Assembly: GCA_016281125.1 (NCBI GenBank)
Contig: JAEEIA010000065.1
Span: 1-64,000, forward strand
DNA length: 64,000 nucleotides
Direction: 5' to 3'
DNA from: Oscillospiraceae bacterium
Lineage (GTDB): Bacteria > Bacillota > Clostridia > Oscillospirales > Ruminococcaceae
Below the pieces are notes generated by a model. That model was not told the DNA's origin, ran no database searches, and saw nothing but the letters and a program-made list of their open reading frames with translations. Both the position numbers and the translations under genes were made by a program. Shown here one piece after another: positions 1-64,000 of the stretch (positions are counted from its first letter, which is position 1; each line of letters begins with the position of its first letter).

Positions 1-2709
1 GTCAACGGTGGCGGCTCCGATCCGCAGCCGGTAACCGGTGACAAGCCGATTTACGATCTGATTCCGAGCGGCAAGAGCTATGAAGCAGCTTCTTCCACCG
101 GAAAGGCTTACAACGCATACACGGCAACTCCGGGCGAGAGCATCACGGTTGACTGGGTTGTCCAGGGCGACGAAGGCACTGCCGGAATGCAGATGAACTT
201 CGATTTCACGCAGGTCACGCTTGTGGATGCAGAAAAGGGCAGCGCGTACCGCGTTTCCCCGACGTTCAGCGACCACACGATTGCCAAGCAGCTGAAAGAG
301 GGCGAGTGCGTCTACACATGGGCGCAGTCCAATGCCCTGAAAGCGGCTGACGGCGCAGTGATCTATTCGTTCAACATCAAGGCACCGACGACCAACGGCA
401 CGTATAAGATCGGCCTCAGCAGCAGCGACACGAACAAGGTTGTCCCTGTTGACGAAACGAAGCCGTATAACTTTACGTTCCACGGCCTGGAAATCACCGT
501 CAATGGCGGCGGTTCCGATCCGCAGCCGACAGGCGGAAATCCGGTTTATGATCTGATCCCGAGCGGCAAGGACTATGAAGCAGCCGAGAAATCCGGCAAG
601 GCCAACAATGTCTACACCGCGACGCCGGGTGAAAAGCTGACGATTGACTGGATTGTCAAGGGTGACCAGGGTACTGCCGGAATGCAGATTGACTTCGACT
701 TCACGCAGGTTGATTACATCGACGGCAGCAAGGGCCCGGCTTACAGAGTCAGCCCGACTTACAGCGATTATCAGATTGCAGGCAAGAACCTTAAGAAGGG
801 TCAGGCGGTTTATACCTGGGCGCAGTCCTCTGAGCTGAAAGCACAGGACGGCGCTGTGATCTTCCAGTTCAATGTGAATGTTCCGGAAGCCGCAGGCACG
901 TATTCCGTCGGCCTGAGCCAGGGCACCAGCAAGGTTGTTCCGCTGGATGAAAGCAAGCCGTATGACTTCACGTTCCACGGCCTTGATATCGTTGTTCCTG
1001 CGACGACCGAAACCACCGCACCTCCGGCTGTAACGGAGCCGCCGGTTGTGACCGATCCGCCTGTTGTGACGGAGTCGCCGCAGCCGACTGCTGCGGGCTA
1101 TGCAACCTGGACAATCGGTGAATGCACCGTCGGACAGGGCGGCGCAGCACGCATTCCGGTTATCGTGACGAACGATGACGGTACCGCAGGCTTTACTGTC
1201 CGCTTCGATGTTGACAGTGCGCTGAAACTCGACCGCATCGAATGGGCAAACGGTTACAGCGGCGAGGCGACAATCAACGAGGAAAAGCAGGTTGTTGTCT
1301 GGGCGAATGCGAACGGCAGCAACGAAAACGCTGACGGTGCTGTGCTGTATCTGACCTTCAATGCGCCGGACAACGCCGGTACCTATCCGGTCAAGTTCGC
1401 TTCTCTGGATGTGACCAATACCGACGGCAACAAGATCGAAGCGAGAACCAAAGACGGCTCTGTCAGGGTTGACAGCAGTGTGGCTGCACCGGGCGGCGTT
1501 TCGTGGACAATCGGCGAGGCAGCAGTCAAGCCGGGCGATACCGCACGCGTTCCGGTTCAGGTTACCGGCGACAGCGGCACCGCAGGCTTTACGGTTCAGT
1601 TTGAGGCCGATCCGAACCTCCGGTTTGTTGGTTTTGAGTTCGGCAGCGGTTACTCCGGTACTGCTGAGCTGAATAATGACAAGATGGCGGTGTCCTGGGC
1701 AAGCCAGAACGGTTCCAATGAAACCGCAAACGGCGATGTGCTCTATCTGAAATTCGTGACACCGGCACAGGACGGCACCTATCCGGTCAGCTTCGCGCTG
1801 ATTGATGTCACCAATACAGACGGTCAGGAGCTGAAGGTTACCCGTACCGCCGGTTACGTCAAGGCGGACAGCAGCATCGGCGGCGACGAACCGCCCGCTG
1901 AGCTCAGCGTTGTGACGACCTATGACGTCAAGTTTACCCCGCCGACGCGCAAGAATTACTGGTCGCATGATAACCGTGCGCTGAAGAATTGCGGCGGCCT
2001 TGAGGGTATGCGCGCAGAAATGACGGTCTACAAGTATTATGTCAACGAAAAGAATGAGTTTACTGACGTCAAGGGCAATACCATGAACGACGCACAGGGC
2101 AACCCGCTCAAGTACGTTGAAGGAGAAGAGATTCCGCTCAGCAAGGCACAGGCTGCCGAAACCAGAACGAAGGATATCACGGAGCTCACCGACCTGAGTG
2201 ATCCGACCGTGACGCCGGAGCAGATCTGGAACGGTACCGGTGCGGAGAAGATCGGCAATCACAAGTATCGCATTTCTCTGTATTACCATTCTGAGAAGCA
2301 GACTGACGAGGACTTCAAGATCTCTGATTCTGCGGTCAAGCTGGGCGATCATACGATCTTCATCGGCGTTAAGGGTGACTACAACCTCGACGATAAGGTC
2401 AGTGTTGATGACGCACAGAGCGTCCTGAAATATTACACGAATTACGTCGTTGCCGGCAACACGTCTTACAAGATGAACGATGATCCTGAGCTCGACGGCC
2501 CGGACGGCCTTGTGTTCTATCTGGTCAATGTCAGATTCCGCAAGGGCAGCAAGCCGACCGATCCGATGGATAATCCGCAGTCTGTTGCAGCGGACGATGC
2601 ACAGTGCATCCTGAAGTATTATACGCAGAAGGATGTTGCAGGACTGGATTCGACCACATGGGAATCTGTTGTCGGATATGATCTGATTGACGAATTCTAC
2701 AAGGGCTGA
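1..2709 (+). CDS. Scaffoldin, 3' part (tandem cohesins, X-like module, C-terminal dockerin)
   Basis: The reading frame is open from base 1, so the gene begins upstream of the window and about 902 codons are visible. The visible part starts in a VNGGGSDPQP linker that recurs at about 508, so the first two cohesins (about 43-498 and 544-990) are tandem copies of one roughly 167-residue unit. A Thr/Pro linker (about 1005-1095) leads to two cohesins of a different subtype (about 1105-1470 and 1498-1880), both with a GTAGFTV strand. After them comes a region without cohesin features (about 1905-2360), then a dockerin with a clear first calcium loop (GDYNLDDKVSVDDAQ) and a second half ending ADDAQCILKYYTQ, separated by an unusually long insert. 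Cohesins bind dockerins of enzymes or adaptors; the C-terminal dockerin would dock this scaffoldin to another one. Secreted, cellulosome structural protein; signal peptide lies outside the window. Confidence 0.93.
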   Translation, partial: VNGGGSDPQPVTGDKPIYDLIPSGKSYEAASSTGKAYNAYTATPGESITVDWVVQGDEGTAGMQMNFDFTQVTLVDAEKGSAYRVSPTFSDHTIAKQLKEGECVYTWAQSNALKAADGAVIYSFNIKAPTTNGTYKIGLSSSDTNKVVPVDETKPYNFTFHGLEITVNGGGSDPQPTGGNPVYDLIPSGKDYEAAEKSGKANNVYTATPGEKLTIDWIVKGDQGTAGMQIDFDFTQVDYIDGSKGPAYRVSPTYSDYQIAGKNLKKGQAVYTWAQSSELKAQDGAVIFQFNVNVPEAAGTYSVGLSQGTSKVVPLDESKPYDFTFHGLDIVVPATTETTAPPAVTEPPVVTDPPVVTESPQPTAAGYATWTIGECTVGQGGAARIPVIVTNDDGTAGFTVRFDVDSALKLDRIEWANGYSGEATINEEKQVVVWANANGSNENADGAVLYLTFNAPDNAGTYPVKFASLDVTNTDGNKIEARTKDGSVRVDSSVAAPGGVSWTIGEAAVKPGDTARVPVQVTGDSGTAGFTVQFEADPNLRFVGFEFGSGYSGTAELNNDKMAVSWASQNGSNETANGDVLYLKFVTPAQDGTYPVSFALIDVTNTDGQELKVTRTAGYVKADSSIGGDEPPAELSVVTTYDVKFTPPTRKNYWSHDNRALKNCGGLEGMRAEMTVYKYYVNEKNEFTDVKGNTMNDAQGNPLKYVEGEEIPLSKAQAAETRTKDITELTDLSDPTVTPEQIWNGTGAEKIGNHKYRISLYYHSEKQTDEDFKISDSAVKLGDHTIFIGVKGDYNLDDKVSVDDAQSVLKYYTNYVVAGNTSYKMNDDPELDGPDGLVFYLVNVRFRKGSKPTDPMDNPQSVAADDAQCILKYYTQKDVAGLDSTTWESVVGYDLIDEFYKG

Positions 2710-2730
2710 TCCTGCACAGGACAAACAAAA

Positions 2731-2766
2731 GGGGAGTGCTCCGCATCAGCGGGGCGCTCCCTTTCT
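2731..2766 (+). terminator. Terminator of scaffoldin gene
   Basis: A GC-rich hairpin (GGGAGTGCTCCGC, 4-base loop, GCGGGGCGCTCCC, with G-T pairs) ends in a short T-rich stretch 22 bases after the scaffoldin stop codon. Confidence 0.7.
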
Positions 2767-2776
2767 ATACAGAATA

Positions 2777-2803
2777 CCGCCGCAGATTGGAGCTCTGCGG
2801 CGG
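2777..2803 (-). terminator. Hairpin between scaffoldin and clpB, probable clpB terminator
   Basis: A perfect 10-bp stem (CCGCCGCAGA / TCTGCGGCGG) sits just after the clpB stop on the minus strand. Only a weak U-run follows on either strand, so the direction is uncertain; it may serve both converging genes. Confidence 0.5.
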
Positions 2804-2814
2804 TTGGTTGTTTA

Positions 2815-5412
2815 TCAGGTTTCACAGATAAATGCACCGTCACGGTAATCGACGGTCACGGTGCTTCCCTGCGGCAGCGGTGCGCTCAGCAGCTTTTTGG
2901 CGAGCAGCGTTTCGATCTTGCGCTGAATCAGGCGCTTGAGCGGACGGGCACCGAAGTTCGGGTCATAGCCCTGTTCGATGACGGCTTCCTTTGCCGCATC
3001 GGTCAGCGTGACCTTGATCTGCTGCTCAGCCAGACGCTTTTGCAGATTTGCAATCAGCAGATCGACGATGCCGCCGATTTCCCGCTTGGTCAGCGGCTTA
3101 TACAGGATAATTTCATCCAGACGGTTCAGGAATTCCGGACGGAACCGCTGATGCAGCAGCGCATCGGTTTGCTGCTTGGCGGCTTCCGAGATGGTGCCGT
3201 CCGGCTGAATACCCTCCAGCAGCGCGTCGGCGCCGAGATTTGAGGTCAGAATCAGAATCGTGTTCTTGAAATCGACGGTTCTGCCCTGGGAATCGGTGAT
3301 GCGTCCGTCATCCAGCACTTGCAGCAGCAGATTGAACACATCCGGGTGCGCCTTTTCGATTTCATCGAGCAGCACAACGCTGTACGGCTTTCTGCGAACG
3401 GCTTCGGTCAGCTGACCGCCCTCCTCGTATCCGACATATCCTGGAGGCGCGCCGATCAGACGGCTGACGCTGAATTTCTCCATATACTCAGACATGTCAA
3501 TGCGGATCAGATTGCGCTCGTCGTCAAACAGCGCTTCGGCCAGCGTTTTTGCCAGCTCCGTCTTACCGACACCGGTCGGGCCGAGGAACAGGAACGAGCC
3601 GATCGGCCGGTTCGGATCCTGAATGCCCGCACGCGAACGCAGAATTGCCTCGCTGACCTTTTCCACGGCTTCATCCTGACCGATCACACGCTTGTGCAGC
3701 GTGTCATCCAGATGCAGCAGCTTTTCGCGGTCGCCCTCCATGAGCTTTGTGACCGGGATTCCCGTCCACCGCGCCACGATTCTTGCGATTTCGTCCTCTG
3801 TGACGGCGTCACGCAGCAGCTTGGATGCACTGCTGCTGTTTGCGGCATTTTCAGCCGCTTCGATTTCCTTTTGCAGCTCGGGGAGCTTGCCGTATTTCAG
3901 CTCTGCGGCCTTGTTGAGGTCATACTGCCGTTCGGCGTTGTCGATTTCAGCTTTGAGCTGTTCCATCTGCGCACGCAGCTCCTGCACGCGGCTGATGCCG
4001 CCCTTTTCGTTTTCCCACTGCGCTTTCATCTGCGCGAATTTGTCACGCTGCTCTGCAAGCTCCTTCCGGAGCTCCTCCAGATGCGATGCGGATACTGCAT
4101 CGGTTTCCTTTTTCAGGGCAGCCTCCTCAATCTCCAGCTGCATGATTTTACGCGAGATTTCGTCCATTTCCGTCGGCATGGAATCCATCTCCGTGCGGAT
4201 CATCGCACAGGCCTCGTCCACCAGGTCAATCGCCTTATCCGGCAGAAACCGGTCGGAGATATAGCGGTTCGAGAGCGTCGCCGCTGCAATCAGTGCGGTA
4301 TCGTGGATCTTGACGCCGTGGAACACCTCATAGCGTTCTTTCAGGCCGCGGAGAATCGAGATGGTATCCTCAACGGTCGGCTCCCCGACCTGTACCGGCT
4401 GGAACCGGCGTTCCAGCGCAGCGTCCTTTTCAATGTATTTGCGGTACTCGTCCAGTGTTGTCGCACCGATGCAGTGCAGCTCACCGCGGGCAAGCATCGG
4501 TTTCAGCAGGTTGCCTGCGTCCATAGCGCCGTCCGTTTTACCGGCACCGACGATGGTGTGCAGCTCGTCGATAAACAGCAGGATCTTGCCCTCAGACTTT
4601 TTGACCTCCTGCAAGACCGCTTTCAGACGCTCCTCAAATTCGCCGCGGTATTTTGCACCCGCGACCAGTGCGCCGAGATCGAGCGAGAAGATTGTGCGGT
4701 CGCGGAGGCTGTCCGGAACGTCGCCGCGCGCGATCCGCTGGGCAAGTCCTTCTGCGATTGCGGTTTTGCCGACGCCCGGTTCACCGATCAGAACAGGATT
4801 GTTCTTCGTTTTCCGGGACAGAATCCGGATGACGTTCCGGATCTCGGCGTCACGGCCGATGACCGGATCGAGCTGATGCTTCTTGGCTCGTTCGGTCAGA
4901 TCCTGACCGTATTTTTTCAGCACGTCATAGGTTGCCTCCGGGGTTTCGTTCGTAATGCGCGTATTCCCTCGGATTTCTTTCAGTGCTGTGAGAACCTTTG
5001 CCTCCGTGACATTAAACTGTGTCAGCAGCTTTTTGACCGTGCGGTCGCCGGAACGCAGCATAGCGAGGAACACATGCTCGACGGAGATATACTCATCCTG
5101 CATCTGCTTGGCGATTTCTTCCGCCTTGTTGTAAAGCTGCTCGGTTTCGTTGGATACATAGACCATGCCGGCCTGTCTGCCGGAACCGGTGACATGCGGC
5201 AGTGCGGCGACTTCCTTTTCCGCAGCGTTGGCAAATGCCTCCGCATGGACGCCGATGCGCTGCATCAGCTGCGGAATCAGACCGTCCGACTGCTGCAAAA
5301 GTGCCGTCAGAATATGAATCGGCTCCACAGCGTTGTTCTGGTAGCCTGTGCAGAGCGACTGTGCGTTCTGCATGGATTCCAGTGTTTTCTGTGTCATACG
5401 ATTTGCATTCAT
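2815..5412 (-). CDS. clpB: ATP-dependent chaperone ClpB
   Basis: 865 residues, the usual ClpB length. The N-terminal Clp_N repeat pair (about 1-145) is followed by AAA module 1 with Walker A GEPGVGKT and Walker B LLFIDE, a long coiled-coil M domain (about 400-530, Lys/Glu/Gln rich), AAA module 2 with [10 protein letters not shown] and a C-terminal ClpB D2-small domain. The M domain distinguishes it from ClpA and ClpC. Known role: disaggregation of heat-damaged proteins with DnaK. RBS AAAGGAGG lies in front of the ATG. The DUF6483-like gene ends only 23 bases upstream on the same strand, so they are probably cotranscribed. I saw no CIRCE or CtsR-type operator in the short upstream gap. Confidence 0.97.
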
Positions 5413-5435
5413 GATACAAACCTCCTTTACTCTGT

Positions 5436-5813
5436 TCAGGGCATTATGAGTTCCGCCAGATGCTTTGAGCCGAAGCGCTCTGAGAATCTGCGGATCCCGA
5501 GTTTCAGATCAACATCGTTATAAGCATGGTCATCCAGGAAGGATTCGCTCATTTCTCCGACCCGTGCATAGAATGCCATGCCGATCATCAGATCATCGAG
5601 TGTGCGGTCTGCGGTGAGGCGGTCAAGCTCCGTTTCTGCTTCACGGATCTGCCCGTTGTCAATTTTGCGGAGCAGTTCATTTGCGGCTTCACGTTTATCC
5701 GGTGCCTGTGGCAGCAGCTCCGTGCAGGAGCCGACCTCCATGCCGAATACGTTTTTTGCAATCGCCCGGCACAGCAGCCGGATCTGTCTGATGATATAAT
5801 CTTCCTGATACAT
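5436..5813 (-). CDS. DUF6483-like small cytoplasmic protein
   Basis: 125 residues, helical and charged, no signal peptide or membrane segment. It begins [14 protein letters not shown] and has the feel of the DUF6483 family of Firmicutes (N-terminal YxxDYIMRxI-like helix, then repeated helix pairs); this is by recall of the family, not a search. Function unknown. It sits 23 bases upstream of clpB in the same direction, so a role in proteostasis is possible but only by association. A 9-bp inverted repeat (TCAGCATAT at 5828-5836, ATATGCTGA at 5859-5867) lies just upstream of its start and could be an operator or the end of the gene before it. Confidence 0.7.
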
Positions 5814-5872
5814 AAATTATTCTCCTCTCAGCATATAAAAATAAACATTTGGTTCGTGATATGCTGAAAGGC

Positions 5873-6184
5873 TTAATTGTCCATGCGTACCTTATTGCGC
5901 ACAGGGGTTCTGCGGCAGGGGAGCGCAGTCTGCGAACATGCCGTGTTCTGTACGGCAGCAGTTTCCGGCATAACTGCGGATTTCCGCATCTGCCGGATGC
6001 CGGACTGCGGATCCTGCTTGACGGAACCGGTTTCCTGCCCAGAAAGCTCCGTGCAGATGACCGTGCCGGTGATCTGCTGCACAACGGCTGTACCGTTCGG
6101 CAGTGCCGCCAGACAGACTGTCTGCACGAGCAGCAGGAAAATCACGCGGAACCGGATTCTGCCGGTTTCAAGCCTTGCCTTCAT
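5873..6184 (-). CDS. Small exported or membrane-anchored protein of unknown function
   Basis: 103 residues. The ATG at 6184 is chosen over upstream in-frame starts because a perfect AAAGGAGG lies 5-6 bases before it. The N-terminus is Arg/Lys rich, then a hydrophobic segment (VIFLLLVQTVCLAAL, about residues 13-27), which fits a signal peptide or single membrane anchor. The rest is Gln/Thr/Arg rich with four cysteines and no motif I recognise. It starts 35 bases after the stop of the ribbon-helix-helix gene and is probably cotranscribed with it. Could be a non-functional ORF, but the RBS and signal-like start argue for a real gene. Confidence 0.55.
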   Translation of the reverse strand: MKARLETGRIRFRVIFLLLVQTVCLAALPNGTAVVQQITGTVICTELSGQETGSVKQDPQSGIRQMRKSAVMPETAAVQNTACSQTALPCRRTPVRNKVRMDN

Positions 6185-6218
6185 CTGCGCCCTCCTTTCT
6201 GATTGTTCGGTCAGTTTC

Positions 6219-6839
6219 CTATGTCGGGAAGAATCCCGCGACGGCCTTTTCTGCCGCGACTTTATCGGGCAGCGCTGCAAAATAGGCTTTCAGTGCCGCA
6301 TCGACCTGTTTGATATACAATCCCATGGATTCGCCGAGCTCCTGCGATGATACATGACTTTGCGCATTCAGCCGGAACAGCCGGTTCCATGTGCCGTCCT
6401 CGATTGTGTAATCGTCCCGGCTGCAAAACCCGTGTGCGGTTTCCTGCGCCGCCCACGTATTGAAAAACGCGGTTGCATCGTCGATCAGCGCCTTGCTCTG
6501 CGTCCGGAACGATGCGTGCAGCACGCCGATGGCCTGCTCCGGATGCCGGTAGAGCTCCACGCGGTATCGGATTGTCGGTTTGTAGCGGTAGCGCAGGGGA
6601 CTTCGGATCGTCAGCATACCGTCAGCCGCCTGCTCCTGCAACTGGAACAGCCCGGTCATCTGCTGCGAAAGCGTTTGCAGAATATCCGCCATGCGGCGCT
6701 CCGGCGTGACGTATCCGACGGTTTCCGCAAGGATCTGGTTGATCAGATTGGAGCGGCTTGTTCCGCGTGCATAGGCCATGCGGTCAACTGCCTCGACGAC
6801 GTCCTCCGACAGCACAAGGCTGTAAACTGCCTTTTTCAT
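6219..6839 (-). CDS. Ribbon-helix-helix domain protein
   Basis: 206 residues from the ATG at 6839, preceded by AGAGGTG; an in-frame ATG 21 bases upstream lacks a good RBS. Residues about 3-45 look like a CopG/Arc-type ribbon-helix-helix DNA-binding fold (AVYSLVLSEDVVEAVDRMA then TSRSNLINQILAE). The remainder (about 50-206) is helical with an aromatic and charged composition and is not recognised; it may bind a ligand or partner. The gene is transcribed divergently from alaX, with a clear promoter at 6872-6899. Known RHH proteins often repress their own promoter, so autoregulation is a reasonable but unproven guess. The small exported protein follows in the same direction. Confidence 0.75.
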   Translation of the reverse strand: MKKAVYSLVLSEDVVEAVDRMAYARGTSRSNLINQILAETVGYVTPERRMADILQTLSQQMTGLFQLQEQAADGMLTIRSPLRYRYKPTIRYRVELYRHPEQAIGVLHASFRTQSKALIDDATAFFNTWAAQETAHGFCSRDDYTIEDGTWNRLFRLNAQSHVSSQELGESMGLYIKQVDAALKAYFAALPDKVAAEKAVAGFFPT

Positions 6840-6871
6840 ACCGAACACCTCTTTTCTCATCGTCTAATAAT

Positions 6872-6899
6872 ATTATACTCGCATTATGAAACTTGTCAA
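6872..6899 (-). promoter_or_regulatory. Sigma-A promoter of the RHH gene
   Basis: On the minus strand TTGACA (6894-6899) and TATAAT (6872-6877) are separated by 16 bp. An AT-rich palindromic stretch around the -10 could be an operator. Confidence 0.75.
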
Positions 6900-6937
6900 T
6901 AGGATTATATAATATTTCACACAGATTTCACAAACGC

Positions 6938-6966
6938 TTGACGTTCCGGCACATTTGTGGTATACT
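6938..6966 (+). promoter_or_regulatory. Sigma-A promoter of the alaX-like gene
   Basis: TTGACG (6938-6943), 17-bp spacer, TATACT (6961-6966), about 40 bp before the start codon. Confidence 0.8.
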
Positions 6967-7004
6967 ATATAAGAAAAAATGTGCTGCTGCACGAAAGGAG
7001 CATC

Positions 7005-8183
7005 ATGACTATGCAGACTGAGAAGCTGTATGAAAATAACGCGTATCTGCGTCGGTTTACGGCGACCGTTCTCTCCTGTGAGCCGCTTGCCGATAAGAAA
7101 AAACGCACTGACGGCGCGGAGTACGCCGTGATTCTTGACAAGACCGCATTCTTCCCGGAGGGCGGCGGCCAGACAGCCGATACCGGCAATCTCGGCAATG
7201 CCGTTGTCAGCGACGTGCAGGAAAAGGACGGCGAGATTCTCCATTATGTCGATGTCCCGCTGCCGGTCGGTGAGGAACTGGCGGCAGAGCTGAACTGGGA
7301 GGAGCGCTTCCGCAAAATGCAGAACCATACCGGCGAGCATCTGATCTCCGGTATCGTTCACAGTCAGTTCGGGTACGACAATGTCGGCTTCCACCTCGGC
7401 ACTGACGGGGTTACGGTCGATTTCAGCGGCGTGCTGACCGAATCCGAGCTGGAATTTGTCGAGTATATTGCAAACCGCGTGGTCGGCGAGAATGTGCCGG
7501 TCACGGTTTCGTACCCCACGCCGGAGGAATGCGCGGCTATGGAATACCGCTCGAAGCTGGCGCTGACCGAGGGTGTCCGCATTGTGACGATTGAGGGCTG
7601 GGACGTCTGCGCATGCTGTGCGCCTCATGTTTCGCAGACCGGCGCGGTCGGCGGAATCAAGATCCTCTCCTGCGAGAACTGGAAGGGCGGCGTCCGGATC
7701 CGGATGCTTTGCGGACTGGATGCGCGTGACGATTACCAGAAACGGCTGGACAACACCGTGCGCATCTCGAATATGCTTTCCTGCAAGCAGCTGGAATCTG
7801 CGGATGCGGTCGCCAGGCTGATGAAGCAGTCGCAGGCCGAGCGCGAGGAATCCGCAAAGCTCAGGTGCGCACTGCTGGATATGAAAACAGCCGCCCTGCA
7901 AAAGACGGACGGCAATCTGGTGATATTTGACGATCTGCTGGATAACAACAGCCTGCGGAATCTTGTCAATGCGGGCGTACCGCTTGCGGGCGGCGTCTGC
8001 GCGGCGTTCCAGGGCAGCGACGCGGACGGCTACCGCTATATCATCGGCTCTGCAAATGTGAAGCTGCGCGCATGGGCAAAGGAATTCAACGCGGCGCTGA
8101 ACGGCAGAGGCGGCGGCTCCGAGGAGATGATCCAGGGCACCGTCAATGCACCGGAATCAGAGATCCGGGCGTATTTTCAGTAA
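7005..8183 (+). CDS. AlaX-like alanyl-tRNA editing protein (long form with DHHA1 domain)
   Basis: 392 residues from the ATG at 7005 (GAAAGGAG 5-6 bases upstream). It is a stand-alone version of the editing half of alanyl-tRNA synthetase: an N-terminal OB-like segment with the FFPEGGGQ motif, the zinc/editing core with HTGEH and CACCAPH (together HxxxH and CxxxH), and a C-terminal DHHA1-like domain with the Gly-rich stretch NGRGGGSEEMIQG. The family hydrolyses Ser- or Gly-tRNA(Ala) mischarged by AlaRS. No aminoacylation domain is present. Monocistronic or leading the small membrane gene that follows 41 bases downstream. Confidence 0.92.
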   Translation: MTMQTEKLYENNAYLRRFTATVLSCEPLADKKKRTDGAEYAVILDKTAFFPEGGGQTADTGNLGNAVVSDVQEKDGEILHYVDVPLPVGEELAAELNWEERFRKMQNHTGEHLISGIVHSQFGYDNVGFHLGTDGVTVDFSGVLTESELEFVEYIANRVVGENVPVTVSYPTPEECAAMEYRSKLALTEGVRIVTIEGWDVCACCAPHVSQTGAVGGIKILSCENWKGGVRIRMLCGLDARDDYQKRLDNTVRISNMLSCKQLESADAVARLMKQSQAEREESAKLRCALLDMKTAALQKTDGNLVIFDDLLDNNSLRNLVNAGVPLAGGVCAAFQGSDADGYRYIIGSANVKLRAWAKEFNAALNGRGGGSEEMIQGTVNAPESEIRAYFQ

Positions 8184-8224
8184 CGACCGCTGATGCACCG
8201 CCGGATGTATGAGAGGAGTACCGT

Positions 8225-8497
8225 ATGAAAAACGCTGCTTTTTTTATCGTACTTGCTGTGTATTATCTGTTTGCTGCGGCGATGCTTGACATTGTCGGGA
8301 GGCAGGGCCTTCTGCACGGTGCAATTTTCATCGCTTTCTCGCTGCTGCTCATATCTCTGGTTATCCTTGCTGTCAGGAAAATTACAAAATCAGACAAGAA
8401 ATACTGGGAGCTGCTCAAACGGTTTGCGCCCTCAGTCATAGGGCTTGAACTGATTTTCCTGTTCTTTTTCAGGCTGTATATTTTATCCCTGATCTGA
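8225..8497 (+). CDS. Small three-helix membrane protein, unknown
   Basis: 90 residues, RBS GAGAGGAG before the ATG. Three hydrophobic stretches (about 5-23, 32-50, 68-88) separated by a basic loop (RKITKSDKKYW). No family recognised. It follows the alaX-like gene closely and is likely on the same transcript. The stop is at the edge of the repeat-rich gap 8498-9191. Confidence 0.7.
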   Translation: MKNAAFFIVLAVYYLFAAAMLDIVGRQGLLHGAIFIAFSLLLISLVILAVRKITKSDKKYWELLKRFAPSVIGLELIFLFFFRLYILSLI

Positions 8498-8542
8498 ACC
8501 GGGAGCCTGACTGTCAGAGAATGCTGCCCGCACGATTCTTCC

Positions 8543-8870
8543 GGCTGGGAGCACGACACGATCAGAAGCCGCGACCAGCGGCGTGAGCATTGCAAATTGG
8601 GAGCGTATCGCTCAATTTACCCGAAGGGATATGCAGAGTAGATTCCTCACATAATTCATCGGCCGGGAGCACGGCACGATCAGAAGCCGCGATCAGCGGC
8701 GAGTGCTTTGTAAAATGGGAGTGTATCGCTCAATTTACCCGTAGGGATATGCAGAGCAGATTCCCCACATAATTCATCGGCTGGGAGCACGGCACGATCA
8801 GAAGCCGCGATCAGCGGCGTGTACATTGCAAATTGGGAGCGTATCGCTCAATTTACCCGAAGGGATATGC
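8543..8870. repeat. Tandem direct repeat, 118-bp unit, 2.8 copies
   Basis: Copies begin at 8543, 8661 and 8779 (spacing exactly 118 bp); the third breaks off after about 92 bp. Each unit contains two potential hairpins: GCCGC-5-GCGGC and a longer one made of AAATT, a GG bulge, GAGCG, TAT loop, CGCTC, AATTT. A decayed partial copy may precede 8543. No long ORF in any frame is conserved across copies. This explains about half of the 694-bp gene-free stretch between 8497 and 9192; the rest holds the candidate ncRNA and its promoter. Confidence 0.9.
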
Positions 8871-8872
8871 CA

Positions 8873-8887
8873 GCGGGGGCTCCCCGC
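8873..8887. repeat. GC-rich hairpin element, copy 1
   Basis: GCGGGG-GCT-CCCCGC, a perfect 6-bp inverted repeat joined to the end of the 118-bp repeat. The identical 15-mer recurs at 10144-10158 directly after the CorA-type gene. Confidence 0.7.
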
Positions 8888-8888
8888 C

Positions 8889-9042
8889 AAAAAAAGAGGC
8901 TCCGCTGTTGGGCGCAGCAGAGCCAAGTTCTTGAAGGTTGTAAACAATGGACCTTTTACATGCACGATTGAAACACTTTTCCACACACAGATCAGCAATT
9001 CCTTTGCAGCGCCTGACCCGCTGTGCCGGTTTTGCCTCTCTT
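8889..9042 (-). ncRNA. Candidate structured non-coding RNA (about 154 nt)
   Basis: A near-consensus sigma-A promoter (9049-9077) points into a stretch with no ORF and ends at a strong intrinsic terminator: GGCTCTGCTG, 7-base loop, CAGCGGAGCC, then a run of seven T on the minus strand (8889-8924). Internal hairpins include CAGCG-7-CGCTG and TGTAAA-10-TTTACA. The 5' end (AAGAGAGGC) can also pair with the 3' side of the terminator (GCCTCTTTT), giving an alternative closed rod. No gene follows on this strand, so a trans-acting RNA is likely. A 6S-like RNA is one possibility, but I cannot assign a family. Confidence 0.6.
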
Positions 9043-9048
9043 GCCCTT

Positions 9049-9077
9049 AGTATACAGGAAGGCGCAGGAAAAATCAA
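9049..9077 (-). promoter_or_regulatory. Promoter of the candidate ncRNA
   Basis: Minus strand TTGATT (9072-9077), 17-bp spacer, TATACT (9049-9054). Confidence 0.7.
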
Positions 9078-9191
9078 CCGTTTTTCGCAAACTGTCAACG
9101 GTTTGCCCCTGAATTGAGAACAGTCTGTCATCTGTTTGCAACTTTTCCCGTAAGTTGTAACAAATAAATGATAAAACGGGAGGTCATTCCC

Positions 9192-10124
9192 ATGATCCAT
9201 ATCTACAAAACCATCGACGGCAGAATCACGCAGATCGACCAGCCTGAGCGCGGCTGCTGGGTATCTGTTTTCGAACCCACGCACGAGGAGCTCCGTATGC
9301 TGACTGAGGACTGCGGTCTGGATACGGGCTTTGTCCGCTCCTGCCTGGACGAGGAGGAGTCCTCGCGTATCGAGCGTGAGGGCGATCAGACGCTGATTAT
9401 TGTCGATACCGCCGTTGCGGAGAAGCTCGAAAAAAGCGAAACCTATCAGTTCTATACGGTTCCGCTCGGCATCATCAATACCTCGGGCATCGTGTTCACG
9501 ATTTCGCTGCGGCGCAATCAGGTGCTTGCTGCCATGGCCGACGGCAAAATCTCCAATATCCAGACGGATTTCCGCACGCGCTTCATTTTGCAGGTGCTGA
9601 TGCAGATTTCCGCCGGGTTTGTCTTTTACCTGAAACAGATTGACAAAATCTCCTATTCCATGGAGCAGGAGCTGAGCGGCGCGATGAAGAATCAGGAGAT
9701 TGTGCAGCTCATGGGACTGGAAAAATCCCTCGTCTACTTTACCACCTCGCTGAAAGCAAATCTCGTCACCATTGAGAAGATTCAGCGCGGCAGAGCGTTA
9801 AAGCTCTATCCGGAGGACGAGGATCTGATGGACGATGTCGGCATTGAGTTCCGGCAGGCCGTCGAGATGGCGACGATTTACAGCGGCGTTATCTCCGCGA
9901 TGATGGACGCATTTTCGTATGTCATCGCAAACAACCAGAACTCCGTTATGTGGCGCCTGACCATCATCACGGTCATTATTGAGATTCCGAATATCATCTT
10001 TGCGTTCTACGGCATCAATACGGATACGCTGCCGTTCAAAAGCTCGTGGATCTATTCGATCATCATAACGGTGATTCTGACATCCATCGTCGCGTTCATT
10101 CTTCTGCGGAAAAAGAAATTCTGA
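9192..10124 (+). CDS. CorA-family divalent cation transporter
   Basis: 310 residues from the ATG at 9192 (GGGAGG upstream); an in-frame ATG at 9168 has no RBS. The long cytoplasmic alpha/beta and helical part (about 1-245) is followed by two C-terminal membrane helices (about 252-272 and 288-307). The signature after the first helix reads FYGINTD, where typical CorA has YGMN; the GxN variant is seen in some CorA/ZntB relatives, so the ion (Mg, Co, Zn) is uncertain. Lys/Arg-rich C-terminus RKKKF is typical. Upstream, an inverted repeat TTGCAACTT / AAGTTGTAA (9136-9160) could be a regulatory site. Transcribed divergently from the candidate ncRNA. Confidence 0.9.
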   Translation: MIHIYKTIDGRITQIDQPERGCWVSVFEPTHEELRMLTEDCGLDTGFVRSCLDEEESSRIEREGDQTLIIVDTAVAEKLEKSETYQFYTVPLGIINTSGIVFTISLRRNQVLAAMADGKISNIQTDFRTRFILQVLMQISAGFVFYLKQIDKISYSMEQELSGAMKNQEIVQLMGLEKSLVYFTTSLKANLVTIEKIQRGRALKLYPEDEDLMDDVGIEFRQAVEMATIYSGVISAMMDAFSYVIANNQNSVMWRLTIITVIIEIPNIIFAFYGINTDTLPFKSSWIYSIIITVILTSIVAFILLRKKKF

Positions 10125-10143
10125 CGCCGGGCAGGAATCGCCG

Positions 10144-10158
10144 GCGGGGGCTCCCCGC
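10144..10158. repeat. GC-rich hairpin element, copy 2
   Basis: Identical 15-mer to 8873-8887, placed 19 bases after the CorA-type stop and bordering the left inverted-repeat arm. It could act as a weak terminator. Confidence 0.6.
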
Positions 10159-10164
10159 CAGTTT

Positions 10165-10289
10165 CAACACATAGATCAAGTGTTCAGGTTCTATAAGGAT
10201 GAATTCTTGAAATCTTGAATTCTTGTATGGTAAAGGTACATATATTCCCTTTGATAATCAAATGCTTTTTGACATACTGTACAAAACGG
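10165..10289 (-). repeat. Inverted repeat arm, left (about 125 bp)
   Basis: Read on the minus strand, this segment aligns with 11264-11410 on the plus strand. Shared blocks in the same order are TTTTGTACAG, ATTTGAT, ATATATGT, ATACAAGAATTCAAGA, CATCCTTAT, ACACTTGAT and TGTGTTGAA. The two arms face outward and bracket the membrane protein gene at 10300-11193. Confidence 0.75.
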
Positions 10290-10299
10290 AGAGAATGAT

Positions 10300-11193
10300 A
10301 TGACAAGACGCAACGGAGCAGTACCGATCGGCTCTATGCTCCTGATCATCAGCGGGCTTGCTTTCTGGATGCCGCTGTATTTCAATCCGGATCTTTTTGA
10401 TCACAAAGCGGTGGCATACTGCCTGATCATTTCGGCGGTGTATATGCTGATCTGGCCGATGAATCCGGCGCTGATCATGGTGCTGACACTCCGGAAAAAG
10501 ATTTCGCGCAAGGTGCATGCCGTTCTTGCAGCTGTTTTCCTTGTGATCGGATATTTGACAGTGTTTCAGTTTTATCCGGCGCCGGTTCCCCAGCTGACAA
10601 TCGTCGGCAGTCAGGGGCCGTTCAACGATCTGCGCAATGCTTCTGAGATTCTGCATGACCGCAGCGAGCCCTGCACAGAAACAGGCATTCATACTGTTAA
10701 GCTGAACCGGATTGTCAAGCTCGGCAGCACGCGGCTGAATCAGCTGGAACGCAGGAGCCTTTGCAGTGAAACCGGCGTGCGGATCCCGGTTCCTGTGCGG
10801 TGCAATGCAGGAATCTATACCGTGACCTACTCGCCACAGACAAGGCTGCCTCTGGAAATCAAACCGTATGATCCTGACTGCGGGGAGAATGTGCTTGAAT
10901 GGGGCATGCTGATCCCGGAGATCTTAAAGCCGCGGCACAATCAGCCGTGCGTGTATATCACACAGCTTGACCGGGCATTTCCGCTCATGAAGCTGCAAAT
11001 CAGACAGGACGGCAAGGTTTACAGCGAAAAGACCTTCCGTGATACGGATACCGGTGCGGATCGGTATCTGGAGCTTCCGTGGGATGCAACGGGAACCTTT
11101 GAAGCGCAGCTGTTTGCCGTACAGACCGGTCCCGGCAATGACCGGCTGTATCCGATCAGCAATACCGCTGTTTATACCTGTAAGGAATCATAA
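10300..11193 (+). CDS. Membrane-anchored protein of unknown function
   Basis: 297 residues, RBS GGAGAGAAT. Three hydrophobic helices in the first 95 residues (about 9-29, 38-60, 74-92) are followed by a roughly 200-residue extracytoplasmic domain rich in beta-prone segments, ending in a region that resembles an Ig-like fold (LPWDATGTFEAQL). It has several Cys (CTET, CSET, CNAG, PDCG) that may form disulfides. No family recognised. It is flanked by the two arms of an inverted repeat, which suggests that the gene and its borders might have moved or been duplicated together. Own terminator follows. Confidence 0.75.
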   Translation: MTRRNGAVPIGSMLLIISGLAFWMPLYFNPDLFDHKAVAYCLIISAVYMLIWPMNPALIMVLTLRKKISRKVHAVLAAVFLVIGYLTVFQFYPAPVPQLTIVGSQGPFNDLRNASEILHDRSEPCTETGIHTVKLNRIVKLGSTRLNQLERRSLCSETGVRIPVPVRCNAGIYTVTYSPQTRLPLEIKPYDPDCGENVLEWGMLIPEILKPRHNQPCVYITQLDRAFPLMKLQIRQDGKVYSEKTFRDTDTGADRYLELPWDATGTFEAQLFAVQTGPGNDRLYPISNTAVYTCKES

Positions 11194-11196
11194 ATC

Positions 11197-11226
11197 CGGA
11201 GCTTGCAGAAATGCAGGCTCCTTTTT
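11197..11226 (+). terminator. Terminator of the membrane protein gene
   Basis: GGAGCTTGCA, 4-base loop, TGCAGGCTCC, then TTTTTT. Confidence 0.85.
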
Positions 11227-11263
11227 TGTGCATTGTGTGAACAGTACAAAATCAACATCTTTC

Positions 11264-11410
11264 TTTTGTACAGGATAAATGAGCGTATATTTGATATTCA
11301 CAAAAGAAGATATATGTTTTTGTGCATTATAAATATACAAGAATTCAAGAATTCAAGAATACATCCTTATGGCCGATGCACACTTGATTCACCTGTTGAA
11401 TGTGTTGAAT
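11264..11410 (+). repeat. Inverted repeat arm, right (about 147 bp)
   Basis: Partner of 10165-10289 in opposite orientation. It also contains iterated AAGAATTC units and its own small inverted repeats (ATTCA / TGAAT). A TACAAAA...TTTTGTA pair lies at its inner edge. The region between 11226 and 11430 holds no gene. Confidence 0.75.
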
Positions 11411-11429
11411 ATTCCCGTCCTTGCAGAGC

Positions 11430-11468
11430 TGCAAAAAGCCCGCGCGGTACGGAACCGGCGGGCTTTGC
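11430..11468 (-). terminator. Terminator of thrS
   Basis: On the minus strand AAGCCCGC, about 13-base loop, GCGGGCTT followed by TTT, directly after the thrS stop. Confidence 0.8.
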
Positions 11469-11473
11469 ATTGT

Positions 11474-13408
11474 TTATTTTGCCTTGGTTGCAACCTCAGT
11501 GATCAGCTTATTGAACACCTCATCCAGCGGCAGGCAGCCGAGCTCGCCCTCCTTGCGGGAGCGGACGGTCACGCCGTTGTCTTTGACCTCGTTATCACCG
11601 ATGATCAGCATGTACGGAATGCGTTCAAAGCGCGCATTCTTGATCTTTGTGCCGATGTTTCTGTCTTCTGCATCGACGGTCACGCGCATACCGGCCTGCG
11701 TCAGGCGGTCTGCAAATGCCTGTGCATATGCAATGTGCTCCTCGCCGATCGGCAGCAGGCGAACCTGCTCCGGAGCAAGCCAGAGCGGCAGTACACCGGC
11801 ATACTTTTCCAGCATATATGCAAGGGTGCGCTCAAAGCAGCCGAGGGATGTTCTGTGAATGATGTACGGCAGCTTCTTTTGGCCGTCCTTGTCGATATAG
11901 TACATGCCGAAGCGCTCAGCCAGCAGCATATCAATCTGAATCGTGACAATGGTATCTTCCTTGCCGAACACGTTCTTATACTGCACATCGAGCTTCGGGC
12001 CGTAGAACGCAGCCTCATCAATGCCGACTTCGTATTCCACACCGAGGTCGTCGAGGATCTTTGCCATGGTTGCCTGTGCAAGCTCCCACTGCTCCGCCGT
12101 GCCCTCGTATTTGTTCTTCGGGTTTGCCGGATCCCACTGGGAGAAGCGGAAGGTGCAGTCCTCCAGCAGACCGACCGTATCCAGCATATACTTTGCCATT
12201 TCCAGACAGAAACTGAACTCCTGCTCAAGCTGATCCGGACGGAGAATGAAGTGGCCTTCCGAAATGGTGAACTGACGGACGCGGATCAGGCCGTGCATCT
12301 CGCCGCTGTCCTCGTTGCGGAACAGGGTAGAGGTTTCCGTCAGGCGCATCGGCAGCTCCTTATAGGAACGCTGCTTGTTGAGGTAGACCTGATACTGGAA
12401 CGGGCAGGTCATCGGACGGAGTGCAAAGCATTCCTTTTCCTCGTCATGCGGATCGCCCATGACGAACATGCCGTCCAGATAGTGATCCCAGTGACCGGAG
12501 ATCTTGTAGAGATCGCGCTTTGCAAAGAGCGGCGTCTTGGTGAGCTGGCAGCCCTTTGCCTGCTCGTAGTCCTCAACCCAGCGCTGAAGCAGCTGAATCA
12601 CTCTTGCGCCTTTCGGCAGCAGGATCGGCAGACCCTGGCCGATGTAATCGACTGTCGTGAAGTAGCCGAGCTCACGGCCGATCTTGTTGTGGTCGCGGTT
12701 CTTTGCCTCTTCCAGCATCTCAAGATGCGCTTTCAGATCTTCCTTTTTCGGGAACGCCACGCCGTATACACGGGTGAGCTGTCTGTTGTTCTGGTCGCCG
12801 CGCCAGTAAGCGCCGGTGCAGGACGTCAGCTTGAACGCCTTGACCAGACCGGTTGCAAACAGATGCGGGCCGGTGCAGAGGTCGGTGTACTCGCCCTGCT
12901 TATAGAAGCTGATCGTTTCACCCTCGGGCAGCTCCTCGATGAGCTCGACCTTGTAGGATTCGCCGCGCTCCTGCATATACTTCACGGCCTCGTCCTTCGG
13001 CAGCGTGAAGCGCTCGATGCGCAGGTTTTCCTTGACGATCTTCTTCATCTCCGCTTCCAGTGCGGTCAGCGTATCCGCATTGAACGGCTTGTCGGTATCA
13101 AAATCGTAGTAGAAGCCGCGGTCGATGGCAGGGCCGATTGTCAGCTTGACCTCCGGGTACAGACGCTTGACGGCCTGTGCCAGAATATGCGCGGCAGTGT
13201 GGTTGAAGATATGGCGGCCTTCCTTGTCCGCAAAGGTCAGGAGCTGTACGTCTGCATCCGCGGTGAGCTCTGCGGTGAGATCTGCGGGCTGTCCGTTGAC
13301 GACGGCCGCAATGTGTTCTCTTTCGATGACGCCTGCTTCCTTTGCAGCGTCATAGACGGTGACGGGGGCAGCACTTTCAAAGCTGCCGTTTGCAAATGTG
13401 ATCTTCAT
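11474..13408 (-). CDS. thrS: Threonyl-tRNA synthetase
   Basis: 644 residues from the ATG at 13408 (GGAGGAAAT upstream); the frame extends upstream into the T-box leader but without a sensible start. TGS domain (1-60), editing domain with HTAAHILAQA (HxxxH) and a downstream CTGPH, class II catalytic core with motif 2 (FRNEDSGEMHGLIRVRQF) and motif 3 (near GCFERTLA), and an anticodon-binding domain at the C-terminus. Charges tRNA(Thr) and deacylates Ser-tRNA(Thr). The T-box leader in front indicates induction by uncharged tRNA(Thr). Length and domains are complete. Confidence 0.98.
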   Translation of the reverse strand: MKITFANGSFESAAPVTVYDAAKEAGVIEREHIAAVVNGQPADLTAELTADADVQLLTFADKEGRHIFNHTAAHILAQAVKRLYPEVKLTIGPAIDRGFYYDFDTDKPFNADTLTALEAEMKKIVKENLRIERFTLPKDEAVKYMQERGESYKVELIEELPEGETISFYKQGEYTDLCTGPHLFATGLVKAFKLTSCTGAYWRGDQNNRQLTRVYGVAFPKKEDLKAHLEMLEEAKNRDHNKIGRELGYFTTVDYIGQGLPILLPKGARVIQLLQRWVEDYEQAKGCQLTKTPLFAKRDLYKISGHWDHYLDGMFVMGDPHDEEKECFALRPMTCPFQYQVYLNKQRSYKELPMRLTETSTLFRNEDSGEMHGLIRVRQFTISEGHFILRPDQLEQEFSFCLEMAKYMLDTVGLLEDCTFRFSQWDPANPKNKYEGTAEQWELAQATMAKILDDLGVEYEVGIDEAAFYGPKLDVQYKNVFGKEDTIVTIQIDMLLAERFGMYYIDKDGQKKLPYIIHRTSLGCFERTLAYMLEKYAGVLPLWLAPEQVRLLPIGEEHIAYAQAFADRLTQAGMRVTVDAEDRNIGTKIKNARFERIPYMLIIGDNEVKDNGVTVRSRKEGELGCLPLDEVFNKLITEVATKAK

Positions 13409-13451
13409 TCTAATTTCCTCCGTTCTGATTTCCGGGTTCGGAATGCAGGCA

Positions 13452-13680
13452 ATAAAAAAACGCACTCCGAACAGTCTGACCTGTTCGGGGTACGTGTCTG
13501 TACAGATACAAACGCGCACGGTTCCACCCGAGCGTTTTCTCATTCCCATTCACGGATGCAGCGGGGGTGGTACCGGAAAAGAGATCATCGGATGCCTTTC
13601 AGCGGGTCAGCATCCTCTCTGTCAGATGAGCGCTCTATTTCGACATATCCTCTGCTTTTTGTGCAAACGTGTCTGATTAC
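13452..13680 (-). promoter_or_regulatory. T-box riboswitch of thrS (tRNA-Thr sensing)
   Basis: On the minus strand the antiterminator bulge motif GGGTGGAACCG (13519-13529) precedes a strong terminator (CGTACCCCGAACAG, loop, CTGTTCGGAGTGCG, T7) at about 13454-13494. Upstream stem I elements surround GGTACCACC, which offers the Thr codon ACC as specifier. The exact specifier register is inferred. Confidence 0.9.
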
Positions 13681-13684
13681 ATAT

Positions 13685-13714
13685 ATTATAACCCACGACC
13701 GCGGCAAAAGTCAA
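13685..13714 (-). promoter_or_regulatory. Sigma-A promoter of the thrS T-box transcript
   Basis: Minus strand TTGACT (13709-13714), 18-bp spacer, TATAAT (13685-13690). The stretch 13715-14001 between this promoter and the next gene shows no other clear signal. Confidence 0.8.
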
Positions 13715-14001
13715 GCGTTTGCAGAACCGGCCTCAAATTTCAGCATTTTGCACAATGGAAGGTGCCCAAATCTTGCGGATCATGCGCATCTGTTGCGTTT
13801 TTAACCGTTTTAATTGAAGCAAATTTCAGAAAGTACGGTCGGACGGTCATTTTTCAGCGGCGATTCTCTGTAATATTTTCGTCTATTTCACCAAACTGTA
13901 TATGGCTTTCAGCATCGTTTCAGTAAGGAATGATATGATAAGAACAATGAGGGAAGGCACTTCCGGGGATATATATGACAGAATCGGAAAGGATGGTTAC
14001 C

Positions 14002-16104
14002 ATGAAACAGAAACATATGAAAAAATACGGTGCGGCTGCCGTGACGGCCGCGGCCATGTCCCTTGCGCTGAGCACAGCGGTTCTTGCCGCTGTCAAAGGC
14101 GATGTAACCGGTGACGGCGTGCTGAATGTGGCGGATGCGGTTGCATTCACCAAGTACCTGACCGCGGAGGGCACAATCACGGATTATGAAGCGGCCGATT
14201 ACAACGGCGACGGTGTCCTGAATGCGGCAGACCTGACGCTGATCAAGCGTGCAGTCATGACAAAGCCTACTGAGCCGGATAATCCGGTCAGCGATGCGGT
14301 TGTCACTTCGATTACCTTCGGCGCATCATCCGTCACGCTGAAAAACGCAGCAGGGGAAACTGTGGATGCAGCAAAGGCGGAGAATGTCACGGTCGAAAAC
14401 GGCACCCGTGTGACAATTACCAAACCGGGCGAGTTTGACGCGGACGGTGAGTGCGCGGACGGACAGATTAGGGTTGATGTGAATGAGGAAGCCTATCCGG
14501 AAGCACAGGTGACCGTCAATCTGCGCGGCCTGACGCTCTCAAGCAAGACTGATTCGCCGGTTTATGTGAATTCTGTCAGCGATGAATTTGTGCTGACGGT
14601 TAAGAAGGATACCGTAAACACAATCTCTGACGGCACGGATTATACCAATGCTGACGAAGGTGCCGGCGCGATTTATTCGCTCGACGATATGAAGATCAAG
14701 GGCAAGGGCACGCTGATTGTCAACGGCAACTGCGGCGACGGCATCGTCTGCAAGGACGACCTTAAGATCTGGAACGGCAATATTCAGGTTACCGCCAAGG
14801 ACGATGGCATCCGCGGCAAGGATTCCGTCCGCATCGGTGAACCGGATGCAGAGGACGGCTATGAAGCACTGACAATCACCGTCAAAACGGAAACGGGCGA
14901 CGGTATCAAGTCCACGAATGATACCGCAGATTCCGGCAAGGGCTTTGTCCGCATCAGCGGCGGCATAGTCAAGATTGAATCGTATGCGGACGGCATTCAG
15001 GCAGAGCAGTTCTTTGAAATGAACGGCGGCGACGTCACAATCAGCACCTATCAGGGCTCCGGTTATACCGGCTCCGGCGGTGCATGGGGCGGCGGAGGCG
15101 GCCGCGGCGGTATGGGCATGGACGGCAACCCGAACAAAACGGATATTTCCGCAAAGGGTATCAAGGCGGTCGGCCTGTATGATGCAACCGGCAATACATG
15201 GCAGAGCATGGGCAATCTGACAATCAGCGGCGGCAGACTTACCGTGGATTCCTCTGACGATGCGCTGCATTGCAGCGGAGATATGAGTCTGGTCGGGGGC
15301 ACGATTGTGCTTGCAACTGCCGACGACGGCGCGCATTCCGATCACACGCTGACGATCGGGCAGGGTGCTGCGGATTCCTACGATGATGTCACGGTTATCG
15401 TCACAAAGGGCTATGAGGGAATCGAGGCAAAGGATATTCTGCAAAACAGCGGCACGGTCATCACAAGCGTAACCGATGACGGCTACAACGCAGGCGGCGG
15501 AAAGGACAGCTCCGGTACGACGGGCGGCGGTCCCGGCGGCGGCTGGGGACAGGGCGGCTTTGGCGGCGGTTTCGGCAGAGAAGATGCCTCCGTTACGATT
15601 CAGGGCGGCTTTGTGCTGGTCAACGTGACAAGCGGCGACCATGACGGCATTGATTCCAACGGCGACCTGACGGTTACGGGCGGCATCGTGATCACCAACG
15701 GCAATGAGCCGTTTGACTGCAACGGCACGCTGAATGTCAAGAGCGGCGTCTGGATTGAGAATTCCACATGCGGCAACTATATGGATACGCAGCCGGGTTA
15801 TTCGGTGAACGGCGGCTCGGTCAGTGCAGGTGAGCGCATTACGCTGGTCGGCAGCGACGGCAAGGTGATCGTTTCGTTCATCGCAGGCAAATCGGTCACA
15901 AAGCTCCGCGCAGGCGGCAGCGTCACGGGCGCCTCGTTCTATACCGGCGGCACGCTCTCTGATGATACGACCTATTTCCAGACTGTTTATGACAAGCAGC
16001 TTGCTGCCTACGGCGGTACGCTGACCGGCGGCACAGGTTCAACCGGTTCCGGAAGCTCCGGCGGCTATAATCCCGGTCAGGGCGGCCCTGGCATGGGGTG
16101 GTAA
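14002..16104 (+). CDS. Secreted dockerin protein with Cthe_2159-like (DUF4353) beta-helix
   Basis: 700 residues from the ATG at 14002 (AAGGAT upstream); an ATG 27 bases earlier in frame would disrupt the signal peptide. Signal peptide (1 to about 31, ending VLAAV). A complete type I dockerin is N-terminal (about 32-92), with two calcium loops (GDVTGDGVLNVADA and ADYNGDGVLNAADL). The rest is a parallel beta-helix of the Cthe_2159 carbohydrate-binding type: repeated G(D/H)GI, DDG and GG(I/K/R) turns, and Gly-rich loops (around 15060-15120 and 15520-15580). Cthe_2159 from Clostridium thermocellum binds acidic polysaccharides such as pectin; a polygalacturonate-binding or related role is inferred. 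A dockerin in front of the catalytic or binding domain is less common than the C-terminal position. Confidence 0.9.
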   Translation: MKQKHMKKYGAAAVTAAAMSLALSTAVLAAVKGDVTGDGVLNVADAVAFTKYLTAEGTITDYEAADYNGDGVLNAADLTLIKRAVMTKPTEPDNPVSDAVVTSITFGASSVTLKNAAGETVDAAKAENVTVENGTRVTITKPGEFDADGECADGQIRVDVNEEAYPEAQVTVNLRGLTLSSKTDSPVYVNSVSDEFVLTVKKDTVNTISDGTDYTNADEGAGAIYSLDDMKIKGKGTLIVNGNCGDGIVCKDDLKIWNGNIQVTAKDDGIRGKDSVRIGEPDAEDGYEALTITVKTETGDGIKSTNDTADSGKGFVRISGGIVKIESYADGIQAEQFFEMNGGDVTISTYQGSGYTGSGGAWGGGGGRGGMGMDGNPNKTDISAKGIKAVGLYDATGNTWQSMGNLTISGGRLTVDSSDDALHCSGDMSLVGGTIVLATADDGAHSDHTLTIGQGAADSYDDVTVIVTKGYEGIEAKDILQNSGTVITSVTDDGYNAGGGKDSSGTTGGGPGGGWGQGGFGGGFGREDASVTIQGGFVLVNVTSGDHDGIDSNGDLTVTGGIVITNGNEPFDCNGTLNVKSGVWIENSTCGNYMDTQPGYSVNGGSVSAGERITLVGSDGKVIVSFIAGKSVTKLRAGGSVTGASFYTGGTLSDDTTYFQTVYDKQLAAYGGTLTGGTGSTGSGSSGGYNPGQGGPGMGW

Positions 16105-16145
16105 ACGCCTGATTTTCAACACATTCCATTCGTAACCCGAATGAC

Positions 16146-16190
16146 AATACCGCAGTTTCGGCTACCCCACCGGAACTGCGGTATTTGTTT
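16146..16190. terminator. Bidirectional terminator between beta-helix protein and AGCS symporter
   Basis: A 16-bp perfect stem (AATACCGCAGTTTCGG / its complement) with an 8-base loop and TTTGTTTTG on the plus strand; on the minus strand a less T-rich tail. It serves the converging genes. Confidence 0.85.
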
Positions 16191-16192
16191 TG

Positions 16193-17611
16193 TTATTTCC
16201 AGAAGCTCAGCTCTTCCGGATTCAATCCGATATCCTTTGCATGAAACACCGGATTCTGCCCGGCTTTCTTTTGCTTTTCGTAGTCTGCCAGCGCACCGAT
16301 TGCGTGTCTGGATAGCAGCAGGCAGCAGGGAATATTGATCAGCGTCATGCCGCCCATCGTGATGTCAGCAGCCGTCCAGGCAAGATCCATCGGCATCAGC
16401 GCGCCGAGGAAGATCACGACAATGCAGACGAGGTGGAATCCGAGCATGAATTTTGCGGAGGGCGTTTTCTTTTTGTTCAGATAGGTCAGCGCATTGGTAA
16501 CGTAGTAGAGGTTGCCGAGCAGCGTTGTAAATGCAAACAGAACCATTGCGATTGTGATGAAAACGGGGCCGATGCTGCCGAACACCGTCGAGATCGCGTT
16601 CTGCACATATGCCGGACCTGCGACGTCTGCGGTATGCGCTACGCCCGAGCACAGGCACATCAGTGCCGTTGCGGTGCAGAGCAGGATGGTGTCGATATAA
16701 ACGGAAACGGTCTGCACCAGTCCCTGCTTGGCCGGATGCGTGACATCCGCGGAGGCTGAGGCGTTCGGTGCGGAGCCGACACCCGCCTCATTGGAATACA
16801 GGCCGCGCTTGATGCCGTAGACAAGGCAGGAGCCGCTCAGTCCGCCGAAGATTGCGCGGAAATTGAATGCGTCCTTGAAAATCTCGGCGAACATTGCCGG
16901 AATATGCGTGATATGTGCAACAATCACGATCAGCGAAATGATGACGTACAGAATGCCCATGACCGGCACGATCTTTTCGGTCATGGAGATGATGCGCTTT
17001 CCGCCGCCGAGGATGCAGTAGCCTACTGTCACTGCGAGAATCAGGCCGATGATTGCCGGTGTTCCGGTCGGATGATAGAAGTCATAGACGGCAAAGGTCG
17101 ATTGCAGATTGTAGGAGCAGAGCAGGTTGAACCCGACTGCATAGGTCGCAATCAGAAATACGCAGAACACAGCGGCGATCAGCGGTTTGTGCAGTGCGTG
17201 TTCAATGTAATACGCAGGGCCGCCGTAGCAGCTGCCGTCCTTGTCCTTCTGCTTGAAGATCTGTGCCAGCGTACTCTCAATGAATGCAGACGATGCACCG
17301 ATGATGCACATCAGCCACATCCAGAAGCAGGCGCCGGGGCCGCCCAGACAGATCGCGGTCGAAACACCGACAATATTGCCGGTTCCGACGCGTGACGCGG
17401 TTGAAACAATCAGCGCCTGAAAGGATGAAACCTTCTGTTCTCCGGCAGGCTTTTCCATGATCAGGCGGCAGGCCTCTCCGAACAGGCGGAGCTGCGCAAA
17501 TTTCGTGCGGACGGAAAAATACAGTCCGGCCGCCGCCAGAATGATGATCAGCAGGGGATAGTACATAAAATCGTCGAGCCTGCCGAGTACAGCGTTCAGC
17601 GTATCGAGCAT
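16193..17611 (-). CDS. Sodium:alanine/glycine symporter family (AGCS) protein
   Basis: 472 residues, about ten to eleven membrane helices. It has family motifs GTGNIVGVSTAICLGGPGACFWMW (shown here only as GTGNIVG and GPGACFWMW), the AFIESTLAQ helix, and SNEAGVGSAPNA near residue 280, all typical of AlsT/DagA transporters that take up alanine or glycine with Na+ (or H+). RBS AAAGGAGGAACCCCC precedes the ATG. Monocistronic, with its own promoter at 17645-17673. The substrate within the family is not decided by the sequence. Confidence 0.95.
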   Translation of the reverse strand: MLDTLNAVLGRLDDFMYYPLLIIILAAAGLYFSVRTKFAQLRLFGEACRLIMEKPAGEQKVSSFQALIVSTASRVGTGNIVGVSTAICLGGPGACFWMWLMCIIGASSAFIESTLAQIFKQKDKDGSCYGGPAYYIEHALHKPLIAAVFCVFLIATYAVGFNLLCSYNLQSTFAVYDFYHPTGTPAIIGLILAVTVGYCILGGGKRIISMTEKIVPVMGILYVIISLIVIVAHITHIPAMFAEIFKDAFNFRAIFGGLSGSCLVYGIKRGLYSNEAGVGSAPNASASADVTHPAKQGLVQTVSVYIDTILLCTATALMCLCSGVAHTADVAGPAYVQNAISTVFGSIGPVFITIAMVLFAFTTLLGNLYYVTNALTYLNKKKTPSAKFMLGFHLVCIVVIFLGALMPMDLAWTAADITMGGMTLINIPCCLLLSRHAIGALADYEKQKKAGQNPVFHAKDIGLNPEELSFWK

Positions 17612-17644
17612 GGGGGTTCCTCCTTTGTATCACAAGATACTCTC

Positions 17645-17673
17645 ATTATAATATACAAGCAGGAAAAATGCAA
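17645..17673 (-). promoter_or_regulatory. Sigma-A promoter of the AGCS gene
   Basis: Minus strand TTGCAT (17668-17673), 17-bp spacer, TATAAT (17645-17650). Confidence 0.8.
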
Positions 17674-17734
17674 GCGATTTCTACAACGCAAATCGTTTTT
17701 GTAAACCCTGCACGATACAGAGGCTCTGCATTTA

Positions 17735-17779
17735 TCAAAAATGCCTGCGGCCGGTTTGGATTCCCGGTCACAGGCATTG
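17735..17779 (-). terminator. Terminator of the GH5 gene
   Basis: Minus strand AATGCCTG(TG)ACCGG, loop, CCGG(CCG)CAGGCATT followed by TTT, right after the GH5 stop. Confidence 0.8.
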
Positions 17780-17783
17780 TGTA

Positions 17784-18734
17784 TCACAGATATTTGATGA
17801 TTTCTTCGCGGAGCTGATCGTATTTCGGATCTGTCAGGCCGAAGTCCAGCCCCTTGTATGTCCAGACGCTTCTGCCGATGCCGTGCTTTTCAAATACGGC
17901 GTGAATCGCCTTGAACCATTTGAGGGATTCCGCTGCGGATGCAACGTCGATCATGCCGTATTCGCCGCAGTAGAGAACGGTATTGTTTTCAGATGCCTTT
18001 TTGATCGCCCCGGCGAACAGCTCCTCAAAATATGCCTCCGAGGTTCCGCTCTCCTCAAAGGTCATGCGGGCTTCCGGATCAATGCGCACCGTCCAGGTTG
18101 CGCCCTGATGCGTGAACAGCAGCGGTTCATAGCAATGGAAATTATAGATGATATTGCTGTCATGAGGCGGATCGAGATACGGGACTTCCTTTGCCCCGTT
18201 GTTGTTGAAGCTGCCGACCAGAATCATCGTGTCCGGCGCGATTTTCCGGATACGGCTGATGCAGGTGTCTGCAATGCGGTTCCATGCCTTGATATAGGAC
18301 TGATCGGTGACCTCGTTCAGCAGTTCAAAAGCGATGTGCTCCGGGTCAATGCCGTATCTGCGGGCGAATTCCTCCCAGAGCTGACAGAACTGCTCCTGAT
18401 AGGCAGCGCTATCAAAGAAGCCTTCCTCGGCCACGCCCTCGTCAAAGGAGAAACCGGCAGTTTTGTGCAGATCGAGAATCATGTTCAGCTGATGCTTCCG
18501 GCACAGTTTGACTGCGCGGTCAAGGCAGTCAAAGCCCGCTGTGAGAAAGCTGCCGTCCTTTGCCTGAAAAATATTATAGTCAACAGGAATGCGCACATGG
18601 TCAAAGCCCCATGCGGCAATCTTCCTGAAATCCTCCTCCGTGATCCATGTATCCAGCGTTTTCTGGCTGTAATCGCACTGGGACATCCAGCCGCCGAGAT
18701 TGATCCCCTTGTGAAAATTCTGTTGAAACAGCAT
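17784..18734 (-). CDS. Cytoplasmic glycoside hydrolase family 5 (cellulase-type)
   Basis: 316 residues, a single GH5 TIM barrel with no signal peptide and no dockerin. Motifs: GINLGGW near the N-terminus, HVRIPVDY (Arg on strand 2), the acid/base ELLNEV around residue 140, HCYEP, and the nucleophile YCGEYG around residue 260, then SVWTYKG. The family cleaves beta-1,4-glucans, mannans or other beta-glycans; without a secretion signal it most likely acts on imported oligosaccharides. Its promoter lies inside the 3' end of the MATE gene. Substrate cannot be decided here. Confidence 0.92.
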   Translation of the reverse strand: MLFQQNFHKGINLGGWMSQCDYSQKTLDTWITEEDFRKIAAWGFDHVRIPVDYNIFQAKDGSFLTAGFDCLDRAVKLCRKHQLNMILDLHKTAGFSFDEGVAEEGFFDSAAYQEQFCQLWEEFARRYGIDPEHIAFELLNEVTDQSYIKAWNRIADTCISRIRKIAPDTMILVGSFNNNGAKEVPYLDPPHDSNIIYNFHCYEPLLFTHQGATWTVRIDPEARMTFEESGTSEAYFEELFAGAIKKASENNTVLYCGEYGMIDVASAAESLKWFKAIHAVFEKHGIGRSVWTYKGLDFGLTDPKYDQLREEIIKYL

Positions 18735-18765
18735 GTTATGTTTCCGCCTTTCCTAATATGTTCTT

Positions 18766-18794
18766 ATTGTAGCATAACGGCAGATAAATGTCAA
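18766..18794 (-). promoter_or_regulatory. Sigma-A promoter of the GH5 gene
   Basis: Minus strand TTGACA (18789-18794), 17-bp spacer, TACAAT (18766-18771). The -35 overlaps the last codons of the MATE gene, so GH5 can be expressed separately from it. Confidence 0.8.
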
Positions 18795-20149
18795 GCAGAA
18801 ATCGGTTTATCCTTTGCAGCGCCGGTCTTCCGGTATGCACGGAGATAAAAAGACACGGAGATCACGGTGGCAGTGACCCAGCCGATCGGCCATGACGCCC
18901 AGATGCCTGCGGAGCCGAACGGAACGGACAGCACACATGCAAGAATCACGCGCAGAAGCAGATCGGTGAAGGTTGCGGTCATAAACTGCATCATCATGCC
19001 GGAGCCGCGCAGCACACCGTCTGAAACCAGTTTCAGCGCGGCAATCAGATAAAACGGCGATACGATCCGCAGGAAAAGCACGCCGGTTCCGACGGCATCC
19101 GCGCTCGGGGCATCCAGAAAGAACCGCACAAGATACGCACCGGCATAGAAATACACAAGCATGAACGGAATCATCATGCACCAGACCATTTTGCAGGCAG
19201 CCCGGTGTCCTGCCGGTACGCGTTCCCGTTTGCGGGCGCCGAGGTTCTGCGCAGTGAAATTGGAAACGCCGTTGCCGATTGTCGTCAGCGATGTGATCAC
19301 GAGATTGTTCAGCTTGACCGCAGCGGAATATCCTGCAACAACGCCGGAGCCGAAATCGTTGATCACGCGCTGAATCACGATGTTACCGACGGAAATGAAG
19401 CTCTGCTGCAAAATGCTCGGAATTGCGATGACCGCGATCTGCCTGAGCAGCGAAAACGAAAACAGCGGCGTCCTGCCCGCCGTCTGAAAGGCGCGCAGCC
19501 GGCGCAGCAGGAAACATAAGGACAGGATGCAGCTCACGCCCTGACATAGCAGCGTCGCCCATGCCGTTCCGGGAACGCCCATGTGAAAATACCGCACAAA
19601 GAGAATATCCATGCCGACATTGGCCGTCGAGGATGCAGCCAGAAACCGGAACGGCGTTTTGGAATCCCCGAGTGCGGAGAATATGCCGTTTGCGGCGTTG
19701 TACAGAAACACGAACGGCAGGCTCAGAATGTAGATCGTCAGGTATGCGGCGGAATCCGCAAAGATATTGTCCGGCGTGTGAATCAGCCGGAGCAGTGGAC
19801 GGTTCAGCGGCAGTCCGAGCAGCATCAGCACGGCACAGACCGCGGTGATTACAATGACCGCAGTCGATACCGCGGTTTTCATTCTTGCATACTGCTTTGC
19901 ACCGAACAGCCGCGCCGTGACGACGGATGTTCCGATGCCGGAGCCGAACGCAAACGCAATGAAGATCAGCGTGATTTCATAGCTGTTTCCGACGGCCGCC
20001 AGTGCTTGCTCGTCGATATATTTCCCTGCGACAAAGCTGTCCGCGAGATTGTACATCTGCTGAAAAATGACACTGCCGAACAGCGGCAGACAAAAACGCC
20101 GGAGCACCTTTGAGGGCTCTCCGACGGTCAGATCCTTGCCCGGTTCCAT
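18791..20149 (-). CDS. MATE family efflux transporter
   Basis: 452 residues from the ATG at 20149 (GGAGGGATCGC upstream); upstream in-frame codons belong to the leader. Twelve predicted helices in two homologous halves, with the family motif near the start (PLFGSVIFQQMYNLADSFVAG region) and the second-half counterpart around SILQQSFISVGNIVIQRV. These proteins export cationic drugs or metabolites using Na+ or H+. C-terminus is basic. No regulator is adjacent, so the cargo is unknown. Own promoter at 20184-20212. Confidence 0.95.
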   Translation of the reverse strand: MEPGKDLTVGEPSKVLRRFCLPLFGSVIFQQMYNLADSFVAGKYIDEQALAAVGNSYEITLIFIAFAFGSGIGTSVVTARLFGAKQYARMKTAVSTAVIVITAVCAVLMLLGLPLNRPLLRLIHTPDNIFADSAAYLTIYILSLPFVFLYNAANGIFSALGDSKTPFRFLAASSTANVGMDILFVRYFHMGVPGTAWATLLCQGVSCILSLCFLLRRLRAFQTAGRTPLFSFSLLRQIAVIAIPSILQQSFISVGNIVIQRVINDFGSGVVAGYSAAVKLNNLVITSLTTIGNGVSNFTAQNLGARKRERVPAGHRAACKMVWCMMIPFMLVYFYAGAYLVRFFLDAPSADAVGTGVLFLRIVSPFYLIAALKLVSDGVLRGSGMMMQFMTATFTDLLLRVILACVLSVPFGSAGIWASWPIGWVTATVISVSFYLRAYRKTGAAKDKPISA

Positions 20150-20183
20150 GCGATCCCTCCGTTTCTTACTTACCCGAAACAGT

Positions 20184-20212
20184 ATTATAACACAGTTTTC
20201 ATGATTTGTAAA
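20184..20212 (-). promoter_or_regulatory. Sigma-A promoter of the MATE gene
   Basis: Minus strand TTTACA (20207-20212), 17-bp spacer, TATAAT (20184-20189). Confidence 0.75.
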
Positions 20213-20333
20213 TGATTTCTGCGGCTTTTTCCGTCTTGAACATTTTATGCCGCAAAAGCGGCTGTTTCTCCGGAAATATGCCTGAAAACCGGAAAAGTGA
20301 TACAATTTCACATACATTCGGTAAAATTGTGTA

Positions 20334-20362
20334 TTGTCTGTAAGCCTTCGGTATGTTATAAT
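20334..20362 (+). promoter_or_regulatory. Sigma-A promoter of the GH30 gene
   Basis: TTGTCT (20334-20339), 17-bp spacer, TATAAT (20357-20362), 55 bp before the start codon. Confidence 0.75.
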
Positions 20363-20416
20363 ATAATAGCTGTATTATGCACACTGCATAATCAGAAACA
20401 GAAAGAAGGGGTGTAT

Positions 20417-23008
20417 ATGAAATCAATCAAACGTATGGCAGCAGCTGTGCTGGCGCTGGGAATCGCCTGCATCAGCACCGGGATCACCGCAGTTCCGGCA
20501 GGGGCGGCCACGACGGTAACGCTGTCGCCGTCTGACCGGTACGAGATCAACGGCGGCGTGTTCGAGGGCTGGGGAAGCTCGCTTTGCTGGTGGGCGAACC
20601 GCGTCGGCTACAACGATGAGCTCTCGCAGAAATGCGCGGATCTGTTTTACGGCGAGAACGGTCTGCACCTGAACATTGCGCGCTTTAACATCGGCGGCGG
20701 TGATGATCCCACGCATCACCACATCACGCGAACGGATTCCAACATGCCCGGCTATACCGTTTACAATAACGGGCAGGTGACCTACGACTGGAATGCCGAC
20801 GCGAATCAGCGGAATGTGCTGCGGCGCTGTATTGAAGCGGCAGGGGATGACATGATTACGGAAATGTTCTCCAATTCTCCGCCGTACTATATGTGCAAGA
20901 GCGGCTGCTCCACCGGCAATACCGATGCAGGCAAAAACAATCTCAAGGATGACTGCTACGACGATTTTGCTGAGTATCTCGCGGAGGTCTGTGCGCATTA
21001 CCAGAATGAATGGGGCATTACGGTACAGAGCATTGATCCGATGAACGAGCCGTACACGAATTTCTGGGGCGCATACAGCGCAAAGCAGGAGGGCTGCCAC
21101 TTTGAAGCAGGCAATTCCGAATCAACGATTCTGACAGAACTGAAAAAATCGCTGCAAAAGCGTGAACTGAACAACATCATCATTTCCGCCTGTGACGAAA
21201 CCTCCATTGACTCGCAGATTGATACCTATAAAGCGCTTTCCACGGAAGCAAAGCAGGCGATCTCCCGCATTGATACGCATACCTACGGCGGAAGCAAGCG
21301 CGGCGAACTGAAAAATCTCGCGCTGACGGAGGGCAAGAACCTCTGGATGAGTGAGGTGGACGGCAAGGGTACAGCCGGTACAAACGCCGGAAATGTAGCA
21401 GCTGGACTCTGGCTGGCAGAGCGCATCATCACGGACTGCAACGGACTGAACGCCTCCGCGTGGATCCTCTGGCAGCTGATTGATAACCATGTCAGCTCCG
21501 TTGGCTACAACGGCAACAAGGATTCCGGTATGCCGGATATCGATAACGGATTCTGGGGCGTGGCCGTTGCGGATCACGATAAGAACGAGGTTATCCTCTC
21601 CAAGAAATACTACGCGTTCGGGCAGTTTTCGCGGTATATCCGCCCCGGCATGATCATGCTGAATTCCTCGAACCGCAGCATGGCGGCGTTTGATAAGGAG
21701 AACGGCAGAGTCGTTGTGGTCGCGTTGAATCTGGGCGGCGGCAATGCGGATTATACCTTTGACCTCTCCGGCTTTTCCAAGGTCGGCACGCAAGCGCAGG
21801 GCATCCGCACGAGCAGCTCTGAGGACTGGAAGGATATCGGCACGACCGCGTTGCAGGGCAGCCGCCTGAATGTGACGCTCCCGGCCAATTCCATTACGAC
21901 ATATATCATTGACGGCATGGCAGGGGAAACGGAGCGTGCGAATAAGATTGACCTGAGCGGGGCAAAGCTCTCCGGTACGAACGCATGGCAGGATTCGACC
22001 GATTCCGGCTATCAGAAGGCCTTCGACGGCAACCGCGGCAGCTTTTTCGACGGCGTCGGGGACGGCTGGGTGATGGCGGATCTCGGTGAGGTGTACGATA
22101 TCACCACAATCGGCTACTGCCCGCGTATGGGTTATGAGTACCGCTGCGGTGACGGCATGTTCCAGGTTTCCGACAACGGCACGGACTGGAAAACCGTGTA
22201 TACGGTTCCGGGTGAGCCGAGCTACGGTATGCATTATGTGATCCCGACGTCGGCGGCCACCGGGCGTTATGTGCGGTATGCGGTGCCGTCCGGAAAGCCG
22301 AACAACGGCTACAACAAGGACAGCGTTTACTGCTGCAACATTGCGGAAATTGAGCTGTACGGAACGCCGAGCACGATGAAGGATTACAGCAAGATTGCGA
22401 TTGCACCTGAAAATGTGACAGGATCCGATCCGTGGAATCAGACCGCGAACGATGCGAAAAAGGCATTTGACGGCAATACCGCGAGCTTCTTTGACGGTGT
22501 CGGGGACGGCTGGGTGCAGGCGGATCTCGGCGGCACATATCGGCTCCAGGCAATCGGCTTCTGTCCGCGCGAGGGCAAGGAGTTCCGCTGTGCGGACGGC
22601 ATGTTTATGGTATCCGCAGACGGCGTAAGCTGGGATACCGTTTATACAGTGAGCGGCGTTCCGGGCTTCGGAATGCAGTATATCCCGCTGGAAGATCAGA
22701 ATATCACAGCCCGGTATATCAAGTACGCTGTTCCGTCCGGCGCACCGAAGGAGCCTTCCAATCCGGACAGTGTTTGCTGCTGCAACATTGCGGAGATTGA
22801 GGTCTACGGCACGGAAACAGTTGCAGGACCGCTCCGCGGCGATGTGAACAGTGACGGTAGCGTGACGATAGCTGATGCGGTGATGTTGACAAAATATCTG
22901 AGTACGGAGGGCACTGTAAAGAGCTGGGAGGCCGGTGACCTGAACGGTGACAAAAAGCTGAATGCAGCGGATCTGTCTTTGCTGAAACAGATTCTCATGC
23001 GCAGCTGA
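20417..23008 (+). CDS. Cellulosomal GH30 hydrolase (endo-beta-1,6-galactanase-like) with two F5/8-type modules and dockerin
   Basis: 863 residues from the ATG at 20417 (GAAGGGG upstream). Signal peptide about 1-31 (ends PAGAA). GH30 catalytic barrel plus beta-sandwich about 35-500: FEGWGSSLCWWA start, acid/base DPMNEPY, nucleophile LWMSEVDG and YNGNKDSG later, most like GH30 endo-beta-1,6-galactanases. Two related discoidin/CBM32-like modules (about 507-650 and 657-800) share SFFDGVGDGWV and CCNIAEIE. A C-terminal type I dockerin (about 805-863) has loops GDVNSDGSVTIADA and GDLNGDKKLNAADL, close in sequence to the dockerin of the beta-helix protein at 14002, so the two probably share a cohesin partner. 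Likely attacks arabinogalactan or pectin side chains. An AraC regulator lies 300 bases downstream on the other strand. Confidence 0.92.
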   Translation: MKSIKRMAAAVLALGIACISTGITAVPAGAATTVTLSPSDRYEINGGVFEGWGSSLCWWANRVGYNDELSQKCADLFYGENGLHLNIARFNIGGGDDPTHHHITRTDSNMPGYTVYNNGQVTYDWNADANQRNVLRRCIEAAGDDMITEMFSNSPPYYMCKSGCSTGNTDAGKNNLKDDCYDDFAEYLAEVCAHYQNEWGITVQSIDPMNEPYTNFWGAYSAKQEGCHFEAGNSESTILTELKKSLQKRELNNIIISACDETSIDSQIDTYKALSTEAKQAISRIDTHTYGGSKRGELKNLALTEGKNLWMSEVDGKGTAGTNAGNVAAGLWLAERIITDCNGLNASAWILWQLIDNHVSSVGYNGNKDSGMPDIDNGFWGVAVADHDKNEVILSKKYYAFGQFSRYIRPGMIMLNSSNRSMAAFDKENGRVVVVALNLGGGNADYTFDLSGFSKVGTQAQGIRTSSSEDWKDIGTTALQGSRLNVTLPANSITTYIIDGMAGETERANKIDLSGAKLSGTNAWQDSTDSGYQKAFDGNRGSFFDGVGDGWVMADLGEVYDITTIGYCPRMGYEYRCGDGMFQVSDNGTDWKTVYTVPGEPSYGMHYVIPTSAATGRYVRYAVPSGKPNNGYNKDSVYCCNIAEIELYGTPSTMKDYSKIAIAPENVTGSDPWNQTANDAKKAFDGNTASFFDGVGDGWVQADLGGTYRLQAIGFCPREGKEFRCADGMFMVSADGVSWDTVYTVSGVPGFGMQYIPLEDQNITARYIKYAVPSGAPKEPSNPDSVCCCNIAEIEVYGTETVAGPLRGDVNSDGSVTIADAVMLTKYLSTEGTVKSWEAGDLNGDKKLNAADLSLLKQILMRS

Positions 23009-23010
23009 TA

Positions 23011-23049
23011 TAAAAAAGAGCGCCCTGCCGGAATCGAAAACCGGCAGGG
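23011..23049. terminator. Terminator shared by GH30 (plus) and candidate ncRNA (minus)
   Basis: A 9-10 bp perfect stem (GCCCTGCCGG / CCGGCAGGGC) with a 9-base loop. On the minus strand it is followed by CTCTTTTTTAT, a strong U-run; on the plus strand by CATTTTG. Confidence 0.8.
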
Positions 23050-23216
23050 CCATTTTGTGAGGCATGAGCAAAAACAAAAGCACAACACGTCGTCCGCGCT
23101 CCCCCCTCTCACGGTTCGCGGATAACGTGTTATGCTCATTGAATGGGGATCCGTCCGATCCGTTTGTTCAGGCGCACGGATCGGCGGAAAGGATGATAGC
23201 TTGTTTTTGTCTGACA
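23013..23216 (-). ncRNA. Candidate structured non-coding RNA (about 200 nt)
   Basis: On the minus strand an extended -10 (TGCTATAAT, 23222-23230) begins a gene-free stretch ending in the terminator at 23011-23049. Three hairpins lie between: a 5' one (ATAGCCTTGT / ACAAGCTAT), CGATCCGT-12-ACGGATCG extended by TCCG/CGGA (about 23148-23185), and a long one in which ATGAGCA/TGCTCAT closes AACACGT-TCCGCG / CGCGGA-ACGTGTT with a purine-rich loop GAGAGGGGGGAG. No ORF with an RBS fits. It lies downstream of the AraC gene on the same strand, so a processed 3' UTR is the alternative. No family recognised. Confidence 0.55.
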
Positions 23217-23308
23217 AGGCTATTATAGCACAGCTGCCGCGAGAAAAAAATAGGATATGCTATTCACTTTTATACATATCCTATCTAATCTGCATATTCT
23301 ATTGTATT

Positions 23309-24076
23309 TCAGCCCGCCCGCAGCTTGCGCCATTCAGAGGGCGTGATGCCGAATTTTTGCTTGAACTGGCGCGAGAAATGCACAACACTGCTGTATCCGC
23401 ATGAGAATGCAGTTTCTTCAATCGTCATACCGGAGTTTGTCAGGAAATGCTGCGCCTGCTCCAGTCTGCTCTGGATAACATCCGCATTGCAGGTAACGCC
23501 GAATGCTTTTTTGTACAGCGCGTGCAGATACGGTGTGCTGATGCTCAGCAGCTTAGCCATATGCTCGGTGCTCCAGTCGCGCGACGGTTGCGCGTAAATC
23601 TGGCGGCGCAGATCCAGCAGCTCACGGTAATGCGGCAGCTCGGTATTCGGCTGTACCTGTGTCTTTCCGAACACTTCGGTCAGCATGGCACGGATCAGCA
23701 GTCCGACAGGCTGCGAGCTTGTGCCGCGGTAATGGCAGTCTGCAAGCAGCTGGAAATACTGGGAAATGTTAATCTGTTCTCCGATATAGATCAGTTCATT
23801 GAAGCGAACCTCAATGCCGGGCGCAAGCGGCTCGGAACAGTCAAACAAAATCCAGTCGTTGATATAGCGGTCCTCGCATGCACGGTAATACTGCGGCGTA
23901 TGGCGGTCGTAGATAATAAAGGAATCCGGCTCAGCGGTCACGGTTTCCCCGTTCAGCTGAAAAACGGCGCGTGTTTTGATGAACAGCACCAGATAACCGT
24001 CATAGCCCTGCGGATGATCGAAAACAAAGCTGCTGTCATGTCGGCAGCCGCAGCCCATCCGGTGGATCTGGAACAT
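23309..24076 (-). CDS. AraC family transcriptional regulator
   Basis: 255 residues from the ATG at 24076 (GAAAGGGGGC upstream). N-terminal cupin-like ligand domain (about 10-140, with YLVLFIKTRA and FIIYDRHTPQYY) and C-terminal double helix-turn-helix (about 160-255: MAKLLSISTPYLHALYKKAFG and ETAFSCGYSSVVHFSRQFKQKFG). This is the architecture of sugar-responsive activators. It is convergent with the GH30 gene and divergent from the oxidase gene. Its target is unknown; regulating GH30 is a guess by proximity. Confidence 0.93.
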   Translation of the reverse strand: MFQIHRMGCGCRHDSSFVFDHPQGYDGYLVLFIKTRAVFQLNGETVTAEPDSFIIYDRHTPQYYRACEDRYINDWILFDCSEPLAPGIEVRFNELIYIGEQINISQYFQLLADCHYRGTSSQPVGLLIRAMLTEVFGKTQVQPNTELPHYRELLDLRRQIYAQPSRDWSTEHMAKLLSISTPYLHALYKKAFGVTCNADVIQSRLEQAQHFLTNSGMTIEETAFSCGYSSVVHFSRQFKQKFGITPSEWRKLRAG

Positions 24077-24101
24077 AGGACAGCCCCCTTTCAATAAAAT
24101 C

Positions 24102-24130
24102 ATCATAGCACGATTCCAACAAAAAGTCAA
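24102..24130 (-). promoter_or_regulatory. Sigma-A promoter of the AraC regulator
   Basis: Minus strand TTGACT (24125-24130), 17-bp spacer, TATGAT (24102-24107). Confidence 0.75.
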
Positions 24131-24260
24131 TGCCGGGAATTGCGGACTTTGCGCGGATTATTGCGATTTTGCACGGACTGAGAGGATTGCCGCGGCAGGA
24201 AGTATATCGGAAATGTATGATTCACACATTGCAATTTTATCTGATTTCCATGTGAAGTCA

Positions 24261-24311
24261 TTGCTTTTTCTTCTGTAATGTGGTATAATAAAACCGGATC
24301 GTGTGATCCGG
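24261..24311 (+). promoter_or_regulatory. Sigma-A promoter and start-site palindrome of the PNPOx-like gene
   Basis: TTGCTT (24261-24266), 17-bp spacer, TATAAT (24284-24289). Just downstream CCGGATC-4-GATCCGG (24294-24311) overlaps the expected start of transcription and could be an operator or a 5' RNA hairpin. Confidence 0.75.
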
Positions 24312-24333
24312 CAAGAAAAAAGGAGGAACGACT

Positions 24334-24735
24334 ATGAAAGAAGTATACGATTTCCTGAAAGCGGCAGATACCTACTATCTCGCAACGATGGACGGCGATC
24401 AGCCGCGCGTCCGTCCGTTCGGAACCGTGGAGATGTTTGAGGACAAGCTCTACATTCTGACCGGAAAGAGCAAGAATGTATCCAAGCAGATCCAGATCAA
24501 CCCGAAGGTCGAGATCAGCGCGTTCAAGGACGGAAACTGGGTGCGCATCACCTGCGAGCTCGTCCGCGATGACCGCATCCCTCCGAAGCAGCATATGCTG
24601 GACTGCTATCCGCATCTTGCGTTCATGTACAAGGTCGATGACGATTACACGGAAGTACTGTACATGAAGAATGCGACTGCCGTATTCGCATCCATGGATA
24701 TGAGCAAGCCGCCCAGAACCGTGACATTCGGCTGA
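24334..24735 (+). CDS. Pyridoxamine 5'-phosphate oxidase-like flavoprotein
   Basis: 133 residues, RBS AAAAGGAGG. A single split-barrel flavin-binding domain: YYLATMDGDQPRVRPFG at the start, LYILTGKSKNVSKQIQ, and VEISAF. This matches the general-stress-protein-26 / NimA-like small members of the PNPOx clan that bind FMN or F420-like cofactors; the exact reaction is unknown. It stands alone with its own promoter and terminator. Confidence 0.9.
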   Translation: MKEVYDFLKAADTYYLATMDGDQPRVRPFGTVEMFEDKLYILTGKSKNVSKQIQINPKVEISAFKDGNWVRITCELVRDDRIPPKQHMLDCYPHLAFMYKVDDDYTEVLYMKNATAVFASMDMSKPPRTVTFG

Positions 24736-24742
24736 ACAGCTA

Positions 24743-24777
24743 AGCGCCCTTCTGAGGAATTCGGAAGGGCGCTTTCT
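24743..24777 (+). terminator. Terminator of the PNPOx-like gene (also usable by trxA)
   Basis: AGCGCCCTTC, loop, GAAGGGCGCT followed by TTCTC; also near the end of the convergent trxA gene. Confidence 0.8.
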
Positions 24778-24786
24778 CATATGCTT

Positions 24787-25101
24787 TTAAAGACCGAGCT
24801 GTCCGGCGAGTACCTGCATCGGCATAGCACCGACAGCTTTTTTGATCACCTTGCCGTTCTCAAACAGCAGAAATGCAGGAATACTGTCGATCTGATACTG
24901 CACGGCGGGTTCCTGTGCAGCATCCACATTGACCTTGACGACTTTCAGCTCCGGGTAAGCCTTGTCCAGCTCCTCCAGTACCGGCGCCATCATCATGCAG
25001 GGGCCGCACCACGATGCCCAGAAATCAACGAGAACCTTGCCGGATGCTTGCAGCACCTCCGGCGCAAAATCCTTTGCATCTTCAATATGAATCACAGCCA
25101 T
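24787..25101 (-). CDS. trxA: Thioredoxin
   Basis: 104 residues, complete thioredoxin fold with the active site WCGPC near residue 31, the cis-proline loop IPAF around residue 75, and the usual KVVKVNVD strand. Disulfide reductant in the cytoplasm. It starts 15 bases after the stop of the FTR-like gene and is transcribed with it, which suggests electrons come from ferredoxin rather than NADPH. Confidence 0.97.
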   Translation of the reverse strand: MAVIHIEDAKDFAPEVLQASGKVLVDFWASWCGPCMMMAPVLEELDKAYPELKVVKVNVDAAQEPAVQYQIDSIPAFLLFENGKVIKKAVGAMPMQVLAGQLGL

Positions 25102-25116
25102 GTTGATACCCTCCTC

Positions 25117-25314
25117 TTATTTTTCCTTGTAATACAGTCGGCAGTGGCAGTAGCCTTCAAATTCCGGATCGGCAATCTGATCGCGGAACTCCTGACACAT
25201 GCAGATGTTCTCCTCTGTCTTTTGCAGACGGCAGGGACAGTAGCCATCCTTTCTGCGCAGCCCGTCGCGGATTTTTTCGACAACCTTTGTGTCTTCATTG
25301 AAACGGATTTTCAT
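25117..25314 (-). CDS. Ferredoxin:thioredoxin reductase catalytic-chain-like protein
   Basis: 65 residues. The ATG at 25314 is preferred over the GTG 9 bases upstream because AAAGGAG needs the longer spacing. Three Cys-X-Cys pairs, CPC (26-28), CMC (38-40) and CHC (56-58), follow the order of the catalytic chain of ferredoxin:thioredoxin reductase, which holds a 4Fe-4S cluster next to a redox disulfide. Spacing (9 and 15 residues) differs from plant FTR (16 and 8), and no variable chain is present, as in other short bacterial homologues. Linked to trxA downstream. Confidence 0.78.
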   Translation of the reverse strand: MKIRFNEDTKVVEKIRDGLRRKDGYCPCRLQKTEENICMCQEFRDQIADPEFEGYCHCRLYYKEK

Positions 25315-25363
25315 CGTTTTCACGCTCCTTTTGCTGTATATCCTGCCTGCTTCGGCTGATTTT

Positions 25364-25392
25364 ATTCTAGCATATCAGCGGTGAAAAGTCAA
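25364..25392 (-). promoter_or_regulatory. Sigma-A promoter of the FTR-like/trxA operon
   Basis: Minus strand TTGACT (25387-25392), 17-bp spacer, TAGAAT (25364-25369). Confidence 0.8.
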
Positions 25393-25483
25393 GCGTTCTG
25401 TGAATCATGCCTAAAAAACTGCAACTGTGCGCCGACCAGACACATATGTACTGCACAGAGATACAGAAATTGCAAAAAAGGGG

Positions 25484-25512
25484 TTGACAAATTTCTGATA
25501 GTATGATAGAAT
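25484..25512 (+). promoter_or_regulatory. Sigma-A promoter of the lysine biosynthesis operon
   Basis: TTGACA (25484-25489), 17-bp spacer, TAGAAT (25507-25512). Confidence 0.85.
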
Positions 25513-25514
25513 AA

Positions 25515-25710
25515 GAACACGGACAGAGGCGCGGGCTTGATCAGTCCTACCGGATGAGGGTGCCGACCCGGGGTAACGAACCAGAATCCGGTACAAAAGG
25601 CAAGACCGCCGAAGCCGAAGCGATACGGCATCGCTGCGGCTGGGCGCGCACTGAATAAGTGCGTGACTGTCACATTGCAGAATTCTGCTTTGTGGAGTGC
25701 TGACCGGGTT
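25515..25710 (+). promoter_or_regulatory. Lysine riboswitch (L-box)
   Basis: Core motifs occur in the L-box order: GACAGAGGCGCG, GATCAGT, the P2-P3 region GATGAGGGTGCC, GCCGAAGC, GGCTGGGCGCGC, then GACTGTCACATTG and GTGGAGTGCTGACC. Placed between the promoter and asd, with an intrinsic terminator (25770-25797) as the expression platform. Lysine binding should favour termination, lowering asd-dapA-dapB expression. Confidence 0.93.
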
Positions 25711-25769
25711 TTCGTATTGTTCTGACCGACACAGGAAATACAGTGCGAATCCGTTCAACCTGCCAAATG

Positions 25770-25797
25770 TCCGCCATATGCTGGCGGATTTTTTTCT
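25770..25797 (+). terminator. Expression-platform terminator of the lysine riboswitch
   Basis: TCCGCC, 7-base loop, GGCGGA, then T7, 62 bases before the asd start. Confidence 0.88.
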
Positions 25798-25858
25798 GCC
25801 TCAGGATTTCTGCGCGGCGTTTCCGTGCAGAGCAATTTTAGAATGGAGGAATCCCTAT

Positions 25859-26941
25859 ATGAAAGAATTTCGCGTTGGTATCATCGGTGCAACCGGTATG
25901 GTCGGTCAGCGTTTTGCGCTGCTGCTCGCAGATCATCCGTGGTTCAAGGTCACGGTCATGGCTGCATCTTCCCGTTCTGCCGGAAAGACCTACCGTGAGG
26001 CAGTCGGTCCCCGCTGGGCATTCAAGGATCAGCCGATGCCGGAGCAGTTTGCAGATCTTGTGATCTACGATGCGGGCGAGGACATTGAGAAGATTGCTGC
26101 ACAGGTTGATTTCTGCTTCTGTGCCGTTGATATGAAGAAGGATGCGCTGCGCGCACTTGAGGAAGCCTATGCGAAGGCAGAGTGCCCGATCGTTTCCAAC
26201 AATTCCGCACACCGCTTTACGCCGGATGTCCCGATGATCATTCCGGAGCTCAATCCGGAGCATCTGGAGATAATCGCTTCCCAGAAGCAGCGCCTCGGCA
26301 CGAAGCGCGGCTTTATCGCAGTCAAGTCCAACTGCTCGATCCAGAGCTATGTTCCGGCGCTGCATCCGCTGCGCAAGTTCGGCATCAAGCAGGTGATGGC
26401 CTGCACGTATCAGGCAATTTCCGGCGCAGGCAAGACCTTTGAGCGCTGGCCGGAGATGATTGACAATCTGATCCCGTATATCGGCGGCGAGGAGGAGAAG
26501 TCCGAGCAGGAACCGCTGAAAATCTGGGGCTCGATTGAAAACGGCGAGATCGTCAAGGCCAAGAGCCCGCTGATCACGACGCAGTGCCTCCGCGTGCCGG
26601 TTTCTGATGGCCATACGGCTGCTGTGTTCGTCAAGTTTGAGAACAAGCCCTCTGAGGAGGAGATCAAGGCTGCGTGGGCAGAGTACAAGGGCATCCCGCA
26701 GGAGCTTGCACTGCCGCACGCACCGAAGCAGTTCCTCAACTACTTCGAGGAGCCGGACCGTCCGCAGGCAAGACTGGACAGAAACATGGAGGGCGGCATG
26801 GCGATTTCCATCGGCAGACTGCGTGAGGATACGCTGTTTGACTACAAGTTCGTCTGCCTGTCCCACAATACGCTCCGCGGTGCTGCGGGCGGTGCTGTTG
26901 AGCTTGCAGAGCTGCTCGCAGCAAAGGGTTATTTTGACTGA
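25859..26941 (+). CDS. asd: Aspartate-semialdehyde dehydrogenase
   Basis: 360 residues from the ATG at 25859 (GGAGGAATCCCTAT upstream). N-terminal Rossmann motif VGIIGATGMVGQRF, the active-site Cys in SNCSIQSY around residue 158, and the catalytic His region in GHTAAVFV. Length and motifs match the fungal/archaeal-type Asd branch rather than E. coli Asd. Converts aspartyl phosphate to the semialdehyde, the branch point to lysine and threonine. First structural gene behind the lysine riboswitch. Confidence 0.96.
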   Translation: MKEFRVGIIGATGMVGQRFALLLADHPWFKVTVMAASSRSAGKTYREAVGPRWAFKDQPMPEQFADLVIYDAGEDIEKIAAQVDFCFCAVDMKKDALRALEEAYAKAECPIVSNNSAHRFTPDVPMIIPELNPEHLEIIASQKQRLGTKRGFIAVKSNCSIQSYVPALHPLRKFGIKQVMACTYQAISGAGKTFERWPEMIDNLIPYIGGEEEKSEQEPLKIWGSIENGEIVKAKSPLITTQCLRVPVSDGHTAAVFVKFENKPSEEEIKAAWAEYKGIPQELALPHAPKQFLNYFEEPDRPQARLDRNMEGGMAISIGRLREDTLFDYKFVCLSHNTLRGAAGGAVELAELLAAKGYFD

Positions 26942-26976
26942 TTTCTGATTGATGATACGGAAAGGAGGTGTTCCGG

Positions 26977-27579
26977 GTGCGGCATGTATTCGTATGTCCG
27001 ACAAATGATACGATTGAAATTGCATTGCTGGATGTTTCGGTTGACCGCCGCATTCACGGCGGTGTGCAGTTTGAAACCTTCACGCCGAAGGAACCGCCTC
27101 TTTATCCGTATGTTCCGGCATATTTTCAGGACTATAACCGGCAGCGGACACCGCTCAGAGAGTTCCTGCGCGACCAGACCTACGGGTTCCGACCGCGGGA
27201 TTATCTGCTGGTGCTGCACGATGATGCAACCGACCTGGAGGCGCATGCGCTCAGCGAACTGCTGATTGCCTGCGGTGCCAGAGAAACGCTGATGGAGTAC
27301 CGTGCATTTCTTCTCTCGTCCGAGAAAAGCTATATCGCGGTGACAGGCTCCAAGCGTGCGGTTTCTGTCACGCTGGTGATGGCCAATGCCGAAGATACCG
27401 ACCGGATTTTCATTCCGGTGAATGAGGCTACCCCCGAAACTGTCATGGAAGCTGTGCGTGAACTTGATTCCACGCGCCGTCTGCCGGTTTACCGCTTCGG
27501 CGTGAATGAATCGCTGGAACGTGTCGGGGAAAAGGTCAATGCGGCGGAGCTGATCCGCAACTTTATCAAAATACTGTGA
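26977..27579 (+). CDS. Unknown protein inside the lysine operon
   Basis: 200 residues. GTG at 26977 is chosen because AAAGGAGG lies 8 bases before it; the GTG at 26968 overlaps the RBS. Soluble, mixed alpha/beta, no signal peptide, with a Tyr/Pro/Arg-rich stretch near residue 45-65 and later LLVLHDDATDLEAHALSEL. It starts 36 bases after asd. No family recognised; position suggests a link to diaminopimelate or cell-wall metabolism, but that is only context. Confidence 0.75.
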   Translation: MRHVFVCPTNDTIEIALLDVSVDRRIHGGVQFETFTPKEPPLYPYVPAYFQDYNRQRTPLREFLRDQTYGFRPRDYLLVLHDDATDLEAHALSELLIACGARETLMEYRAFLLSSEKSYIAVTGSKRAVSVTLVMANAEDTDRIFIPVNEATPETVMEAVRELDSTRRLPVYRFGVNESLERVGEKVNAAELIRNFIKIL

Positions 27580-27614
27580 TGCGTAATATCATAGAGCAGG
27601 GGAGTCGCGGTCAT

Positions 27615-28010
27615 ATGGAAAGACCGTCTTATCTGATCCGCGTTCCGGTTTCCGGCGATTTTGAAGCAGTGCAGGTGCCGGAGGGTGCAGTTCCTGCGGA
27701 GCTGACCTGTACGCTGCTGCATACGGATGTGACGGAGCGTCTGCGGATTGCTGTCACACCGGAAAACTGGGATGATGATGCCGTGCTGTGCTATCTGATT
27801 GATGCCCGGAGCGGGGACAAAGGGCTCCCGCTGAACTGGATCGGCGCGTGCTTTTATCATACAGGCTGTCCTGTTTTCGGGGATCTGCTGATTTGCAAAT
27901 GTCAGCGGAGTCATCCGGAGGCGGTTGTTTCCGGGTTTACCGAAGAACAGAAGAATCTGCTGCTGAAATGGCTCGATGCGCAGTTTCCGTTCCGGAATGA
28001 GGAACTCTGA
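27615..28010 (+). CDS. Small unknown protein inside the lysine operon
   Basis: 131 residues from the ATG at 27615 (AGGGGAG upstream); a GTG/ATG start at 27576-27579 overlapping the previous stop is possible. Soluble, acidic, with LIDARSGDKGLPLNW and CFYHTGCPVFGDLLICKCQ, the latter holding four Cys. No family recognised. It ends 40 bases before dapA, with no terminator or promoter between them, so it is an operon member. Confidence 0.72.
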   Translation: MERPSYLIRVPVSGDFEAVQVPEGAVPAELTCTLLHTDVTERLRIAVTPENWDDDAVLCYLIDARSGDKGLPLNWIGACFYHTGCPVFGDLLICKCQRSHPEAVVSGFTEEQKNLLLKWLDAQFPFRNEEL

Positions 28011-28050
28011 ATCTCCCTGCGCCAACAATAACATAGAAAGGATGAAACCG

Positions 28051-28938
28051 ATGAAGCCAGTTATTTTTACAGGTGCAGCTGTTGCACTCGTGACGCCGTT
28101 CCATGCGGACGGTTCTGTCAATTATGAGGAGCTTGCAAAGCTGATTGATTATCAGATTGAAAACGGTACCGACGCGCTTGTCATTGCCGGTACGACCGGC
28201 GAAAGCTCTACACTGAGCGAGCAGGAGCACAGCGAAGTCATCCGGTTTGCCGTGAAGCATACGAATCACCGGGTTCCGGTGATTGCCGGTACCGGCAGCA
28301 ATGCGACTGCCACTGCTGTGATGCTCTCGCAGGAAGCGGAGGAAGCGGGCGCAGATGCGCTGCTGCTCGTGACACCGTACTACAACAAGACCACCCAGCG
28401 TGGTTTGTATGTTCACTACAAGACCATTGCCGAGAGCGTGAAGCTGCCGATCATTCTCTACAATGTGCCGTCCCGTACCGGACTGGGCATTGATGTGGAT
28501 ACCGCAGCAAAGCTTGCGGAAATCGACAACATCGTCGCAATGAAGGATGCTGTCGGCAACATTTCCTATACTGCAAATCTGATTGAGCGCTGCGGTGAAA
28601 AGCTGACTGTGTACAGCGGCAACGACGATCAGATTGTTCCGATGATGAGCCTCGGTGCAAAGGGTGTTATTTCCGTGCTGTCCAATGTTGCGCCGAAGGA
28701 AACGCATGATATGTGCGCTGCTGCGCTTGCAGGCGATTACAAGACTGCGGCTGCCCTCCAGCTGAAGTATCTGAAGCTGATTCATGCGCTGTTCATCGAA
28801 ACCAATCCGATTCCGGTCAAGGAAGCTGTTAATCAGATGGGCTTCGCAGGCGGTCCGTGCCGTCTGCCGCTCTACGAAATGTCTGATGCAAATAAGGCTG
28901 TGCTCGTTGCTGAAATGCAGAAGCAGGGTCTGATCTGA
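28051..28938 (+). CDS. dapA: 4-hydroxy-tetrahydrodipicolinate synthase
   Basis: 295 residues from the ATG at 28051; an ATG 9 bases earlier is too close to AAAGG. TIM barrel with GTTGESSTL (Thr pair for the proton relay), the YNVPSRTG motif with the relay Tyr and Arg, and the Schiff-base Lys in AMKDAVGN around residue 163. Condenses pyruvate and aspartate semialdehyde. Operon with asd and dapB. Confidence 0.97.
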   Translation: MKPVIFTGAAVALVTPFHADGSVNYEELAKLIDYQIENGTDALVIAGTTGESSTLSEQEHSEVIRFAVKHTNHRVPVIAGTGSNATATAVMLSQEAEEAGADALLLVTPYYNKTTQRGLYVHYKTIAESVKLPIILYNVPSRTGLGIDVDTAAKLAEIDNIVAMKDAVGNISYTANLIERCGEKLTVYSGNDDQIVPMMSLGAKGVISVLSNVAPKETHDMCAAALAGDYKTAAALQLKYLKLIHALFIETNPIPVKEAVNQMGFAGGPCRLPLYEMSDANKAVLVAEMQKQGLI

Positions 28939-29011
28939 GAAGCAAAGTGAATAATGATGCCGTCCGGCGTACACCGGGCGGCATTGCAGTATAACAGAGA
29001 GGAATGAAAAT

Positions 29012-29770
29012 ATGGTAAAAATCGCTGTCAGCGGCATCTGCGGCCACATGGGCAGAAATGTGGTTGCTGCTGTTTCCGAACGTGCAGAGTGCGAAGTGCT
29101 CTGCGGAATTGATATCGGAGATGCATCTGCATGTTCCGTTCCGGTTTATAAGACACCGGCCGAAATGCCGGAAAAGCCGGATGTGATCATTGATTACAGC
29201 CACCCGAACTGCCTGGACGGTCTGCTTGCTTATGCACAGTCCACCGGAACGCCGGTTCTGCTTGCAACAACCGGATATTCCGAGGAACAGCAGGCGAAAA
29301 TTCGTGAGGCTGCGCAGCATGTTGCGCTGTTTGCGTCCGGCAATATGTCGATCGGCATTCAGCTTCTGATTGCACTTGCCAGAAAGGCGACTGCCGTTCT
29401 CGGCAATCAGTTCGATATTGAGATTATTGAAAAGCATCATAACCAGAAGATTGATGCGCCTTCCGGTACCGCTCTGATGATTGCCAACGCGATCTGTGAG
29501 GAAACCGATCCGCAGAAGCATCTGGTCTATGACCGCCACAGTGTCCGCAAAAAGCGCGAAATGACCGAAATCGGCATGCATTCGATCCGCGGCGGCACCA
29601 TTGTCGGTGAGCATGAGGTTCTGTTCGCGGGACCGGATGAGTGCATTTCGATCAAGCATACTGCATCATCCAAGCGCGTGTTTGCAGAAGGCTCTGTCAA
29701 TGCGGCGCTGTTCCTGATCGGAAAGGCACCGAAGCTCTATGACATGACCGATCTGCTTGCAGAAGCATAA
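29012..29770 (+). CDS. dapB: 4-hydroxy-tetrahydrodipicolinate reductase
   Basis: 252 residues, RBS GAGAGGAATG. N-terminal nucleotide-binding motif VSGICGHMGRNV, DYSHPNC, then the catalytic EKHHNQKIDAPSGTA with the His pair and substrate Lys. NAD(P)H-dependent reduction in the lysine/diaminopimelate pathway. Last gene before a terminator. Confidence 0.97.
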   Translation: MVKIAVSGICGHMGRNVVAAVSERAECEVLCGIDIGDASACSVPVYKTPAEMPEKPDVIIDYSHPNCLDGLLAYAQSTGTPVLLATTGYSEEQQAKIREAAQHVALFASGNMSIGIQLLIALARKATAVLGNQFDIEIIEKHHNQKIDAPSGTALMIANAICEETDPQKHLVYDRHSVRKKREMTEIGMHSIRGGTIVGEHEVLFAGPDECISIKHTASSKRVFAEGSVNAALFLIGKAPKLYDMTDLLAEA

Positions 29771-29781
29771 ATACATATCAA

Positions 29782-29821
29782 ACGCCGTATCCGGGTTCTG
29801 TCCGGATACGGCGTTGTTTTA
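29782..29821 (+). terminator. Terminator of the lysine operon
   Basis: CGCCGTATCCGG, 7-base loop, CCGGATACGGCG, then TTGTTTTATTTT. It also overlaps the end of the convergent small membrane gene. Confidence 0.9.
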
Positions 29822-30184
29822 TTTTCCGTTGTGCGGCTTATCAACAATATGCAGTCCGCCGCCCTGCTGGGGTCTTGGGGCATTCTGCAGGATAGAGCCG
29901 CCGGGTGCGGCGTGTCCGGATACACCGGAATGATGCGCGGATGTCGGTGCGCCGGAAGGCATGCTCCCGGGTGCGCCGCCGGGCGCGGGTGCCTGCCGGA
30001 TCATCTGGCGTTCCGTGTGTTTATCCACAAAACGATCCTGACGTTCTTTCAGCTGCAGGCTACCGGGTGTGATGTAATCCGAGGCCTCGTGCTTTTGCGA
30101 AACAGATTTCAGCTGTGAAAGCAGCGAAAACAGGACGACCATTCCGACAACCAGTCCGATCATCAGCGGGACAAAGAATTCCAT
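29819..30184 (-). CDS. Small single-pass membrane protein with Pro/Gly-rich tail
   Basis: 121 residues. One N-terminal helix (about 5-25, FVPLMIGLVVGMVVLFSLL) followed by a charged linker and a disordered Pro/Gly/Ser/His tail (APAPGGAPGSMPSGAPTS). Known partner unclear; it is the last gene of the SPFH/zinc-ribbon set, 16 bases after the zinc-ribbon gene, so probably a third component at the membrane. RBS AAAGGAG. Confidence 0.75.
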   Translation of the reverse strand: MEFFVPLMIGLVVGMVVLFSLLSQLKSVSQKHEASDYITPGSLQLKERQDRFVDKHTERQMIRQAPAPGGAPGSMPSGAPTSAHHSGVSGHAAPGGSILQNAPRPQQGGGLHIVDKPHNGK

Positions 30185-30200
30185 ACTGTCTGCACTCCTT

Positions 30201-31274
30201 TCAACGCATCAGCATACCGATCAGGTAGCTGACGACTGTGACTGCGGCTGTCACCGCGAAGAAGATTGCCCATGCCTTTCCCTTGTCAGAGGGCAGATTG
30301 CCGACGAATTTGCCGGTCTGTCCGTTCATGGCAAAGGTGTACTTGGTGCCGTTCCATGACGTGTTCAGCAGCCAGACCGGATAGAGCGCATAACGCGCTT
30401 TGGCATCGGTCAGCTCAATATGCTCATGCTCGGTATTGACAGCGTCATAGCCCTGCACGGTTTTTGCGAATTCCTGGCGGGTGCTCTGTTTCATGCGTTC
30501 CGTTGCGCGCGGCAGGCTGGCCTGTTCGTCCACATCGTAGCGATCCGCCATATAACCGGAGAGATACGCAGTCTGGAACGGTACAGCCGCCTTGCAGTCA
30601 AACGGCTCCAGAGATTCCATCAGGGTATTGTCCATTTTGCCGGAGCCGTCAACCGGAACATTCTGGAAGGTGATCGTTCCGGCTCTGTCCACTGAAAAAA
30701 CGCTGGTTTCCGTATAGGAATACTGCTGATCCGTCCAGCGCCGGATTTTTTTGCCCTGATACCGGAATGCTGCATCTGCCTGTGCATCAAACAGCCAGAC
30801 CGGAACGTATACGCCCTTGATCTCGTCAATGTGGTTTTCACTTTTGAAGATCTTGGGCAGAAGCGGTTTGCCTTCCATATGCTGAAGAAGCGCTTTTTTT
30901 GCAGCTTCCTTGTCCAGCTTGAACGGGATGACAATATCCGGTTTCAGGCCGCCGCTGAACTGTCCGGTCATAATCACAGGGTTGTCGCAGTACGGGCATT
31001 TGCTTGCGCCCAGCGTTTCATCACCGATGACCTCACCGCCGCAGGACTGGCACTGATACACATGCAGACCCTCGGTTTCGCTTGGCGTCCAGCCGTTTTC
31101 GGCATCGGGCGATGCCGGCAGTTCCTGCTGTTCGGACAGGGTATCGTCTGAGTTCAGAAAATCTGCCGGATCAAATTCAGATAAGCAGAACGGGCATTTC
31201 ATTTTTTGTGCGGCAGAATTGAATTCGAGCTTGCCGCCGCATGAAGGACATTTGTATTCGATCAGATCTGCCAT
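30201..31274 (-). CDS. Zinc-ribbon membrane protein, YdjG-like
   Basis: 357 residues. Two zinc ribbons: CPSCGGK with CPFC (about 9-30) and CQSCGGE with CPYC (about 73-95). A large soluble domain with VYVPVWLFDAQADA and YALYPVWLLNTSW follows, and one membrane helix at the very end (about 335-354). This is the layout of B. subtilis YdjG (TFIIB-type zinc ribbon), which belongs to the pspA-ydjGHI envelope-stress operon. The SPFH gene lies just upstream. Confidence 0.85.
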   Translation of the reverse strand: MADLIEYKCPSCGGKLEFNSAAQKMKCPFCLSEFDPADFLNSDDTLSEQQELPASPDAENGWTPSETEGLHVYQCQSCGGEVIGDETLGASKCPYCDNPVIMTGQFSGGLKPDIVIPFKLDKEAAKKALLQHMEGKPLLPKIFKSENHIDEIKGVYVPVWLFDAQADAAFRYQGKKIRRWTDQQYSYTETSVFSVDRAGTITFQNVPVDGSGKMDNTLMESLEPFDCKAAVPFQTAYLSGYMADRYDVDEQASLPRATERMKQSTRQEFAKTVQGYDAVNTEHEHIELTDAKARYALYPVWLLNTSWNGTKYTFAMNGQTGKFVGNLPSDKGKAWAIFFAVTAAVTVVSYLIGMLMR

Positions 31275-31300
31275 GCTTGCAGTCTCCTTTTGATTAGCAA

Positions 31301-31325
31301 GCAGGCGGGTTCAAAACCCGCCTGC
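31301..31325 (-). other. Intercistronic hairpin between SPFH and zinc-ribbon genes
   Basis: Perfect 9-bp stem GCAGGCGGG / CCCGCCTGC with a 7-base loop. No U-run on the minus strand, so more likely a processing or attenuation hairpin than a full terminator. Confidence 0.5.
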
Positions 31326-31334
31326 TGTCAATGA

Positions 31335-32663
31335 TTACTTCTGTGCATCGTTTTCGTCAAAGATGTCGCCGCACTCCGGGCAGAATTTCGGGGGATTTGC
31401 GGGATCCTCCGGCTGCCAGCCGCACTTGTCGCAGCGGTAGAGCGGAGCATCAGCGGGCTTGGTCTTGCCGCACTCCATGCAGAACTTGCCCTGATTGACC
31501 GTGCCGCAGGAGCATGTCCAGCCGTGTGCCGGTGCAGGCTTCGGAGAACCGCAGCTCATGCAGAACTTGCCGCTGTTGACGGTGCCGCAGGAGCATGTCC
31601 AGCTGGCCGCAGCGGGTGCTGCCGCAGGTGCAGCTGCCGGAGCCGGTGCTGCCTGCTGCTGACCCATTGCAAAGAGCTGTGCAGCATTCATGCCGCCCGC
31701 ATTCTGTGCCATGTTCATGCCCATAAACGCATTCATTGCGCCGGAAGTATTCTTGGCTGCATCCTGCATCGCCTGTGCCTGCGCACCGACCATCGTTGCA
31801 GCTGCCATGTTCGGATCGCGGTTGATTGCAGCGCGCTGTGCCTGCTTGATCATATCGTGATCCTCCGGCGGAATCGTTGCGGAGTTGATAATCACCTCGC
31901 CGATCTTGATGCCGCGCTGTGCCAGCCACTTGTCTGCAAGCGCTTCATTCAGTGCATCACAGAGCTCGTTGGTGTGATTCGGCAGATCGCTGTAACGGAT
32001 GCCGAGCGTAGACAGCTTACCGAGTGCAGGCTGGAGTGCCTTCAGGAACTCACTTCTGAGCTGCATATCCAGATTGTTGGATTCTCTCGTGAACGTGCCG
32101 TTGAAGTTGCCGCCCGTTGTGAACTGATAGAACTGCATCGGATCTGCGATGTAGAAGGAATACGTACCGTTGCAGCGGAGGCTGGAATCCAGATCCAGGC
32201 CGATGTTTCTGTCAACAATGCGGAACGGAATCGGATTCTGGGTGCCGAACATGTTGCCCATAATTTCCTTGGTGTTGAAGTAATAGACACGCTGATCGAC
32301 AGCCTTGTCGCCGCCGTGCTTGAAATCGTTCCATCCCTGCTTGAAGGACGCAACCAGACCGGCGCCGAATTTGCCGGAGAACACGCTCGGCTGAGAGCCG
32401 ATATCATAGGTATATTCGCCGGGTTCCGCGCAGATTTCCATGACGCGGCCCTGCTCGACAATGATCATGCACTGACCGTCTGCGACGACAATGCCGCTTC
32501 CGTTCGTGATGACGTTATCGTTGCCTTTGTTGTTGCCCTTGGTCTGCTTCTGACCCTGCACCATCAGAGTGCCGGCCGGCAGGGAAGGACAAATGAAATA
32601 CTCAAGCCACTGATCCTTCAGCGTGTTTCCGATCGCCTGTGCCGCAGCCATAATTAAGCCCAT
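31335..32663 (-). CDS. SPFH-domain protein with C-terminal zinc ribbons (YdjI-like)
   Basis: 442 residues from the ATG at 32663 (GAAAGGAG upstream); longer starts lack an RBS. SPFH/virion-core-like domain (about 1-290) with the typical LPAGTLMVQGQ and VEQGRVMEICAEPGEYTYD stretches. An Ala/Met/Gln-rich linker (about 290-370) is followed by three Cys-pair ribbons: WTCSCGT with CMSCG, WTCSCGT with CMECG, and CDKCGW with CPECG. B. subtilis YdjI has the same SPFH plus zinc-ribbon design and is recruited to membrane lesions by partners. Cytoplasmic face of the membrane. Confidence 0.88.
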   Translation of the reverse strand: MGLIMAAAQAIGNTLKDQWLEYFICPSLPAGTLMVQGQKQTKGNNKGNDNVITNGSGIVVADGQCMIIVEQGRVMEICAEPGEYTYDIGSQPSVFSGKFGAGLVASFKQGWNDFKHGGDKAVDQRVYYFNTKEIMGNMFGTQNPIPFRIVDRNIGLDLDSSLRCNGTYSFYIADPMQFYQFTTGGNFNGTFTRESNNLDMQLRSEFLKALQPALGKLSTLGIRYSDLPNHTNELCDALNEALADKWLAQRGIKIGEVIINSATIPPEDHDMIKQAQRAAINRDPNMAAATMVGAQAQAMQDAAKNTSGAMNAFMGMNMAQNAGGMNAAQLFAMGQQQAAPAPAAAPAAAPAAASWTCSCGTVNSGKFCMSCGSPKPAPAHGWTCSCGTVNQGKFCMECGKTKPADAPLYRCDKCGWQPEDPANPPKFCPECGDIFDENDAQK

Positions 32664-32762
32664 AGTAATATACTCCTTTCGCGTTGCGGATAAGATGAAG
32701 TGAAATACTGCCTTTCGGCAAAAATCCGTCTGTACTGTATGTTCAGACAAATTCCATGTATT

Positions 32763-32791
32763 ATTATATCATTTTTTTGCTGATTTTGCAA
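32763..32791 (-). promoter_or_regulatory. Sigma-A promoter of the SPFH module
   Basis: Minus strand TTGCAA (32786-32791), 17-bp spacer, TATAAT (32763-32768). Confidence 0.8.
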
Positions 32792-32893
32792 TCACTTTCC
32801 GAAAAATAACACTTGGTATAAATACACGAATTTTAATGTTTGATATTGTGCATGTTGTAAAATCTCATTGTTGAAAAACTGTTTTCAGATGTC

Positions 32894-32922
32894 TTGCTTT
32901 TTCCGGTATTCTGTGGTATAAT
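32894..32922 (+). promoter_or_regulatory. Sigma-A promoter of lepA
   Basis: TTGCTT (32894-32899), 17-bp spacer, TATAAT (32917-32922). Confidence 0.8.
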
Positions 32923-32956
32923 AAAAAAGAATGTAAATAAGAACGGAGGAATCCCT

Positions 32957-34762
32957 TTGGCAAATCAGAATATCCGCAATTTCTGCATCATTGCGCATAT
33001 TGACCACGGAAAATCCACGCTGGCTGACCGCATTCTCGAAAAGACCTGCGCAGTCGCCGTGCGTGATATGGAAGAACAGCTGCTCGACAATATGGATATC
33101 GAGAGAGAGCGCGGCATCACGATCAAGGCGCGTGCCGTTGCACTGGACTATACGGCGAAGGACGGACAGACCTATCGGTTCAACCTGATTGATACGCCCG
33201 GTCATGTAGACTTTAATTATGAGGTCAGCCGCTCGCTGGCAGCCTGTGAGGGTGCCATTCTGATCGTGGATGCCTCGCAGGGCATCGAAGCGCAGACGCT
33301 TGCAAATACATATCTTGCTGTTGAGGCAGATCTGGAATTGCTGCCGGTTATCAACAAGATCGACCTTCCTTCTGCGGAGCCGGACCGGGTTGCCGAGGAG
33401 GTTGAAAACGTGATCGGCATTCCCTGCTTGGATGCGCCGCGCGTTTCTGCCAAAATGGGCACGAATATTGAAGAAGTGCTGGAACGCATCGTGACCGATA
33501 TTCCCGCACCGCAGGGAGATGAGAACGCACCGCTCCAGGCACTGATTTTCGACAGCTGCTATGATTCCTATAAGGGTGTCATCATCTACGTCCGCGTCAA
33601 AGAGGGTACTGTCCGCGTCGGAGACCGGATCCGTCTGATGGCGACCGGCGCCGAATTCCAGATTGTCGAGGCCGGTGTCATGAGTGCGACTGACCTGATC
33701 AACCGCGGCGAGCTGAAAGCCGGTGAGGTCGGATATCTGACCGCTTCGATCAAGAGCATCGGTGATACGCGCGTCGGTGACACAGTCACGCTGGCCGACA
33801 ATCCGTGCGCAGAGCCGCTGCCCGGATACCGCAAGGTCAGCCCGATGGTCTTTTCCGGTATTTATCCGGCGGACGGCGCACATTATAACGACCTGCGCGA
33901 TGCACTGGAAAAATTGCAGTTGAATGACGCAGCACTGACCTTTGAACCGGAAACTTCCGTTGCGCTGGGCTTCGGATTTCGCTGCGGCTTCCTCGGTCTG
34001 CTGCATATGGAGATCATTCAGGAGCGTCTGGAACGTGAGTATGACCTGGATCTGGTTACAACTGCACCGTCGGTTATCTATCGCGTGACGCTGACGAACG
34101 GCGAGGTTCTGATGATTGACAACCCGTCAAATTATCCGAATCCGGCCAATATTTCCGAGGCGGAGGAGCCGATTGTCAAGGCGATTATTCTTGCGCCGAA
34201 GGAATATGTCGGCGGCATCATGGATCTTTGTCAGGAACGCCGCGGCACATTCAAGGATATGCAGTATCTGGACGATGTACGCGTGGAGATGCATTATACG
34301 CTGCCGCTGAATGAGATTATCTATGATTTCTTCGATGCGCTGAAATCCCGTACAAGAGGGTATGCGTCGCTTGATTATGAACTGGACGGCTATGCGGCGT
34401 CGAAGCTGGTGAAGCTCGACTTCATGCTGAACGGCGAAATTGTGGATGCGCTTTCCTTTATCGTGCATGATACCAAGGCGTATCCGCGCGCAAGAAAAAT
34501 TGCGGAAAAGCTCAAGGACAATATTCCGCGTCAGCTGTTTGAGGTTCCGATTCAGGCTGCAATCGGCGGAAAGATCATCGCAAGAGAAACGGTCAAGGCT
34601 TTACGCAAGGACGTTCTGGCCAAGTGCTACGGCGGCGATATCACCCGAAAGAAGAAGCTGCTGGAAAAGCAGAAGGAAGGCAAGAAGCGGATGCGGCAGC
34701 TCGGCTCGGTCGAGGTTCCGTCCGAGGCCTTCATGGCAGTGCTGAAATACGACGAATCCTGA
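32957..34762 (+). CDS. lepA: Elongation factor 4 (LepA), TTG start
   Basis: 601 residues from a TTG at 32957 that follows GGAGGAATCCC; the ATG further upstream overlaps the promoter and is not used. GTPase domain with [13 protein letters not shown] (P-loop), DTPGH and NKID; domain II; and the LepA-specific C-terminal domain with [16 protein letters not shown]. Back-translocating ribosomal GTPase. Start of a cluster with the zinc-ribbon membrane protein and hemW; lepA-hemW adjacency is common in bacteria. Confidence 0.98.
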
Positions 34763-34791
34763 ATCACCGATTTCACAAGGAGATTGAATCT

Positions 34792-35106
34792 ATGAAGCAT
34801 ACCTGTCCTCACTGCGGTGAAAAGACCTTTACACCGCTTCAGAAAGCGCTCTGCGGCGGTATGAGCAGTGCCGGAAAAAAGTGTCCTTCCTGCGGCGGGC
34901 GCTGCGTCAACGGAAAAGCATCGCTTTTGCTGAATACAATTCTGCGCCTGATTGCATTTGTTATGATTATTGTCACATATTTCGTACATACGACGTTTAT
35001 GCAGATTCTTTGGTTCGGCGTTGTTCCGCTGGTTCTCGCATTTGTCATCGGCTTTCTCTTTGACATGTTCTTCGGCAAGCTGATTGAAGCCATCAAACAC
35101 GAATGA
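34792..35106 (+). CDS. Small zinc-ribbon, two-helix membrane protein
   Basis: 104 residues from the ATG at 34792 (CAAGGAGATTGAATC upstream). CPHCGEK and CPSCGGR (about 4-45) form a zinc ribbon; two hydrophobic helices follow (about 47-66 and 70-92). Function unknown. Its stop overlaps the hemW start as ATGA, so the two are translationally coupled. Confidence 0.8.
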   Translation: MKHTCPHCGEKTFTPLQKALCGGMSSAGKKCPSCGGRCVNGKASLLLNTILRLIAFVMIIVTYFVHTTFMQILWFGVVPLVLAFVIGFLFDMFFGKLIEAIKHE

Positions 35107-36194
35107 ACGCGCCCGCCGGAATCTATATTCATGTGCCGTTCTGCGCACAGAAATGTCCGTACTGCGATTTCTATTCCGGCCGTTATTCCAAAGACGGTGC
35201 GGAGCGTTATACAGCGGCTGTTATCAGAAATATTGCGGCGCTGCCGGAACATCTCGCTGCTGATTCAGTATATTTTGGCGGCGGTACGCCATCTCTGCTG
35301 CCGGAATCAATGTTGGCGGATATGCTGAATGCGGTGCATAAGCGCTGTCAGCTGGCAGAGCATGCGGAGATCACGCTGGAAGTCAATCCGCTGACTGCGA
35401 CGGCAGAAAAGCTCAGGGCATGGCGGAGAATCGGCATCAACAGGCTGTCAATGGGAATACAGTCCTTTCAGCCGGATGTTTTGCGGATCCTCGGCCGAAG
35501 GCATACGCCGGAGCAGGGGACTGATGCGGTCATGCGTGCATATGCGGCTGGCTTCCGGAATATCAGCATTGATCTGATGCTCGGTCTTGCGCAGCAGTCG
35601 GAAGCTGCCTGGCAGGCAGACCTGGATGCGGCTTGCGCTTTGCCGGTGACGCATATTTCTGCATACTTATTAAAGATTGAACCCCGGACGCCGTTCGGAA
35701 TTCATCCTCTGGCGCTGCTTGATGATGATACTTCCGCAGACCGCTGGATGCAGATGCATTCTGTACTCACAGAGCACGGTTTCCGGCATTATGAAATATC
35801 AAACTTCGCAAAAACAGGCTTTGAGAGCAGACATAACTGCAAATACTGGGCGCTGATTCCGTATTACGGAATCGGGCCTGCCGCGCATTCCTGTCATGAC
35901 GGAAAACGCTTTGCTGTTCCGCGGGATCTGGATGCGTTCTGTACATCAGAGCATCAGCCTTATGAAATCACGGAACCGCATGCGGAATCCGATACAGAAC
36001 GCATTATGCTCGGGCTGCGGCTTGCAGACGGCATTCTGCTTGATGATCTTCCCGACAGCCGCGTGCAGCTTATGAAGAATGCAGCGCCGTTCATCCCGAA
36101 GCTGCTCAGCAGTGACGGCCTTCGTCTTTCCATGACGCCGGAGGGCTGGCTTGTTTCCAATTCTCTGCTTGTCCGGCTGCTGTCCGGTCTTTGA
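35103..36194 (+). CDS. hemW: Radical SAM protein HemW
   Basis: 363 residues. Radical SAM motif CAQKCPYC preceded by IYIHVPF, GGGTPSLL, and the family's NRLSMGIQSF and HISAYLLKIEP. HemW is a heme chaperone in some bacteria; it lacks oxygen-independent coproporphyrinogen oxidase activity despite similarity. Start overlaps the preceding gene (ATGA). Complete length. Confidence 0.94.
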   Translation: MNAPAGIYIHVPFCAQKCPYCDFYSGRYSKDGAERYTAAVIRNIAALPEHLAADSVYFGGGTPSLLPESMLADMLNAVHKRCQLAEHAEITLEVNPLTATAEKLRAWRRIGINRLSMGIQSFQPDVLRILGRRHTPEQGTDAVMRAYAAGFRNISIDLMLGLAQQSEAAWQADLDAACALPVTHISAYLLKIEPRTPFGIHPLALLDDDTSADRWMQMHSVLTEHGFRHYEISNFAKTGFESRHNCKYWALIPYYGIGPAAHSCHDGKRFAVPRDLDAFCTSEHQPYEITEPHAESDTERIMLGLRLADGILLDDLPDSRVQLMKNAAPFIPKLLSSDGLRLSMTPEGWLVSNSLLVRLLSGL

Positions 36195-36224
36195 ACAGCT
36201 CGTCTCAAAGGAGGTGATACGGTC

Positions 36225-37379
36225 GTGCTCCTTGATCTGACTGCCGGCCAGATCCACTATATTGAACTCAATCTACTCTGCATCATTACGCTCTTAATGC
36301 TGGCACGCAAGCTGCGGCTTGCGAACAAATCCATTGAACAGTCCTACCTGATTGCCCTGCTCGCCGGGGAGAGCGCGCTGTTTCTCTCCGATATGCTCTG
36401 GGAGATTATCGACGGCAAGATGATCTATCCCGTCTGGGCAAATTATGCGGTCAACATCATGTATTTCACGGTACTGACTGCATGTCCGTATCTTTGTCTG
36501 AAATATCTGTATCTTTCGCTCGGAGGAAAGGATCTGACCCGGCGGCAGCGGTATTATCTGCAAATACCGATCTGGGTGACGCTGATTCTTTCGGTGATCT
36601 CCGTCAAAACCGGCCTGGTATTTTATATCACTGCGAACAACCATTACGGCAGAGGGCCTTTGTATCTGTTCATTTGCGTTGCCTCTTTGGTGTATACCCT
36701 GGCGGATTCGCTTTACGCGCTGCTTGTTGCGATTCGTACCGAGCAAAAATACCTGCGCATCAAGGCGCTGCGGCTCGCCGGAGTGATGTTCCTGCCTGCT
36801 GTCGGTTCTGCGATGGAGCTTGTCTTTCCGCAGCTTGCAGTTGCATGCAGCTTCATCACTATTACAATGGTTTCTGTGATCTTTGATTTCCAGCAGCAGC
36901 AGATCACGCGCGACGCACTGACACAGCTCAGCAACCGCCGCGATCTGATGACGCATCTGGAAGGGCGGTTTGCCGACCGCAACCGTTTCCTGCGCAGACC
37001 TGTCTATGTGATCTATGCGGATATTGATCTGTTCAAACAGATCAACGATGCATACGGACATCTTGAGGGCGATCACGCGCTTTGCTATGTTGCGGATGTG
37101 CTCCGTGCCGCCTGCGGCACCAGAGATGCATTTCCCGCCCGGATCGGCGGAGATGAGTTTGTGGTTGTGTTTTCTGCATCGAATGATCAGACTGCGGAAA
37201 GCTTCCGGCAGAATCTCAAGGATGCCGTGCAGCATATCAGCGAAAAACTGCCGTACAATCTTGCGATCAGCGCGGGCATGACGCGATGCACCGAGCAGGA
37301 TCAGGCGGATATTCCGGCATTGCTGAGCCGGGCGGACGAACAGCTGTATCAGGAGAAAAAGAACCGCAAACGGGGCTGA
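36225..37379 (+). CDS. Membrane diguanylate cyclase (GGDEF domain)
   Basis: 384 residues from a GTG at 36225 (AAAGGAGG 10 bases upstream). Six or seven N-terminal membrane helices (about 10-215) form a sensor module; a GGDEF domain follows (about 225-375) with DALTQLSNRRDLM, DIDLFKQIND and an intact RIGGDEF motif near residue 307, so it should be catalytically active in making c-di-GMP. No EAL domain and no recognisable periplasmic ligand domain. Follows hemW by 30 bases. Confidence 0.93.
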   Translation: MLLDLTAGQIHYIELNLLCIITLLMLARKLRLANKSIEQSYLIALLAGESALFLSDMLWEIIDGKMIYPVWANYAVNIMYFTVLTACPYLCLKYLYLSLGGKDLTRRQRYYLQIPIWVTLILSVISVKTGLVFYITANNHYGRGPLYLFICVASLVYTLADSLYALLVAIRTEQKYLRIKALRLAGVMFLPAVGSAMELVFPQLAVACSFITITMVSVIFDFQQQQITRDALTQLSNRRDLMTHLEGRFADRNRFLRRPVYVIYADIDLFKQINDAYGHLEGDHALCYVADVLRAACGTRDAFPARIGGDEFVVVFSASNDQTAESFRQNLKDAVQHISEKLPYNLAISAGMTRCTEQDQADIPALLSRADEQLYQEKKNRKRG

Positions 37380-37406
37380 ATATTATAATTTTCATAGCGA
37401 TCTTCA

Positions 37407-37448
37407 AGCAGATTTTCTGTCAGACAGACAGGAAATCTGCTTTTATTT
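37407..37448 (+). terminator. Terminator of the lepA-GGDEF cluster
   Basis: AGCAGATTTTCTGTC, short loop, GACAGGAAATCTGCT, then TTTATTTG. Confidence 0.85.
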
Positions 37449-37480
37449 GTAACAATGCACAAAAAACAAATCATTTTTTT

Positions 37481-37496
37481 GGATGTATGTACAAAT
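37481..37496. promoter_or_regulatory. AraR-like operator 1
   Basis: GGATGTATGTACAAAT matches 12 of 16 positions of the AraR-type core ATTTGTACGTACAAAT and 14 of 16 positions of operator 2. It lies upstream of the repressor promoter. Confidence 0.6.
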
Positions 37497-37513
37497 CGAA
37501 AATTTGTATCAAA

Positions 37514-37529
37514 AGATGTATTTACAAAT
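37514..37529. promoter_or_regulatory. AraR-like operator 2
   Basis: AGATGTATTTACAAAT overlaps the -35 of the repressor gene; occupancy would block transcription, so autorepression is likely. Confidence 0.6.
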
Positions 37530-37549
37530 CATCAGATATATGCTATAAT
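37521..37549 (+). promoter_or_regulatory. Sigma-A promoter of the AraR-like gene
   Basis: TTTACA (37521-37526), 17-bp spacer, TATAAT (37544-37549). Confidence 0.8.
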
Positions 37550-37606
37550 AAATACATCTAGGGATCATTGCAGACAGGTGATCCTCAGTAACAAGGGGGT
37601 ATCCGT

Positions 37607-38692
37607 ATGGAAGAATACAAGTATCTTGCAATCGTTGAATGGGGTAAAAATTACATCGCAAAGGAACATTTGCAGCCGAATGACCGGTTTCTGTCGGAAA
37701 AGGAGCTCTGTACGATTCACGGCGTCAGCCGTCAGACAGTCAGACAGGCGCTGAAATGTCTGGAAAACGAAAATGTCATTTCCCGTGTCCGCGGCAGCGG
37801 CACCTATGTGAAGAATGTGGCTGTGCAGCAGTCTGAGCAGCCGAAGCGCGTCGGTGTGATTTCGACCTATTTCAGCGACTATATTTTCCCGCAGATTGTC
37901 ACCGGCATTGAGCGTGTGCTGAACGATGCAGGCATCGTCATGCAGCTCTCCACCACGCATAACCAGGTTTACGAAGAGGCTCAGGCACTTCGCACGATGA
38001 TTGCGAACGGCGTGCAGGGTTTGATCGTGGAGCCCTCCAAGAGTGCGCTTCCGAATCCGAATATGCAGCTCTACCGCGAGATCAAGGAGCAGCATATCCC
38101 GCTGGTCTTCTTTAACGCGAAGTATCCGTGGTCCGATTTCCCGTATGTTGCAATGGACGACGAAGCGGCAGGCGAAATCGTGACAAACTATTTGTTTGAT
38201 TGCGGTCATCAGCGTATTTCCGGCATCTTTGCACTGGATGATATTCAGGGACACAAGCGCTACGGCGGATTTATGAAGAGCTGCATCGCGCATAATATCC
38301 GCACCGCCGAAAAGGACGTTCTGTGGTTTGCGACCGCTGAGAAAAGTTATATTTTCAAATATGCACGGACTAAGCTGCTCGAAATGCTGGTCAACTCGAC
38401 CGCAATCGTGTGCTACAATGACGAGCTTGCCGTCAATCTGCTGCGCTTCTGCCGTGAAAATGACATCAAGGTGCCGGATGACGTTTCCGTTGTCGGCATT
38501 GACGATTCCAAGTTCTCTACGCTATGTGATGTACCGCTGACGACTGTACATCATCCGCACAAGGTACTCGGCGAACGGGTTGCCAGAAAACTGATCGAAC
38601 AAATGAATGCACCGGAGGATGCACAAGACGACGTCATTTTCCATCCGGAGCTGATTGTCAGAGATTCTGTCAGATCGTTTGAAAGACGCTGA
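37607..38692 (+). CDS. araR: AraR-like GntR/LacI-hybrid repressor
   Basis: 361 residues. N-terminal GntR winged helix (about 1-72: LSEKELCTIHGVSRQTVRQAL then VRGSGTYV) joined to a LacI-type periplasmic-binding fold (about 80-355: VGVISTYFSDYIFPQIVTGIE, VVGIDDSKFSTL). This fusion is the hallmark of B. subtilis AraR, which releases its operators on binding arabinose. The operator-like sites in front of it and in front of the transporter operon, and araA downstream, support the same role here. Confidence 0.92.
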   Translation: MEEYKYLAIVEWGKNYIAKEHLQPNDRFLSEKELCTIHGVSRQTVRQALKCLENENVISRVRGSGTYVKNVAVQQSEQPKRVGVISTYFSDYIFPQIVTGIERVLNDAGIVMQLSTTHNQVYEEAQALRTMIANGVQGLIVEPSKSALPNPNMQLYREIKEQHIPLVFFNAKYPWSDFPYVAMDDEAAGEIVTNYLFDCGHQRISGIFALDDIQGHKRYGGFMKSCIAHNIRTAEKDVLWFATAEKSYIFKYARTKLLEMLVNSTAIVCYNDELAVNLLRFCRENDIKVPDDVSVVGIDDSKFSTLCDVPLTTVHHPHKVLGERVARKLIEQMNAPEDAQDDVIFHPELIVRDSVRSFERR

Positions 38693-38723
38693 ACAGCTTC
38701 TTCGGACAAGGTGGTGAGCGCGT

Positions 38724-39440
38724 ATGTCACACGAACCGGTCTTACTGGACGATTGTGATGTCAGACGGCTGGATACCGCAAAGATCGAAGGTCTGCTGCG
38801 GTACGGACGTCTGGAAACCTGCCGTGAGGTGCTGGAGGAATATCTGGATCAGGTACATTTTCGTCAGCTGCGTTCGCTGATGCTGCGGCTGTATGTCTGC
38901 ATGGATGTCTATATTTCTGCGCGGCGTGTTACGAGCGATTTCGGCATTTCTGCGGAGCAGTTCGCTGCGCGGTTCGGGACGCTGGATGAAATATCGTGCC
39001 GTTTGCAGACAGTTGACAGTACAACTGAGTTCCTTCACACCATGATAGAGCAGTGTATCCGCTGGCGCATTGAATCCGCTGCGGAAAACGGAAACGATCT
39101 GATCAAAAAGGCCAAGGCGTATATGGACGCCAACTACATGAACGAGGACATTTCCCTCAAGTCAACAGCGGAGTTTGTCGGCCTTAGCCCGACCTATCTG
39201 AGCGCTCTGTTCAAGCGGGAAATGAAGCGGAATTTTACGGAATATCTGACCGAAATCCGGATACGGAGAGCGAAGGAGCTGCTTTGCAGCACGTCGAAGC
39301 TGATCTGTGAAATCGCGTATGAAGTCGGCTTCCGCGATTATCGCTATTTCAGCCAGATATTCAAAAAGCAGACCGGACAAACCCCGCGGAAATTTCAGGC
39401 GGATGTTAATATTTGTCCGGAAAATCAGACATCGTCATAA
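38724..39440 (+). CDS. AraC-type regulator without known sensor domain
   Basis: 238 residues, RBS AAGGTGGTGAG. The C-terminal double helix-turn-helix (about 130-232) has SLKSTAEFVGLSPTYLSALFKREM and ICEIAYEVGFRDYRYFSQIFKKQTG, as in YesN-type response regulators, but no receiver domain precedes it. The N-terminal 125 residues are helical and resemble the linker of such regulators. Lies 31 bases after araR on the same strand. Probable activator of the sugar operon downstream, whose promoter has a weak -35. Confidence 0.88.
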   Translation: MSHEPVLLDDCDVRRLDTAKIEGLLRYGRLETCREVLEEYLDQVHFRQLRSLMLRLYVCMDVYISARRVTSDFGISAEQFAARFGTLDEISCRLQTVDSTTEFLHTMIEQCIRWRIESAAENGNDLIKKAKAYMDANYMNEDISLKSTAEFVGLSPTYLSALFKREMKRNFTEYLTEIRIRRAKELLCSTSKLICEIAYEVGFRDYRYFSQIFKKQTGQTPRKFQADVNICPENQTSS

Positions 39441-39473
39441 AATAATCTACATTTCCGGTAATTTTATCGGTAT

Positions 39474-39499
39474 AAATGTACGAACAAATTGCTTATAAT
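39474..39499 (+). promoter_or_regulatory. AraR-like operator 3 with -10 of the arabinose operon
   Basis: AAATGTACGAACAAAT (39474-39489) resembles operators 1 and 2 and lies just before TATAAT (39494-39499), covering the expected -35 and spacer. The -35 is poor (TATAAA), consistent with the need for an activator. Confidence 0.6.
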
Positions 39500-39558
39500 G
39501 TAATTACAAGTTAGCGGGTCGGCGAAATCCCGTTAAAAATCAGAAGGAGTGAAAACTT

Positions 39559-40563
39559 ATGAAAGCAAGAAGAATTTTGGCGGCAGCAGCCGCGGCGGCA
39601 CTCTGTTTCACAGCGCTGACAGCCTGCGGACAGACTGGCGGAACCCCCAGCTCCGGCGGAAACGGCGGCAAGAAGGGCCTGATCAAGGTCGGCATCATCA
39701 ACAATGATCCGAACGAATCCGGCTACCGTACAGCAAACGTCAACGATCTCCAGAATACCTTCACTGAGGCAAACGGCTTTGACGCACAGTTCAAGTACAG
39801 CCTGAAGAATGATGAGCAGATCGACTTTGCACAGAAGTTCATTCAGGATGACGTCGATTATCTTCTGCTTTCCGCAGCGGATATGGCAGGTTGGGACGGC
39901 GTGCTCCAGGATGCAAAGAAGCAGGGTGTGAAGGTGATCCTGTTTGACCGTACCATCGACGCTTCTCCGGATCTCTATGAGGCATCTATCGTTTCCGATA
40001 TGCCGAAGGAAGGCGAGACCGCAGTCGAGTGGCTGAAAGGTCAGAACCTTGATAAGTACGAGATCATTCATCTCCAGGGCGTAATGGGTTCGGCTGCACA
40101 GGAAGGCAGATCCGGAGCGCTGAACAACGTCGCATCTGAGCTTGGCTGGACAATCGTCACCCAACAGACTGCTGAGTGGAGTGCAGAAAAGGCACAGCAG
40201 ATCGTTCAGTCCGTGATTGACTCCAACAAGAGCTTCAATGTTATTTATGCGGAGAATGATGACATGGCCAAGGGTGCTGTTGCTGCACTGGATAAGGCAA
40301 ACATCTCTCACGGTGTCGGCAAGGATGTCATCATCATGGGCTTTGACTGCAACAAGTGGGCGCTGAAAGAGCTGCTGAATCAGAACTGGAACTACGACGG
40401 TCAGTGCAACCCGTTCCAGTCCTCTTACATCAAGGATGTTATCACGAAGCTCGAAAACGGTGAAACACTTGCACAGAAGACCATTATTATGGACGAGAAG
40501 GGCTTTGATGCTGCCACCATCACACAGGCGGATGTCGATCAGTACGGCATCGGTCAGGGCTGA
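39559..40563 (+). CDS. Sugar ABC transporter substrate-binding lipoprotein (YtfQ-like)
   Basis: 334 residues. Lipoprotein signal with lipobox LTAC (Cys about residue 24) and a Gly/Ser linker. Type I periplasmic-binding fold (KVGIINNDPNESGY, LLSAADMAGWDGVL, VILFDRTID, NVIYAENDDMAKGA), most like YtfQ-type galactofuranose/arabinose binders. First gene of the transporter operon, RBS AGAAGGAG. Arabinose or arabinofuranose is the inferred ligand from AraR and araA. Confidence 0.92.
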   Translation: MKARRILAAAAAAALCFTALTACGQTGGTPSSGGNGGKKGLIKVGIINNDPNESGYRTANVNDLQNTFTEANGFDAQFKYSLKNDEQIDFAQKFIQDDVDYLLLSAADMAGWDGVLQDAKKQGVKVILFDRTIDASPDLYEASIVSDMPKEGETAVEWLKGQNLDKYEIIHLQGVMGSAAQEGRSGALNNVASELGWTIVTQQTAEWSAEKAQQIVQSVIDSNKSFNVIYAENDDMAKGAVAALDKANISHGVGKDVIIMGFDCNKWALKELLNQNWNYDGQCNPFQSSYIKDVITKLENGETLAQKTIIMDEKGFDAATITQADVDQYGIGQG

Positions 40564-40610
40564 TAAAGATTTAGAGAATCAACGTCACTTAGGGGGAACC
40601 AATTAGCGAG

Positions 40611-40659
40611 AAGGGCGCTGGGCGGCATGTTTTCTGGTATGTCTCCGGCGCCCTTTTTC
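40611..40659 (+). terminator. Partial terminator/attenuator after the binding-protein gene
   Basis: AAGGGCGC and GCGCCCTTTTT flank a 29-base loop just before the ATPase gene. It would cut down read-through, giving more binding protein than membrane components. Confidence 0.7.
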
Positions 40660-40683
40660 TACAATGAAATGAAGGTGAACGAT

Positions 40684-42195
40684 ATGCGTGAAGGCTCTGT
40701 ACTGGAAATGCGCGGAATTTATAAATCCTTTCCCGGCGTGCGCGCACTTCAAAACGTCGACTTCCGTCTTTGTGCAGGTGAAATCCATGCTCTGATGGGT
40801 GAAAACGGCGCAGGCAAATCCACGCTGATTAAGGTGCTGACCGGCGTGTATCCGATGGATTCCGGTGAGATTCAGATTGAGGGACAGGGCGTTGTTCAGA
40901 TTCATTCGCCGCAGCAGGCGCAGCGTGCCGGCATCAGCACGGTGTATCAGGAAATTTCACTCTGTCCGAACCTGACCGTTGCGGAGAATATTTTTCTTGG
41001 CCGCGGTGAGGAGAAGCTGCTGAGCTGGCGGAAAATGAATCAGAATGCGGGCAAGCTGCTCGATTCGCTCGGTATCCGCGTCAAACCGTCACAGCAGCTT
41101 GCAAGCTGTTCGATTGCCGTGCAGCAGATGGTTGCGATTGCGAGAGCGGTTGATATGGACTGCCGTGTGCTGATCCTTGATGAGCCGACCTCCTCCCTCG
41201 ATGAATCCGAGGTCGAAAAGCTGTTTCAGCTGATGCGCGATCTGAAAAAGCGCGGTGTCGGTATTATCTTTGTGACGCACTTTTTAGATCAGGTTTACGA
41301 GGTCTGCGACAAGATTACAGTCCTGCGTGACGGCAAGCTGGTCGGTGAATTTGAAATCGAAAGCCTCCCGCGTGTTGCGCTTGTATCAAAGATGCTCGGC
41401 AAGGAGCTCGATGATATGGCTGACATCAAGAATGACATTCCGGTATTCGATCAGAAGGATAACACTCCGGTCTATGAGGTCAGCGGCCTGAGCAGCACGG
41501 AGGGCATTGAACCGTTTGATTTTTATATCCGCCGTGGCGAAGTCAATGGCTTTACCGGTCTGCTCGGCTCCGGCCGAAGCGAATCCGTCCGTGCGATATT
41601 CGGTGCTGACAAGGTGACGGGCGGCTCTGTGAAAATGGAAGGCAAAGCCGTGAAGATTACCAAGCCGATTGAGGCAATGAGAAACGGCATCGGCTATCTG
41701 GCAGAGGACCGAAAACGCGACGGCATCATCGGTGATCTTTCCGTCCGTGAGAATATCATCCTCGCGCTTCAGGTCAGAACCGGCTTTTTCAAGCCGTTCT
41801 CAAGAGCACAGCAAATCAAATTTGCGGAGGAGTATATCAAGCTGCTTGATATTAAGACCGCGTCTGTTAATACGCCGATTAAGTCGCTGTCCGGCGGCAA
41901 TCAGCAGAAGGTCATTCTGGGCCGCTGGCTGCTGACGCATCCGAAATATCTGATTCTCGACGAACCGACGCGCGGAATTGACGTCGGTACGAAGATTGAT
42001 ATTCAGAAGCTGGTATTGAAGCTCGCATCAGAGGGCATGAGCGTGACGTTCATCTCTTCGGAAATCGACGAGATGCTCCGCACCTGTTCCCGTCTGCTCG
42101 TTATGCGTGACCGGAAGCAGGTCGGTGAGCTGACCGGCGAGCAGCTGACACAGAATACGATTATGAATACCATTGCAGGAGGTGAGAAGGAATGA
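40684..42195 (+). CDS. Sugar ABC transporter ATP-binding protein (two ABC domains, YtfR-like)
   Basis: 503 residues from the ATG at 40684 (AAGGTGA upstream). First nucleotide-binding domain with Walker A GENGAGKST and ILDEPTSSLD; second with degenerate Walker A GLLGSGRSE and a canonical LSGGNQQKV signature and ILDEPTRGID. Typical CUT2-class fused ATPase. Overlaps the next gene start as ATGA. Confidence 0.97.
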   Translation: MREGSVLEMRGIYKSFPGVRALQNVDFRLCAGEIHALMGENGAGKSTLIKVLTGVYPMDSGEIQIEGQGVVQIHSPQQAQRAGISTVYQEISLCPNLTVAENIFLGRGEEKLLSWRKMNQNAGKLLDSLGIRVKPSQQLASCSIAVQQMVAIARAVDMDCRVLILDEPTSSLDESEVEKLFQLMRDLKKRGVGIIFVTHFLDQVYEVCDKITVLRDGKLVGEFEIESLPRVALVSKMLGKELDDMADIKNDIPVFDQKDNTPVYEVSGLSSTEGIEPFDFYIRRGEVNGFTGLLGSGRSESVRAIFGADKVTGGSVKMEGKAVKITKPIEAMRNGIGYLAEDRKRDGIIGDLSVRENIILALQVRTGFFKPFSRAQQIKFAEEYIKLLDIKTASVNTPIKSLSGGNQQKVILGRWLLTHPKYLILDEPTRGIDVGTKIDIQKLVLKLASEGMSVTFISSEIDEMLRTCSRLLVMRDRKQVGELTGEQLTQNTIMNTIAGGEKE

Positions 42196-43289
42196 CGATA
42201 AAAGCCGCTCCGGCAAAAAGCAGTTCATTCCTTTCCGGACTGCTCAGACATCAGATGATAATCCCGATTGCAGCACTGCTGATTCTGGCACTGTTCAATT
42301 TGATTGCTGACCCTTCGTTTTTCCGAATCACGCTCGGCTATAACAGTGCGGGCAATCCCGTTCTGTCGGGTTATCCGATTACTATTATTGATTACGGCTC
42401 TGAGCTTGCGATTCTTGCAATCGGCATGACGCTTGTGACTGCTGCTTCCGGCGGACAGGATATCAGCGTTGGTGCTGCACTGGCCATCAGCGGCAGTGTG
42501 ATGCTCCGCATCCTCTGCGGAACGAATACCAGCCCCGCGGAGCTCCAGGCTCCTGTGATTGTCGCATTCCTGATCGCATGTGTCGTATCCATGATCTTCG
42601 GCGCATTCAACGGTTCCTTGGTTGCGTTCTTCCGGATCCAGCCGATGGTTGCTACGCTGATACTGTTTACGGCAGGCCGTTCCATTGCCGCATGGATCAA
42701 TAACAACGAGCTGCCGATTGTCAATGATGTCAGCTTTACGTATTACGGCGGCTATCTGCCGGGCATTCCGGTTCCGACACCGTTCTTTATTGCGATTATT
42801 TGCTTTATTGTGACATGGGCGTTGCTGAAATTCACGAATCTCGGCCTGTATGTGCAGTCGGTCGGCATCAATGAGAAAACCTCCCGCCTGAACGGCCTGA
42901 ATCCGGAGCTGATCAAGCTGCTGACATATGTGCTTCTCGGCCTGTGTGTGGCAGTTGCCGGCTTTATCAAGGTCAGCCGCCTGTCCACGATTAACTACTC
43001 CGTCATTGCCAAGGATATTGAGATGGACGCGATCCTTGCAGTTGCACTCGGCGGCAACGCACTGAGCGGCGGCAAGTTCAATATGAGTGCATCTGTCCTC
43101 GGCGCGTATGTGATCCAATTCCTGACGACGACGCTTTACAAATTCAACGTGCAGTCCGATGCGCTTTCCGCGTATAAGGCTGTGGTCGTGATTCTCCTGG
43201 TTGTGCTGAGCGCACCGGTCGTCAGAGAAAAGCTCTCGGCGCTGCTGAAAAAGCTGCGTCCGGCAAAACAGGCACAGCAGTCTGTCTGA
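42192..43289 (+). CDS. Sugar ABC transporter permease 1 (YtfT-like)
   Basis: 365 residues, eight to ten membrane helices, CUT2 permease family (RbsC-like) with GQDISVGAALAISG and the cytoplasmic loop SVGINEKTSRLNGLNP. Start overlaps the ATPase stop, RBS AGGAGGTGAGAAGG. Two different permeases in tandem are the mark of YtfT/YjfF-type transporters. Confidence 0.95.
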   Translation: MTIKAAPAKSSSFLSGLLRHQMIIPIAALLILALFNLIADPSFFRITLGYNSAGNPVLSGYPITIIDYGSELAILAIGMTLVTAASGGQDISVGAALAISGSVMLRILCGTNTSPAELQAPVIVAFLIACVVSMIFGAFNGSLVAFFRIQPMVATLILFTAGRSIAAWINNNELPIVNDVSFTYYGGYLPGIPVPTPFFIAIICFIVTWALLKFTNLGLYVQSVGINEKTSRLNGLNPELIKLLTYVLLGLCVAVAGFIKVSRLSTINYSVIAKDIEMDAILAVALGGNALSGGKFNMSASVLGAYVIQFLTTTLYKFNVQSDALSAYKAVVVILLVVLSAPVVREKLSALLKKLRPAKQAQQSV

Positions 43290-43322
43290 ACGGAAAACTA
43301 CGTGCGAACGGAGGGATGAAGC

Positions 43323-44399
43323 ATGGGAAATCATGCAATGCAGAGCCGTACCAAACCGCACGGACGGCTCAGAAATCTAAGCGATACGAACCTGCTGACT
43401 TCGATCACAGTCATCGTATTTATTGTCATGTATCTGTTTGCGATGATCGTTCTGCAAAAGGGCTTTCTCAAACCGCAGACACTGTTTAACATTCTGAATG
43501 CGAATGCCGCGCTGATTATCCTTTCCTGCGGCATGAGCCTTGTCATGATCACCGGCGGCATTGATATTTCCGTCGGCGGCGTGACGGCACTGGTCAGCAT
43601 GAGCTGCGCGGTGCTGCTCGACTATCACGGCGGCAGCGTTCCCGGCGCAATGCTGCTGGCAATCTGTATCGGTCTTGCGTTCGGGCTGGTTCAGGGTTAC
43701 CTGATTGCCTACCTGGAGATTCAGCCGTTTATCGTTACGCTCGCGGGCATGTTCTTTGCACGCGGCATGACAACGATTGTCAACACCGCGCCGTTCAATG
43801 TTCAGCATGAGGGCTTTGTGCGGCTGAAGGATGCGCGCATCATTGTCCCGTTCCTTGGCTCTTACAACAAGCGCGGCGACTATATTGACGCATATGTTGA
43901 AATCGGCGTTGTGGTTGCGCTGCTGATTGTTGCGCTGCTGTTCTTCGTTCTGAAATGGACGAAAACCGGCCGGAACTTCTATGCAGTCGGCGGCAACAGA
44001 CAGAGCGCGCTGATGCTCGGCATCAACGTGAAGCGCACGGTTTTTCTCTCGCATCTGATCTGCGGCATTCTTGCAGGCATCGGCGGTTTTGTGTATTTCA
44101 TGCACGTCGGCTCCGGTTCTGCATCCCATGCATCCGGTGCGGAAATGAACGCGATTGCGTCGTCTATCATCGGAGGCACCATGCTGACCGGCGGTGTCGG
44201 CAATATCATCGGCACATTGTTCGGCGTCATGTCCCTCGCACTGATTCAGAATATTGTTTCCTCAATCGGTCTGGATCAGGCGTGGTGGACGGGCATCACG
44301 ATTGCGGCAATGCTTTGCCTGTTCCTTGTTATTCAGAGTATCATCATTGCACGGCGGAAAAAGGCAAATCTTTCCGCTGCTGCCGACAGCAAGGGGTAA
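43323..44399 (+). CDS. Sugar ABC transporter permease 2 (YjfF-like)
   Basis: 358 residues, CUT2 permease with GGIDISVGGVTALVSM and YAVGGNRQSALMLGINVKRT. RBS ACGGAGGG. Pairs with the first permease in a heterodimeric membrane channel. Confidence 0.95.
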   Translation: MGNHAMQSRTKPHGRLRNLSDTNLLTSITVIVFIVMYLFAMIVLQKGFLKPQTLFNILNANAALIILSCGMSLVMITGGIDISVGGVTALVSMSCAVLLDYHGGSVPGAMLLAICIGLAFGLVQGYLIAYLEIQPFIVTLAGMFFARGMTTIVNTAPFNVQHEGFVRLKDARIIVPFLGSYNKRGDYIDAYVEIGVVVALLIVALLFFVLKWTKTGRNFYAVGGNRQSALMLGINVKRTVFLSHLICGILAGIGGFVYFMHVGSGSASHASGAEMNAIASSIIGGTMLTGGVGNIIGTLFGVMSLALIQNIVSSIGLDQAWWTGITIAAMLCLFLVIQSIIIARRKKANLSAAADSKG

Positions 44400-44402
44400 C
44401 TT

Positions 44403-45995
44403 ATGAAACAGAATGAAAATGCGATCCTTGCAGGAAAAACCTGCATCGGAATTGAATTCGGTTCCACACGCATCAAGGCGGTGCTGACCGGAGCCGATCA
44501 CAAACCGCTTGCTGCCGGTGTTCATGACTGGTGCAACCAGCTGGAGGACGGTGTCTGGACATATTCGCTGGATGCTGTCAAATCCGGCCTTCAGGGCGCC
44601 TTTGCAGACCTGATGCGGAATGTGGAACAGCAGTACGGCGTGAAGCTGACAACCTGCTCCGGCTTCGGCATCTCCGCCATGATGCACGGTTATCTCGCGT
44701 TCGGCTCTGACGGGCGTCTGCTTGCTCCGTTCCGGACATGGCGCAACACGATGACCGAGCAGGCAGCAGGAAAACTGACAGAGGCCTTTTCCTTCAACAT
44801 TCCGCAGCGCTGGAGTATTGCACATCTGTATCAGGCAATTCTGAACGGAGAAGCACATGTCGGCCAGATCCGGTTCCTGACAACGCTGGCAGGCTATGTT
44901 CACTGGCTGCTGACCGGAAAAAAGGTGCTCGGCATCGGCGATGCATCCGGCATGTTCCCGATTGATCCGCAGACCGGATGCTATGATGCGGACATGTGCG
45001 ATGCCTTTGCAAGGCTCACGACCGACACTGCGTTTCAGCAAAAAATCACGGATATTCTGCCGGAAATTGTCCCTGTCGGGGAGATTGCCGGTTCGCTGAC
45101 TGCGGAGGGCGCAGCTTTGCTGGATCCCACCGGAACATTCGGCGGTGCGATTCCGTTCTGTCCGCCGGAGGGCGATGCCCAGACCGGTATGGTTGCGACG
45201 AACAGCATTACGCCCAAAACCGGCAATGTTTCCGCGGGCACATCGATCTTCTCTATGATCGTGCTGGAGCGGAATCTCTCGGCGGTTCACCGGGAAATTG
45301 ACATTGTCACGACGCCGAACGGCGATCCTGTTGCAATGGTTCACTGCAATAACTGCTCATCTGATCTGGATGCATGGGTCAATGTGTTTGGCCAGGTGCT
45401 GAAAGCCGCAGGTGCCGATCTGCCGAAGGTGCAGCTCTATGATACGCTCTATGCCCTTGCGGCGCAGGGTGCTGCGGACTGCGGCGGCATTGTTTCGTAT
45501 AATTATTATGCCGGCGAGGAGATTACCGGTCTGACCTCCGGCAAGCCGATGCTGCTGCGGGCGCCGGATGCGCCGTTCTCTGCGGCAAATCTGATGCGCA
45601 GTCTTGTATATTCCTGCATGGCGACACTGAAAATCGGCAATGATATTCTGACGCAGCAGGAGCATGTGCAGCTTGACCACATCTACGCACACGGCGGTCT
45701 GTTCAAGAATCCGCTGGTGACGCAGCCTGCGCTCGCAGCCGTTCTGAATGCGGATGTTACGCTGATGCAGTCTGCTGGGGAGGGCGGTGCCTGGGGCATC
45801 GCACTGCTCGCTGCATATATGGTACGCGATCACCGTGCTGAATCATTATCCGATTATCTGAACAGGCATGTATTTGCCGGTATGCAGGGCGTCACCGTTT
45901 CCCCGTCGCAGGCCGATCTGGACGGGCTCCGCGCTTACATGAACGCATACTGTGCCGGGCTGGCAGCAGAACGCGCAGCCGTCAGTGAAATCTGA
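44403..45995 (+). CDS. FGGY family carbohydrate kinase (ribulokinase candidate)
   Basis: 530 residues starting 3 bases after the permease stop. FGGY kinase fold: N-terminal phosphate loop GIEFGSTRIKAVL, FGGAIPFCPPEGDAQTG, GNVSAGTSIFSMIV and C-terminal HIYAHGGLFKNPLVTQPALA. In this operon, followed by araA, ribulokinase is the expected function, but this is shorter than typical AraB and the substrate is an inference. Cytoplasmic. Confidence 0.88.
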   Translation: MKQNENAILAGKTCIGIEFGSTRIKAVLTGADHKPLAAGVHDWCNQLEDGVWTYSLDAVKSGLQGAFADLMRNVEQQYGVKLTTCSGFGISAMMHGYLAFGSDGRLLAPFRTWRNTMTEQAAGKLTEAFSFNIPQRWSIAHLYQAILNGEAHVGQIRFLTTLAGYVHWLLTGKKVLGIGDASGMFPIDPQTGCYDADMCDAFARLTTDTAFQQKITDILPEIVPVGEIAGSLTAEGAALLDPTGTFGGAIPFCPPEGDAQTGMVATNSITPKTGNVSAGTSIFSMIVLERNLSAVHREIDIVTTPNGDPVAMVHCNNCSSDLDAWVNVFGQVLKAAGADLPKVQLYDTLYALAAQGAADCGGIVSYNYYAGEEITGLTSGKPMLLRAPDAPFSAANLMRSLVYSCMATLKIGNDILTQQEHVQLDHIYAHGGLFKNPLVTQPALAAVLNADVTLMQSAGEGGAWGIALLAAYMVRDHRAESLSDYLNRHVFAGMQGVTVSPSQADLDGLRAYMNAYCAGLAAERAAVSEI

Positions 45996-46011
45996 GAAGG
46001 AAGGGTTTAAC

Positions 46012-47445
46012 ATGAAATTTTGGTTTATTACCGGATCACAAAAGATGTACGGAGAAGAAACGCTCCGGCAGGTCGAAGCAGATTCAAAAGAAATCGTAGC
46101 AGGACTGAAACTGCCGTTCCCAGTGGAATATAAGCTCACGGCCAAAAGCAATGAGGAAATCGTCCGCGTCATCCGCGAAGCAAATTACGACGATGAATGC
46201 GCCGGTATTATCACATTCTGCCACACGTTCTCGCCGTCCAAAATGTGGATCAACGGTCTGAATCTGCTCCAGAAGCCCTGGCTGCATTTTCACACGCAGT
46301 TCCTCGCTTCGATCCCGAATGAAGCGATTGACATGGATTATATGAATCTGCATCAGTCTGCCCACGGCGACCGTGAGCACGGCTTCATCGGCGCAAGAAT
46401 GCGTCTGCCGCGTGCGGTGGTTGCCGGACACTGGCAGGATCCTGCTGTCCAGCAGAAAATCGCTGACTGGCAGCGGGCCGCAATCGGCGCTCTGTTCAGC
46501 CGCGATCTGAAAATTGTCCGCTTCGGCGACAACATGCGTCAGGTTGCTGTAACGGAAGGCGACAAAGTCGGTGTGCAGATGGCACTCGGCTGGCAGGTCA
46601 ATACCTGGGCTGTCGGTGACCTTGTCAAAGAAATGAATGCCGTGACCGATGCGGAAATCGACGCACTGGTCAGAGAATATGAAGCACTCTACGACTTCGA
46701 TCAGAACGATATTGAGCCGATCCGTTATCAGGCGCGCGAGGAAATTGCGATTGAAAAAATCCTTGTGCGGGAAGGCGCAAAGGCGTTCTCGAATACGTTT
46801 GAGGATCTCTACGGCATGAAGCAGCTGCCCGGTCTTGCGACGCAGCATCTGATGGCCAAGGGCTACGGCTTCGGCGCAGAGGGCGACTGGAAAACCGCCG
46901 GACTTGTTGCTGTTGTCAAGGCGATGTATCCGGACGGGCAGACCTCTTTCATGGAGGACTACACCTACGATTATACGCATGAGATGATTCTCGGCGCGCA
47001 CATGCTGGAGGTCGATCCGTCGATTGCGGCAGACCGTCCGCGCATTGAGGTGCATCCGCTCGGCATCGGCGGCAAGGAACCGCCCGCCCGTATCGTTTTT
47101 GAGGGCAGGGCAGGCGAGGCAAAGGTGCTGTCCATGATCGACGCAGGCGGCAGACTTCGCCTCATCGTACAGGACGTTACCTGTGAAAAGCCGTTCCAGA
47201 CCATGCCGAATCTGCCGGTTGCCCGTGCGATGTGGAAACCGCAGCCGTCGTTCCTGAAAGGTCTGGAGTGCTGGATCATCGCAGGCGGCGCGCATCATAC
47301 TGTGCTTTCGTTTGATATTTCGGATGAAGTCATCCGCGATTTCGCCCGCATTATGCATATGGAGCTGGTTACGATCAATGCATCCACGACCTGTGAGAGT
47401 CTGGAGCGCGACCTGATGCTCGGCGACATCATTTACCGTGCCTGA
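46012..47445 (+). CDS. araA: L-arabinose isomerase
   Basis: 477 residues from the ATG at 46012 (GAAGGAAGGG upstream). Starts KFWFITGSQKMYGEE, with CHTFSPSKMWINGL, HGDREHGFI, the metal-binding Glu/His positions including EDYTYDY and GAHMLEVDP, and GGAHHTV near the end. Converts L-arabinose to L-ribulose (Mn2+). Last gene of the operon. No L-ribulose-5-phosphate 4-epimerase (araD) follows; it must be elsewhere. Confidence 0.97.
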   Translation: MKFWFITGSQKMYGEETLRQVEADSKEIVAGLKLPFPVEYKLTAKSNEEIVRVIREANYDDECAGIITFCHTFSPSKMWINGLNLLQKPWLHFHTQFLASIPNEAIDMDYMNLHQSAHGDREHGFIGARMRLPRAVVAGHWQDPAVQQKIADWQRAAIGALFSRDLKIVRFGDNMRQVAVTEGDKVGVQMALGWQVNTWAVGDLVKEMNAVTDAEIDALVREYEALYDFDQNDIEPIRYQAREEIAIEKILVREGAKAFSNTFEDLYGMKQLPGLATQHLMAKGYGFGAEGDWKTAGLVAVVKAMYPDGQTSFMEDYTYDYTHEMILGAHMLEVDPSIAADRPRIEVHPLGIGGKEPPARIVFEGRAGEAKVLSMIDAGGRLRLIVQDVTCEKPFQTMPNLPVARAMWKPQPSFLKGLECWIIAGGAHHTVLSFDISDEVIRDFARIMHMELVTINASTTCESLERDLMLGDIIYRA

Positions 47446-47464
47446 GTAACATCCTTCTATATTG

Positions 47465-47506
47465 AAAAGGCTGCCTGGATTGCTCCGGGCAGCCTTTTCG
47501 TGTTTT
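47465..47506 (+). terminator. Terminator of the arabinose operon
   Basis: AAAAGGCTGCC, loop, GGCAGCCTTTT followed by CGTGTTTTG. Also near the end of the convergent exporter genes. Confidence 0.85.
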
Positions 47507-47512
47507 GTTGTA

Positions 47513-49315
47513 TCAGATTTCCTGACCGGCAAACTGTGTCATATAGAGATCATAGTATTTGCCGTTTCGGCGCAGAAGCTCCTGATGCGTTCCGCTTTCG
47601 ACAATCTGTCCCTGATCCATAACAATAATCTGATCCGCGTCCTGAATCGTGGAAAGCCGGTGTGCAATAATCAGGCTTGTACGGTCCTTCATCAGTTCGT
47701 TCATCGCATCCTGAATCAGCAGCTCCGTGCGCGTATCGACGCTGGACGTTGCTTCATCGAGAATCAGAATGCGCGGATAAGAGAGAAACGCACGGCCGAT
47801 GGCGATCAGCTGCTGTTCGCCCTGCGACAGACTGACGCTGGTCTGTGAAAGCATCGTGTCATACTGATCCGGCAGCTTTGCAATAACCTTGTCACAGTGC
47901 GCAAACCGCGCAGCCTGTTCAACGGCATCTTCCGGGGCGTCCTCCATTGCATAGGTCAGATTTGCCCGAATGGTATCGGAGAACAGCTTGGTATCCTGCA
48001 ACACAATTCCGATGCTGTCGCGCAGATCGGACAGTGCAATGTCACGGATATTGGTTCCGTCCAGCAGGATTTCACCGCTGTCGATTTCGTAAAACCGCAT
48101 CAGCAGATTGATAATCGTGGTTTTTCCGCTGCCGGTTGAGCCGACGAGTGCAATCTTCTTTCCGGATTCGATTTTCAGCGAGAAATCGGAAATAACCTTC
48201 TTTTCAGGAACATAGGAGAAATCAACATGTCGGAATTCGATAATGCCGTTGACCTCTTTCAGCGGCTGCCCGTCGAACTGTTCCGTTACCGTATCGAGAA
48301 TGGAAAACACGCGTTTCGCACCGGCGATCGCGGTCTGAATCTGGCCGTAGAGCTGCGCCAGCTCGTTGATCGGGCGGGAGAACTGCTTGGAATAGATGAT
48401 GAATGCGGAGATTACACCGACCGTGATATAGCCTTTCAGCGCAAAAATCGCGCCGAACACAGATACGATGACGAACGAAACATTGCTCAGCATATTCATG
48501 ACCGGCCCCATGCAGTTGGAGATAATCTCCGCAATAATACCGGTTTTCGTTAGCTGATCCGCAGTTTCTGAAAAGCTGTCGATTACGGCTTCCTGCCGGT
48601 TGTACGCGGTGATGGTTTTGTAATTTGTCACCATTTCCTCGACATTGCCGTTCAGTTCTCCGAGCAGCGTCTGACGTTTCACGAAATACCGGCGCATATG
48701 CTTGGAAATGAATGTCGTGAACAGTACGGTCAGGATCACGGTGGAGCAGGAGAGCAGTCCGAGCGGAATATTATAATGCAGCATCATAAACAGCGTACCG
48801 ATCAGCGTCAGGACGCCTGAAAAGAGCGAGCTCAGCGAACCGGAAATAATGCCGGAAACATTTTCCGCATCATTCGTCATGCGGCTGATGAGGTCGCCGT
48901 GCGAGTGGCTGTCAATATATGCAATCGGCAGATGCACGATCTTATCAAACAGCTCCTTGCGCAGGCGGCTGACAATCCGCTGGCTCAGCGATGCGCTGAT
49001 ATAACCCTGCATCAGGTTTGTCAGGCCGTGAATCGCATGCATGGCAAGCATAAGCGCCAGCACCTTCGGCAACAGACTGTATTGCGCGGAAACAATCTTG
49101 TCAATCGCGGAACTCTGGAAGCTGGGGGCCAGCACGGATGCAATCACGCTGACAAGCACGGTGACGGACATCAGAATCACAAACCGCATCTCTTTGCTGA
49201 AATAGGACAGCAGACGCCTGAGCGTTGCTTTTGCATTCTGCGGCTTTTCGACAGGTGCGCCGAAGCCGGCGCCTCTGCGGGCAAAGCCCTGCTGCGGATT
49301 AACAGGTGCAGCCAT
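47513..49315 (-). CDS. ABC exporter half-transporter, catalytically canonical subunit
   Basis: 600 residues: six-helix membrane domain (about 40-340) and nucleotide-binding domain with Walker A GSTGSGKTT, signature LSQGEQQ and Walker B ILILDEATSS carrying the catalytic Glu. Its start overlaps the stop of the upstream subunit by one base (TAATG), implying one heterodimer. Such pairs export drugs, lipids or peptides; the cargo is unknown. Confidence 0.95.
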   Translation of the reverse strand: MAAPVNPQQGFARRGAGFGAPVEKPQNAKATLRRLLSYFSKEMRFVILMSVTVLVSVIASVLAPSFQSSAIDKIVSAQYSLLPKVLALMLAMHAIHGLTNLMQGYISASLSQRIVSRLRKELFDKIVHLPIAYIDSHSHGDLISRMTNDAENVSGIISGSLSSLFSGVLTLIGTLFMMLHYNIPLGLLSCSTVILTVLFTTFISKHMRRYFVKRQTLLGELNGNVEEMVTNYKTITAYNRQEAVIDSFSETADQLTKTGIIAEIISNCMGPVMNMLSNVSFVIVSVFGAIFALKGYITVGVISAFIIYSKQFSRPINELAQLYGQIQTAIAGAKRVFSILDTVTEQFDGQPLKEVNGIIEFRHVDFSYVPEKKVISDFSLKIESGKKIALVGSTGSGKTTIINLLMRFYEIDSGEILLDGTNIRDIALSDLRDSIGIVLQDTKLFSDTIRANLTYAMEDAPEDAVEQAARFAHCDKVIAKLPDQYDTMLSQTSVSLSQGEQQLIAIGRAFLSYPRILILDEATSSVDTRTELLIQDAMNELMKDRTSLIIAHRLSTIQDADQIIVMDQGQIVESGTHQELLRRNGKYYDLYMTQFAGQEI

Positions 49316-51045
49316 TACGCATCCTCCTTCCGCAGCTGGGATGCATAAATATCCTGATATATTTTGCAGGTCTGCATCAGATTTTCATGTGTATCGCAGG
49401 CCGCGATGGTGCCGTTGTCAATCACGGCAATCCGGTCTGCATTGCGGACAGACGAGATCCGCTGCGCTATGATGATTTTGGTCATGTCGCGGTAATCCTC
49501 CCGGAGTGCTTTTTGCAGCGCGGCCTCCGTCCGGAAATCGAGTGCGCTTGTGGAGTCGTCGAGAATCAGAATTTCAGCCTTTTTGACGAGCGCGCGGCTG
49601 ATTGCGATGCGCTGCCGCTGTCCGCCGGAAAGACTCATGCCGGATTCTGCAACCGGTGTGTCATACTGCTGCGGTTGTGATGCAATGAAGTCATCTGCCT
49701 GAGCTGTAACGGCCGCCCTGCGGATTTCGTCGTCTGTCGCGTCCGGATTCCCGATCCGGATATTTTCCTTGATTGTGGTTGAGAACAGCTCGCTCTTCTG
49801 GAGCACAATCGCAATTTTATCACGGAGCTCCGAAAGCGGGTAGTCGCGGACGTCGGTTCCGTCTACCTCGACTGTACCGGATCCGGCATCGTAAAAGCGC
49901 GGAATCAAATGTACGAGGGAACTCTTTCCGCAGCCGGTTTCACCGATCACAGCCAGCGTTTCGCCGCCGCGGATAGAAAGATTGATATTGTGCAGCACAT
50001 CTGCGCCGTGATCGGCATACGAAAAGCAGACATTCTTGAATGAAACGGAACCGCCCGACACAGCCGCCCGGCCGGTACCGTCCTGAATCGAGGATTCTGT
50101 TGCCAGGATTTCTTTCAGGCGTTTCGAGGATGTCAGTCCGCGTGTCACGGTCTGAAAGATCATGGCAAGCATCATCATGCCGTTGAGAATCTGGGAAAGA
50201 TAGGTGATCGCAGCCATGACTGTGCCCGGTGCGATGGCGCCGTCCTGCACGCGGAGCGAGCCGATATAGATGATTGCGACAGTTGCCAGATTCAGCACAA
50301 TATTCATGACAGGACGCATATATGACATGAGAATCAGGACGCGGAACTGCGTTTCGACCAGATCGTCGTTGCTTTGTGCAAACCGGCGGCTTTCGCGCTC
50401 CTCTTGAATGAACGCCTTTACGACGCGCGCACCGGCGACATTTTCCTGAATGACTGTATTCATCCGGTCAAGACGTGATTGCAGCAGCCGGAACAAGGGA
50501 TTGGTTTTCCAGAGGACAAATGCAATTTCCAGCAGAAGCAGCGGCAGCGCAATGAGGATGACGGTGCCGAAATCGGCGGCGAGCGAAACCAGCGCGATAC
50601 TGCCCGCGACAAAGAACATTGCACAGCGGACGCATCCGCGGATCATCTGTGAAACCATGTTCTGCACCTGCGTGACATCACCGGTCGTGCGGGTGATCAG
50701 CGAACCGACAGAGAATCTGTCCGTCTGCGAGAATGAAAAATGCATGATTTTGCGGAATGCGGACTTGCGGACGTCATTGCCGAAATTCTGGCTGCAAATA
50801 TTCGTGCAGACGCCGCTCAGAATGCCGCACAGGCCGCCGCAGAGCACAATCAGCAGCATTTTCAGACCGACGCCTGTCACGATATGCAGATCGGATATGC
50901 CGCCGTTGTTCAGCCCGAGGATACCCTCATCAACGATTGTCGCCATATAACGCGGCTGAAGCAGATCAACGTAAACCTCCAGAATCATGAACACGGAGGC
51001 CAGAACTGCAAAGTGCAGATACTTTTTCAGATGCCTGAGAATCAA
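49315..51045 (-). CDS. ABC exporter half-transporter, degenerate-site subunit (TTG start)
   Basis: 576 residues from a TTG at 51045 (GGGAG upstream). Six helices (about 15-300), then Walker A GETGCGKSS, signature LSGGQRQ and ILILDDSTSALD, where the catalytic Glu is replaced by Asp. One degenerate and one normal site is the hallmark of heterodimeric ABC exporters such as BmrCD/LmrCD or TM287/288. First gene of the pair, behind a promoter with a palindromic operator. Confidence 0.94.
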   Translation of the reverse strand: MILRHLKKYLHFAVLASVFMILEVYVDLLQPRYMATIVDEGILGLNNGGISDLHIVTGVGLKMLLIVLCGGLCGILSGVCTNICSQNFGNDVRKSAFRKIMHFSFSQTDRFSVGSLITRTTGDVTQVQNMVSQMIRGCVRCAMFFVAGSIALVSLAADFGTVILIALPLLLLEIAFVLWKTNPLFRLLQSRLDRMNTVIQENVAGARVVKAFIQEERESRRFAQSNDDLVETQFRVLILMSYMRPVMNIVLNLATVAIIYIGSLRVQDGAIAPGTVMAAITYLSQILNGMMMLAMIFQTVTRGLTSSKRLKEILATESSIQDGTGRAAVSGGSVSFKNVCFSYADHGADVLHNINLSIRGGETLAVIGETGCGKSSLVHLIPRFYDAGSGTVEVDGTDVRDYPLSELRDKIAIVLQKSELFSTTIKENIRIGNPDATDDEIRRAAVTAQADDFIASQPQQYDTPVAESGMSLSGGQRQRIAISRALVKKAEILILDDSTSALDFRTEAALQKALREDYRDMTKIIIAQRISSVRNADRIAVIDNGTIAACDTHENLMQTCKIYQDIYASQLRKEDA

Positions 51046-51069
51046 AGAATCCCACTCCCTTCAATAGAT

Positions 51070-51111
51070 CGAACGTGCTTTTATTATACACGTTCGGCGC
51101 AGTTTTTGCAA
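51070..51111 (-). promoter_or_regulatory. Promoter with palindromic operator of the ABC exporter
   Basis: Minus strand TTGCAA (51106-51111), 17-bp spacer, TATAAT (51083-51088). The perfect inverted repeat CGAACGTG (51070-51077) and CACGTTCG (51089-51096) brackets the -10, a typical position for a repressor of the MarR or TetR kind. No such regulator is adjacent. Confidence 0.75.
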
Positions 51112-51224
51112 GGCTTTTTCCAGTAAATTATTTGACGGAACAGCTAGGAACCCTGAATAATCTGAAAATGACATTAAAATAGTAAAAAAACTACGAGCAT
51201 AATACAGAAAAACGAAAAAACAGA

Positions 51225-51253
51225 TTGACAATCCGCTCCGATTGTGATAAACT
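51225..51253 (+). promoter_or_regulatory. Sigma-A promoter of the second beta-helix dockerin protein
   Basis: TTGACA (51225-51230), 17-bp spacer, TAAACT (51248-51253). Confidence 0.8.
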
Positions 51254-51315
51254 GATGCTATGGGGGAAAATCAACCTGAACATACAAAGATATACGATGA
51301 AAGGATTGGTTTTTT

Positions 51316-52761
51316 ATGAGAAAAGCAAGAAGAATGACAGCCGCAGTCCTGTGCGGCACCGTGCTGCTGACGGCATTTCCGGTGAATTCCGTTCTTGCAG
51401 CTGATGAGAAGTCAGAACCGGAAGTCATGAAATGTGTCGTGACCATGAACGGCACGGAAATCACTGCCAGCAATGACAGTGTCACGATTGATGGCACGAA
51501 GGTGACCATTTCCGCATCCGGCGCCTATGAATTCACCGGCACGCTCGATGACGGTCAGATCTACGTTAAAATCGCTGACACCAACACGGATACTGATACC
51601 GTAAAGCTGTTCCTGAACAATGCGACGATCCACGGTAAATCCGGCCCGGCAATCATGATTGACAATGCGAAGAATACGTCGATCAACCTTGTGGACGGCA
51701 CGGAGAACTTCATCTATGACGGCGAGGGCTCCGGCTACACGAAGGATATTCCTGCTGCAATCTTTTCCAAGGACGATCTGACGATCAAGGCAGGCGGCGA
51801 AGCCGGTGACGGCAAGCTCCGTGTTGAAGCCTCAAAGCAGCACGGTATCCACACGAACGACGATCTGAAAATTACCGGCGGAAACATTAAAGTCAATACC
51901 GATGCTGAGGACGGCATCCGCGGCAAGGCCTCCGTTACGATTAAGGGTGGAAAAATTGATGTCAATGCAGAAGGCGACGGCATCAAATCCACAAAGGGAA
52001 CCGTTACGATTGAAGACGGCAAGATCGAGGTCAAAGCCGGTAACGATGCGATTCAGGGCGAAACCAATGTCATGATCAAGGGCGGCGACATCAAGGCCAA
52101 CGGCGACCGCGGCATTACGAATGTCGGTGCGGCTCCGAAGAAAACCGATGAGGACGAAGAAGCGCCGAAGGCTGTTACCGGTATCACGATTACCGGCGGC
52201 ACGGTCTTTGCGACAGCGACCAAAGACGAGCTGAAGGAAGGCCAGACCGAGGCAGATCTGAAGGATAATACCTTTAAGGTGAATCCGAATTCTACGCAGG
52301 CTGTTCTGCTTCTGACCACTTCTGAAACGCAGCTGAAGGATCAGCGTGTTGTCCTGAAGAACAAGGCAACAACCGCCGAAATTATCAATAAGAATCCGAA
52401 CAAAAAATTTGACTATATCCTGATTTCCTCTCCGGAAATGAAGGTCGATGAAACCTATCAGCTGTCCATCAACGACGCTGAGGCTGAGAACGGCACCGTC
52501 AAGCTGACCGGAAACATCACGACGGGCGAGAACGTCGTCAATACGAATCCGCGCACTGCAAAGCAGGGTGATTCGTATGATATCAACGGCGACGGCAGTG
52601 TTGATGTATCGGATGTTGTGCTGCTCTGCCGTTTCCTGATTGCTGATCCGGAGGCAAAGGTGACCGATGCGATGGTCGCCCGCATGGATATTGATCAGAA
52701 CGGTTCGATTGAGCCGAACGACGCAACGAAGATTTTGCTGCGAATTGCACGAATTGAATAA
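51316..52761 (+). CDS. Secreted Cthe_2159-like beta-helix protein with C-terminal dockerin
   Basis: 481 residues, RBS GAAAGGATTGG. Signal peptide about 1-29 (ends SVLAA). A parallel beta-helix of the Cthe_2159/DUF4353 type (about 45-330) with repeated DGI, GIKS and KGG turns (EDGIRGKASVTIKGG, GDGIKSTKGTV). A smaller C-terminal beta region, then a dockerin (about 420-481) with loops DINGDGSVDVSDVV and DIDQNGSIEPNDAT. Its dockerin recognition residues differ from those of the GH30 and the first beta-helix protein, so it may bind another cohesin type. Likely binds acidic plant polysaccharide, by family analogy. Single gene unit. Confidence 0.92.
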   Translation: MRKARRMTAAVLCGTVLLTAFPVNSVLAADEKSEPEVMKCVVTMNGTEITASNDSVTIDGTKVTISASGAYEFTGTLDDGQIYVKIADTNTDTDTVKLFLNNATIHGKSGPAIMIDNAKNTSINLVDGTENFIYDGEGSGYTKDIPAAIFSKDDLTIKAGGEAGDGKLRVEASKQHGIHTNDDLKITGGNIKVNTDAEDGIRGKASVTIKGGKIDVNAEGDGIKSTKGTVTIEDGKIEVKAGNDAIQGETNVMIKGGDIKANGDRGITNVGAAPKKTDEDEEAPKAVTGITITGGTVFATATKDELKEGQTEADLKDNTFKVNPNSTQAVLLLTTSETQLKDQRVVLKNKATTAEIINKNPNKKFDYILISSPEMKVDETYQLSINDAEAENGTVKLTGNITTGENVVNTNPRTAKQGDSYDINGDGSVDVSDVVLLCRFLIADPEAKVTDAMVARMDIDQNGSIEPNDATKILLRIARIE

Positions 52762-52780
52762 AAAACGGCAAAAAAACAAG

Positions 52781-52809
52781 GAGCACGCGGGCTTTCCGCG
52801 TGCTCTTTT
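52781..52809 (+). terminator. Terminator of the second beta-helix gene
   Basis: GAGCACGCGG, 5-base loop, CCGCGTGCTC, then TTTTC. Confidence 0.9.
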
Positions 52810-52849
52810 CGTCATTTTATAAAAAAGTGTAGAAAATCACAAAATACAC

Positions 52850-52878
52850 TTGCATTTATTCCAAAAAAATGGTATAAT
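52850..52878 (+). promoter_or_regulatory. Sigma-A promoter of the giant LRR protein gene
   Basis: TTGCAT (52850-52855), 17-bp spacer, TATAAT (52873-52878), then AAAGGAGG before the ATG at 52957. Confidence 0.85.
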
Positions 52879-52956
52879 AACTCTAATCGGCAATGAAATT
52901 GAATTTACCATTGCTATTGTCGCAATATTTTTGGCGTACAAAGGAGGAAACGAGAA

Positions 52957-55900
52957 ATGGCAGAACGTGTGTTCACCCGGGAGGATGCCAAAAGTTTGAT
53001 TCGTTCAAACACTGACAGGGTCAGGATCCCGTCGGATTTCACTGCAATCGACCGCGGAGCACTGGCTGGCTTCTCGCAAATGGAGGAGCTGATCATTCCC
53101 GAGGGTGTGACCCGAATCTCATCTCATGCTTTTTATACGCGGAGCTTCAAAAACACCTGCAAGCTCAAGCGGCTGACCATCCCGTCTTCGCTGACGGAAT
53201 TCGGACGCTGGCCGTTCTACGGCTGCGATGAGCTGGAAAGCGTGTATCTTCCTGACAACTTTGATCCCGCAAAGGCTGTCGAGCTGTTCTGGGACAATTC
53301 CTCTGTCATGCTTTTTTTCGGAAAAAAGACGCTGTTCGGCGCAAAGAATAAGAACAAGACCGTACAGGATTACATGACGGATAAGGATAATTTCGGAGTG
53401 CTGACGCTCGGCTCAACGCCGATGCTGGAGGTCGCACCGGATGCGTCGCTGCTGATTCCTGCCTCCTATACGTTTATTCTGTCCAGCGCCATGAAAGGCC
53501 TTGCCAGCAAGGGTATCAAGCGTCTGCTGATTCCGCGTACTGTCCGCGGCATCGGTGCCAATGCGTTTGCCTCTCTCGATACGCTGGAGCAGGTGATCTT
53601 TGAAGAGGGTACTGAGTACATCGACAACGGTGCGCTTGCCGGGTGCAGACGCCTGCGCAGCATCATTGTTCCGGATTCCGTGAAGGAAATCGGCGTCGGT
53701 GCTTTCAGCAATCTGCCCTCTTTGGAAATGGTACGTCTGCCTGTCGGGCTGCACGAGGTTGCGGATGAACTGTTCAGCAACGACAAAGCGCTGAAAAATG
53801 TCTATTTCGGAAACCGTCTGGAGCGCATCGGCGCGGGCGCTTTTGCAGGCTGCTCTTCGATCCGCAGCATGATGCTGCCGCAGGGAATCCAGTCAATCGG
53901 CAACAGTGCGTTCTGGGAGTGCAAGCTGCTCCAGCGCCTCTATGTTCCGGTCAGCTGCAAATCCGTCACACAGTCCACATTCGGTAACTGCCCGTTCCTC
54001 ACGGAGCTGCATATGCCGCGCATCATTCATGATCAGCATGAAATGAAGCGTGTATTCGGTGATATCACCAACCCGACCATCACTTGGCTTGATCCGGGCG
54101 CCGTCCCGCCGGAGTGGAAGGACGACGATATTCTGCCGGAGGTCAAGCTGGAGGAGATTCCGACCGAGGTGCCGAAGAAGCCGGTGGACTTTACCGAGCT
54201 GATTTCCAACATGCCGATTCAGGCCGCGCTCTCCAAGCAGACCGAAGAAAAGGCTGCGTCGAAGCTGAGCAAGGTGGACAGCGCATCTGTGGAGAAGATG
54301 GAACGCTCGATTGCGTCCATGCAGCTTCAGATTGCAACACTTGCAGAAACTGCACGTGAAAATGCGGCTTACGGCGTGCCGGATATTGATCAGGAAACGA
54401 TTGACCGCCTGTATCAGAATCTGGCGGTCATGCAGAAGAATTACGAGTCGCTGGAGAAATTCCAGAATTCTGCGGATGCCATGGAATCCCTGCAAAAGCA
54501 GATGGAGGACATGGAAATGATGCAGGAGAAAATCCAGCAGATCTCTGATATGCAGAAGTCTGTGCGTGAGCAGTCCAAGAAGCTGTCCGCCATTCAGGAG
54601 AAGGTCAGCCAGATCAGTGAGATGAATGCAAAGCTCGGACAAATCTCCGAATTGCAGAACAAGGTCAATGCAATCGGCGACGTTCAGAATTTCAGCGGCC
54701 TGATTTCGGAGCTGGAGGCGAAGATCGGTTCGCTCCAGGCATTCCAGGAAAAGGCCAATGCCGTTGCAGCGCTCCAGGAAAAGCTCGATTCAATCGGCGA
54801 TGTCCAGAACATGGCCAATCTGATCAATGAGCTGGAAGGCAAGGTTGGCTCCATCGCAGATATTCAAGATAAATTCGACTCGATTGCTGCAATGCAGGAG
54901 AAAGTCGAAGCACTGTCCGATATCCAGGATAAGGTCGATGCGATTTCCGAGATGCAGGAGAAGATTGACGCCGTATCCGGTATGCAGAATCAGGTTGATG
55001 CTGTTTCGGGTATGCAGGATCAGATCGGCACTGTATCCGGAATGCAGGATCAGATTGGTACTGTTTCCGGTATGCAGGAAAAGCTCGATGCCATTTCCGG
55101 TATGCAGGAGAAAATCGATGCGATTTCCGGCATGCAGGAGAAAATCGATGCGATTTCCGGCATGCAGGAGAAAATCGATGCGATTTCCGGTATGCAGGAG
55201 AAGCTCGATGCCATTTCTGGTATGCAGGAAAAGGTCGATGCCATTTCCGGCATTCAGGAAAAGGTTGATGTCATTTCCGATATGCAGGAGAAGATTGATG
55301 CCGTCGCCGGTATGCAGGAAAAGATTGATGCTGTTGCCGGTATGCAGGACCGTGTCGAAGCGATTGCTGATATTCAGCAGACCGTGGAATCTATTTCCGA
55401 TCTTCGTGAAAGCGCGCAGCAGATTTCCGAAATGCGCGAAAAGATGGATGCCTTTGCCGACGTACAGTCGAAAGTAGAAGCCATCGGCGACGTACAGGAA
55501 AAGGTTGAGGCGATCAGTGAAGTACAGGAAAAGGTCAGCATCCTGCCGGATATGCAGGAGAAGGTCAGTGTGATTCCGGAGATGCAGGAGCGCATTGAAG
55601 ACCTGAGCGATATGCAGGAGCAGACTGCGCAGCATATTGCCGCACTTGCACCGGAGGCAGCGTTCCAGTCCATGAACGCTGCAATCAACGGCGCACCTGC
55701 GCAGGGCGTTCCGTTTGCAAATGTCCCGGTATCCGAGGCGAACCGTCTGCCGGAACCGCCGTCCGTTCCCGCAGCACCGGATGTTTCGCCTGTGGTCAGC
55801 CCGTTCGCAGAGCGTCCGAATCAGGACTTGTTTGCAGGAGATAGCGTCAAGCCGGTTTCCGTGGCACCCGGACAGAATCCGTTTGAAGCCCCCGGCTTTT

Positions 55901-58900
55901 CTGCGCCTGTATCTGCGCCTGCGGTGCCTGTTCCTGCGGCTGCTCCGGGCAGCACAACTGCGGATGATCTTATCGCCGCATTTGCTGAGAATACACAGGA
56001 AGCAGCCCAGCCGGATCAGCCCGAGGCAGCAGCCGAAGCACCCGCTCCGGTGCCTGCTGCGGAAAGCAATGTTCCGTACGGCAGCTTTGATGAATGCATC
56101 GCGTTCTGCGCGATTCACAAGGGTGATTATCCGGAAACTGACCGTGTCTTTACACAGGAAATTTCCAAGCCGATGCCCGGCCCGGTTGAGCGCAGTGCGG
56201 CGCTGAAAAACTACACGGTCATCGGGTACCGTGCATTCCGCAGTTCTCAGAGCGGCGAACGTTTTGAGATTCCGGAGGGTGTCCGCCGTGCCGAAACACA
56301 GGCATTCTGGGATTCGCCCCGTCTGCTTGCGATGGAGCTGCCCGCATCCCTGACAGAGGTTGAGCCGGATGCGTTTTCCGGCTGCTCCCGTCTGGCTGAT
56401 GTGTACATCCCCGCCGATCTTTCTGAGCGGAAGATTGTCGAATACTTCCTCTTCCGGCCGGAAATCAAGGTTCACTGGCCGAAGAAGAAGATTCTCTCCA
56501 GAGCCCGCGTGGAAAGTGTCGCGGATCTCATGGAGCAGTTCGACGACATTCTGACTGCACAGAAAGCGAAAAAGCTGGTTGTCCGGAATCACATTCTCCA
56601 GATTCCGGAAGGCTTTACGACGATTGCACCGAACTTTGCACAGGGCATTGACATCCGGGCAGATGAGCCGGAGCATACGCTCTCGACCATTTTCCTGCCG
56701 CGGAGTGTCCGCCGGATTGCGGCGCGTGCATTTACCGGTCTGGAATCCGTCCGGCATATCATCATTCCGGAAGGTCTCCAGATGATCGACATGAACGCAT
56801 TTTCGGGTTGTATGGGTCCTGCCCGGCTTGTTCTGCCGGATTCCGTCAGCTATATCGGACCGTTTGCTTTTGCAGCGCCGTGCCAGTATGAGCAGATTCG
56901 TCTGCCGAAGAACCTGCGCTCGATTCCTGAAAACGCCTTTATGAACTGCAATACGCTGGTCGGTCTGCGTATTCCGAACACTGTGACGGAAGTTGGCTGC
57001 ATGGCACTGGCGGGCTGCTCGAACCTGAGTTCGCTGACCATTCCGCGCCGCTTTGAAGGCAAGTTGCCGCTGATTCTTGACGGTCCGGTCAAGATCAATG
57101 TCAGCTGGACAGATGAAACGCCGGAAATCTCTGCGGATGAACCGAGCAATGCGCTGATGAATTACGTCGATCAGCGGTTCGCTCCGGCGGCTGAGTCCAG
57201 ACTGTTCACGCCGGAAATCAGCAAGGCCTGCGATAACTTCAACGAGCGCATCAAGGAGATGCATTCTCATCCTGTTCTTGCTGCCAACTCGCTTGCTGAA
57301 ATCGCAAATCAGACAAAGTTTGAGATTCCGCTCGGCGTGATGCGTCTTTGCAGTTATACCTTCGGTTCAAATCAGCGGCTGCTGACACTGACCGTCCCGA
57401 AGGCACTGAACGAATTTGAATATGCATCCTTCTATGACTGCGAAAAGCTGCGTGATGTGTTCCTGCCGGAGGAATTCGACAAGAATCTCGCCGCGTCCAT
57501 GTTCATGCGTTATCCGTCTGCACTTGTTTATTTCGGCAATGCAAGACCAGTTCGCGTGCGTCAGCTGACCGCGGAATGCCCGTGGCTGATGACCTCCAGT
57601 GATGTTGCGGAGCTGAATGCCGAAAACGGCGTCCTCCGTGTTCCGGACGGTTATCTGATAATCGGTTCGTTTATGTATCACGGTATTCTCGGCAAGCCGC
57701 AGATCAGCAGGTTTGAGCTTGCGCCGAGTGTTCGCATCATCGGTACGCTGGCGTTCTCGAATCTGCATAATCTGACTGAGGTCAGCTGTCCTGAAGGACT
57801 GCGTGCCGTAGAGCCGCGTGCATTCATTGACTGCTCCGGCTTAAAGCGTGTTGTATTCCCGTCCACGCTGCAATTCCTCGGTAAGAATGCGTTTATCGGA
57901 TGCGGCGAATTGGAGGAGGTTGTCATTCCGCAGCGCTTTGAGGACAGACTTTCTGAGATTCTGCGTGAATGCCCGAAGGTGAAATTCACATGGACAGCTG
58001 AACCTGCCGCAGCTGCGGAAGAACCTGTATCTGCACCTGTTACTGAAACAGTTCCTGCTGCGGAAGCTCCTGTTGAAGAATCTGTATCCATCGAAGACGA
58101 GATTGCGAAGATCGAAAAGGCCGCTCCGGTGAGCGGTGAGATTCCGGAAACAGTTCCGGCAGTTGACGAGCTTACAGCATTGGCAGATGAAGAATTTGCT
58201 GACGAAATCCCGCCTGTCGAGGATATCGCAGTTTCTGATGAAACGGAAATCACTGATGTTGCAGAACCGGAGGTTCCTGCATTCACGATTCCGGAATTCC
58301 CGTCGGATGATGAATTTGCCCGTCCTTCTGAGGATATTTTGGCTGAGTTGGCAGAAGCTCCTGCTTCTGAATCTCCGCTGTTCACGATTCCGGCATTTGA
58401 AAACGAGCCGGAAAGCAGTGCGCCGGAGGTCGATACACCTGCGGATCATACCGACGGCAATTATATTCCGCCTTCTATCACGATTAAGCCGATCAAGACT
58501 GCTGTTGAACCGGCAGAATCCGATGCGGAAAGCGCAGCAGAGAATCTTACTGAGCAGCTCGAAGAGATTGCAGAAACTCCGAACGAAACAATCGAATCGC
58601 TTGAGGAAATCGCCGTGCCTGCTGCGGAGGAAATCTCCGAACAGATTGAAGAAATCGCAGAAGCTCCTGCCGAAACGGTTGAGGCAATCGAGGAGATTGC
58701 AGAGCCTGTGATTGAGGAGATCACCGAACAGGGTGAAGAGATTGCAGAAGCACCGGCTGAAACGGTTGAGGCAATCGAGGAAATTGCAGAGCCTGTGATT
58801 GAGGAGATCACCGAACAGGTTGAAGAAATCGCAGAGGCTCCGGCTGAGGCTGCTGAATGTGCGACGGAAACTGTTACCGAAATCGTACGCGAAACAACCG

Positions 58901-60927
58901 AAGCGAATGCAGAAGCATTGAACGAGGCACTTAGTGAGAAGATCATCGAGGCTGTTTCCGAGCAGTACAGCGAGGTCACAGCGGAGGGGGCTGAAAACGT
59001 CAGAGAAGCGACGGAAACGGTATCGGAAACCGTGACTGAATCTGTTTCCGAGCTGACCGAAACAATTTCTGAATCTGTTCAGGAAACAGTGAAGGAGATC
59101 ACCGAACAGGTCGAAGAAGCCGCTGAGGCTCCGGCTGAAACTGCTGAGGCAATCGAAGAGATTACAGCGCCTGTCATTGAGGAGATCACCGAGCAGGTGG
59201 AAGATACTGCAGAGGCTCCGGCTGAAACGGTTGAGGCTATCGAAGAGATTGCAGCGCCTGTCATTGAGGAGATCACCGAACAGGTCGAAGAAACCGCTAA
59301 GGCTCCGGCCGAAACGGTTGAAGCAATCGAAGAGATTGCTGAACCTGTCATTGAGGAGATCACCGAGCAGGTTGAAGAAACCGCAGAGGCTCCGGCTGAA
59401 ACGGCTGAGGCAATCGAAGAAATTGTAGCGCCTGAGATCGAGGAGATTACCGAACAGGTCGAGGAATTCGCAGAAGCTCCGGCTGAAACGGTTGAAGCAA
59501 TCGAAGAGATTGCTGAACATGTTATTGAGGAGATCACCGAACAGGTCGAAGAAACCGCAGAAGTTCCGGCTGAAACGGCTGAGGCAATCGAAGAGATTGC
59601 TGAACATGTTATTGAGGAGATCACCGAACAGGTCGAAGAAGCCGCTGAGGCTCCGGCCGAAACGGTTGAAGCAATCGAAGAGATTGCTGAACCTGTTATT
59701 GAGGAGATCACCGAGCAGGTCGAAGAAGCCGCAGAGGCTCCGGCTGAAACGGTTGAGACAATCGAAGAAATTGCAGAGCCTGCGATCGAGGAGATCACTG
59801 AACAGGTTGAGGAAATCGCAGAAGTTCCGGCTGAAACGTCTGAGGCAATCGAAGAGATTCCAGCGCCTGTCATTGAGGAGATTACTGAACAGGTTGAAGA
59901 AGTCGCAGAGGCTCCGGCTGAAACGTCTGAGGCAATCGAAGAGATTGCAACGCCTGAGATCGAGGAGATCACTGAACAGGTTGAAGACGCTCCGGTTACA
60001 CTGTCCATGCTGGAGGAAATCGTTCCGGAACAGTTTGTCCGCAAGCTGCCGGAGGAGCCGAAGCATACCGAACCCGGTTTGCTGGAGATGCCTGTCGGCA
60101 TCGAAAGTATGCTGAGCGATATGGGCAGCAGCGAAGCGCCTGCACAGCCCGTACAGGTTGCTGCGCCTGTTCAGGAAGAAGCACCCGTCCAAAAGCAGGA
60201 ATCCGTCAGCTCCGATATTCCGGCGGACGGCAAGTTTACGACGCGCGAGCGCCGCAAGATCTATCACCACGAGGCAACGCTGGAAATCCCGCGCGGTTAT
60301 CTGGAAATCCGTGCCGGTGCGTGTGCCGGCCTGGAAGAGCTGGAATCCGTCATTCTGCCTGATACAATCGTCAAGATCGGCAGCGGCGCCTTCTCAGATT
60401 CGACCGCACTGAAAAATGTCGTGATTCCGCTTTCCGTTAAGGAAATCGCGGAGGATGCATTTGAAGGCTGTGACGCAATCACAAACGTCACGATGCCGAT
60501 GGCACTGGAATGGATCGCCCCGGTTCTGTTCGGTCAGAATGTTGTCATCAACTGGCTGGAGGAGAACAAGGAGGAAAGCGATTCCATCGGGGACGGCCGC
60601 TATACCAGACAGCTTCGCAAGGAGCTTTATCACGGTGAACCGACGCTGATTATTCCTGAGGGTATCACGGAAATCCGTCCGGGCGCCTGCGCCGGTCTGG
60701 AAACCATGACAGAAGTCGTCCTGCCAAGCACTCTGACAAAGATCTGCTCCGGCGCGTTCTCCGAATGCGTTTCGCTGCGCGTGCTGGATATCCCGGCCTC
60801 TGTTACCGAACTGGAGGAGGATGCCTTCGAGGACTGCACGTCCCTGCGCATGGTTGCGATTCCGTCGCATCTGGAAAAACAGGCAAGAGCCTGCTTCCCG
60901 GAGGCTGACCTCGCAATTCTTGACTGA
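52957..60927 (+). CDS. Giant cytoplasmic BspA-type LRR protein with decapeptide coil and 29-residue acidic repeats
   Basis: 2,656 residues, one unbroken frame. Order: LRR module 1 (1 to about 380, BspA/LRR_5 units such as LRSIIVPDSVKEIGVGAF); linker; long helical region about 439-912 with a 10-residue period (AISGMQEKID and variants); Pro/Ala linker about 912-1042; LRR module 2 (about 1042-1388) and module 3 (about 1402-1682), both with half-repeats shared with module 1 (LPDNFDPAK / LPEEFDKNL); acidic segment about 1682-2352 with thirteen or so 29-residue repeats (EEITEQVEEIAEAPAETVEA core); two short LRR modules at the C-terminus (about 2422-2656). No signal peptide, membrane helix, dockerin or sorting signal, so it should stay in the cytoplasm; most BspA-type LRR proteins are surface proteins. 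Function unknown. Own promoter and terminator. Confidence 0.9.
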   Translation: MAERVFTREDAKSLIRSNTDRVRIPSDFTAIDRGALAGFSQMEELIIPEGVTRISSHAFYTRSFKNTCKLKRLTIPSSLTEFGRWPFYGCDELESVYLPDNFDPAKAVELFWDNSSVMLFFGKKTLFGAKNKNKTVQDYMTDKDNFGVLTLGSTPMLEVAPDASLLIPASYTFILSSAMKGLASKGIKRLLIPRTVRGIGANAFASLDTLEQVIFEEGTEYIDNGALAGCRRLRSIIVPDSVKEIGVGAFSNLPSLEMVRLPVGLHEVADELFSNDKALKNVYFGNRLERIGAGAFAGCSSIRSMMLPQGIQSIGNSAFWECKLLQRLYVPVSCKSVTQSTFGNCPFLTELHMPRIIHDQHEMKRVFGDITNPTITWLDPGAVPPEWKDDDILPEVKLEEIPTEVPKKPVDFTELISNMPIQAALSKQTEEKAASKLSKVDSASVEKMERSIASMQLQIATLAETARENAAYGVPDIDQETIDRLYQNLAVMQKNYESLEKFQNSADAMESLQKQMEDMEMMQEKIQQISDMQKSVREQSKKLSAIQEKVSQISEMNAKLGQISELQNKVNAIGDVQNFSGLISELEAKIGSLQAFQEKANAVAALQEKLDSIGDVQNMANLINELEGKVGSIADIQDKFDSIAAMQEKVEALSDIQDKVDAISEMQEKIDAVSGMQNQVDAVSGMQDQIGTVSGMQDQIGTVSGMQEKLDAISGMQEKIDAISGMQEKIDAISGMQEKIDAISGMQEKLDAISGMQEKVDAISGIQEKVDVISDMQEKIDAVAGMQEKIDAVAGMQDRVEAIADIQQTVESISDLRESAQQISEMREKMDAFADVQSKVEAIGDVQEKVEAISEVQEKVSILPDMQEKVSVIPEMQERIEDLSDMQEQTAQHIAALAPEAAFQSMNAAINGAPAQGVPFANVPVSEANRLPEPPSVPAAPDVSPVVSPFAERPNQDLFAGDSVKPVSVAPGQNPFEAPGFSAPVSAPAVPVPAAAPGSTTADDLIAAFAENTQEAAQPDQPEAAAEAPAPVPAAESNVPYGSFDECIAFCAIHKGDYPETDRVFTQEISKPMPGPVERSAALKNYTVIGYRAFRSSQSGERFEIPEGVRRAETQAFWDSPRLLAMELPASLTEVEPDAFSGCSRLADVYIPADLSERKIVEYFLFRPEIKVHWPKKKILSRARVESVADLMEQFDDILTAQKAKKLVVRNHILQIPEGFTTIAPNFAQGIDIRADEPEHTLSTIFLPRSVRRIAARAFTGLESVRHIIIPEGLQMIDMNAFSGCMGPARLVLPDSVSYIGPFAFAAPCQYEQIRLPKNLRSIPENAFMNCNTLVGLRIPNTVTEVGCMALAGCSNLSSLTIPRRFEGKLPLILDGPVKINVSWTDETPEISADEPSNALMNYVDQRFAPAAESRLFTPEISKACDNFNERIKEMHSHPVLAANSLAEIANQTKFEIPLGVMRLCSYTFGSNQRLLTLTVPKALNEFEYASFYDCEKLRDVFLPEEFDKNLAASMFMRYPSALVYFGNARPVRVRQLTAECPWLMTSSDVAELNAENGVLRVPDGYLIIGSFMYHGILGKPQISRFELAPSVRIIGTLAFSNLHNLTEVSCPEGLRAVEPRAFIDCSGLKRVVFPSTLQFLGKNAFIGCGELEEVVIPQRFEDRLSEILRECPKVKFTWTAEPAAAAEEPVSAPVTETVPAAEAPVEESVSIEDEIAKIEKAAPVSGEIPETVPAVDELTALADEEFADEIPPVEDIAVSDETEITDVAEPEVPAFTIPEFPSDDEFARPSEDILAELAEAPASESPLFTIPAFENEPESSAPEVDTPADHTDGNYIPPSITIKPIKTAVEPAESDAESAAENLTEQLEEIAETPNETIESLEEIAVPAAEEISEQIEEIAEAPAETVEAIEEIAEPVIEEITEQGEEIAEAPAETVEAIEEIAEPVIEEITEQVEEIAEAPAEAAECATETVTEIVRETTEANAEALNEALSEKIIEAVSEQYSEVTAEGAENVREATETVSETVTESVSELTETISESVQETVKEITEQVEEAAEAPAETAEAIEEITAPVIEEITEQVEDTAEAPAETVEAIEEIAAPVIEEITEQVEETAKAPAETVEAIEEIAEPVIEEITEQVEETAEAPAETAEAIEEIVAPEIEEITEQVEEFAEAPAETVEAIEEIAEHVIEEITEQVEETAEVPAETAEAIEEIAEHVIEEITEQVEEAAEAPAETVEAIEEIAEPVIEEITEQVEEAAEAPAETVETIEEIAEPAIEEITEQVEEIAEVPAETSEAIEEIPAPVIEEITEQVEEVAEAPAETSEAIEEIATPEIEEITEQVEDAPVTLSMLEEIVPEQFVRKLPEEPKHTEPGLLEMPVGIESMLSDMGSSEAPAQPVQVAAPVQEEAPVQKQESVSSDIPADGKFTTRERRKIYHHEATLEIPRGYLEIRAGACAGLEELESVILPDTIVKIGSGAFSDSTALKNVVIPLSVKEIAEDAFEGCDAITNVTMPMALEWIAPVLFGQNVVINWLEENKEESDSIGDGRYTRQLRKELYHGEPTLIIPEGITEIRPGACAGLETMTEVVLPSTLTKICSGAFSECVSLRVLDIPASVTELEEDAFEDCTSLRMVAIPSHLEKQARACFPEADLAILD
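54520..55640 (+). repeat. 30-bp direct repeats encoding a decapeptide coil
   Basis: About 37 units of 30 bp inside the giant gene; those at about 55095-55200 are near-identical. Encoded core AISGMQEKID, with hydrophobics at spacing 4-3-3. Confidence 0.9.
58575..59990 (+). repeat. 87-bp direct repeats encoding a 29-residue acidic unit
   Basis: Three units, a diverged stretch with Glu/Ser/Thr-rich VSETVTESVS-type sequence (about 58850-59090), then ten more units. Glu makes up about a third of residues. Confidence 0.9.
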
Positions 60928-60934
60928 TCCTATA

Positions 60935-60977
60935 CAAAAAATCGCCGCAAAGCTGATGGTTTTGCGGCGATTTTTCT
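60935..60977 (+). terminator. Terminator of the giant gene
   Basis: AAAAATCGCCGCAAA, 8-base loop, TTTTGCGGCGATTTTT. Confidence 0.92.
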
Positions 60978-61026
60978 GTAATCAGGCAGAACTCTGCGTA
61001 TTCAGCGAAAATCTGTCGAAATCCTC

Positions 61027-61055
61027 TTGTATTTTTTTACTGAGTGTGCTATAAT
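61027..61055 (+). promoter_or_regulatory. Sigma-A promoter of the Asp23-fakA-queH unit
   Basis: TTGTAT (61027-61032), 17-bp spacer, TATAAT (61050-61055). Confidence 0.8.
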
Positions 61056-61087
61056 AATATGAGAATGTACAGAAAGGAGTGCCCAAT

Positions 61088-61435
61088 ATGATAGTGATCG
61101 AAAACCATATTGGCAGTATTCGCGTATCGAAGCCCTATCTGTATGCCCTGATTGAGCATACGGTGACGAGCTGTTTCGGCGTTGCAGACCTGAACGATTC
61201 TTCTCCGATTGAAACGATTAAGACGAAGCTGTTCCCGAGCGATATCCGCCGCGGAATCCGGCTGCGGACCCGGCAGAATCAGCTTGTTGTGGATCTGCAT
61301 ATCGTGACCGGTATCGGAGCGAATATGTCTGCAATTACGGACAGCATCCGGAATAAGGTACGGTATGCAATCGAACAGGCGACCGGCTTTGAGCCGGCTG
61401 CGATCAACGTATATATTGACGGCATTCGCGCCTGA
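61088..61435 (+). CDS. Asp23/Gls24 (YloU-like) protein
   Basis: 115 residues from the ATG at 61088 (AAAGGAG upstream; a GTG at 61079 is too close to it). Compact Asp23 fold: IGSIRVSKPYLYALIEHTV, then LHIVTGIGANMSAITDSIRNKVRYAIEQATG and a final VNVYIDGIR-like strand. Family members are associated with the envelope and alkaline stress. The pair YloU-YloV is a conserved operon in Firmicutes, as here. Confidence 0.88.
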   Translation: MIVIENHIGSIRVSKPYLYALIEHTVTSCFGVADLNDSSPIETIKTKLFPSDIRRGIRLRTRQNQLVVDLHIVTGIGANMSAITDSIRNKVRYAIEQATGFEPAAINVYIDGIRA

Positions 61436-61454
61436 TGAAGTGGAGGAGCAGAAC

Positions 61455-63116
61455 TTGATTACCGGAAAACAACTGAAAGCGGCGATTATTCATGCCGCGA
61501 TTCTGATTACCAATCAAAGACGTTCGGTGGATGAGCTGAATGTCTATCCGGTTCCGGACGGCGATACCGGAACCAATATGTCCATGACGATCAGTGCTGC
61601 AAAGCGCGAGCTGGAGCTTCTTTCCGATAAGGTCACAGTATCCGAAGTCGCGGATGTGACTGCATCGTCTATGCTTCGCGGCGCAAGAGGCAATTCCGGC
61701 GTGATTACCTCACTGCTGTTCCGCGGCTTTTCCAAGGGACTTGCGGGGCTGACAAATGCAGAAAAGGCTGATTTTGCAAATGCATTGGAACTCGGTGTGG
61801 CCGGTGCTTACAAGGCTGTCATGAAGCCGACAGAGGGTACCATCCTCACGGTTTCGCGCATGGCAGCGAACAAGGCACAGGAGCTGGCCAAGACTGATAT
61901 TGATGATCTGACATTCTGGCAGGGAATTCTGGACGAAGCGAATGCTGTCCTGAAGCAGACCACGGAAATGCTGCCAGTACTGAAAAAAGCGAACGTCGTC
62001 GATGCAGGCGGACAGGGCTTCTGCATCATTCTCAGCGGTATGCTGGATTCCTTCCGCGGCGCGGCACTCCCGGAGGAGGCATCCGAAACAAAGGCATCTG
62101 CGCCGGATCCGGCTGTGGACTTCAACTCCGCGGTGGCTCAGTATGATGACGAAATCAACTTCACATACTGCACTGAATTTATCATTGAAAAGAATGATGC
62201 GAGCGTAGACGGCGCGAAGCTGCGTGCATATCTCGAAACAATCGGCGACTGTGTTGTTGTTGTCGAGGATGATGAGATCATCAAAGTGCATGTGCATACC
62301 GATACGCCTGGTCTGGCACTGACAAAGGCGTTGGAATTCGGTCATTTCATCAACGATCCAAAACCGAAGATCGAGAACATGCGGATTCAGCATGCCGGCA
62401 AGGTGAAGGAAGCGAAAATCGTCAAGCAGCAGGAGGTCGTTCCGGTTGAGCCGACCAAGGAGTTCGGCTTTGTTTCCGTCGCAGCTGGCGGCGGACTGGA
62501 ACAGACATTCCTCGACCTCGGCGTTGATCAGGTTGTTAAGGGCGGTCAGACGATGAACCCTTCGACCGATGATATTCTGCGTGCGATTCACGCAACACCG
62601 GCGAGAACAGTCTTTGTGCTGCCGAACAATAAGAATATCATCATGGCGGCGGAGCAGGCAATCAACCTTGCGAACCGCAATGTCGTTGTGCTCCAGACGC
62701 GCACGATCCCGCAGGGCATCGCTGCAATGCTGGCATTTGACGAGTCCATGGATATGAATGAGAACCGCACACAGATGACCAAGGCATTTGAGCGTGTGTC
62801 CTCCGGTTCGGTTACATTTGCAGCGCGTGATTCTGAACTGGACGGCCAGAAGATCAAAAAGAACGAGGTGCTGGCACTGGATAACGGCAAGCTCTCGTTT
62901 ACGGAAAAGGACGTTAACAAGGCGGCCTATAAGCTGACCAAGAAAATGGTCAAGAGCGATTCCAGCTACATCACACTGATTTACGGTGCGGATGTCACGG
63001 AGGATCAGGCACAGCAGCTCTACGACCAGCTTTCTGCCAAGATGAAGGATCGTGTTGAAATCACAATGCTCTGCGGCGGCCAGCCTGTATACTATTATCT
63101 CATTTCAGTCGAATAA
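61455..63116 (+). CDS. fakA: DAK-domain fatty acid kinase-like protein (FakA/YloV)
   Basis: 553 residues from a TTG at 61455 (GGAGGAGCAGAAC upstream). N-terminal DhaL-type ATP-binding domain (about 1-200) with NVYPVPDGDTGTNM carrying the Mg-binding Asp residues and GARGNSGVITS; a middle domain, then a C-terminal DegV-like segment without catalytic motif. FakA phosphorylates fatty acids bound to FakB proteins; no FakB gene is in the window. Follows the Asp23 gene by 19 bases. Confidence 0.9.
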   Translation: MITGKQLKAAIIHAAILITNQRRSVDELNVYPVPDGDTGTNMSMTISAAKRELELLSDKVTVSEVADVTASSMLRGARGNSGVITSLLFRGFSKGLAGLTNAEKADFANALELGVAGAYKAVMKPTEGTILTVSRMAANKAQELAKTDIDDLTFWQGILDEANAVLKQTTEMLPVLKKANVVDAGGQGFCIILSGMLDSFRGAALPEEASETKASAPDPAVDFNSAVAQYDDEINFTYCTEFIIEKNDASVDGAKLRAYLETIGDCVVVVEDDEIIKVHVHTDTPGLALTKALEFGHFINDPKPKIENMRIQHAGKVKEAKIVKQQEVVPVEPTKEFGFVSVAAGGGLEQTFLDLGVDQVVKGGQTMNPSTDDILRAIHATPARTVFVLPNNKNIIMAAEQAINLANRNVVVLQTRTIPQGIAAMLAFDESMDMNENRTQMTKAFERVSSGSVTFAARDSELDGQKIKKNEVLALDNGKLSFTEKDVNKAAYKLTKKMVKSDSSYITLIYGADVTEDQAQQLYDQLSAKMKDRVEITMLCGGQPVYYYLISVE

Positions 63117-63121
63117 GCAGG

Positions 63122-63149
63122 AAAAGGACGGTTTTCCGTCCTTTTCTTC
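63122..63149 (+). terminator. Terminator-like hairpin after fakA
   Basis: AAAAGGACGG, TT loop region, CCGTCCTTTTC. Weak to moderate; the next gene may still be read through. Confidence 0.65.
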
Positions 63150-63169
63150 TATATCAGAAGGAAAATACA

Positions 63170-63856
63170 ATGATGCTGTTACTGTTTGAAGAACTGCCCT
63201 CCCGGGAGCGCGGAACAAGCTCCGGCCCGCTTACATGGTATATTCTTGCCGCGATTATCCTTTTCTGGACTGTGGTATTTATCATCTCTGCTGTCAACCA
63301 GAGCCGGAAGAAAAAACGGAAAATACAGGAAGAAAAGGATTACGGGGTACTGTATGTCCGGACGGTGACATTTACCGATATGATGATGTTCGGAACAATC
63401 ACGGCGGAGTTTAATACGCTGACCGGGATTCTGAAAGCGGAAAATATCCGGCTGCCGAAATTCGGAAGCCAGGCACCGAATGCGATCCTGGTTGAGAATT
63501 ACAAGGATGCGTACCATGAAACCGTGCTGCGGCATCTGAATACCGCATATACCAATGCGCAGGATATTTTGCTGCGTATGGCAGAGCGTATGCTGCCGCT
63601 GCTGAATCCGGATCCGGAAACAGGATCCCCGACACTTTCAGAGCTGGCTGACCGGATTCTGGTGACGGATTTTCAGTTTGCCGATGCAGGGGATTCGCTT
63701 ACCATGCTGATCGTCGCAGGTGCAGAGTATGCAAATGAAACATTCAGCCTGAGTGCGCTGTATCTGCCGGATCCGGTTCATTGGGAATATGAGGCTGAAA
63801 AGATAGAATGCTCGGAGGAGCAGTGGAAAACCGATGGAGAAACGACAATATCATAA
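63170..63856 (+). CDS. Single-pass membrane protein of unknown function
   Basis: 228 residues, RBS AGAAGGAAAAT. One helix (about 22-42, WYILAAIILFWTVVFIISAV) followed by a basic stop-transfer stretch (RKKKRK) and a soluble domain of about 180 residues, mixed alpha/beta. No family recognised. Its end overlaps the queH start by 23 bases, so the two are translated together. Confidence 0.78.
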   Translation: MMLLLFEELPSRERGTSSGPLTWYILAAIILFWTVVFIISAVNQSRKKKRKIQEEKDYGVLYVRTVTFTDMMMFGTITAEFNTLTGILKAENIRLPKFGSQAPNAILVENYKDAYHETVLRHLNTAYTNAQDILLRMAERMLPLLNPDPETGSPTLSELADRILVTDFQFADAGDSLTMLIVAGAEYANETFSLSALYLPDPVHWEYEAEKIECSEEQWKTDGETTIS

Positions 63857-64000
63857 GGAAATGGCCGCAGAGATTGCCAAAATTCCGGCGGACACCGTGC
63901 CGAAGCTGCTGCTTCACAGCTGCTGCGGCCCTTGCAGCACGGCGGTTCTGGAACAGCTCATGCCGCATTTTGAGATTGTGCTGTTCTATTATAATCCGAA
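63834..64000 (+). CDS. queH: Epoxyqueuosine reductase QueH, 5' part
   Basis: Starts at an ATG at 63834 (GGAGGAG upstream) inside the previous gene and runs off the window after about 55 codons. The LLLHSCCGPCSTAVLE motif with CCGPC and the following FYYNP match QueH (DUF208), which reduces epoxyqueuosine to queuosine with an iron-sulfur cluster. The rest of the gene is outside the window. Confidence 0.9.
   Translation, partial: MEKRQYHKEMAAEIAKIPADTVPKLLLHSCCGPCSTAVLEQLMPHFEIVLFYYNP

Follow-up and report, generated by a model that had tools for sequence, protein, structure and literature searches.

A giant leucine-rich repeat protein with a long decad coil, a candidate cytoplasmic scaffold kept by most sampled members of one bacterial genus

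A single gene of 7,971 bp occupies positions 52957 to 60927 on the forward strand of the DNA analysed here, a stretch of 64,000 nucleotides referred to below as the window. Its frame begins with ATG, runs without internal stop and encodes 2656 amino acids, arranged as modules of leucine-rich repeats (LRR) separated by a coil and by linkers. The locus contains the following features:

52850–52878, + strand: sigma-A type promoter, TTGCAT, 17 bp, TATAAT, with extended −10 TGG (read from the sequence)
52940–52949, + strand: ribosome binding site AAAGGAGGAA, 7 bases 5' of the ATG (conserved in 20 aligned upstream regions)
52957–60927, + strand: giant LRR protein gene, 2656 aa (open frame and orthologs)
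52957–53946, + strand: LRR module N, residues 1–330, start RVFTREDAK (Pfam, module alignment, orthologs)
54397–55626, + strand: decad coil, residues 481–890, consensus [MLIV]QEK[VI][DE]A[IL]S[DE] (periodicity analysis)
55627–56076, + strand: proline/alanine-rich linker, residues 891–1040 (sequence)
56134–57129, + strand: LRR module M1, start DRVFTQEISK (Pfam, ortholog comparison, module alignment)
57190–58002, + strand: LRR module M2, start SRLFTPEISK (ortholog comparison, module alignment)
58003–60213, + strand: acidic linker, residues 1683–2419, net charge −215 over 737 residues, carrying a 29-residue repeat (sequence, TRF)
60220–60579, + strand: short LRR module C1, start DGKFTTRERRK (module alignment)
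60586–60924, + strand: short LRR module C2, start DGRYTRQLRK (module alignment)
60933–60980, + strand: intrinsic terminator hairpin followed by a T run (fold of 60930–60985)

The gene was compared in 20 sequences, namely the window protein and its orthologs L031–L046 and L048–L050; L047, which has a stop near its start, and L051, which has no N-terminus, were left out. Nine of these proteins are present from start to stop and measure 1803–2656 aa, and the other 11 are cut at their 3' side by a contig end. Of the 20 start codons, 19 are ATG and one is GTG. In the window, the ATG is preceded by AAAGGAGG, and the promoter lies 5' of this segment; its columns CTTG and ATG.TA.AAT are invariant in all 20 aligned upstream regions. 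A mechanical scan did not list the TTGCAT-17-TATAAT promoter, because the −35 agrees with the consensus at only three of six bases. At the other end of the gene, the terminator hairpin folds with −28.2 kcal/mol (z −8.3). The presence of its own promoter and its own terminator supports the giant gene as a transcription unit of its own, and the description in an earlier note on this DNA, that of a single intact gene with good promoter, ribosome binding site and terminator, is borne out. Rfam gave no match at the locus. Two antisense frames, 54790–57270 (− strand, 826 aa) and 57841–60270 (− strand, 809 aa), lie over the repeats and in all likelihood arise from the codon usage there.

The LRR_5 family of Pfam (PF13306) matches nine separate stretches of the protein (E 4e-138; 453.8 bits against a gathering cut-off of 27.7), and LRR_8, which is also a leucine-rich repeat, is the only other Pfam family above its curated cut-off. 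The M block matches LRR_5 in all 20 sequences. Three modules are large (N, M1, and M2, about 270–330 aa) and two are short (C1 and C2, about 115 aa); all five can be aligned and have in common an F/Y-T start (RVFTREDAK, RVFTQEISK, RLFTPEISK, GKFTTRERRK, and GRYTRQLRK). The N block conserved among orthologs extends to residue 380 (nt 54096) and, when these first 380 residues are used as query, it resembles M1 regions at 30–35% and M2 regions at 29–32% among the matches listed. From this likeness of the modules, the giant protein seems to have grown through duplication of an LRR module. Other proteins share the module start: a narrow F/Y-T motif had two matches in 105 non-ortholog loci (one being the ortholog of genome G017, the other weak), but a loose version had 17 matches in 104 loci, mostly inside other LRR proteins and once at the start of the L126 frame. 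No family of the Pfam or NCBIfam libraries covers the full length, and neither library detects an enzyme domain above its curated cut-off. The earlier note knew of no described family with this order of modules, which agrees with the libraries, in which the LRR_5 modules are recognized and nothing spans the whole.

Between modules N and M1 lies the coil. TRF detects a period of 30 nt in 15.3 copies at 54892–55349, a DNA array inside the coil, and the hydrophobic residues of the window protein recur there with a period of 3.34 (10/3) at a power of 70.9, far above 8.2, the 95% level of maxima from 100 shuffled sequences computed on a coarser period grid. The decapeptide period that had been noted for this region is confirmed. 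In 19 of the 20 sequences, the hydrophobic period is 3.31–3.40, each time over the sequence's own shuffle level, and not the 3.5 or 3.67 of heptads or hendecads; among the 20, only L045 has no decad coil. The profile pooled from 518 decads of the 19 sequences reads [MLIV]-Q-E-K-[VI]-[DE]-A-[IL]-S-[DE] with hydrophobic residues at positions 1, 5, and 8 of the decad. Under a strict phase rule (every window within 30 degrees of the mean), the coil stays in phase over 110–370 residues in the 19 sequences, the window protein having 370 (residues 521–890), or about 37 successive decads; a more lenient rule, which allows the phase to drift by less than 45 degrees from one step to the next, gives 110–410 residues. 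In five of the 19 (L036, L037, L042, L043, and L044), the core at position 1 drops to 0.46–0.59, which hints that the register shifts partway along the coil. Coil dN/dS in the pairs tested was 0.07–0.21, a rough value given that dS is near or above 1 in many of them. The suggestion that the protein serves as a size ruler was dropped, because the strict in-phase length varies among the 19 sequences and L045 does without a coil.

The spacing of this coil is that of stammers, i.e., [4,3,3] with 10/3 = 3.33 residues per turn (PMC4786415, PMC9369452). In the available text of Hartmann and colleagues, 10/3 is assumed to be the lower limit of coiled-coil periodicity, and the stammers of which the authors knew are described as absorbed by 3-10 segments (PMC4786415). 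However, the decads presented in these sources are local and relieved by a short 3-10 helix (PMC4786415, PMC9369452), whereas about 37 follow each other in phase here. In the literature consulted, there was no recognisable description of the giant protein or of long decad arrays in cellular proteins. A search for the decad coil elsewhere in the phylum, with at most 12 candidates scored per genome, returned two of 199 genomes at 1e-6: the window's own, and one with an SbcC-like frame (by eye) at 19% identity. Matches to SpiroCoCo, Rad50, SMC, and ZorA were set aside, as they are under the curated cut-offs and located on the coil or linker; a literature search gave no paper on SpiroCoCo.

The linker between the M and C modules is negatively charged in all 20 sequences and nearly free of K and R. 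In the window, TRF finds a period of 87 nt in 10.3 copies at 59093–59987, which corresponds to the 29-residue repeat. However, 29 is the strongest lag of this linker only in the window protein, L031, and L034; the other 15 measured linkers have lags that include 33, 11, 20, 6, 19, 35, 38, 7, 15, 31, 34, 47, and 43, several of them weak, and those of L042 and L043 are too short for measurement. The unit changes from one lineage to the next, with composition kept and sequence not, which makes the 29-mer a locally expanded repeat and rules out a conserved 29-mer rod. The earlier note had described LRR modules of BspA type at both ends and in the middle, joined by two rods; both connecting segments were found, but of the two only the coil is conserved. 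For the acidic linker, a flexible, self-repelling spacer is the reading that fits best. A short ALADALF-like motif in this linker was also considered and set aside, being present in 5/20 sequences only.

The distribution of the gene was studied in 30 genomes of the genus, including the window's own, with the first 380 residues as query. At E 1e-20 all 30 genomes match, but an ortholog is found in 21 of them (47–100% identity), the other matches being other LRR regions. Further parts of the gene lie at contig edges in G007 (L051) and G017 (L101), so that 23 of the 30 genomes hold it whole or in part. Six of the remaining seven (G006, G013, G014, G018, G020, and G026) have neither the giant gene nor a fakA match at 1e-60, which suggests that the locus may be unassembled there. 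In the last one, G028, the gene is absent before asp23 and an EAL-domain-like frame stands in its place (by eye; L102, 4180–5030). The contigs of many genomes show the same architecture, which rules out an assembly artefact or a fragment, as the earlier note had considered. In genome G025, the ortholog L047 carries a stop codon near the gene start, either a real lesion or an assembly error.

No orthologs were found outside the genus in our searches. The M profile at 1e-80, with at most six candidates scored per genome, recovered three of 197 genomes, all of the same genus and one of them the window's own, and five genomes of other genera have asp23-fakA without a giant gene in the ~10 kb upstream. 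A pattern scan of one genome per GTDB species gave 29 loci, comprising 21 orthologs at 57–88% and eight others at ≤27%; the 21 are contigs already counted in the genus set and add no new cases. All 21 carry the label MAG, and the gut of goat, sheep, buffalo, deer, horse, and pig is named as their source.

Within the genus, the orthologs keep the same order of parts. Block M, which is better conserved than the other long blocks, has a mean column identity of 74% in the 20 sequences, while the spacing between N and M ranges from 306 to 661 residues and that between M and C, in the nine complete proteins, from 230 to 738. In the pairs tested, dN/dS was 0.02–0.18 for the LRR blocks N, M, and C; because dS is close to 1 or higher for many of them, these values are a rough indication of purifying selection on the giant gene.

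The genomic environment is also largely fixed, in answer to the earlier note's question about neighbours in other genomes. In 18 of the 20 loci L031–L050, the gene immediately upstream is a Cthe_2159-dockerin gene (it is missing in L041, and L046 has only 1.15 kb upstream), and asp23 then fakA lie downstream in eight of the nine fetched loci that run past the stop (not in L046), as well as in the window and in L101. These fixed neighbours identify the giant gene as a long-standing resident of one genomic place. They are no proof of shared function, since the gene has its own promoter and terminator, and a multi-gene system finds no support. In the window, the Cthe_2159/dockerin-like frame that precedes the giant gene (51316–52761) is confirmed by Pfam, and another such frame was seen by eye at 13975–16104.

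With respect to location, hydropathy analysis revealed no signal peptide or membrane segment in the 20 sequences: the maximum over 19 residues is 1.29 in the window protein and 1.15–1.54 in the 19 orthologs, 11 of which are cut at 3' by a contig end. Pfam at E 0.01 detects no dockerin or anchor in the window protein. A start hidden upstream that would supply a signal peptide was rejected, as the ATG/GTG start and the promoter are conserved in the 20 sequences. The protein thus has neither the signal peptide nor the surface attachment of BspA-like surface adhesins, as had been noted from the window alone, and we infer that it is cytoplasmic. Unconventional export could still occur, because a missing N-terminal signal does not preclude another route.

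The idea that LRR_5 proteins without a signal peptide are unusual was overstated. A sample of the LRR_5 frames of the window's own genome was drawn by picking 24 by motif from 39 fetched regions. A signal-like hydropathy cut-off is passed by 15 of the 24, and in most of the others visual inspection shows a start resembling a signal, a signal upstream in the same frame or an end like that of a dockerin. Two of the 24, L126 (797 aa) and L135 (1109 aa), have none of these export features by eye and possibly represent further inner-cell LRR proteins. Like the giant protein, they are LRR_5 arrays lacking a signal peptide; unlike it, they contain no decad coil (by eye). The L135 frame has a long, charged, proline-rich tail of low complexity, and that of L126 has an F-T start like the modules of the giant protein. 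A short LRR_5 frame without signal peptide was also seen by eye in another genome (L176, genome G106); it starts with MSDFIIKNGVLEKYTG and lies in the same stretch as a macrodomain-like frame.

The closest likenesses of the coil are to phage fibres. Its best PDB match is 9lc0_A ('60 kDa protein'; E 1.2e-7 over 171 gap-free residues), the sequence of which is identical to 9yf4 and 9yf5. According to the available text, 9YF4 and 9YF5 are N4 tail entries that model the N-terminus (~1–80) of the 'appendage trimer' gp66 (PMC12633501). This entry list, together with a PHROG 'appendage' of equal length (556), indicates that 9lc0_A is probably N4 gp66, the modelled part of which overlaps the matched stretch (45–215) only partly. 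When the coil only was searched against PHROGs, the top family was 22415 (E 1e-15, no known function), and 29955 'appendage' (E 7e-11) and the tail fiber family 22284 (E 6e-10) also matched. In tblastn, 44 of 50,697 phage records match the coil, the best 15 of the 44 being PhiCh1 and Pelagibacter phages, most of them annotated as tail fibre, at 19–33% identity. Two of these fibres have the same periodicity, with a peak of 3.34 and a lag-10 identity of 0.44 in Pelagibacter phage HTVC142P, and a peak of 3.36 and a lag-10 identity of 0.64 (residues 101–300) in ORF34 of Natrialba phage PhiCh1; in both, this is confined to part of the protein.

The giant protein therefore shares the decad coil repeat with tail fibres and the N4 appendage. 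It differs from them in having no virion domains and no phage context: its gene is chromosomal, with bacterial neighbours, and LRR is all that Pfam finds above cut-off in the whole protein. Given identities of 19–33%, convergence appears as likely as common origin, and the repetitive composition leaves homology unproven. A mobile origin was rejected; three plasmid records have LRR proteins at 22–26% identity, and a pattern-based scan for relatives of module M in viral contigs gave none.

Taken together, the slowly evolving LRR blocks, the conserved coil and the varying spacers suggest a multivalent cytoplasmic scaffold. This is our best guess, a tentative one with somewhat less than an even chance, and the helical rod, the trimer, binding by the LRR modules, the scaffolding role and the location are all inferred. 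The five related LRR_5 modules would be the binding parts, and the coil between N and M1 would form a long helical rod of ~55–60 nm (370–410 residues at 0.15 nm each). By analogy with what is reported for phage appendages, the coil may join three chains in parallel, which would bring up to 15 LRR modules into one particle, with the proline-rich and acidic linkers as flexible, repulsive spacers. Against this reading, L045 indicates that at least one species does without the coil, five of the 19 coils show signs of a shifted register, the trimer is borrowed from phage fibres of 19–33% identity (best 15 of 44), most of the 24 sampled LRR_5 frames of the same genome look secreted, and F/Y-T starts in other LRR_5 proteins mean that the module start does not mark the giant protein alone. 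Of the roles put forward in the earlier note (scaffold, filament or ruler), the scaffold is the one retained; no evidence was found for a filament.

The location is the point on which a surface or envelope adhesin, an extreme BspA-like protein exported without an N-terminal signal peptide, would depart from a cytoplasmic scaffold. All five modules are of the LRR_5/BspA type (TpLRR) and resemble cell-surface proteins: the M profile matches 4fs7 (E 4e-45) and 4gt6 (E 6e-40), the latter entitled 'Cell surface protein'. Signal-like starts predominate in the sampled LRR_5 frames of the genome (15 of 24, more by eye), virus fibres, whose place of action is outside the cell, also contain decad coils, and the opposite strand upstream of the giant gene carries a gene for an ABC transporter. 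However, the giant protein differs from these proteins in that its five modules are strung along a decad coil plus an acidic linker, with no signal peptide or membrane helix in the 20 sequences and no dockerin or anchor in the window protein. The conserved start and promoter make a hidden upstream start unlikely, and, the ABC transporter aside, none of the five window neighbours scanned with Pfam is secretion-like. The protein also reaches only 171.1 of the 1250 bits of the NCBIfam curated cut-off for the HupY/LrrG adhesin (NF047961), and we regard an adhesin as unlikely. A cytoskeletal filament or cell-shape protein, with decad coils packed end to end or side by side and LRR modules decorating them or tying them to the envelope, is improbable as well. 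In its favour are the long coil in a single register, the near-consensus −10 and the usual place beside asp23, which is related to the cell envelope according to Pfam; on the other hand, coil length is not fixed, L045 lacks the coil, a terminator separates the neighbouring genes, and crescentin and intermediate filaments are heptad coils.

The combination of LRR with an oligomerising coil is a common sensor layout, and an intracellular recognition protein (directed, e.g., at phage or damaged proteins) would sense through the LRR, oligomerise through the coil and need an unlinked effector. The LRR blocks of the giant protein evolve slowly and its genomic place is mostly fixed, both of which speak against such a role. 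PADLOC matches (best E 3.5e-13) come from profiles of ZorA, which fall on the acidic linker, and of LmuB, which fall on the coil region; for ZorA of the anti-phage Zorya system, the NCBIfam scores are only 21.2 bits (cut-off 250) and 19.6 bits (cut-off 100), and hydropathy shows no ZorA-type membrane segment, i.e., no helix of MotA type. Recognition is quite improbable, and a lipid- or granule-surface protein with acidic amphipathic helices, similar to apolipoproteins or phasins, is very improbable. The latter draws on a fatty-acid kinase-like gene downstream and on Pfam scores for Apolipoprotein (40.2 of 90 bits), ApoLp-III (18.2 of 36.3), and Phasin_2 (17.9 of 24.9). Against it, each of these scores falls short of its curated cut-off, the acidic repeat changes from lineage to lineage, and K and R are all but absent from the linker.

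A bolder form of the scaffold reading, possible in our view and rather doubtful, is that the protein would be the first cellular, cytoplasmic member of a class of continuous decad coils, in which ~37 decads in phase at the proposed lower limit of periodicity hold three LRR-bearing chains as a tail-fibre-like inner scaffold, a core component of one genus. A protein of 1803–2656 aa kept by most sampled genus members suggests that the cell architecture of these uncultured, Ruminococcus-like gut bacteria includes a part not yet described. In addition, its coil offers a natural case, tested by evolution, of the periodicity taken as a limit in coiled-coil theory (PMC4786415), and decads serving phage fibres as well as a protein inside the cell would hint at a rod design of general use. 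Elsewhere in the window, an SPFH or virion-core-like frame with zinc ribbons (31335–32750, − strand) lies beside a zinc-ribbon frame (30201–31274, − strand), both seen by eye.
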